Shown here piece after piece: positions 1-20,337 of a stretch of 20,337 bases of DNA. The DNA is from a virus, in IMG/VR virus record IMGVR_UViG_3300029797_000023, positions 1 to 20,337 of that record; one strand, written 5' to 3'. The translations under genes and the position numbers were made by a program. Numbering within the stretch: position 1 is the first letter of the stretch; the number at the start of each line of letters is the position of its first letter. The notes beneath the pieces are model-generated. The model worked only from the letters and a program-made list of their open reading frames with translations. It ran no database searches and was not told the DNA's origin.

Positions 1-318
1 TTGGTTTTTTACGTTTTCTGTTTTTGTGCCGCCTGATAATATCCATGTCGAAACTTTTTTAAATAACATATTAAATGCATCAGTTTGCATTTTATCTAAA
101 TCGTCCTGTTTCATGTCCGGAAACGCTGATAAGACTAAATCAAATCTTTTTACCAAGATTGATGTTAATTCGGCGGCTAAATCTTCAGTTTTTGCATTTT
201 TTGCACTTTGTGCCTTTAATGCTGCAGTTGATATTTCAGCGTATTTTCTTTGCTGCCCCATATTTGGAGCATTGTAACTGTCAAATGTCTTTCCTGCTAT
301 GTGTGTCTTAAATTTCAT
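1..318 (-). CDS. Probable tail assembly chaperone, 3' end outside window
   Basis: An open frame of 106 codons runs from ATG at 318 to the window edge without a stop. The product begins MKFKTHIAGKTFDSY and is a mostly helical, charged small protein with no membrane segment. It directly follows the tail tube gene, where siphoviruses encode the chaperone that coats the tape measure protein during tail assembly. The last visible codons, GTA AAA AAC CAA, hold a canonical -1 slippery heptamer in the correct frame, as expected for the G/GT-type chaperone pair. The start is preceded by a GGGG stretch seven bases upstream that acts as Shine-Dalgarno and is also the partner of a leader hairpin loop. 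Function rests on position plus the slippery site; I do not recognise a specific family from sequence alone. Confidence 0.72.
   Translation of the reverse strand, partial: MKFKTHIAGKTFDSYNAPNMGQQRKYAEISTAALKAQSAKNAKTEDLAAELTSILVKRFDLVLSAFPDMKQDDLDKMQTDAFNMLFKKVSTWILSGGTKTENVKNQ
4..10 (-). promoter_or_regulatory. Candidate -1 ribosomal slippery site A AAA AAC
   Basis: On the minus strand the frame reads GT[A AAA AAC] CAA, matching the X XXY YYZ rule in the zero frame of the putative tail assembly chaperone. Programmed -1 shifting near the end of this gene is well established in long-tailed phages. The stimulatory structure and the extended frame lie beyond the window and cannot be examined. 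Confidence 0.55.
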
Positions 319-324
319 GAGTTT

Positions 325-389
325 ACCCCAACTTTCTTAATATTCCCAACATTTTTTATTTTAAGGCGGTCAGTTGGGGTTGACCGCCT
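325..389 (-). promoter_or_regulatory. Leader hairpin with loop complementary to the chaperone RBS (potential pseudoknot)
   Basis: On the minus-strand transcript a perfect 9-bp stem, AGGCGGUCA with UGACCGCCU (364-372 / 381-389), encloses the 8-base loop ACCCCAAC (373-380). GUUGGGGU at 325-332 is a perfect 8-base complement of that loop and overlaps the purine-rich ribosome site in front of ATG 318. Pairing would form an H-type pseudoknot with a roughly 31-base connector and hide the ribosome site. The two inverted repeats are seen directly; control of translation is inference. Confidence 0.5.
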
Positions 390-424
390 AGGTGCGCCGT
401 TGTGGAAGTCACCCACTCAAACGC

Positions 425-455
425 ATGAAAAAGCACCTAAATTAATAAGTGCTTT
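425..455 (-). terminator. Weak terminator-like hairpin after the tail tube gene
   Basis: The minus strand reads AAAGCAC, a 12-base loop, GTGCTTT, then two more T. The 7-bp stem (449-455 / 430-436) lies 13 bases past the tail tube stop codon. The T run is only five bases including the stem end, so termination is probably partial; it could instead trim the mRNA 3' end. The interval 319-467 holds this hairpin, the pseudoknot element and a nine-codon ORF (323-352) without a ribosome site, and nothing else I can support. Confidence 0.4.
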
Positions 456-467
456 GGTTTATATTTG

Positions 468-1349
468 TTATCCGGCTGCGGCACTATCTTCATTAGATAT
501 GCCGTTGCTTGCTCCGCCTACTACAACAAGCCTACAATTGTATGTGTTACCAGCTGTCAGACCTGTAATAGTTGCGCCTGTTGATGTTTCATCCAATGCA
601 GCAGATGTTGTTGCATCTTCCCAGTTACCGAGATATGTTTCAATCTGAATCTTGACTGAATCTGCTCCGGTTGCTGCTGTCCATGAGGCTGTTAATTCAC
701 CGCTGCCACCTGTAACAACTGCAAAGTCAGATATAGCCGTTCCGGGTGCTGTTGGTACATAATCAGGGCTAGAAAACCAGCCTGTTGTTGCACTTGCCAG
801 CAGTGCGTCTGTTAAGCCAGTAGGATTAAGAGAACTGTCACTGTCATGTCTACGGCGTGTATTGCCGTCATATGTTCTATTGATAACTTTAAATTTTGCC
901 TGCGTTGTTTGAGTGGTTAGATTTGAGCCGCCTTTTGTCTGTGATGTTTGGTCGGGCTTCATAAATCTACCCTTTAATAGCCATTCATAACGATAATATC
1001 CGTTAGATTTCATTGAACGGTATCCAACAGCAACTTCAGGCGGTATATCGTTATTACCTTCTACTATAGTGCCGTTACTTCCTATAGTTGCCCCCATAAG
1101 ATAAGCATATACTGAATCAAGCATGTCTGCAACGGTTATATCGACTTCGATTTCTCCGTCATTACTGATGCTGTCATATATGCCATCATCGGCAGCAAAA
1201 ACTACATTCTGAGGATTGGGCTTATACCCTATGTCTGTTACTCCCTGCATCCAAACTGGCGAGCCGTACGTAATACCGCTTTCAGTATCACTTATAATCG
1301 GGCAATAATAAAGTTTATCAACGCCTATACGTGGTAATGGTTTTGGCAT
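468..1349 (-). CDS. Major tail (tail tube) protein with C-terminal Fn3-like domain
   Basis: This 293-residue protein should polymerise into the tail tube. Residues 1 to about 195 resemble the phi13-type major tail protein family: an N-terminal segment with YYCPI, then VWMQGVTDIGYKPNPQ, alternating beta strands and the GYYRYEWLLKGRF stretch. Residues about 200-293 look like a separate fibronectin type III-like beta sandwich (ISDFAVV, LTASWTAATGADSVKIQIE, ATITGLTAGNTYNCRLVVV), commonly displayed on the outside of tail tubes where it may touch carbohydrate. The ATG at 1349 follows AAAGGAGTG. It lies after the tail terminator-like gene and before the chaperone, the expected order. Family assignment is from memory of motifs. 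Confidence 0.82.
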   Translation of the reverse strand: MPKPLPRIGVDKLYYCPIISDTESGITYGSPVWMQGVTDIGYKPNPQNVVFAADDGIYDSISNDGEIEVDITVADMLDSVYAYLMGATIGSNGTIVEGNNDIPPEVAVGYRSMKSNGYYRYEWLLKGRFMKPDQTSQTKGGSNLTTQTTQAKFKVINRTYDGNTRRRHDSDSSLNPTGLTDALLASATTGWFSSPDYVPTAPGTAISDFAVVTGGSGELTASWTAATGADSVKIQIETYLGNWEDATTSAALDETSTGATITGLTAGNTYNCRLVVVGGASNGISNEDSAAAG

Positions 1350-1371
1350 TTTGTCACTCCTTTACTTTTTT

Positions 1372-1764
1372 TTAAAATTCTTTCATGACGTAAAAATTTT
1401 GAATTACGTCTACTTTTTTGTTTCCTTGATTCCATCCAAGCGACTCTGCGCTCCCTGTAGCGACTATCCTATGGTATTTAGTGCCATTAAGTTCCGCATA
1501 TTCGCCTGTGTCGTTGTATTCATCGCCAAGCCCTAGTAATATGCCCTCAATGGTCTTGAGGTGCGACATCGCCGTTTCGTAGCTGCTGTATCGTGCCTTT
1601 ACTTGCAACCCGGGGCGTTCTATCCCTGCAAAATACATAGGTTCTTGTCCTGCATATTGATATAGTGCTATGCCTGAATAATTATCTTCCATTGCGCTAA
1701 GTTTAATAGTTTCGGAGAATCCATTATCCACAAGATATTTTTTAATGTCTGCAAGCATACTCAT
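1372..1764 (-). CDS. Tail terminator / minor capsid-type neck protein
   Basis: This 130-residue protein resembles the minor capsid or tail terminator proteins of Gram-positive siphophages, with an N-terminal helix (ADIKKYLVDNGF), a strand with the LYQYAGQEP segment, and IERPGLQVKARYSSYETA followed by a helix (MSHLKTIEGIL). Such proteins cap the tail tube before it joins the head. The ATG at 1764 overlaps the previous stop as ATGA and has GAGG seven bases upstream. Its place between the gp10-like neck gene and the tail tube gene fits. No unusual features. Confidence 0.72.
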   Translation of the reverse strand: MSMLADIKKYLVDNGFSETIKLSAMEDNYSGIALYQYAGQEPMYFAGIERPGLQVKARYSSYETAMSHLKTIEGILLGLGDEYNDTGEYAELNGTKYHRIVATGSAESLGWNQGNKKVDVIQNFYVMKEF

Positions 1765-2114
1765 TTTGTTACCTCGTCAACTGCATTTGCAATATTGTTA
1801 TTGTAATTATCAATATTGCGGTTGTAAGGGTCTTCAAGGAACTTAGCTTTGCCGCCGCGTGGATGACTAAAGTCTAATGATTCATGCTGTCTTTTAGCAT
1901 ATCGTAGAGAATATCCGACATAAACTTCTTTATCGCTGTCAAGTTTACTATCGTCAATCGCGCAATTACCGCGCAAATCGCCTGTTTCAACTGGTGCTTC
2001 CTGAATACTTTCACCCTGTAGGTGCATGGCTGATTGCAATAAAGCCTGTTTTGCGGCTTCGATTGTATCTTCCTCGACTTCATCACCATACCAGTTTAGT
2101 TCATATTTACTCAT
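1761..2114 (-). CDS. Minor capsid / HK97 gp10-like tail completion protein
   Basis: The 117-residue product contains PVETGDLRGNCAI, VYVGYSLRYAKRQHE and HPRGGKAKFLEDPYNRN, hallmarks of a minor capsid or gp10-like neck family that joins the head stopper to the tail. I place the start at ATG 2114, with GGAG 8-9 bases upstream, rather than three codons earlier, so it overlaps the previous stop by four bases (ATGA). The order of connector, stopper, this protein, tail terminator and tail tube is typical and supports the call. Confidence 0.75.
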   Translation of the reverse strand: MSKYELNWYGDEVEEDTIEAAKQALLQSAMHLQGESIQEAPVETGDLRGNCAIDDSKLDSDKEVYVGYSLRYAKRQHESLDFSHPRGGKAKFLEDPYNRNIDNYNNNIANAVDEVTK

Positions 2115-2416
2115 ATAAAACACTCCATTCCGATAAGTGTTCCGTATTCATCTCGTGAATCAAGAGTATCTTTTACAATCTCGCCGTCTATCATATCGCC
2201 TACGCTCACGAGTGCTTGTGTTAGTACATATATTGAGGTAGTAATAATTTCGCCTTGTGCGTTCAATGTGCGCCTTGTCTTGCCTATTTTGCGCGCTGCA
2301 ACATTCACAGCAGTTGCATAAGTACTCTGCGCTTCATCATCTGTGCCCGTGGCTTTTTCCCATGATACGGTTTGATTTAGATATTCAGCCATTTCAGCTG
2401 TATAATTAACTGACAT
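2111..2416 (-). CDS. Head closure (stopper)-like protein
   Basis: A 101-residue, mainly beta protein with VSWEKATG near the N terminus, a basic ARKIGKTRRTL stretch, and IYVLTQALVSVGDMIDGEIV. Small proteins of this type between the adaptor and the gp10-like protein act as head closure or stopper rings that hold packaged DNA. I choose ATG 2416 because AAGGCGG lies five bases upstream; it overlaps the adaptor gene by 11 bases. Function is inferred mostly from gene order and size. Confidence 0.62.
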   Translation of the reverse strand: MSVNYTAEMAEYLNQTVSWEKATGTDDEAQSTYATAVNVAARKIGKTRRTLNAQGEIITTSIYVLTQALVSVGDMIDGEIVKDTLDSRDEYGTLIGMECFI

Positions 2417-2954
2417 GGAATCCGCCTTCCGCATATTTACTTAATAGTTTTTGCGCTTTTTTTGACCTTAGTTCAGTTTGTAAAGCCCCTCTTAGCCCGG
2501 GTGTTGAGTTTTTATACGTTTTGCTTAATCCGGTAATACTGAAACTTTGTGTTGCTCCGTTAAGTGCATCATAATCTTTGCTGTCGGATGATGGGCTTGC
2601 CAGCTCCAACGCTTCCATTATCTGCGCATTTTTAACATTATCGCTTACTTCGGTTTCGCAATACCATAAATAACTGTCAAAATATACTTCTGTATACCAA
2701 TCATCACCATATAGAAAGTCTTCATTTCTATAGCACCTCGGAAAGGATAAAGATTGGTCGTAGTCGTATTTTTTGCCTTGAAGCTGAACGCTTTCTATTG
2801 CATCAGTAGCATTTCTTAGATAGATTTCTTTATCTCCGTCTGCTAATGCCGTCCATGCAACACGTTGAGTATCCGTAGAAATAAAGTGACTTTCGATATA
2901 ACTATTAGCCTCTGCTATTGTTGCATATGTGTCTGTACCGACAACTAATGTCAT
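2406..2954 (-). CDS. Head-tail connector (adaptor), DnaT-like family
   Basis: A 182-residue protein starting TLVVGTDTYATIAEANSYI, then WTALADGDKEIYLRNATDAI and LSFPR. These are the signature segments of the phage family annotated as DnaT-like ssDNA-binding or head-tail adaptor protein: a bundle of helices that docks below the portal. The mid part (residues about 75-100) is rich in Trp, Tyr and acidic residues. ATG 2954 has GAAGGTGA upstream. The DnaT name is historical; in this position the connector role is the better reading. Confidence 0.75.
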   Translation of the reverse strand: MTLVVGTDTYATIAEANSYIESHFISTDTQRVAWTALADGDKEIYLRNATDAIESVQLQGKKYDYDQSLSFPRCYRNEDFLYGDDWYTEVYFDSYLWYCETEVSDNVKNAQIMEALELASPSSDSKDYDALNGATQSFSITGLSKTYKNSTPGLRGALQTELRSKKAQKLLSKYAEGGFHVS

Positions 2955-2956
2955 AA

Positions 2957-3184
2957 TTAATCACCTTCTTCTTTTAATTCCTCAATTTTAATTTGGTCGT
3001 TTGTATTATCGCGCCGATTTTTAGGCTTTGTTTTTGGTTTAGGTTCTTGTATTTCTATACAATAGCCTTCTTCAATCCATGCTTTTGCCTTATTGTCAGG
3101 CATTTCTATAATGTCACCGGGGGATAGTCTTTTTCTATCTTTCCCTAGTCCATCTGCTGCGTGGATTAGTATATTTACTTTCAT
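2957..3184 (-). CDS. Small head-module protein with KOW/SH3-like segment
   Basis: A 75-residue protein. Residues 1 to about 45 (KVNILIHAADGLGK, LSPGDIIEMPDNKAKAWIEEGYC) match a short protein often found in phage head operons, with a hydrophobic strand, a PGD turn and an 'A-x-x-W-I-x-x-G' helix. The C-terminal 30 residues are a charged Lys, Pro and Glu-rich tail. ATG 3184 is chosen over the ATG six bases earlier because GAGG then sits seven bases upstream. The role is unknown; a capsid accessory function is suggested only by position. Confidence 0.6.
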   Translation of the reverse strand: MKVNILIHAADGLGKDRKRLSPGDIIEMPDNKAKAWIEEGYCIEIQEPKPKTKPKNRRDNTNDQIKIEELKEEGD

Positions 3185-3186
3185 GT

Positions 3187-4011
3187 TCATACCTCGTCTG
3201 TATAATGACCTTGTGCCATTATTTTAAAGTCGGTTATTCCTGTTATATTGTCCATCACAACGGCTTCTAACGCTTCGTCTTGCGCTAATCTTACGGCAAC
3301 GCCGTGCTTGTCTTGACCACTAAAAGTTGACCTTGCCGCAAAGCCATAAACTCCTATTCCAGGATTGGCTGCGTCATAAAAAATAAAATCATAAGCAATC
3401 AAGGAAATCTCAGAATTATTTCTAAAGTTATAAATGTTCTGATATGTTCCATCTGCTTTTTTCTTTCTTATAAGTACACCGTTAGTTAATGCTGTTATGT
3501 CTCCAAACTCAGTAAGTTCTCCCGCGGTAGCTGTTATCATCTTATACATTAATCGCGTAATACCAATCGGTGTTTCTGAACCATTATAAAATTGATATAT
3601 TTTTTTTGATGTTGCGCTCGCCGTAATGCTTGAAAGATTATTTTCAAGAGTATATAATATTGCGTTTGTATGGTCAAACGAAATATCAAAAGGCATATTT
3701 AATGTTAATGTATTTGTTGATTTACTGACAACGTATCCAAAATATGATGCTGGATTTGATGAATCTTGAAAAATTCCGACCTTATCATTTACATTAATTG
3801 TTGAAGCATCCACCAAGGTTACGGTATTCCCGTTTGGCAATGTGTCTTTCGCTAACGCAAAAGGCCCCAGCAATGTTCTTGCTAACCGAATATCAATTAA
3901 TTTTGTAGTTTGGTCTTGAACGTTGATGTCCAATGCGCCATTATTAATCAGTGCGGTTAATTTTGCAATCTCATCTTTTATTTCGTTTAATTGTATTGAT
4001 ATGTCGCTCAC
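3187..4011 (-). CDS. Unrecognised structural protein, probably head-associated
   Basis: A 274-residue protein of unknown family. It starts with a short helical region (SDISIQLNEIKDEIAKLTALI), followed by a beta-rich body with LVDASTINVNDKVGIF, reminiscent of proteins that carry small 'switch' beta barrels. The rest alternates hydrophobic strands and has one GPFALAK segment. The start is GTG 4011 with AAAGGATG upstream, just after a strong terminator, so its level may be set separately from the capsid genes. It overlaps the next gene's in-frame upstream ATG by four bases. It could be a head fibre base, a decoration protein or a neck protein; I cannot decide. Confidence 0.6.
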   Translation of the reverse strand: MSDISIQLNEIKDEIAKLTALINNGALDINVQDQTTKLIDIRLARTLLGPFALAKDTLPNGNTVTLVDASTINVNDKVGIFQDSSNPASYFGYVVSKSTNTLTLNMPFDISFDHTNAILYTLENNLSSITASATSKKIYQFYNGSETPIGITRLMYKMITATAGELTEFGDITALTNGVLIRKKKADGTYQNIYNFRNNSEISLIAYDFIFYDAANPGIGVYGFAARSTFSGQDKHGVAVRLAQDEALEAVVMDNITGITDFKIMAQGHYTDEV

Positions 4012-4026
4012 TTAATCACATCCTTT

Positions 4027-4047
4027 AAAAAGGGGCGATAAGCCCCT
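4027..4047 (-). terminator. Intrinsic terminator inside the head operon
   Basis: On the minus strand AGGGGC, loop TTATC, GCCCCT is followed by TTTT, giving a 6-bp GC-rich stem and five consecutive T counting the stem end. It begins four bases after the stop of the beta-rich protein gene and ends 16 bases before the next start codon. The T run also leads into the AAAGG ribosome site of the next gene. Read-through must occur or another promoter must exist, because the genes beyond are structural. Confidence 0.65.
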
Positions 4048-4050
4048 ATA

Positions 4051-4857
4051 TTATGATTGTGCCTCAAATGTCTCAACACTTGTTTTAGCTGCTACTGTAT
4101 AGCCTAATAAGCTAAGCTGTGCAATAGTCAGTGTATCGGTTTCTTTTGCAACTCCTGCGGTTTCTTGTGTTGACGAACCGAATGTAGTTCCGGTTGTATC
4201 TGTATCGGTAAAAGCAAGAGCCATTGTAGCATCATCTGCAGCAGGGGTAATCGCTGTTATAACAATTTTGCCTGCTGTATTGTCAACAGTGAAGAAAGCT
4301 GCAAACTGTACGTTTGCTTCGAGCGCTGCAACAACTGCATCTGCTACTAATGTAACAGTAGTATGTGTAGCTGCAACAAGTTCAACTTCGATTGAAAGTG
4401 GTGAGCCTGTCATTCCTGCAGCGGTAACACCTATCGTTATAGTGCCGTCACTTGATGGCGCGCCAGTACATGTAATATATTCCTCTTGTGCTGTGCCGCC
4501 TAACCAATCAGCCGCATCCCCTGATACAACCACAGTTGCTACACCATTTTCAAATGATAGAGTGGTCGATTCAATGGTTGCTGTTCCTGCGCTTGATGTG
4601 TCAGCTATTGACACGCCTGTTGTTATATCTTTTGTGAACCATTTCTGAACTTCGCCATTGCTATTAACAAGTGAAATTGTAACGGTTCTTGTCCATGCTT
4701 CAGATGTCGGAGCACTTGATGCAGTTGATGGAGAAACAGAAAAGGCGAGGTCACCATTAAGTGATCCTAATATATCATTCAATATATCCTTTAGTTTCAA
4801 GCCATCTGAATAACTATCAAGCCCTCTAGTAAGAATATTATGTGTATTTTCTGACAC
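4051..4857 (-). CDS. Beta-rich Thr/Ala/Ser protein, possible capsid decoration or head fibre
   Basis: A 268-residue protein very rich in Thr, Ala, Ser and Val and poor in Cys and Lys. After about 35 residues with helical character (DGLKLKDILNDILGSL) it shows strands typical of Ig-like modules (WTRTVTISLVNSNGEV, ATIESTTLSFENGVATVVVSG). The second half (TVTLVADAVVAAL, AGKIVITAITPAADDATMALAF) looks like another domain. Such proteins next to the capsid gene often decorate capsids. The start is GTG 4857 with GGTGAG upstream. No enzyme motif is visible, and the decoration role is inference from composition and position. Confidence 0.6.
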   Translation of the reverse strand: MSENTHNILTRGLDSYSDGLKLKDILNDILGSLNGDLAFSVSPSTASSAPTSEAWTRTVTISLVNSNGEVQKWFTKDITTGVSIADTSSAGTATIESTTLSFENGVATVVVSGDAADWLGGTAQEEYITCTGAPSSDGTITIGVTAAGMTGSPLSIEVELVAATHTTVTLVADAVVAALEANVQFAAFFTVDNTAGKIVITAITPAADDATMALAFTDTDTTGTTFGSSTQETAGVAKETDTLTIAQLSLLGYTVAAKTSVETFEAQS

Positions 4858-4859
4858 TA

Positions 4860-5090
4860 TTACTCACCATCCTTATGGGTTTTCATGTGTTCCGAAAGCC
4901 CTTTCTCTGTCTTATACTCTTTGCCGCATTTAGGACATATAAATGCTTTGAGCCTTTCCTCTTTCATTTCTTCAACGACATTAACGACTTTTTCAGGTTC
5001 TTTGTAAACTTCAAAGCCCAAGCCCTTATATTTGGTCAAGTATTTATGTTCGCTCACTTCTTTGTAAACGCCTTTTCTATAGATAAGCAT
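4860..5090 (-). CDS. Small protein with a canonical C2H2 zinc finger
   Basis: A 76-residue protein. Residues 1-30 (MLIYRKGVYKEV, KYKGLGFEVYK) resemble a small head-operon protein found after major capsid genes. Residues 52-72 form a textbook C2H2 finger, C52-x2-C55-x12-H68-x3-H72, with the usual hydrophobic core positions. Its place directly after the capsid gene suggests a structural or DNA/capsid-contact role, but the finger could bind nucleic acid or protein. ATG 5090 has AGGTGA upstream. The domain pairing is what can be seen; the function is unknown. Confidence 0.68.
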   Translation of the reverse strand: MLIYRKGVYKEVSEHKYLTKYKGLGFEVYKEPEKVVNVVEEMKEERLKAFICPKCGKEYKTEKGLSEHMKTHKDGE

Positions 5091-5102
5091 TAAATCACCT
5101 CA

Positions 5103-6014
5103 TTAAGTTGTCTTGTAGTGTGCATAGATGCCGTCTGTCTTGTTGTCATAAACAAGTGCATCATGATATGCACGATAGAAATACAACCATCCGTCAGATG
5201 TTTGGTTATCTTCAGGTGTTATTATCTTATTAACAGTGTGCTTTACGGTCTGTAATACTGCGCTAGGATGTATGATTTGGAAGTTTAAGTCTTTGCCTGT
5301 GGATGCATTTTTGATATATCCGCCGGCTTCCTGTCCTGATGAAGAACCATCATACTGTGTAATTGCAGTATAGAAACGAGTAGGAGGCATTTTTACTATA
5401 GTTTTAATCAAGTCAATGCCCTTTGCGTCTCTGTTGATTGAACCGTCATCAACCTGTCCGACATTTCGTGTCAATGTTGCTACACCTTTCAATAGAGATG
5501 CACAAGCAGTTGACAAGAATAATATTCTACCTTCTTCGGGTACTTCTGCATTGTCCATTGCCAGCATTGCGGCATCTATTGCAGCGAGAACTTCTGCGCC
5601 TGTGGTAAAATCAGCAGATGTTGTGCTTCCTGCACTTGCAAAGTATGATGCCATTCTGTAGGCGTCAAATTCCGGTACTACTTTAGTGCGGATAAATTCT
5701 CCTGCCAACATACCGAAAGAAATCATTGATGTTTCGAGGTTATCCATTGCATCAATATTGAACTTACGTCCGCGGTCTTGTGTAAGCTGTAATGTTTCCC
5801 ATGTCAGTGTTTCGTCACCGGAAACATAGCCTGTTGCTTTGTCGTATTCGCCTAGACCCTGTAAAGACATCTTTGCAATTAATACCTCGTTTGCTTTTGT
5901 GCCCGGTCTAATCTGTGCGGCTGGTGTGTCTAGTACTGCTGTCTTGGAAACGTACTTATATACTTTATCCAATTCAGCCATATACTCTTTTGCTAGTGTT
6001 ATGCTATGTGCCAT
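5103..6014 (-). CDS. Major capsid protein (HK97-fold type)
   Basis: The 303-residue product follows the GP20-type scaffold gene, the standard location. It has the features of a family of clostridial phage coat proteins: an N-terminal helix (ITLAKEYMAELDKVY), LTWETLQLTQDRGRKFNID (an E-loop-like segment), a long acidic and Ala-rich spine helix region (GAEVLAAIDAAMLAMD), and the C-terminal 'WLYFYRAYHDALVYDN' segment. There is no protease gene and no obvious long N-terminal delta domain, consistent with a separate scaffold. ATG 6014 has AGGAGTG upstream. High expression is expected. Confidence 0.85.
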   Translation of the reverse strand: MAHSITLAKEYMAELDKVYKYVSKTAVLDTPAAQIRPGTKANEVLIAKMSLQGLGEYDKATGYVSGDETLTWETLQLTQDRGRKFNIDAMDNLETSMISFGMLAGEFIRTKVVPEFDAYRMASYFASAGSTTSADFTTGAEVLAAIDAAMLAMDNAEVPEEGRILFLSTACASLLKGVATLTRNVGQVDDGSINRDAKGIDLIKTIVKMPPTRFYTAITQYDGSSSGQEAGGYIKNASTGKDLNFQIIHPSAVLQTVKHTVNKIITPEDNQTSDGWLYFYRAYHDALVYDNKTDGIYAHYKTT

Positions 6015-6027
6015 ATATTATTCACTC

Positions 6028-6645
6028 CTATTTTTCTTCTGACGGTTTTGCGCCGCCCCAAACAGCGGATACGAAATCCGGTGCTGCTTGTTTAGTTGTC
6101 TCTGATGCTCCCGGCGGATTCGTGCCGCCTGTCGAACTTGCAGTTTTTTCGCCGAACAAATATGGGTCTGATTCGCCTAGTGATTTCAATTGGTCATCAA
6201 TGCCAAGCATTACCGAACCGTCCATTTTAATCTTTTCCATATCAAGCATTGCTTTTACTGCTTTGATACTCTTCGATTTGGCGGTTCTCAACTTTTCATC
6301 AAGTGCATTTTCAAAGGCGTGCTTTGCATTCAATTCCTTGATTGCTTTTTCTCGCTCTGTATTAGCGTCTTTTTTGATGGTTTCAATTGATGATTTAATC
6401 TTTGCGAGCTCCGTTTTAGTCTTTTCAACGTCTGCCAAATCTATGCCCTCATATGCTTTCATAGCATCAGCAATCTTTGTTTTTTCATCTTCTAATGCTT
6501 TGACTTTTCCTTGCTCTGTAGTCAAGTCATTTTTTAATGTAGTAACTGCCTTACCATGTTCAGCCATTATAGAATCGATTTGGTCTTTGCTCAAAAGAGC
6601 TTCCCCTGCTTCGTTCTTTAGTTCTGCTAAAAATTTGCGTTCCAT
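6028..6645 (-). CDS. GP20-type capsid scaffold protein
   Basis: A 205-residue, highly charged protein, mostly coiled coil: Lys- and Glu-rich helices span about residues 20-115 with few prolines, then KHAFENALDEKL, a globular stretch ending SDPYLFGE, and a Gly/Ser/Pro-rich C-terminal tail. This is the layout of the phage minor structural protein GP20 family, which acts as the capsid assembly scaffold. I start at ATG 6645 because GGAGG sits six bases upstream; an upstream in-frame ATG overlaps that site. It follows three tandem hairpins that may set its mRNA level relative to the portal and minor capsid genes. Confidence 0.83.
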   Translation of the reverse strand: MERKFLAELKNEAGEALLSKDQIDSIMAEHGKAVTTLKNDLTTEQGKVKALEDEKTKIADAMKAYEGIDLADVEKTKTELAKIKSSIETIKKDANTEREKAIKELNAKHAFENALDEKLRTAKSKSIKAVKAMLDMEKIKMDGSVMLGIDDQLKSLGESDPYLFGEKTASSTGGTNPPGASETTKQAAPDFVSAVWGGAKPSEEK

Positions 6646-6671
6646 ATATGCCTCCATACAATAATTTTTTA

Positions 6672-6762
6672 CGCGGTTTCGCTCCGCGATTGGTCATTAT
6701 TGATAACGCTCAATAATGATGAAAGCGGTTTATATGAAGCACTCATATGAGGTGCTTTATAT
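6672..6762 (-). promoter_or_regulatory. Three tandem hairpins between minor capsid and scaffold genes
   Basis: The 108-base gap 6658-6765 is almost filled by stem-loops. They are 6732-6762 (AAGCAC with GTGCTT, extended by ATAT pairs with one mismatch, loop about 9), 6694-6719 (perfect 10-bp stem TCATTATTGA / TCAATAATGA, loop six) and 6672-6688 (CGCGG / CCGCG, loop seven). None is followed by a T run on the minus strand, so they are not classic terminators. They may protect or divide mRNA so that scaffold and capsid are made in excess. Confidence 0.55.
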
Positions 6763-6765
6763 CAT

Positions 6766-7890
6766 TTATTTATTAATAATCTTCTTAATGTCGAGCCCTG
6801 CATCCCTATAATCTTCTTGCAGCTGCAGCCAGTTATCATTATTGCTTGCTTTCATTCTCCTGAATGCACTAAATGACCGTGGAACATTATCTGCGCCCAG
6901 CCTTGAAACATATCGATTGTATTGCTGTAAATCGCGCCATTGCTCGCTTTTATACTTTTGGTCAGCCCAGTAATTAGCAAGCTGTTTTTCATCTTCTGCG
7001 GAAAGCTTAAATGAGCGATTGCTAAAATTTTTCATCTCTTTAATTGTCTCGACATCTTCAAGTGCTGTAATTACAATAAAGAATCTGTGTCTACAATTTG
7101 GATGTACAAGATTGTATCCTGATTTCCATGCTCCGTTACTACCGCGAATATATGGGTATTCCTTGTTGTCAGGTTCTGCCGAATACCAGCGTCCTTGCAA
7201 TGGCGCACATACAGGACAGGTCGGGAAATGGCTTGTCATCCCAATTATATCAGAACCTACGCGCTTGCGCTCATTATCTAAGGCTGTGTTTGTAGTTTCC
7301 TGTGTTGCACTTCTAGCGACTGTTTCAGCATATTTTGACGGTTCATAGTTGCGAACCTTGCCATCTTTGCATTTAATTGATATTTTGCCTTTGGCAATTC
7401 CGTCTTTGTTGACTATGCCAGAGCCGTATATTTGCTCTGTAATGCGTTTTGATGTCTGTTTGACCGTTTCACCAGTTGCAATCTTTGTTGCGATAGTGTC
7501 GCGGATATTCTTTGCTAGTGAAGCGTTAGCAATAGATAAACTAGCAATATTCTCTGTTAACATTGCTTCAATCGCCTTTTGGTTAATAACAGAAAAAGCT
7601 TTTGATGATATTTTACCTATACTTTCAAGGTATTCATCAGATACTTTGTATCGTGCCTTTGTATTCTCGCGTGCTTGTCTGATACCGTCAAGATACATTG
7701 GTTCAATATTTTCAACAGCCCATAATTCAGATTCTATCGATAGATTATCGAGAATAGCGGTAACTTCTTTAAGCATTGACCGCTGGAATGTTGCAGGAGA
7801 ACCAACCGCCGCCTTTTTAGCAATAGTCTCAAATAATTGATTCTGCGCGGTTGTGTATATTTCAATTAATTGCTTTTCTATTGCTATCAT
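6766..7890 (-). CDS. Phage minor capsid protein 2 (head morphogenesis)
   Basis: A 374-residue protein with the conserved signature of the minor capsid protein 2 family: SHFPTCPVCAPLQGRWYS near residue 220 and LVHPNCRHRFF near residue 265. These supply a CxxC and an HxxCxH group that could bind a metal. The N-terminal half is helical. It lies after the portal gene, the place of SPP1 gp7-type ejection or morphogenesis proteins carried inside the head in few copies. ATG 7890 has only a weak purine site (GGTAAATAATC) upstream. Stop TAA at 6766 is followed at once by ATG ATA TAA, a two-codon frame with no ribosome site. Confidence 0.83.
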   Translation of the reverse strand: MIAIEKQLIEIYTTAQNQLFETIAKKAAVGSPATFQRSMLKEVTAILDNLSIESELWAVENIEPMYLDGIRQARENTKARYKVSDEYLESIGKISSKAFSVINQKAIEAMLTENIASLSIANASLAKNIRDTIATKIATGETVKQTSKRITEQIYGSGIVNKDGIAKGKISIKCKDGKVRNYEPSKYAETVARSATQETTNTALDNERKRVGSDIIGMTSHFPTCPVCAPLQGRWYSAEPDNKEYPYIRGSNGAWKSGYNLVHPNCRHRFFIVITALEDVETIKEMKNFSNRSFKLSAEDEKQLANYWADQKYKSEQWRDLQQYNRYVSRLGADNVPRSFSAFRRMKASNNDNWLQLQEDYRDAGLDIKKIINK

Positions 7891-7900
7891 GATTATTTAC

Positions 7901-8023
7901 CTATACTTGGATTTCTTTCTTTGAAAAGCAGAAACATTTCCCGAATATATTAAGCTGTATCCAAGATGTTACGTAGTTTATGCCGAGTTCATCTTGCCAT
8001 TTTGTTATATAATGTTTTAGCAT
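7901..8023 (-). CDS. 40-residue protein between portal and minor capsid genes
   Basis: A frame of 40 codons from ATG 8023 to TAG 7901, with GAGG eight bases upstream. The product begins MLKHYITKWQDELG and has two Trp, an aromatic, amphipathic middle (NYVTSWIQLNIFGKCFCF) and a basic end. It fills a gap otherwise without a gene and ends ten bases before the minor capsid start. I believe small Trp-rich proteins of this kind recur beside portal genes, but I know no function for them. A capsid-interior or membrane-touching role would be guesswork. Confidence 0.6.
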   Translation of the reverse strand: MLKHYITKWQDELGINYVTSWIQLNIFGKCFCFSKKEIQV

Positions 8024-8026
8024 TTT

Positions 8027-8059
8027 TTATTCCTCTGTTTTTGCAGTTCCGTTTTCCAT
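8027..8059 (-). CDS. 10-codon micro-ORF after the portal gene
   Basis: ATG 8059 to TAA 8027 encodes MENGTAKTEE. A GGAGGA ribosome site lies within the last codons of the portal gene, about six bases upstream, and the stop is three bases before the next ATG. It may serve only to couple translation of the 40-residue gene to the portal gene. Existence of the peptide is uncertain. Confidence 0.35.
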   Translation of the reverse strand: MENGTAKTEE

Positions 8060-8060
8060 A

Positions 8061-9476
8061 TCATTCCTCCGTCGCTTTCCTTTCAAACGTCATGCCCTGT
8101 GCGGCTGCCTGTTCATCTGAAATTGTTTGTACTTCTTCTTGTGCAGCTTTTTGCTTTAAGCCGTCATACTGTTGTATAGCGCGCTCTACACTCATGCTTT
8201 GTCCTTGTGTTCTCTTTGAGATTATATCAGCGTTTTCAACTTCATCGGTCGGCAGTCCGTCTTGCCATGTGATAGATATATCTTCTTTTTTTAATGTCAT
8301 TTCATAGCCTACTTGCGAGGCTAGCGCAATAGCTTTCTTGAATCCTGCATCCATTGAGTTTCTAAACCTTGTTACTTTGGCCAATGCACTTATATATAGT
8401 CTTTTCATGGCTGAACCGCTCGGAATGTTGCCCGGCTTCATATCCCCTGCAAATATAGTCGCTCCCATTTCTGATATATCAGATAAGAACTTTAAAAGGT
8501 TGTCGATTTGCTTAAAGTTTGATTCAAGGCTTGCTTCCCATACTAAGTATTCAATAGGTGGTTCTTCCATGCTGTTTCTTTGGTAGTAATCACCCGGTTT
8601 AAATTCGCGCTCGCCTGTCCTTTTATTAAATGTCAGTGCAGCTTGAGGGCCAGTCAATGACGGATTGGCGTGTATGTCGAGTATCTTTGATATTTGCGCT
8701 GTGCGTATCTCTATTTCAGAAATAATGCTATCAACGTCCATGTAATCATCAATTCCGTATATACTATCGGATGTAACGATATTTTGAACTGGGATAACTG
8801 CAAAATCGTTAAGTCCTGTTTTTTCTTCGGTTTCTTCGATAGCACCGCTTAGCATACCATTGGTTAATTCGAATGTTTTTTTAATGTAGCTGCCTTTTGA
8901 ATGGATAAAAGCGTCAACGTACTTTTGCTTATTGCCGCGGCTGTTTGTTTTCTCATATTGCCATGCTAAGACGTAATTTCGTACAATTTTTCTATTATCA
9001 GGGTCTACTATAATAAATAGGTATTCGGGGCTTGTTATCGAAATACTGCCCTTGCCGTCAATTATATCTACTTTGAATACACTGTCACCAAAGCGTGACA
9101 TATCAATTGCGCCTTGATAGCCGATATTGTTTAGATTTGAATTATCGGTTATCGATTCGATAATTTCTCTTTGCTTATCATTGTTAGTCTCTGTTTCATC
9201 TTCGCCTTTTGTAGAATCATAAACCGGAGGTTCAACAAAGAGGAAGTCCGCTATTTTGAGACTTATTTTCTTTTGATAGTTTAAAACTATCGGATAACTT
9301 ATAACCTCGGCTCTTGAACCGATAACGCGCTCTATTCTTTTCCATTGCTGCTTATATACTTCCAAATGGTTATTATTGAATATGCGTTTATTTTCTTTAT
9401 ATCTTTCTAGGCGTTCTACTTCGCATTGTGGCGGAAACTGCTGCCCTTTTGCAAGCCAACTTAAATCTGTAAGCAT
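8061..9476 (-). CDS. Portal protein, SPP1 gp6-like
   Basis: A 471-residue protein. The N-terminal region has YKENKRIFNNNHLEVYKQQW and VLNYQKKISLKIADFLFVEPP, typical of the SPP1 gp6-type portal family that forms the dodecameric DNA channel. Further on come FGDSVFKVDI, GSISITSPEYLF and a crown-side helical region (IEIRTAQISKILDIHANPSL), with a Gln/Glu-rich C-terminal tail. The length fits the family. ATG 9476 directly follows the stop of the previous gene, with GAGGG seven bases upstream. It sits between terminase and minor capsid genes as expected. Confidence 0.87.
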   Translation of the reverse strand: MLTDLSWLAKGQQFPPQCEVERLERYKENKRIFNNNHLEVYKQQWKRIERVIGSRAEVISYPIVLNYQKKISLKIADFLFVEPPVYDSTKGEDETETNNDKQREIIESITDNSNLNNIGYQGAIDMSRFGDSVFKVDIIDGKGSISITSPEYLFIIVDPDNRKIVRNYVLAWQYEKTNSRGNKQKYVDAFIHSKGSYIKKTFELTNGMLSGAIEETEEKTGLNDFAVIPVQNIVTSDSIYGIDDYMDVDSIISEIEIRTAQISKILDIHANPSLTGPQAALTFNKRTGEREFKPGDYYQRNSMEEPPIEYLVWEASLESNFKQIDNLLKFLSDISEMGATIFAGDMKPGNIPSGSAMKRLYISALAKVTRFRNSMDAGFKKAIALASQVGYEMTLKKEDISITWQDGLPTDEVENADIISKRTQGQSMSVERAIQQYDGLKQKAAQEEVQTISDEQAAAQGMTFERKATEE

Positions 9477-9683
9477 TTAAAACCCTCTTTTTAATAATTG
9501 TTTATGCAAAGCGCGTGTTTGCTTTGACCATCTTTTAACTAAATGTTTAGGCATTCTCAGATGCGAGAATACTCTTTCTTGCTCTTTGATGAATGGCTCT
9601 AGTTCTTCCGTTGAGCGCAATTTCAAAGGTATTACGTCCTCTTTATATAGGTTCTCTAAAGGAATTAATGTTTTGTTTGACAT
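9477..9683 (-). CDS. Small basic protein of unknown function
   Basis: A 68-residue protein (MSNKTLIPLENLYKED...) ending in a strongly basic helix with KRWSKQTRALHKQLLKRGF. No family is recognised. ATG 9683 is chosen over an upstream frame start because GAGGATTAAAG precedes it and it begins four bases after the HExxH gene's stop. It ends exactly where the portal gene begins. A basic helix next to terminase genes could bind DNA, but this is conjecture. Confidence 0.6.
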   Translation of the reverse strand: MSNKTLIPLENLYKEDVIPLKLRSTEELEPFIKEQERVFSHLRMPKHLVKRWSKQTRALHKQLLKRGF

Positions 9684-9687
9684 TTCT

Positions 9688-10041
9688 TTAATCCTCGATT
9701 TCCAGTTTAACAAACATGTCAGCAAGGCTTTGTGAAAATGCTTCTATTTCTTGCTCATGTAGCATTAAGAATATTTCGCGCAAAGTTTCATCTTCAATCT
9801 TATGCATCATGTTTACAGTGTTTTGAAAAACCACATGAAGTAATTCATGTAATATTGATGGCAACTCATAATTACGAAATGAAACCTTATTTTTTGAATA
9901 ATCATTAAATATTGAATATGTTGTTGCTAAATTCTCGCCGTTTTCATCGATGCACACATCTGTTAACCTGTCATTGATGCCGAGCATTTTAGCATATTTC
10001 CTAACTTTAGTTTCTAGTTCTTTCTGTGTTATGTTAAGCAT
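9688..10041 (-). CDS. Small HExxH (zincin-like) protein
   Basis: A 117-residue helical protein with H65-E66-L-L-H69 in the setting ILHELLHVVF, the usual zinc-binding and catalytic helix of metallopeptidases. Glu98 or Glu100 in HEQEIEAF, about 30 residues on, could be the third ligand of a gluzincin-like site. The protein is short but has the layout of minimal ImmA/IrrE-like or SprT-like domains, without the HTH of repressor partners. It lies between the terminase and portal genes, an unusual place for a peptidase. ATG 10041 has GAGGTAATAG upstream. Activity and substrate are unknown; the motif alone is not proof of catalysis. Confidence 0.6.
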   Translation of the reverse strand: MLNITQKELETKVRKYAKMLGINDRLTDVCIDENGENLATTYSIFNDYSKNKVSFRNYELPSILHELLHVVFQNTVNMMHKIEDETLREIFLMLHEQEIEAFSQSLADMFVKLEIED

Positions 10042-10061
10042 CTATTACCTCGCATTTTTCA

Positions 10062-11354
10062 TCAATAAACCCTTTTTCCGGTTCTGCCAAATAAATCACA
10101 GCTATATCTTAATGCTGCCATTGCATCATCATCTTGTGTCATTGGTTCGTCTAAGAACTTACCGTTTTTATCCTGACGCCATTTCCAGTTTTTAGACTCT
10201 TTGTATGTATTGGTGCATTTAGCATTAATGTATATCTTGTTAAATGCTTTTAGCTTATCTATTTGGTCACGTACACTGCCTTGATATTTTTTGACGCCGT
10301 AAGCCATATATCCAGCATTTGACCATGTTTTAATTTGCCCGGGGTCTTCGCTATCGCATATCATTAATAGTTGTCTTTCTAATCCTAATTTATTAGCAAC
10401 AGCTATCCATTCGTTAGTAGTCTTTTCTCTGCCATATAGTTCATCAAAGACATATAGGCAGTTATCAGATTCGGCTACTGATAAAATTGCATTAGCATGA
10501 TTGAATCCAAAGTCTTGTACATATCCTTTTTTATCATAATTAACGAACTGCCAGCCCTCGGCATCAAAGTCTCTAACCTCGACATTATAAAGAATCCTGC
10601 CGCCGCGTGTTCCGTACTTACCTTTGCGGTAGACTTCATATAAGTAAGGGTCTGTTGTTTTTAGTAGTTCAATGGCGGCTTTACGTTCAGGGGTAATAAA
10701 AGCATTATCTTCATAAGTTGAGCGAACAACAAGGCATTTGATTTTTTCCTCTTTGCTCTCTACATCAACCTTTAAATATTTAACCCATACTTTTTTATCG
10801 CCATCTGCATCGGTTTCTATTACTTCATCTGCAATACTTTCAACAAACATTGCATTTGTAAAATGGTCTTCATCTACAGGGTTATATGTCAGTACCAGCT
10901 TTTGAGTATTGCCACCTCTTAATAACATGAGTAAGTCAAAGAACTGTGTCTCGTTCATATCCTCGGCTTCTTCCGCCCATATAAAGCTGACACCTTTGAT
11001 TGATTTCAATTTCTTAGGAGTATCAAAGCCCCTGAACATCAATCTATTGCCGTTCTTATGTTCTATTTGATAAGGGCTTTTTGTTACATTAAAATCATTG
11101 TCGCGCCCCATAACGCCGATGCCGTCCACGACTTCATCAAAGCAACTGCCTTTGTGTTCTGAATAAAACCGCCTGACACATACACCCCTGAAATAATCAG
11201 GCTGTGTCATAAGCCCCGGTATCCACTGACCACCTACAAAGTAAGACTTTCCGGAATCACGCCCACCATAACAAATAATTATCTTTGCGTCTGTTTGGGC
11301 TATGTGCTTGTATATTTTATTACACGCTATCTTTTTAGCATTCTCATTTTTCAT
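10062..11354 (-). CDS. terL: Terminase large subunit
   Basis: The DNA packaging motor, 430 residues from the chosen start. The ATPase domain carries Walker A GGRDSGKS (residues 30-37), Walker B FIWAEEAED (124-132) and the coupling motif TYNP (156-159). The nuclease domain has Asp281 in QDFGF, Asp334 in CDSEDPG and an acidic cluster at 408-410, matching the metal-binding acidic residues of terminase nucleases (PBSX XtmB-like type). The start is uncertain: ATG 11354 overlaps the small subunit gene by 11 bases, but in-frame ATGs at 11384, 11372 and 11369 also exist and none has a strong ribosome site, so translation may be coupled. Confidence 0.93.
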   Translation of the reverse strand: MKNENAKKIACNKIYKHIAQTDAKIIICYGGRDSGKSYFVGGQWIPGLMTQPDYFRGVCVRRFYSEHKGSCFDEVVDGIGVMGRDNDFNVTKSPYQIEHKNGNRLMFRGFDTPKKLKSIKGVSFIWAEEAEDMNETQFFDLLMLLRGGNTQKLVLTYNPVDEDHFTNAMFVESIADEVIETDADGDKKVWVKYLKVDVESKEEKIKCLVVRSTYEDNAFITPERKAAIELLKTTDPYLYEVYRKGKYGTRGGRILYNVEVRDFDAEGWQFVNYDKKGYVQDFGFNHANAILSVAESDNCLYVFDELYGREKTTNEWIAVANKLGLERQLLMICDSEDPGQIKTWSNAGYMAYGVKKYQGSVRDQIDKLKAFNKIYINAKCTNTYKESKNWKWRQDKNGKFLDEPMTQDDDAMAALRYSCDLFGRTGKRVY

Positions 11355-11892
11355 CTTCGGATTTTTCATCATCGCCGAAAACAAACATTACAGGGGCTGA
11401 TACTTCGCCGGAAAGATTGACGTTATCAATAAATATTCCTAAATGCTTACCGAGTAATTCAAGTGCTTTTACTTTATCATGTGTTTTTACTTCAATGCCG
11501 CTTTGTGTGGTCTTGATTTGCGAAATGGCTTTTTTTTGCTCCCGGGATAAATCATCTGTCACAGTCAGCGCGACGGATGCAAACTTGCTGCCGTCTTTGT
11601 GTTTCATTGAAACTACTTTTGCGTAATCACTCGCACTTGCAAAAGCTATTGCGGCAAGTTCTGCAATTACCTTATCTTGTGTTACTTCTGTGCGTCGTTC
11701 CCTGTCTTTCATGCGTTTTTGGATATACTCCTCTATCTTAACGTTTCTTAATAGGCGAGATGCAGAGACCGCGGCGGCATCATCGTTCTTAATAGATGGA
11801 TATGCAACCTTGTATGCCCTTGTACCGTTAAAGTCTATTAAATATTCATCACAGAATATTTTACGTTGTTCTGTTAGTCCGTTTTTTGTCAC
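11344..11892 (-). CDS. terS: Terminase small subunit
   Basis: A 182-residue protein with the layout of the XtmA-type small terminase family: the N-terminal LTEQRKIFCDEYLIDFNGTRA and ASRLLRNVKIEEYI helices form the DNA-binding HTH, followed by an Ala-rich middle and a KVKALELLGKHLGIF segment, then an acidic C terminus. It recognises phage DNA and hands it to the large subunit. I choose GTG 11892 (TKNGLTEQ) because AAGGTGG lies five bases upstream; an in-frame GTG at 11901 overlaps that ribosome site. Confidence 0.85.
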   Translation of the reverse strand: MTKNGLTEQRKIFCDEYLIDFNGTRAYKVAYPSIKNDDAAAVSASRLLRNVKIEEYIQKRMKDRERRTEVTQDKVIAELAAIAFASASDYAKVVSMKHKDGSKFASVALTVTDDLSREQKKAISQIKTTQSGIEVKTHDKVKALELLGKHLGIFIDNVNLSGEVSAPVMFVFGDDEKSEDEK

Positions 11893-11923
11893 ACATTCCA
11901 CCTTCTTTCTGTTTTTATTCGTT

Positions 11924-12244
11924 TTATACTCTTATAATCCATGTCATGTGATAAGCTATAATTATAAGTTCAAATATCATATATCCCATTACTACCCTGT
12001 TTATAGCTTTATGTGGTTTTCTCTGTGCTGCATACCATATTGATAATGATAATGATATAAAAGCAAATATTAAAATTCTTAGTGTTACACCCATTGTGAA
12101 GGGCATGTCTTTTATAATACTTATCATAAAAGGGTTTACTTCCTGTATTACTTGATAAATATTTTGTCCAATGTAGGTAAGTATATAATCAAGTACACCA
12201 CATATAAATATTATTATTAACATTGATATTAGTTTCTTTTTCAT
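11924..12244 (-). CDS. Small integral membrane protein (DUF5658-like)
   Basis: A 106-residue protein with three hydrophobic segments: residues about 4-27 (ISMLIIIFICGVLDYILTYI), 50-70 (MGVTLRILIFAFISLSLSIW) and 82-104 (NRVVMGYMIFELIIIAYHMT). The early LDYxLTYxG and EVNPFM signatures resemble the DUF5658 family, whose function is unknown. It lies alone between an RNA-like element and the terminase genes. ATG 12244 has AGGTGA seven bases upstream. It may be an accessory gene affecting the host envelope rather than a packaging gene. Confidence 0.7.
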   Translation of the reverse strand: MKKKLISMLIIIFICGVLDYILTYIGQNIYQVIQEVNPFMISIIKDMPFTMGVTLRILIFAFISLSLSIWYAAQRKPHKAINRVVMGYMIFELIIIAYHMTWIIRV

Positions 12245-12268
12245 AGTATCACCTATTTTAATTTATGA

Positions 12269-12435
12269 TGGCTTAGGCAGGGATTTGTTCAATCAGATTT
12301 TATGATTTGTATGTCACCCTGCATGATACACGTTTAATCGTTTCACAGCTTCGACATGTCTGCCTACTTGGGAACATCTTCCCCTTCTGCTTGTATCTAA
12401 CGATAATAGCGTCTACCTATTCCGCCACTAAGCCA
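12269..12435 (-). ncRNA. tRNA-Leu-like, enlarged cloverleaf RNA candidate
   Basis: The minus strand from 12435 reads TGGCTTAG TGGCGGAATAGGTAGACGC, the acceptor strand and D-arm of a tRNA-Leu. The 3' end CTAAGCCA (12269-12276) pairs perfectly with the 5' end. Immediately inside is a 6-bp stem GCAGGG / CCCUGC (12317-12322 / 12277-12282) in the T-arm position. A 6-bp stem GAUACA / UGUAUC (12392-12397 / 12325-12330) sits where an anticodon arm would be and encloses a hairpin GGGAA-GAUG-UUCCC (12370-12383), like a class II variable arm. All four stems nest as a cloverleaf. There is no normal anticodon arm, the T-like loop is 34 bases, and CCA is not encoded. It may be a tRNA mimic, a tRNA with insertions, or a new RNA family. 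Confidence 0.55.
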
Positions 12436-12474
12436 ATTAGTTATCATTTGTCTTGATAAACTTAATTTATTATC

Positions 12475-12618
12475 TTATTCAAACCTTCCGTTTTTGCCTT
12501 GCAACTCTGCCCTTGCCTTATCATGTGTTTTTAGCATAGCTTGTACTATTTCTCTGCGTAATGGTTCTGCTAAGTCTGAATCTCGCCTATCTACATATTT
12601 TTCAAGTTCTTGTGACAT
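12475..12618 (-). CDS. 47-residue charged protein
   Basis: ATG 12618 to TAA 12475 encodes a 47-residue helical protein (MSQELEKYVDRRDSDL...) rich in Glu, Arg and Lys and ending GKNGRFE. AAGAAGGG lies seven or eight bases upstream and the gene begins 15 bases after the phosphoesterase stop. No family is recognised. Codon use and the ribosome site look normal for this genome, so I consider it real. Confidence 0.6.
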   Translation of the reverse strand: MSQELEKYVDRRDSDLAEPLRREIVQAMLKTHDKARAELQGKNGRFE

Positions 12619-12633
12619 TTTCTTTTTCCCTTC

Positions 12634-13431
12634 TTAAACTAAACACCTTGCTAATTTTTCTTTACCGCTTAATATAATAAGCGGTGGTATTCTGCTGGTA
12701 GGACTATATCCTTTTTCTTCACCATATCCACCATATTTTAACCATGCATTCGTATTGATAAATAATTGGTCAATTTCTTGTATACTTTTATTCTGATAGT
12801 CTACTCTGAAAAATGCATCTCTAAAACTTAAAGGTAAATGTGTATGTGAATGCAAGAATATATCTGCATCGCATACTTCTGCCATTTCATCAAGTCTTAT
12901 TGTCTTTGCACCCTTTTTCCGTCCTCCGCCTGCTCCGTGCTTACCATATATAGCGTATGTTATTTGTCTTTGTTTCCCTGTGTCTGCTCGCGGGCTTTTA
13001 GCATACTGTGATATTCCTAAAGTAACAAACAGAATATAAGCACCAGTACAATATACATCAGGTATGCCTAATCTAGTTGCTACCTGTGACATTATTGTAA
13101 TACCTATATCTTTCCATGCTCTCATTTCATGGTTACCTTCTGTGATTACTAGTATTTTATCTGCAATCGGTTCTAATAGTCCACAGGTAAAATCGATAGC
13201 ATCTTGTGGATTACAAGTTTCGCTGTAAATGTCGCTTACACTATGTCTGACTGCTAAGTTTAAAATGTCACCGTTGATTATTACTGCTCCGTTATCATCT
13301 TCTTGTATTTTCTTTATATATGCTTTTATTGCTTTTATGTCTGCGTACCTATCGCCTATATGTGCATCTGCTAAAGGGTAGATGTTGAGTTTATCATATT
13401 CCGTTGAATATATTCTTTGTATTGCTCTCAT
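12634..13431 (-). CDS. Calcineurin-like metallophosphoesterase
   Basis: A 265-residue protein with all metal-binding blocks of the family in order: D22-A-H24 in LADAHIGD, NGD (53-55), GNHE (99-102), H165 in YGKHG and HSHTH (194-198). It should bind two metal ions and hydrolyse phosphodiester or phosphomonoester bonds; the substrate, nucleic acid, nucleotide or protein, cannot be told. Phages often carry such enzymes near packaging genes. ATG 13431 has AAAGG upstream. The gene is read from a leader holding a promoter and a terminator-like hairpin, so its expression may be attenuated. Confidence 0.85.
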   Translation of the reverse strand: MRAIQRIYSTEYDKLNIYPLADAHIGDRYADIKAIKAYIKKIQEDDNGAVIINGDILNLAVRHSVSDIYSETCNPQDAIDFTCGLLEPIADKILVITEGNHEMRAWKDIGITIMSQVATRLGIPDVYCTGAYILFVTLGISQYAKSPRADTGKQRQITYAIYGKHGAGGGRKKGAKTIRLDEMAEVCDADIFLHSHTHLPLSFRDAFFRVDYQNKSIQEIDQLFINTNAWLKYGGYGEEKGYSPTSRIPPLIILSGKEKLARCLV

Positions 13432-13454
13432 ATATTGCCTTTCTGTTGTAATAT

Positions 13455-13552
13455 TAAAACCAAAAAGCCCAACAATTTAATGTCAGGCTTTTGGTATAAA
13501 TTAGAGGAGGAGAATTACTATGAGATAAATCAACTTTTACGTATAATTCTAT
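13455..13552 (-). ncRNA. Candidate small RNA or attenuated leader with CUCCUCCUC tract
   Basis: A transcript starting about seven bases after the -10 box at 13559-13564 would begin near 13552. It has a 5' hairpin GUATA-GAAU-UAUAC (13541-13554, possibly clipped by the exact start), a single-stranded region with CUCCUCCUC (13504-13512), and a terminator hairpin followed by UUUU ending near 13456. The length is about 95-100 bases. C-rich single-stranded tracts that pair with Shine-Dalgarno sequences are known in small RNAs of Gram-positive bacteria. It could equally be the attenuated 5' leader of the phosphoesterase gene. 13432-13599 holds no supported gene. Confidence 0.45.
13460..13494 (-). 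terminator. Terminator-like hairpin in the phosphoesterase leader
   Basis: On the minus strand CCAAAAGCC (13486-13494) pairs with GGCTTTTTGG (13460-13469) with one bulged base and a 16-base loop, then TTTT follows. It stands between a strong promoter and the phosphoesterase ATG, so it would cut transcripts short or attenuate them. Confidence 0.5.
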
Positions 13553-13558
13553 ACTACT

Positions 13559-13587
13559 ATTTTAGCACTTTTTATTATATCATTCAA
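13559..13587 (-). promoter_or_regulatory. Extended -10 vegetative promoter
   Basis: The minus strand reads TTGAAT, 17 bases ending TGC, then TAAAAT. The -35 box is 13582-13587, the -10 box 13559-13564, and the TG one base before the -10 box makes it extended. It points toward the phosphoesterase, the tRNA-like RNA and the packaging genes. Confidence 0.65.
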
Positions 13588-13599
13588 TATCATTTTTAA

Positions 13600-13749
13600 T
13601 TATTCTCCATCTAATAGTTTACACAGAAAGTCCATTGCTTGGTCTGATGTTTCTGCCTTAAAACATGTTAGGTTTTTTGAATCTCGTATTTCGCATGTTC
13701 CGTCTTTAAATGTAAACAGTGTATATTGTCTATTGATTTTAATTTTCAT
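13600..13749 (-). CDS. 49-residue small protein
   Basis: ATG 13749 to TAA 13600 encodes a 49-residue protein starting MKIKINRQYTLFTFKDG and ending LCKLLDGE. It looks like a short beta hairpin followed by a helix, with three Cys (residues 19, 29 and 43) that are too spread for a clear zinc site. AAAGGA sits about seven bases upstream, in an 11-base segment (CAACAGAAAGG) repeated exactly before the phosphoesterase gene. No family is recognised. Confidence 0.6.
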   Translation of the reverse strand: MKIKINRQYTLFTFKDGTCEIRDSKNLTCFKAETSDQAMDFLCKLLDGE

Positions 13750-13776
13750 TACAATGTCCTTTCTGTTGGTTTTTTG

Positions 13777-14286
13777 TTATCTTAGTGCTTTTGGCAGCAC
13801 ATTCCTGAACTCATACTGCTTTTGTCCGTTTCTTATCATGTCTATCCATTTGCGGTGCATCCCTATGATGATATGCATATTCCTTTGTGGTTTTTCATTC
13901 ATAAACACCGCATAACAAAACGCCCTTATTGGTTCTTTTATTTTCCAGTCATTGTCTGTCTTTTTCGTATTGCCGAGTTTTTGATTATATCTCTGCAATC
14001 CCCTATAATATATTGGTTGTCTGAAATCTTCTAACGTCAAATCATCTTCCTGCCAGTCCAATATCTCAATGGCATATTTTTGGTCAGTGTAGCCTTGCTC
14101 AAAAGCACTATACGATTCAAGCATCAAGGCAGATTTATTTTCATTTGTAATGGTTTGAAATCGTTTAAAACTGCCGTTTCTGTTGCAAAATCTTGATTTA
14201 CCCCAAATGTTTTCGTATACTTCACCTGTCTCAAAACTCCCGACCACCTTGCCGCCGCTCTTTGTTTCTACTATAAATATTCTCAT
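13777..14286 (-). CDS. Unknown protein ending in a short ASCH-like segment
   Basis: A 169-residue protein. Residues 1 to about 125 are not recognised. The last 30 or so, MHIIIGMHRKWIDMIRNGQ and QYEFRNVLPK, resemble the first strand-helix unit of ASCH/PUA-like RNA-binding domains (pattern 'K-x-x-x-x-I-x-x-G-x-K-x-x-E-x-R'), but the protein stops right there (ALR), so most of such a domain would be missing. ATG 14286 has GAGGACAG upstream and overlaps the previous stop as ATGA. It could be a truncated gene, or an ASCH-like resemblance in an intact protein. Confidence 0.6.
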   Translation of the reverse strand: MRIFIVETKSGGKVVGSFETGEVYENIWGKSRFCNRNGSFKRFQTITNENKSALMLESYSAFEQGYTDQKYAIEILDWQEDDLTLEDFRQPIYYRGLQRYNQKLGNTKKTDNDWKIKEPIRAFCYAVFMNEKPQRNMHIIIGMHRKWIDMIRNGQKQYEFRNVLPKALR

Positions 14287-14477
14287 TCTGTCCTCGCTTT
14301 CTCATTGAGTTCTCTGCCACATATGGGGCAATAATTGATTTTGGCTTTATATTCATAGTCAGAATAACTACACAGACAGTATTCATCATTATATTTTTCG
14401 ATAATATCACAAACAAAATCACCGTCAATTATAGGTTCGTTTTCTATGAATGTATCATTACAATATTTACACATCAT
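14283..14477 (-). CDS. Small zinc-ribbon protein
   Basis: A 64-residue protein with two Cys pairs, CKYC (residues 3-6) and CPICGREL near residue 50, the usual phage zinc-ribbon layout, around an acidic, Tyr-rich middle. The ATG ATG start overlaps the previous stop; either 14477 or 14474 could be used, the latter at a better distance from AGGA. Proteins like this are frequent in accessory regions and have no known single function. Confidence 0.62.
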   Translation of the reverse strand: MMCKYCNDTFIENEPIIDGDFVCDIIEKYNDEYCLCSYSDYEYKAKINYCPICGRELNEKARTE

Positions 14478-14712
14478 TCTTTTCCTGTAGTTCTTGCAGT
14501 CTTAGAGTTATAGCTTGAAGTTCGTTGACGTTTAAAGTGTTTTTTGAACTTAATACATAATAGCCATATACATCATTGTAATACAAATCTATAGGATATA
14601 CCAATGTTTTCTTTTCCCATGTTTCTGCCCGTTTAGTGTTGTGCTCAAATTCATCTCGTTTCTCAAACCCTGCATCAATCAATGCCTGTTCGCCTTTAGT
14701 AAGTTCTGTCAT
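14467..14712 (-). CDS. Small hypothetical protein
   Basis: An 81-residue protein from ATG 14712 (MTELTKGEQALIDAGFEKR), chosen over an upstream frame start because AGGA lies seven bases before it. It has a beta-rich middle (ETWEKKTLVYPIDLYY, YGYYVLSSK) and a C-terminal helix (ELQAITLRLQELQEKND). It overlaps its neighbours on both sides by 11-17 bases, typical of a tightly packed operon. No family is recognised. Confidence 0.58.
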   Translation of the reverse strand: MTELTKGEQALIDAGFEKRDEFEHNTKRAETWEKKTLVYPIDLYYNDVYGYYVLSSKNTLNVNELQAITLRLQELQEKNDV

Positions 14713-14938
14713 GCTTGAATCCTGTCCTTTCTCTCCAATAGTTAAGTTCATAGTATTTGACGTTTAATATCTCGGCTATCTCTTTTCCATTAAATCCTTT
14801 GTTGGTTAGCCTTATATATTCGTCCTTGTCTATTTTGTTTTCAATGGTATTATAGTTTTGTTTTTTTCCGCTATGGTCATAACCCCATTTTATATTTTCT
14901 AAGCGTTCAGGACGTTTACACGGTATATATCTTTCCAT
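14696..14938 (-). CDS. Small HTH-like protein
   Basis: An 80-residue protein. Residues about 38-72 (DEYIRLTNKGFNGKEIAEILN, YYELNYWRER) have the pattern of a helix-turn-helix, with 'G-F-N-G-K-E-I-A-E-I-L' as the core, like the DNA-binding part of small regulators. The first 35 residues are basic and irregular. ATG 14938 has AAGGAG seven bases upstream. It lies just after the sigma-like regulator gene, so it may take part in regulation, but this is not proven by the sequence. Confidence 0.58.
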   Translation of the reverse strand: MERYIPCKRPERLENIKWGYDHSGKKQNYNTIENKIDKDEYIRLTNKGFNGKEIAEILNVKYYELNYWRERTGFKHDRTY

Positions 14939-14939
14939 T

Positions 14940-15401
14940 TTATTGCTCCTTATTTAATTTATCAAGTGCCTCTCTTTTATATCGGTTAGTTTGTGCCACA
15001 GAATATGATACCGCTTTAGCTGTTGCGAATATGCTCAATCCTTCGATATAGAAAAACTTCAATACTTGATGTTCGGTTTTTTTGATTTTGCCGTTATTAT
15101 AATGCTTTCGGAGTTCGTCACCACATTTTATAATTTCCTCATTAAGCTGTAAAATCTCATTACTTAATCGGATTCTATCGTTGCGGTATTTCTTCAAGAT
15201 TTCATCTGCTTTGATCGCCTTTTCACCTGTCGGGTCTGAATCTGAAAAGTCAGGCTGCGAACTTCCGGACGTATCAATTATATTGCTTTTGGCGTCTCTG
15301 ACAGCTTCAATCTTGTCTTTAATCATTCGCAGTTCAGCCGTTGCAGCGTTCAAGTCTCGTGCGGAATGGCGAATTTTTTCAAGTCTGCTTTGGAATCTCA
15401 T
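14940..15401 (-). CDS. Sigma-70 region 4-like late regulator (RinA/ArpU-like)
   Basis: A 153-residue protein. The N-terminal 100 residues are coiled coil (RLEKIRHSARDLNAA, ILKKYRNDRIRLSNEILQL) with a Ser/Asp-rich break. The C-terminal 45 residues carry an HTH of the region 4 type (EHQVLKFFYIEGLSIFATA, then SVAQTNRYKREALDKL). This layout is that of phage late transcription regulators located before terminase genes. I prefer ATG 15401; a GTG at 15413, overlapping the previous stop, is possible. It may act on a promoter such as the one at 13559-13587, which is inference. Confidence 0.7.
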   Translation of the reverse strand: MRFQSRLEKIRHSARDLNAATAELRMIKDKIEAVRDAKSNIIDTSGSSQPDFSDSDPTGEKAIKADEILKKYRNDRIRLSNEILQLNEEIIKCGDELRKHYNNGKIKKTEHQVLKFFYIEGLSIFATAKAVSYSVAQTNRYKREALDKLNKEQ

Positions 15402-15405
15402 ATTT

Positions 15406-15885
15406 CTACTCACTCTCTAGTAGTTCAGGGTTTTCTAATATGTTGCCAATTACTTCTAAATCATTATACTCAACAATGTTTAGGTCAGACGTCAAACAGT
15501 GTCTGTTTCTTAAATTAATACCCCCACTTATAATAAGGTCGAATGATACATACATATTTTCTTTTGTGTATGCATGTCTTCTAAATGGAATCTTATTTTT
15601 TACAATATTATTTTCATATATTTCTTCTCCATTCTTGTCATTCAATCCTGTCCACTGTCCTACTGTTTGTGGGATGACTGGCACGTGTTCTATTTGTTTA
15701 TAATGTCCATCTCTTGTATCCCATTCGTGGAATACTTGAATAGTATCGGCTATATTCCCTTGGTCTATTTGCTCATATCCGTATCTGCCATACACCCATC
15801 TACCCTTAATCTTTTTACCGTCAATGTAGATAGTTTTATCGCCATTCTCATCCTTTGTAAAGCCTCTGAATTTTATTTCTCTCAT
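15406..15885 (-). CDS. YopX-family protein
   Basis: A 159-residue protein with the clear YopX signature: MREIKFRGFTKDENG at the start, GRWVYGRYGY, TVGQWTGLNDKNGEEIYEN in the middle and EVIGNILENPELL at the end. The family is a common phage and prophage accessory protein of unknown function. ATG 15885 has GAAAGGAAG upstream; a TTG-initiated extension to 15921 would overlap the membrane micro-ORF and lacks a site. Confidence 0.85.
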   Translation of the reverse strand: MREIKFRGFTKDENGDKTIYIDGKKIKGRWVYGRYGYEQIDQGNIADTIQVFHEWDTRDGHYKQIEHVPVIPQTVGQWTGLNDKNGEEIYENNIVKNKIPFRRHAYTKENMYVSFDLIISGGINLRNRHCLTSDLNIVEYNDLEVIGNILENPELLESE

Positions 15886-15913
15886 AATTCTTCCTTTCAT
15901 AAATGAATGTTCA

Positions 15914-16000
15914 TTAACCAAGGATGGCTATAGTTATTACTGCTAATAAAAGTATTATCAATGGTGTAAGCCCGATTTTAAGAATGTCTTTTCTTTTCAT
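15914..16000 (-). CDS. 28-residue single-span membrane peptide
   Basis: ATG 16000 to TAA 15914 encodes MKRKDILKIGLT followed by a hydrophobic stretch (PLIILLLAVITIAILG), giving a positively charged N terminus and one membrane span. It begins three bases after the stop of the zinc-ribbon gene, whose last codons hold GCAGG nine bases upstream. The layout resembles small phage membrane peptides and type I toxin peptides, but no antisense RNA is evident. Existence is likely, function unknown. Confidence 0.5.
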   Translation of the reverse strand: MKRKDILKIGLTPLIILLLAVITIAILG

Positions 16001-16002
16001 AT

Positions 16003-16350
16003 TCAATGCCTGCTTTCTTCTTGAATCAATCTTATATATTGTTCCGTTGCGTCTGTTTTATTAAAATCTTTTATAGCCGGCTTATCACTTTTTTCTAATT
16101 CCTTTTTGATTTTATACCATTCTCCTTTGTCACCATCCCTAAGTTCTCCAAATCCAAATTCATCATCATATCTGATATGTCTATGTGAATATTCTGTACA
16201 TGTTTCACACATATATGAATCCCAAACAGTACCGCCGTCTGCGATAGATAAAAGTATCATCTTCGAGCCTATTGGATACATTAAGCCACAACCAAAACAT
16301 ATATGTCTTTTGCGCGTTTTAACTTCTTTTTGTTTTAATATGTCACTCAT
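16003..16350 (-). CDS. Zinc-ribbon protein of unknown function
   Basis: A 115-residue protein with CFGCG at residues 18-22 and CETC near residue 48, a four-Cys zinc ribbon, preceded by the basic KTRKRHI segment. The rest is hydrophilic, with an aromatic and acidic middle and a helical C terminus. ATG 16350 overlaps the VRR-NUC gene by eight bases. Similar short proteins are frequent beside phage nuclease genes. No catalytic motif is visible. Confidence 0.68.
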   Translation of the reverse strand: MSDILKQKEVKTRKRHICFGCGLMYPIGSKMILLSIADGGTVWDSYMCETCTEYSHRHIRYDDEFGFGELRDGDKGEWYKIKKELEKSDKPAIKDFNKTDATEQYIRLIQEESRH

Positions 16351-16711
16351 TTTTTATTCTCCCTTCTAAGTAATCTGTTATTGTTTCAATAGCCTCTGTA
16401 TCACTGTAACATATGTATACGGCATAGCCTTGTAGTTTAAGAAAATGTGTCCATTCTTTCTGTGAGTCTGTTGTTCTGCCTTTAGGTGCTTTCATCTCAA
16501 TGAATAATCCATGATAGCCTTTTACTGGTACTGGTAGTATTAAGTCAGGGAATCCGGACTTGACGCCCTCTCGCTTAAATCTCGCGGCTTCTATTGCATT
16601 GCGCTTGCCGCCGTTCGGTGAATGGTGAAGGAATCGCAGTATTTCTTTGTGCTTGCTCATTGCCGCCCATTGGATTACATTCTGTTGCATTTCACTTTCT
16701 GTGTGGTTCAT
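16343..16711 (-). CDS. VRR-NUC domain nuclease
   Basis: A 122-residue protein that is nearly all one VRR-NUC domain, a PD-(D/E)xK-type nuclease. Asp56 in GFPDLIL, Glu72 and Lys74 in FIEMKAPKG form the catalytic set, with Gln84 in the following helix and GYAVYICY as the closing strand. The early HHSPNGGKRN segment is also typical. Such stand-alone domains may cut branched or structured DNA. I use ATG 16711, with GAGG nine bases upstream. It lies in the same block as the split helicase and the methyltransferase, suggesting a role in replication or recombination. Confidence 0.85.
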   Translation of the reverse strand: MNHTESEMQQNVIQWAAMSKHKEILRFLHHSPNGGKRNAIEAARFKREGVKSGFPDLILPVPVKGYHGLFIEMKAPKGRTTDSQKEWTHFLKLQGYAVYICYSDTEAIETITDYLEGRIKNE

Positions 16712-16712
16712 A

Positions 16713-16973
16713 TTATATTTCCTCATTAAGCCAGTCTTTAAATTTTGCAAACCACTTTTTAATATCTTCAAATGTAATATTCCCTAGTTTATCAGCGACA
16801 ATAACAGCTGAAAATATCATTATTGCTAATATTGTATGTAGAAAGAATATCAACATAAATATAATTCTCCATCTTTTTGTGGCAGCATCAGCAAGAAACC
16901 ATCTAACCGATAAAACCGTGTCGATTGTTCCTATCATTCCATATATTATTAGTATTATTATAAATTTATTCAT
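16713..16973 (-). CDS. Small membrane protein
   Basis: An 86-residue protein with two hydrophobic segments, residues about 4-24 (FIIILIIYGMIGTIDTVLSV) and 37-62 (WRIIFMLIFFLHTILAIMIF...), then a charged C-terminal helix with three Trp-containing turns (KKWFAKFKDWLNEE). ATG 16973 has GGAG seven bases upstream, inside the end of the methyltransferase gene. The family is not recognised. A holin role is possible in principle but the location in a DNA metabolism block argues against it. Confidence 0.6.
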   Translation of the reverse strand: MNKFIIILIIYGMIGTIDTVLSVRWFLADAATKRWRIIFMLIFFLHTILAIMIFSAVIVADKLGNITFEDIKKWFAKFKDWLNEEI

Positions 16974-16977
16974 CTCT

Positions 16978-17859
16978 TTACTCCAAATCAAATGTTAGTT
17001 GGTCTTTCATTTTTTCAGCTATCCGCAGATTATTTACTGCTTGATTATAATAGCTTTCCTTTAGTTCTATGCCTACATATTTACGTTTCTTCTGTAATGC
17101 TACATGACCGCTTGAACCTATGCCATTAAAAGGGTCAAAGACTATATCTCCTTTATTAGTCCAAAGTTCAATACCGCGCTCAATAACTTCAAGTTGTAAA
17201 GGGCATATATGCTTTTCGTCTTTTTCTTCTCGTGCTGATAATCTTTGAAGCGTATCGGATTGTCTAATGTTCATCCATACCGGACTAGCATATTCTTGCC
17301 ATTTATCCACCGAAAAACTTTCATTTGTATGTGTGCATGGTTCGTCATTATCCCCACGTTTACGAAATGTTACCAAATAGTCAGGAATGCCCTGTCTGCA
17401 TCTACAGCTATCTTTTTTAATCTGTTTATGAAGTAATCCTAATGCCTTAGTGCGTTGCATTGCCACTACCGGATCTTTCCATATGCAAACCTCTGAATAA
17501 TAATCCCATCCTGCGCGTTCCATAGCACGAATTATATCGCCTCTGAAATCTCTTAATCCTATATATCCGTCTGATTGTTTTGATGTCGGTAAATTCATAC
17601 AGTGGATAGAACACATTCTGCCAGTCATAGTTATTCTATGCCATTCTTTCAGCATGTATCCAAAGTGTGTCCAAAACTCATCATATGTTCTGCTATTGCC
17701 TAAATCGCGCTCTGTATTCGAGTATGTGTAAAGGCTTGCGAACGGTATTGATGTTATCGAATAGTGGATAGAATTATCAGGAATGCCCTGTATAACTTCG
17801 CAACTATCACCATGATATAATGTCCAGTTTTCACCCTGCGATTGATTTAATACTTTCAT
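16978..17859 (-). CDS. DNA methyltransferase, N6-adenine/N4-cytosine beta class
   Basis: A 293-residue protein with the N6_N4 methylase layout: motif IV near the N terminus (TSIPF, residues 36-40), then a recognition region, and the S-adenosylmethionine motif I DPFNGIGSSG (242-251) near the C terminus, followed by YVGIEL. This order is that of beta-class enzymes. The catalytic motif differs from the usual (D/N/S)PP(Y/F) by having Ile in place of the first Pro; I believe related phage enzymes share this. No restriction enzyme partner is present, so it is likely protective or regulatory. ATG 17859 has AAGGAG five bases upstream; an in-frame GTG at 17865 overlaps that site. Confidence 0.85.
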   Translation of the reverse strand: MKVLNQSQGENWTLYHGDSCEVIQGIPDNSIHYSITSIPFASLYTYSNTERDLGNSRTYDEFWTHFGYMLKEWHRITMTGRMCSIHCMNLPTSKQSDGYIGLRDFRGDIIRAMERAGWDYYSEVCIWKDPVVAMQRTKALGLLHKQIKKDSCRCRQGIPDYLVTFRKRGDNDEPCTHTNESFSVDKWQEYASPVWMNIRQSDTLQRLSAREEKDEKHICPLQLEVIERGIELWTNKGDIVFDPFNGIGSSGHVALQKKRKYVGIELKESYYNQAVNNLRIAEKMKDQLTFDLE

Positions 17860-18361
17860 TTTCACTCCTTAACCATTTTGGTATAATCATTTCTTTATCT
17901 GCATTATATTCTATTTTTTCATTTATAGTTCCGTGTATCTCTTTTGTCAATATGTCTTTAGTAAATTTGACCATTTCAGATATCATTTCAGCAGCTTGTT
18001 TTTCCTTGCGTTCTATGTTAGCTTTAACTGCTCCCTCTGCCTCACTTATCACTATATGTACATGCACATCTTCTGTCTGCCCAAACCTCCAGCATCTTCT
18101 TATTGCCTGATACATCATTTCGTAGCTGTCCGATAGACCTACAAATATCATGTTATGGCAGTTTTGCCAATTCATGCCGTAGCCAAATACAGATGGTTTA
18201 CTTATCAGTATAGGTCTTTCGCCATTACGCCATCTTTGCTCATATTCTATCTTTAAATGGCTTGGAGTACTTCCTTGTATTGAAAATGCCTTATCACCTA
18301 GTAGCTTTTTAAGCCGGTCTTGTTCTGCGTTTAAATCACACCATATTATCGTTTTTTTCAT
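17831..18361 (-). CDS. SNF2-like helicase, C-terminal half (split gene)
   Basis: A 176-residue protein corresponding to the second RecA-like domain of a superfamily 2 helicase. It starts at KKTIIWCDLNAEQ, the first strand of that domain, and contains SKPSVFGYGMNWQ (motif V region) and QAIRRCWRFGQ (residues 85-95, motif VI with the arginine finger). It has no Walker A of its own. The first domain is encoded separately at 18944-19834, with an endonuclease gene between. ATG 18361 has AGAGG eight bases upstream, inside the endonuclease gene, so a separate polypeptide is likely made and could assemble with the N-terminal half. Confidence 0.82.
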   Translation of the reverse strand: MKKTIIWCDLNAEQDRLKKLLGDKAFSIQGSTPSHLKIEYEQRWRNGERPILISKPSVFGYGMNWQNCHNMIFVGLSDSYEMMYQAIRRCWRFGQTEDVHVHIVISEAEGAVKANIERKEKQAAEMISEMVKFTKDILTKEIHGTINEKIEYNADKEMIIPKWLRSENESIKSIAG

Positions 18362-18896
18362 AATTTTCCTCTAAATATCTTATTGCTTTTTTCATTAAGG
18401 ATATATCGTCATTAAATTGACCTAATGCAAAATTGCACTTACTGCATAACAATCCTCTAACCTTATTGGTTTTATGGTCATGGTCAACATATAATCTATT
18501 TCCTAATATGTCTCCATCTGTTGCACCACATATAGCACATTTGTGCTTTTGTTTTTTTAATAAATTTTTATAATCTTCTATCGTAATATTATATGTCTTT
18601 AATCTTTGTTTTATTTTTGTTTCAGGATTATCTTTGTTATATTTTTTTACTTGCTTCTTTATATTATTTCGATATTCAACATCTTTAGCATATCTTTGAC
18701 GTCTTGCTTTATTTTTTTTATCCTTGTAATCAATATTAGATTGTCTTTCTTTCCATCTGTCTGTATTATTTGAATAATAATTACGCATATAGTCGCTTTC
18801 TCGCCTATGTTCTAACCTACATTTTTTGCTGCAATATTTAATTCTTTTATCGTTTTTTGATGGTTCAAATTCTTTATTGCAATATAAACATTTCAT
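18336..18896 (-). CDS. Endonuclease VII-type HNH nuclease inserted in the helicase gene
   Basis: A 186-residue protein, visibly more AT-rich than its neighbours. An N-terminal Cys4 zinc knuckle (C3, C6, C22, C26) is followed by a Lys/Arg/Asn-rich linker, then a recombination endonuclease VII-like domain: C120-x2-C123, LYVDHDH (135-141) and C151-x2-C154, the fold that holds the His-metal site. It resembles free-standing homing endonucleases of phages. It has its own TTTACA-17-TATAAT promoter and a GAGAGG ribosome site, and its end overlaps the C-terminal helicase start by 26 bases. Mobility is inference from the split target gene. Confidence 0.83.
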   Translation of the reverse strand: MKCLYCNKEFEPSKNDKRIKYCSKKCRLEHRRESDYMRNYYSNNTDRWKERQSNIDYKDKKNKARRQRYAKDVEYRNNIKKQVKKYNKDNPETKIKQRLKTYNITIEDYKNLLKKQKHKCAICGATDGDILGNRLYVDHDHKTNKVRGLLCSKCNFALGQFNDDISLMKKAIRYLEENYEKNDNMV

Positions 18897-18913
18897 AATT
18901 TTACCTCTCTCGT

Positions 18914-18942
18914 ATTATAACATGATTTTTGTTATTTGTAAA
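18914..18942 (-). promoter_or_regulatory. Consensus vegetative promoter of the inserted endonuclease
   Basis: The minus strand reads TTTACA (18937-18942), a 17-base spacer and TATAAT (18914-18919). It begins one base after the stop codon of the N-terminal helicase ORF and ends about 18 bases before the endonuclease ATG, so it seems to have arrived with the insertion. It would also transcribe the C-terminal helicase half. Confidence 0.72.
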
Positions 18943-18943
18943 T

Positions 18944-19834
18944 TCATTCCTTAATGTTGAGAAGTTCAATTGCTAGTTCTGCCCTATCTTCCATACTGTC
19001 GCGCCTCGCCTGTCTGCGTTCTGATAATGTGTTTGCCAGTTTAGGAATAAGCATCATTTGTCCGTCATCTTCCATATTGTCGCTGTCTGTTATGTGCTCG
19101 TGTATATGAAGTTCCGGAAGAAGAAATCCGTTATCAACATATCCTAAATCGCTAGGTTTAGTTATCACACACGCCCAGCTTGCTAGCCATTCCCAAAAAG
19201 AGTTTTTGGCATGACCTTTTAATCTCCATTTAATGCCGTGTGATGCATCATTGATAAAGAAAGTTGACAGCATTTCAGTTTGTGTCATTGCTCCCACAAA
19301 TTCAGCATGATTGCCTAGTTCCATATGGTCATTAGGCGCAGGTGTAGCAGTGCAAGCTAATTTGAATTGTGTATCTGCGTACAGTTCCAATATCTTAGTA
19401 CGCGTCTTTGATGTTTGATGTTTTATTATCGAACTTTCGTCTAATACTAATCCGCCGAATGTATCAGGATCAAAATGCTCCATCATTTCATAGTTAGTAA
19501 TATTTATGCCGTCAATTACATCTTCATGAGTTCTGCAAATATTAACATTAATGTGGAACTTCTCACCCTCTCTTTGCGTTTGCTTAGATACTGCCAACGG
19601 TGCAAATATTAATACTGGTTTGCCTGTATGCATATGAACTTTATTTGCCCATTCAAGTTGCATAGGTGTTTTCCCTAGCCCACAATCAGCAAATATACAT
19701 GCTCTACCTTTTTTTAACGCCCATTTAACAATATCTTTCTGCCAGTCAAAAAGCATTGGATTAAAGTCATCACATTCAAATCCGGTTGATATTGTTTTTA
19801 TCTTTTTAGTTGCTAAAAACTCTTTATAGTTCAT
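18944..19834 (-). CDS. SNF2-like helicase, N-terminal half (split gene)
   Basis: A 296-residue protein with the first RecA-like domain of a SNF2-type superfamily 2 helicase: FDWQKDIVKWAL (Q-motif-like), Walker A DCGLGKT (50-56), motif Ia FAPLAV (78-82), motif II LDES (131-134) and motif III TATP (162-165). It ends AELAIELLNIKE, where an intact phage helicase would continue directly into the strand now opening the downstream ORF. Motifs IV-VI are missing here and found at 17831-18361. ATG 19834 overlaps the previous stop as ATGA; an upstream in-frame extension to 19885 lies within the HNH gene and is unlikely. Confidence 0.85.
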   Translation of the reverse strand: MNYKEFLATKKIKTISTGFECDDFNPMLFDWQKDIVKWALKKGRACIFADCGLGKTPMQLEWANKVHMHTGKPVLIFAPLAVSKQTQREGEKFHINVNICRTHEDVIDGINITNYEMMEHFDPDTFGGLVLDESSIIKHQTSKTRTKILELYADTQFKLACTATPAPNDHMELGNHAEFVGAMTQTEMLSTFFINDASHGIKWRLKGHAKNSFWEWLASWACVITKPSDLGYVDNGFLLPELHIHEHITDSDNMEDDGQMMLIPKLANTLSERRQARRDSMEDRAELAIELLNIKE

Positions 19835-20334
19835 ACTAACCCCCAAGCGTATCCGCCGCAACTTTTTCTTAGTCCTGAGCAGCATTGGCTTATGTGACCT
19901 GCATTTTGTCGACTTCCGAACACTTCAAAGGCTGCATCATGCATGGAATCGCATTTGATTACTTCGCCTGTTTTCAGATGTATGCCTTTTACTGCCTTAG
20001 CCTCAATCTTGCCGTGTTCTATGGCGTGTTCTATGTTCTTGCGGCGAGTTGTCCATTCGAGGTTTGTATCCCAGTTGAATTGTTTGTTGCAATCTTTGTG
20101 ATTCACTTCCGTTGCATCTTTAGGCTTTTTCAAGAATGCATTCGCAACAAGCACATGAATGAAAAACCTCTGCCTTTTGCCGTTGTAACTCAATGTCACG
20201 CGTAAGTATCCGTTTTCGTTTTCTTCAGGTTTAAGTTCTTTAGTTTTTCCGTAATGATAACTTATTACGCGTCCTTTGTTTGATATAGCGTATTTATCGC
20301 CAAAGTCAGGTATCATTTTAAATTGTTCTTTCAT
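19831..20334 (-). CDS. HNH homing-type endonuclease with NUMOD domains
   Basis: A 167-residue protein in three parts: a NUMOD4-like N terminus (IPDFGDKYAISNKGRVIS), an HNH nuclease core (FFIHVLVANAF, NHKD at 78-81, NLEWTT at 91-96), and a C-terminal NUMOD1-like DNA-binding repeat (VKGIHLKTGEVIKCDSMHDA ... GHISQCCSG). This is the layout of free-standing or intron-encoded phage homing endonucleases. The ATG lies three bases from the window edge, so its ribosome site and any longer start cannot be seen. It abuts the helicase gene by an ATGA overlap, giving two different homing-type nucleases around the same helicase. Confidence 0.85.
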   Translation of the reverse strand: MKEQFKMIPDFGDKYAISNKGRVISYHYGKTKELKPEENENGYLRVTLSYNGKRQRFFIHVLVANAFLKKPKDATEVNHKDCNKQFNWDTNLEWTTRRKNIEHAIEHGKIEAKAVKGIHLKTGEVIKCDSMHDAAFEVFGSRQNAGHISQCCSGLRKSCGGYAWGLV

Positions 20335-20337
20335 TGT

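Follow-up and report, generated by a model that had tools for sequence, protein, structure and literature searches.

A family of tRNA-elbow RNAs with exchangeable middle domains in phages and other mobile elements of Bacillota

The tRNA elbow is put to non-decoding use in plant mitochondrial t-elements, viral tRNA-like structures and the recombinant tRNA scaffold, with foreign RNA at the position of the anticodon. GOLLD and ROOL are large structured RNAs of Bacillota phages, sometimes located beside tRNAs, and HK022 put and the EAR element are structured RNAs heading long operons. The element described here is, judging from its sequence, a gene for a non-coding RNA, carried by phages and other mobile elements of Bacillota. 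With tRNA-Leu (RF00005) it shares the 5′ part, the D-arm, U8, A14, A15, G18, G19, U48, U54, C56 and A58, but it differs by A17, G55, a 13-bp stack and inserts of 23–232 nt. tmRNA (RF00023) likewise has tRNA-like ends and pseudoknots between the D-arm and the T-arm, whereas the present family has a D-arm of the tRNA-Leu type and neither a message or tag nor CCA. GOLLD and ROOL are much larger than the family members and are not built on a tRNA elbow; put consists of simple hairpins and EAR has another fold, neither with tRNA-like parts. The t-elements, viral tRNA-like structures and tRNA scaffold belong to other hosts and have other origins, the likeness noted here being one of description. No known tRNA-like family unites such a frame, such hosts and exchangeable cassettes; a strict reader might count the family among tRNA-like RNAs, its tRNA ancestry being clear.

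Full-text searches of open-access papers found no description of the element. The 2018 re-annotation of SPP1 does not mention tRNA and ascribes non-coding segments mostly to promoters and terminators (PMC6316719), and the main text of the E. faecalis/E. faecium RNA map (PMC7724050) offers nothing usable on the element. RNA annotation is absent from all family members inspected, including those of SPP1, phi3T-like, Listeria and Lactobacillus phages, so that a widespread RNA family stands unannotated in classical model phages.

Structure of the RNA in the window

The window, i.e. the whole stretch of DNA analysed, comprises the complete virus record IMGVR_UViG_3300029797_000023 (20,337 bp). An initial annotation had placed a tRNA-Leu-like RNA with an enlarged cloverleaf at 12435–12269, and the sequence and stems there are as it described. 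The RNA lies in a 231-nt gap amid co-directional phage genes ending in terS and terL, and is composed as follows.

12269–12435, minus strand: tRNA-elbow RNA of the split T-loop class, flanked by ORFs of 48 aa (end near 12476) and 106 aa (start at 12244)
12428–12434, minus strand: closing (acceptor-like) stem, 5′ strand GGCUUAG; 7/7 pairs, covariation in the family
12409–12427, minus strand: U8-G9 and D-arm GCGGAAUAGGUAGACGC with A17, a constant block of 19 nt; same letters in the members found
12399–12404, minus strand: pseudoknot strand a, AUCGUU; partner at 12337–12342
12392–12397, minus strand: pseudoknot strand b, GAUACA; partner at 12325–12330
12370–12383, minus strand: hairpin GGGAA-GAUG-UUCCC within the cassette; from folding, peculiar to the window cassette
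12337–12342, minus strand: pseudoknot strand a′, AACGAU; pairs with strand a
12325–12330, minus strand: pseudoknot strand b′, UGUAUC; pairs with strand b
12323–12324, minus strand: AU preceding the T-stem (U48, the Levitt partner of A15 in tRNA); AT in 107/121 members
12317–12322, minus strand: T-stem, 5′ strand GCAGGG, 6 bp; 6/6 pairs with CCCUGC
12283–12316, minus strand: T-loop UG...CAAAU split by an insert; hairpin AAUCA (12307–12303)/UGAUU (12295–12291)
12277–12282, minus strand: T-stem, 3′ strand CCCUGC; continues directly into the closing stem
12270–12276, minus strand: closing stem, 3′ strand CUAAGCC; pairs 7/7 with 12434–12428, covariation in the family

The UG corresponds to 12427–12426 and the D-arm to 12425–12409, and position 12269 is A on the minus strand. 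T-stem and closing stem together form a stack of 13 bp, compared with 12 in tRNA. The initial annotation read the stems as nested in cloverleaf order, but GAUACA/UGUAUC forms an H-type pseudoknot with AUCGUU/AACGAU. The T-like loop of 34 bases is present as described, and is really the family T-loop UG-CAAAU interrupted by a hairpin insert; the split site, UGAC...CAAAU, is the same as in other split-loop members. The proposal of a tRNA with two insertions thus proved apt, one being located at the anticodon region and the other in the T-loop, with the frame of the cloverleaf kept and the anticodon region replaced by a larger domain.

Folding of the window RNA gave a minimum free energy of −47.7 kcal/mol (z = −3.08 against 200 shuffles). 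By chance, the 19-mer with the D-arm is expected 1e−8 times per window; given the D-arm, closing stem and T-stem arise in 5.7% of shuffles, and in 5e−5 when the TG...CAAAT loop is included. The pair score of the a/b pseudoknot is 28, a value attained by 0.6% of swapped controls. ARAGORN reported no genes in the window, and no Rfam 15 family reached its gathering score over the window RNA or the other members scanned. OTKONC and Prevotella-2 were considered as Rfam matches, but their 15 bits are at chance level, and a scan on their AGUAG/CGUGUA motifs produced chance matches only. Two DNA scans specific for the window cassette returned nothing or chance matches only, the RNA is absent beside homologues of the neighbouring genes (terS, L001–L014; metallophosphatase, L015), and a terL search of genome contigs yielded no relatives.

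Family members and covariation of the constant frame

Relatives were recovered by scanning for the constant frame. The first productive scan, for the D-arm followed 105–135 nt on by CAAATCC, produced at least 119 loci, most of which are RNAs of the same kind as in the window once true tRNA-Leu genes are set aside. Later scans added the split-loop class and 65 distinct short members, and a scan of bacterial genomes (84,980 prokaryote species genomes) gave 26 loci, all 26 in Bacillota. An exact search with the 19-mer among annotated phages and plasmids found it in SPP1, phi3T, Listeria, Lactobacillus, Weissella, Enterococcus and other phages and in Enterococcus plasmids; some further matches, namely the inspected cases from a Synechococcus phage, Cetobacterium and Microbacterium, are true tRNA-Leu genes. 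In total, phages, prophages and plasmids yielded about 190 distinct RNAs, almost all of them from Bacillota.

The frame consists of a 7-bp closing stem of any sequence, U8, the tRNA-Leu D-arm UGGCGGAAUAGGUAGACGC, AU, a 6-bp T-stem and the loop UGCAAAU. From the 5′ end, the order is closing stem, U8-G9, D-arm, a linker with a and b, the variable domain, a′, b′, AU, T-arm and closing strand. The window RNA has all of these: the 19-nt D block, AU, a 6-bp T-stem with UG(..)CAAAU, a contiguous 7-bp closing stem and a pseudoknot before AU. Diverged D-arms are present in L152 (UGGCGAAAUAGGUAACCGC) and L308 (UGGCUGAAUAGAAGUCGC). Conservation of the D-arm and of CAAAT/TGCAAAT is partly circular, because the scans imposed those letters, whereas the closing stem and the outer four T-stem pairs were imposed by no scan. 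Scans with N at position 17 also left A17 and G55 free, and in these A17 is found in 76 of 104 distinct loci, mostly together with G55; U55 occurs in true tRNA-Leu genes and in two G17 members.

Pairing was tested with explicit registers and shuffles instead of a covariance model, as Infernal copes poorly with a variable insert of this size. At one register, 73 of the 76 A17 loci have at least 6/7 closing-stem pairs, compared with 0–5 at eight other registers. The same number of pairs is reached in 124 of 131 distinct unsplit frames, with all four Watson-Crick pairs seen. Across 44 frames, 98.2% of the cells are paired versus 71.8% in shuffles, two-sided changes number 194 versus 51.9, and the covariation score is 0.716 versus 0.174 in shuffles (0/500) and 0.07–0.17 when the frames are slid. 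Closing-stem covariation across the family therefore means that selection acts on the RNA as a whole, and we are highly confident that the family and its fold are real. The initial annotation had proposed a covariation search and had named absence of covariation, decay of the stems in homologs and a match to an Rfam family as outcomes that would speak against it; covariation is strong in the relatives and none of the three was observed.

The tRNA-Leu ancestry suggested from the outset is borne out by the 5′ part, D-arm, closing stem, T-arm and elbow contacts: U8-A14, A15-U48, U54-A58 and G19-C56 can form, and G18-U55 cannot. Nevertheless, to judge by its predicted structure, the element is a tRNA-elbow RNA and neither a tRNA nor a tmRNA. 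Even the minimal member L222 (~80 nt) scores 19 bits on the tRNA model, under the 29-bit cut-off. No member has an anticodon arm with a 7-nt loop and a Leu anticodon, in agreement with the lack of a recognisable anticodon loop noted for the window; the middle holds a pseudoknot or other hairpins. Position 73 is unconserved (A27 T25 C11 G10), CCA is encoded in none of 73 members, and the closing stem tends to extend outwards, with −1:73 pairs in 82 of 116 members versus 48 expected and −2:74 pairs in 69 versus 48. Together with the missing anticodon arm, these features argue against charging, CCA addition and precise maturation by RNase P, and hence against the earlier suggestion of a matured, CCA-tailed tRNA mimic. 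The likening to tmRNA fares no better: the tmRNA covariance model matched no member scanned, and members as short as 75–85 nt, like those with middles of 23–46 nt, have no space for a message. A tRNA with a group I intron, for which the window RNA had already been judged too short, can also be discarded, as the intron core P3–P8 takes at least ~200 nt, the inserts are mostly 23–126 nt and there is no Rfam intron match.

Several other RNAs occur near family members. In phiSHEF16, a real phage tmRNA (L219:2644-2994; 130 bits in Rfam), unannotated in the record, abuts the RNA in the tRNA array. The Listeria sRNA rliG (RF02415) lies directly upstream of a member in Listeria phages (L152:5849-5991, L044:3553-3690), and its model overlaps the first 41–42 nt of the Listeria members. 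We rejected rliG as evidence for their expression, since it is a different RNA and the true similarity stops short of the closing stem. SPP1, Enterococcus pheromone plasmids and Lactobacillus phage Lenus have, after the RNA, a second kind of small tRNA-like element (L215:3541-3588 in SPP1, L227:2438-2510, L218 after 3100); its closing stem is perfect and its T-arm canonical (GGUUCAAUUCC or GGUUCGAUUCC). Finally, L035, L059, L075, L127 and L134 are separate enlarged tRNA-Leu-like RNAs with U17, a canonical UUCAAAU T-loop and a 12-bp stack.

Middle domains and their exchange between loci

In place of the anticodon and variable region, family members carry a domain of 23 (L231) to 232 nt (L227), usually pseudoknotted. 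The H-type pseudoknot topology is conserved, with a mean score of 16.7 versus 9.7 (standard deviation of replicate means 0.9) in controls in which 3′ halves were swapped between members. Split-loop members have an inserted hairpin, up to ~100 nt long and short in the window, between UGAC and CAAAU of the T-loop. Some middles include a canonical T-arm, GGUUCGAAUCC, and that of L113 (around 2190–2300) contains a nearly complete second tRNA-like structure, including a D-arm, an anticodon-like hairpin and a T-like arm. L042, L101 and L124 have a long imperfect core in common, UUCGUG...CACGUU, and differ in their closing stems.

Related loci may carry unrelated cassettes. The flanks of L211 match those of L187, L192 and L199 at 94–98% identity and its closing stem is almost the same as theirs, while the middle and the T-loop insert are unrelated; in L220 (Sha1) and L230, too, unrelated middles lie between related flanks (85% and 75%). 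In the opposite direction, 26 pairs combine similar middles with unrelated flanks and differing closing stems. In one such comparison, middles 98.7% identical are found in the lytic Enterococcus phage phiSHEF16 (L219) and in a conjugative plasmid of E. faecalis strain ES-11 (L226), with closing stems that differ by compensated changes (GUCACUG/CAGUGAC and AUCGCUG/CAGCGAU). Pheromone plasmids have two different middles at one site, between sea1/prgA and the aggregation-substance gene, and the element has been lost from other plasmids. In some Enterococcus plasmids (L309:890-950, compared with L308), a deletion between short GACATGA repeats has taken out the RNA together with the greater part of the second tRNA-like element. 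Since exchange is seen in both directions, frame and cassette have had separate histories. Recombination through the constant arms, in the absence of selection, may be enough to account for this exchange.

Genomic context and candidate functions

The genes relevant to the context of the window RNA are the following.

11344–11901, minus strand: terminase small subunit, downstream (phrog_51)
10062–11384, minus strand: terminase large subunit, downstream (phrog_3717)
14940–15413, minus strand: late transcription regulator, upstream (phrog_36)

The position upstream of the terminase genes given in the initial annotation is therefore right, and it recurs in the family: in 39 of 65 contigs a large terminase (phrog_2) starts at most 5 kb downstream on the same strand (median 2.4 kb), versus 8.9 expected under a same-strand null. 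A gene of the late-regulator kind also precedes the RNA in relatives, with late activators just upstream in many. Other copies are located elsewhere, between genes 9 and 11 in SPP1, after a yonN-like gene in phi3T, in tRNA arrays including those of Enterococcus phages, and on conjugative plasmids; some genomes have two. By a naive ORF count, both nearest large ORFs are on the strand of the RNA in 35 of 75 loci and at least 21 loci have one on the opposite strand; in L132 the RNA is antisense to the adjacent primase gene. Among 129 adjacent ORFs, no protein family is enriched that might be a cognate partner. Directly after the window RNA lies a membrane-like ORF of 106 aa (11924–12244, minus strand) without a PHROG match, whose protein may be the source of a DUF5658 match in a pooled Pfam scan. 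A link to the PrgU/IGR target of pCF10 was dismissed, as this target is near PQ and not between prgA and prgB (PMC8265641).

Our preferred reading is that the element is a tRNA-elbow scaffold with an exchangeable effector cassette, most likely acting in trans; for this statement as a whole we estimate a probability of about 0.45. The elbow would serve either as a compact chassis resistant to nucleases, a natural 'tRNA scaffold', or as a handle by which a host elbow-binding factor takes hold, and the effector contacting a host or phage target would be the cassette. Cassettes would be traded between otherwise conserved loci because this target varies from case to case. The RNA would be produced together with the late operon and, in other contexts, from a unit of its own. 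Action in trans is favoured because cassettes cross between unrelated loci and the RNA has no accompanying gene. The lack of a constant partner, the sites in tRNA clusters, the antisense copy in L132 and the double copies count for a stand-alone gene. Against an effector, cassettes of 23–27 nt give it little room, the searches turned up no homologue of the window cassette, and proximity to the terminase genes would fit a role in cis as well. More tentatively, the family might be a plug-in RNA system, in which recombination through the constant arms places interchangeable effector cassettes in a constant elbow chassis, each for a different host target such as a defence or regulatory protein, by analogy with the swapping of anti-defence genes at a fixed locus, here at the level of RNA. 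The family shows a tRNA elbow put to new use as a chassis for exchangeable RNA domains, an unusual modular evolution within one RNA gene, and, if cassettes do target host factors, it would represent an RNA branch of phage–host conflict. With members in SPP1 and phi3T, function is directly testable in Bacillus subtilis.

The main rival, which we regard as somewhat unlikely, is a nascent-RNA element acting in cis where long polycistronic operons begin (those of late genes, transfer genes or tRNA arrays). It would dock on RNA polymerase or a Nus-type complex and allow terminator read-through, as HK022 put and EAR do, or protect the long mRNA. The excess just upstream of terS/terL, the position after late activators, the site between sea1/prgA and the aggregation-substance gene and the presence in long untranslated tRNA arrays of Enterococcus phages all agree with such a role, which would bear on transcription of long late operons in Gram-positive phages. 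However, the copy in L132, at least, runs antisense to the neighbouring gene, unrelated operons have cassettes in common, many copies are far from the head of a late operon, and the fold has no likeness to put or EAR.

Less probable is a processing signal whose elbow RNase P and RNase Z would recognise, cutting the polycistronic transcript, the insert being a tolerated spacer, by analogy with mitochondrial tRNA punctuation or plant t-elements. The elbow contacts that can form and the usual co-directionality of the RNA with its flanking genes are consistent with this, but continuation of the closing stem beyond 73 disfavours cleavage at +1, the unconserved 73, missing CCA, G55 and A17 are unlike tRNA, and a pseudoknot would not persist in a mere spacer. 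We consider it more improbable still that the D-arm-to-T-arm middle is a selfish cassette, mobile among loci with a palindromic closing stem and of no benefit to its carrier: the differing histories of cassettes and flanks in both directions would be expected of it, but neither a target-site pattern nor an associated recombinase is seen, and family-wide covariation of the closing stem points to selection on the whole RNA. A packaging RNA or signal like phi29 pRNA, as the initial annotation had also envisaged, was suggested by closeness to the terminase genes and by length (167 versus 174 nt), but it is largely refuted by the distribution, as the RNA lacks the strict link to a packaging motor, being found beside unrelated terminases, far from the terminase in SPP1, in tRNA clusters and on conjugative plasmids.

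Two of the phages with the RNA (G052 and G067; loci L233 and L250) have large terminase frames with 10–12 in-frame TAG codons, which suggests that TAG-recoded phages carry it too.
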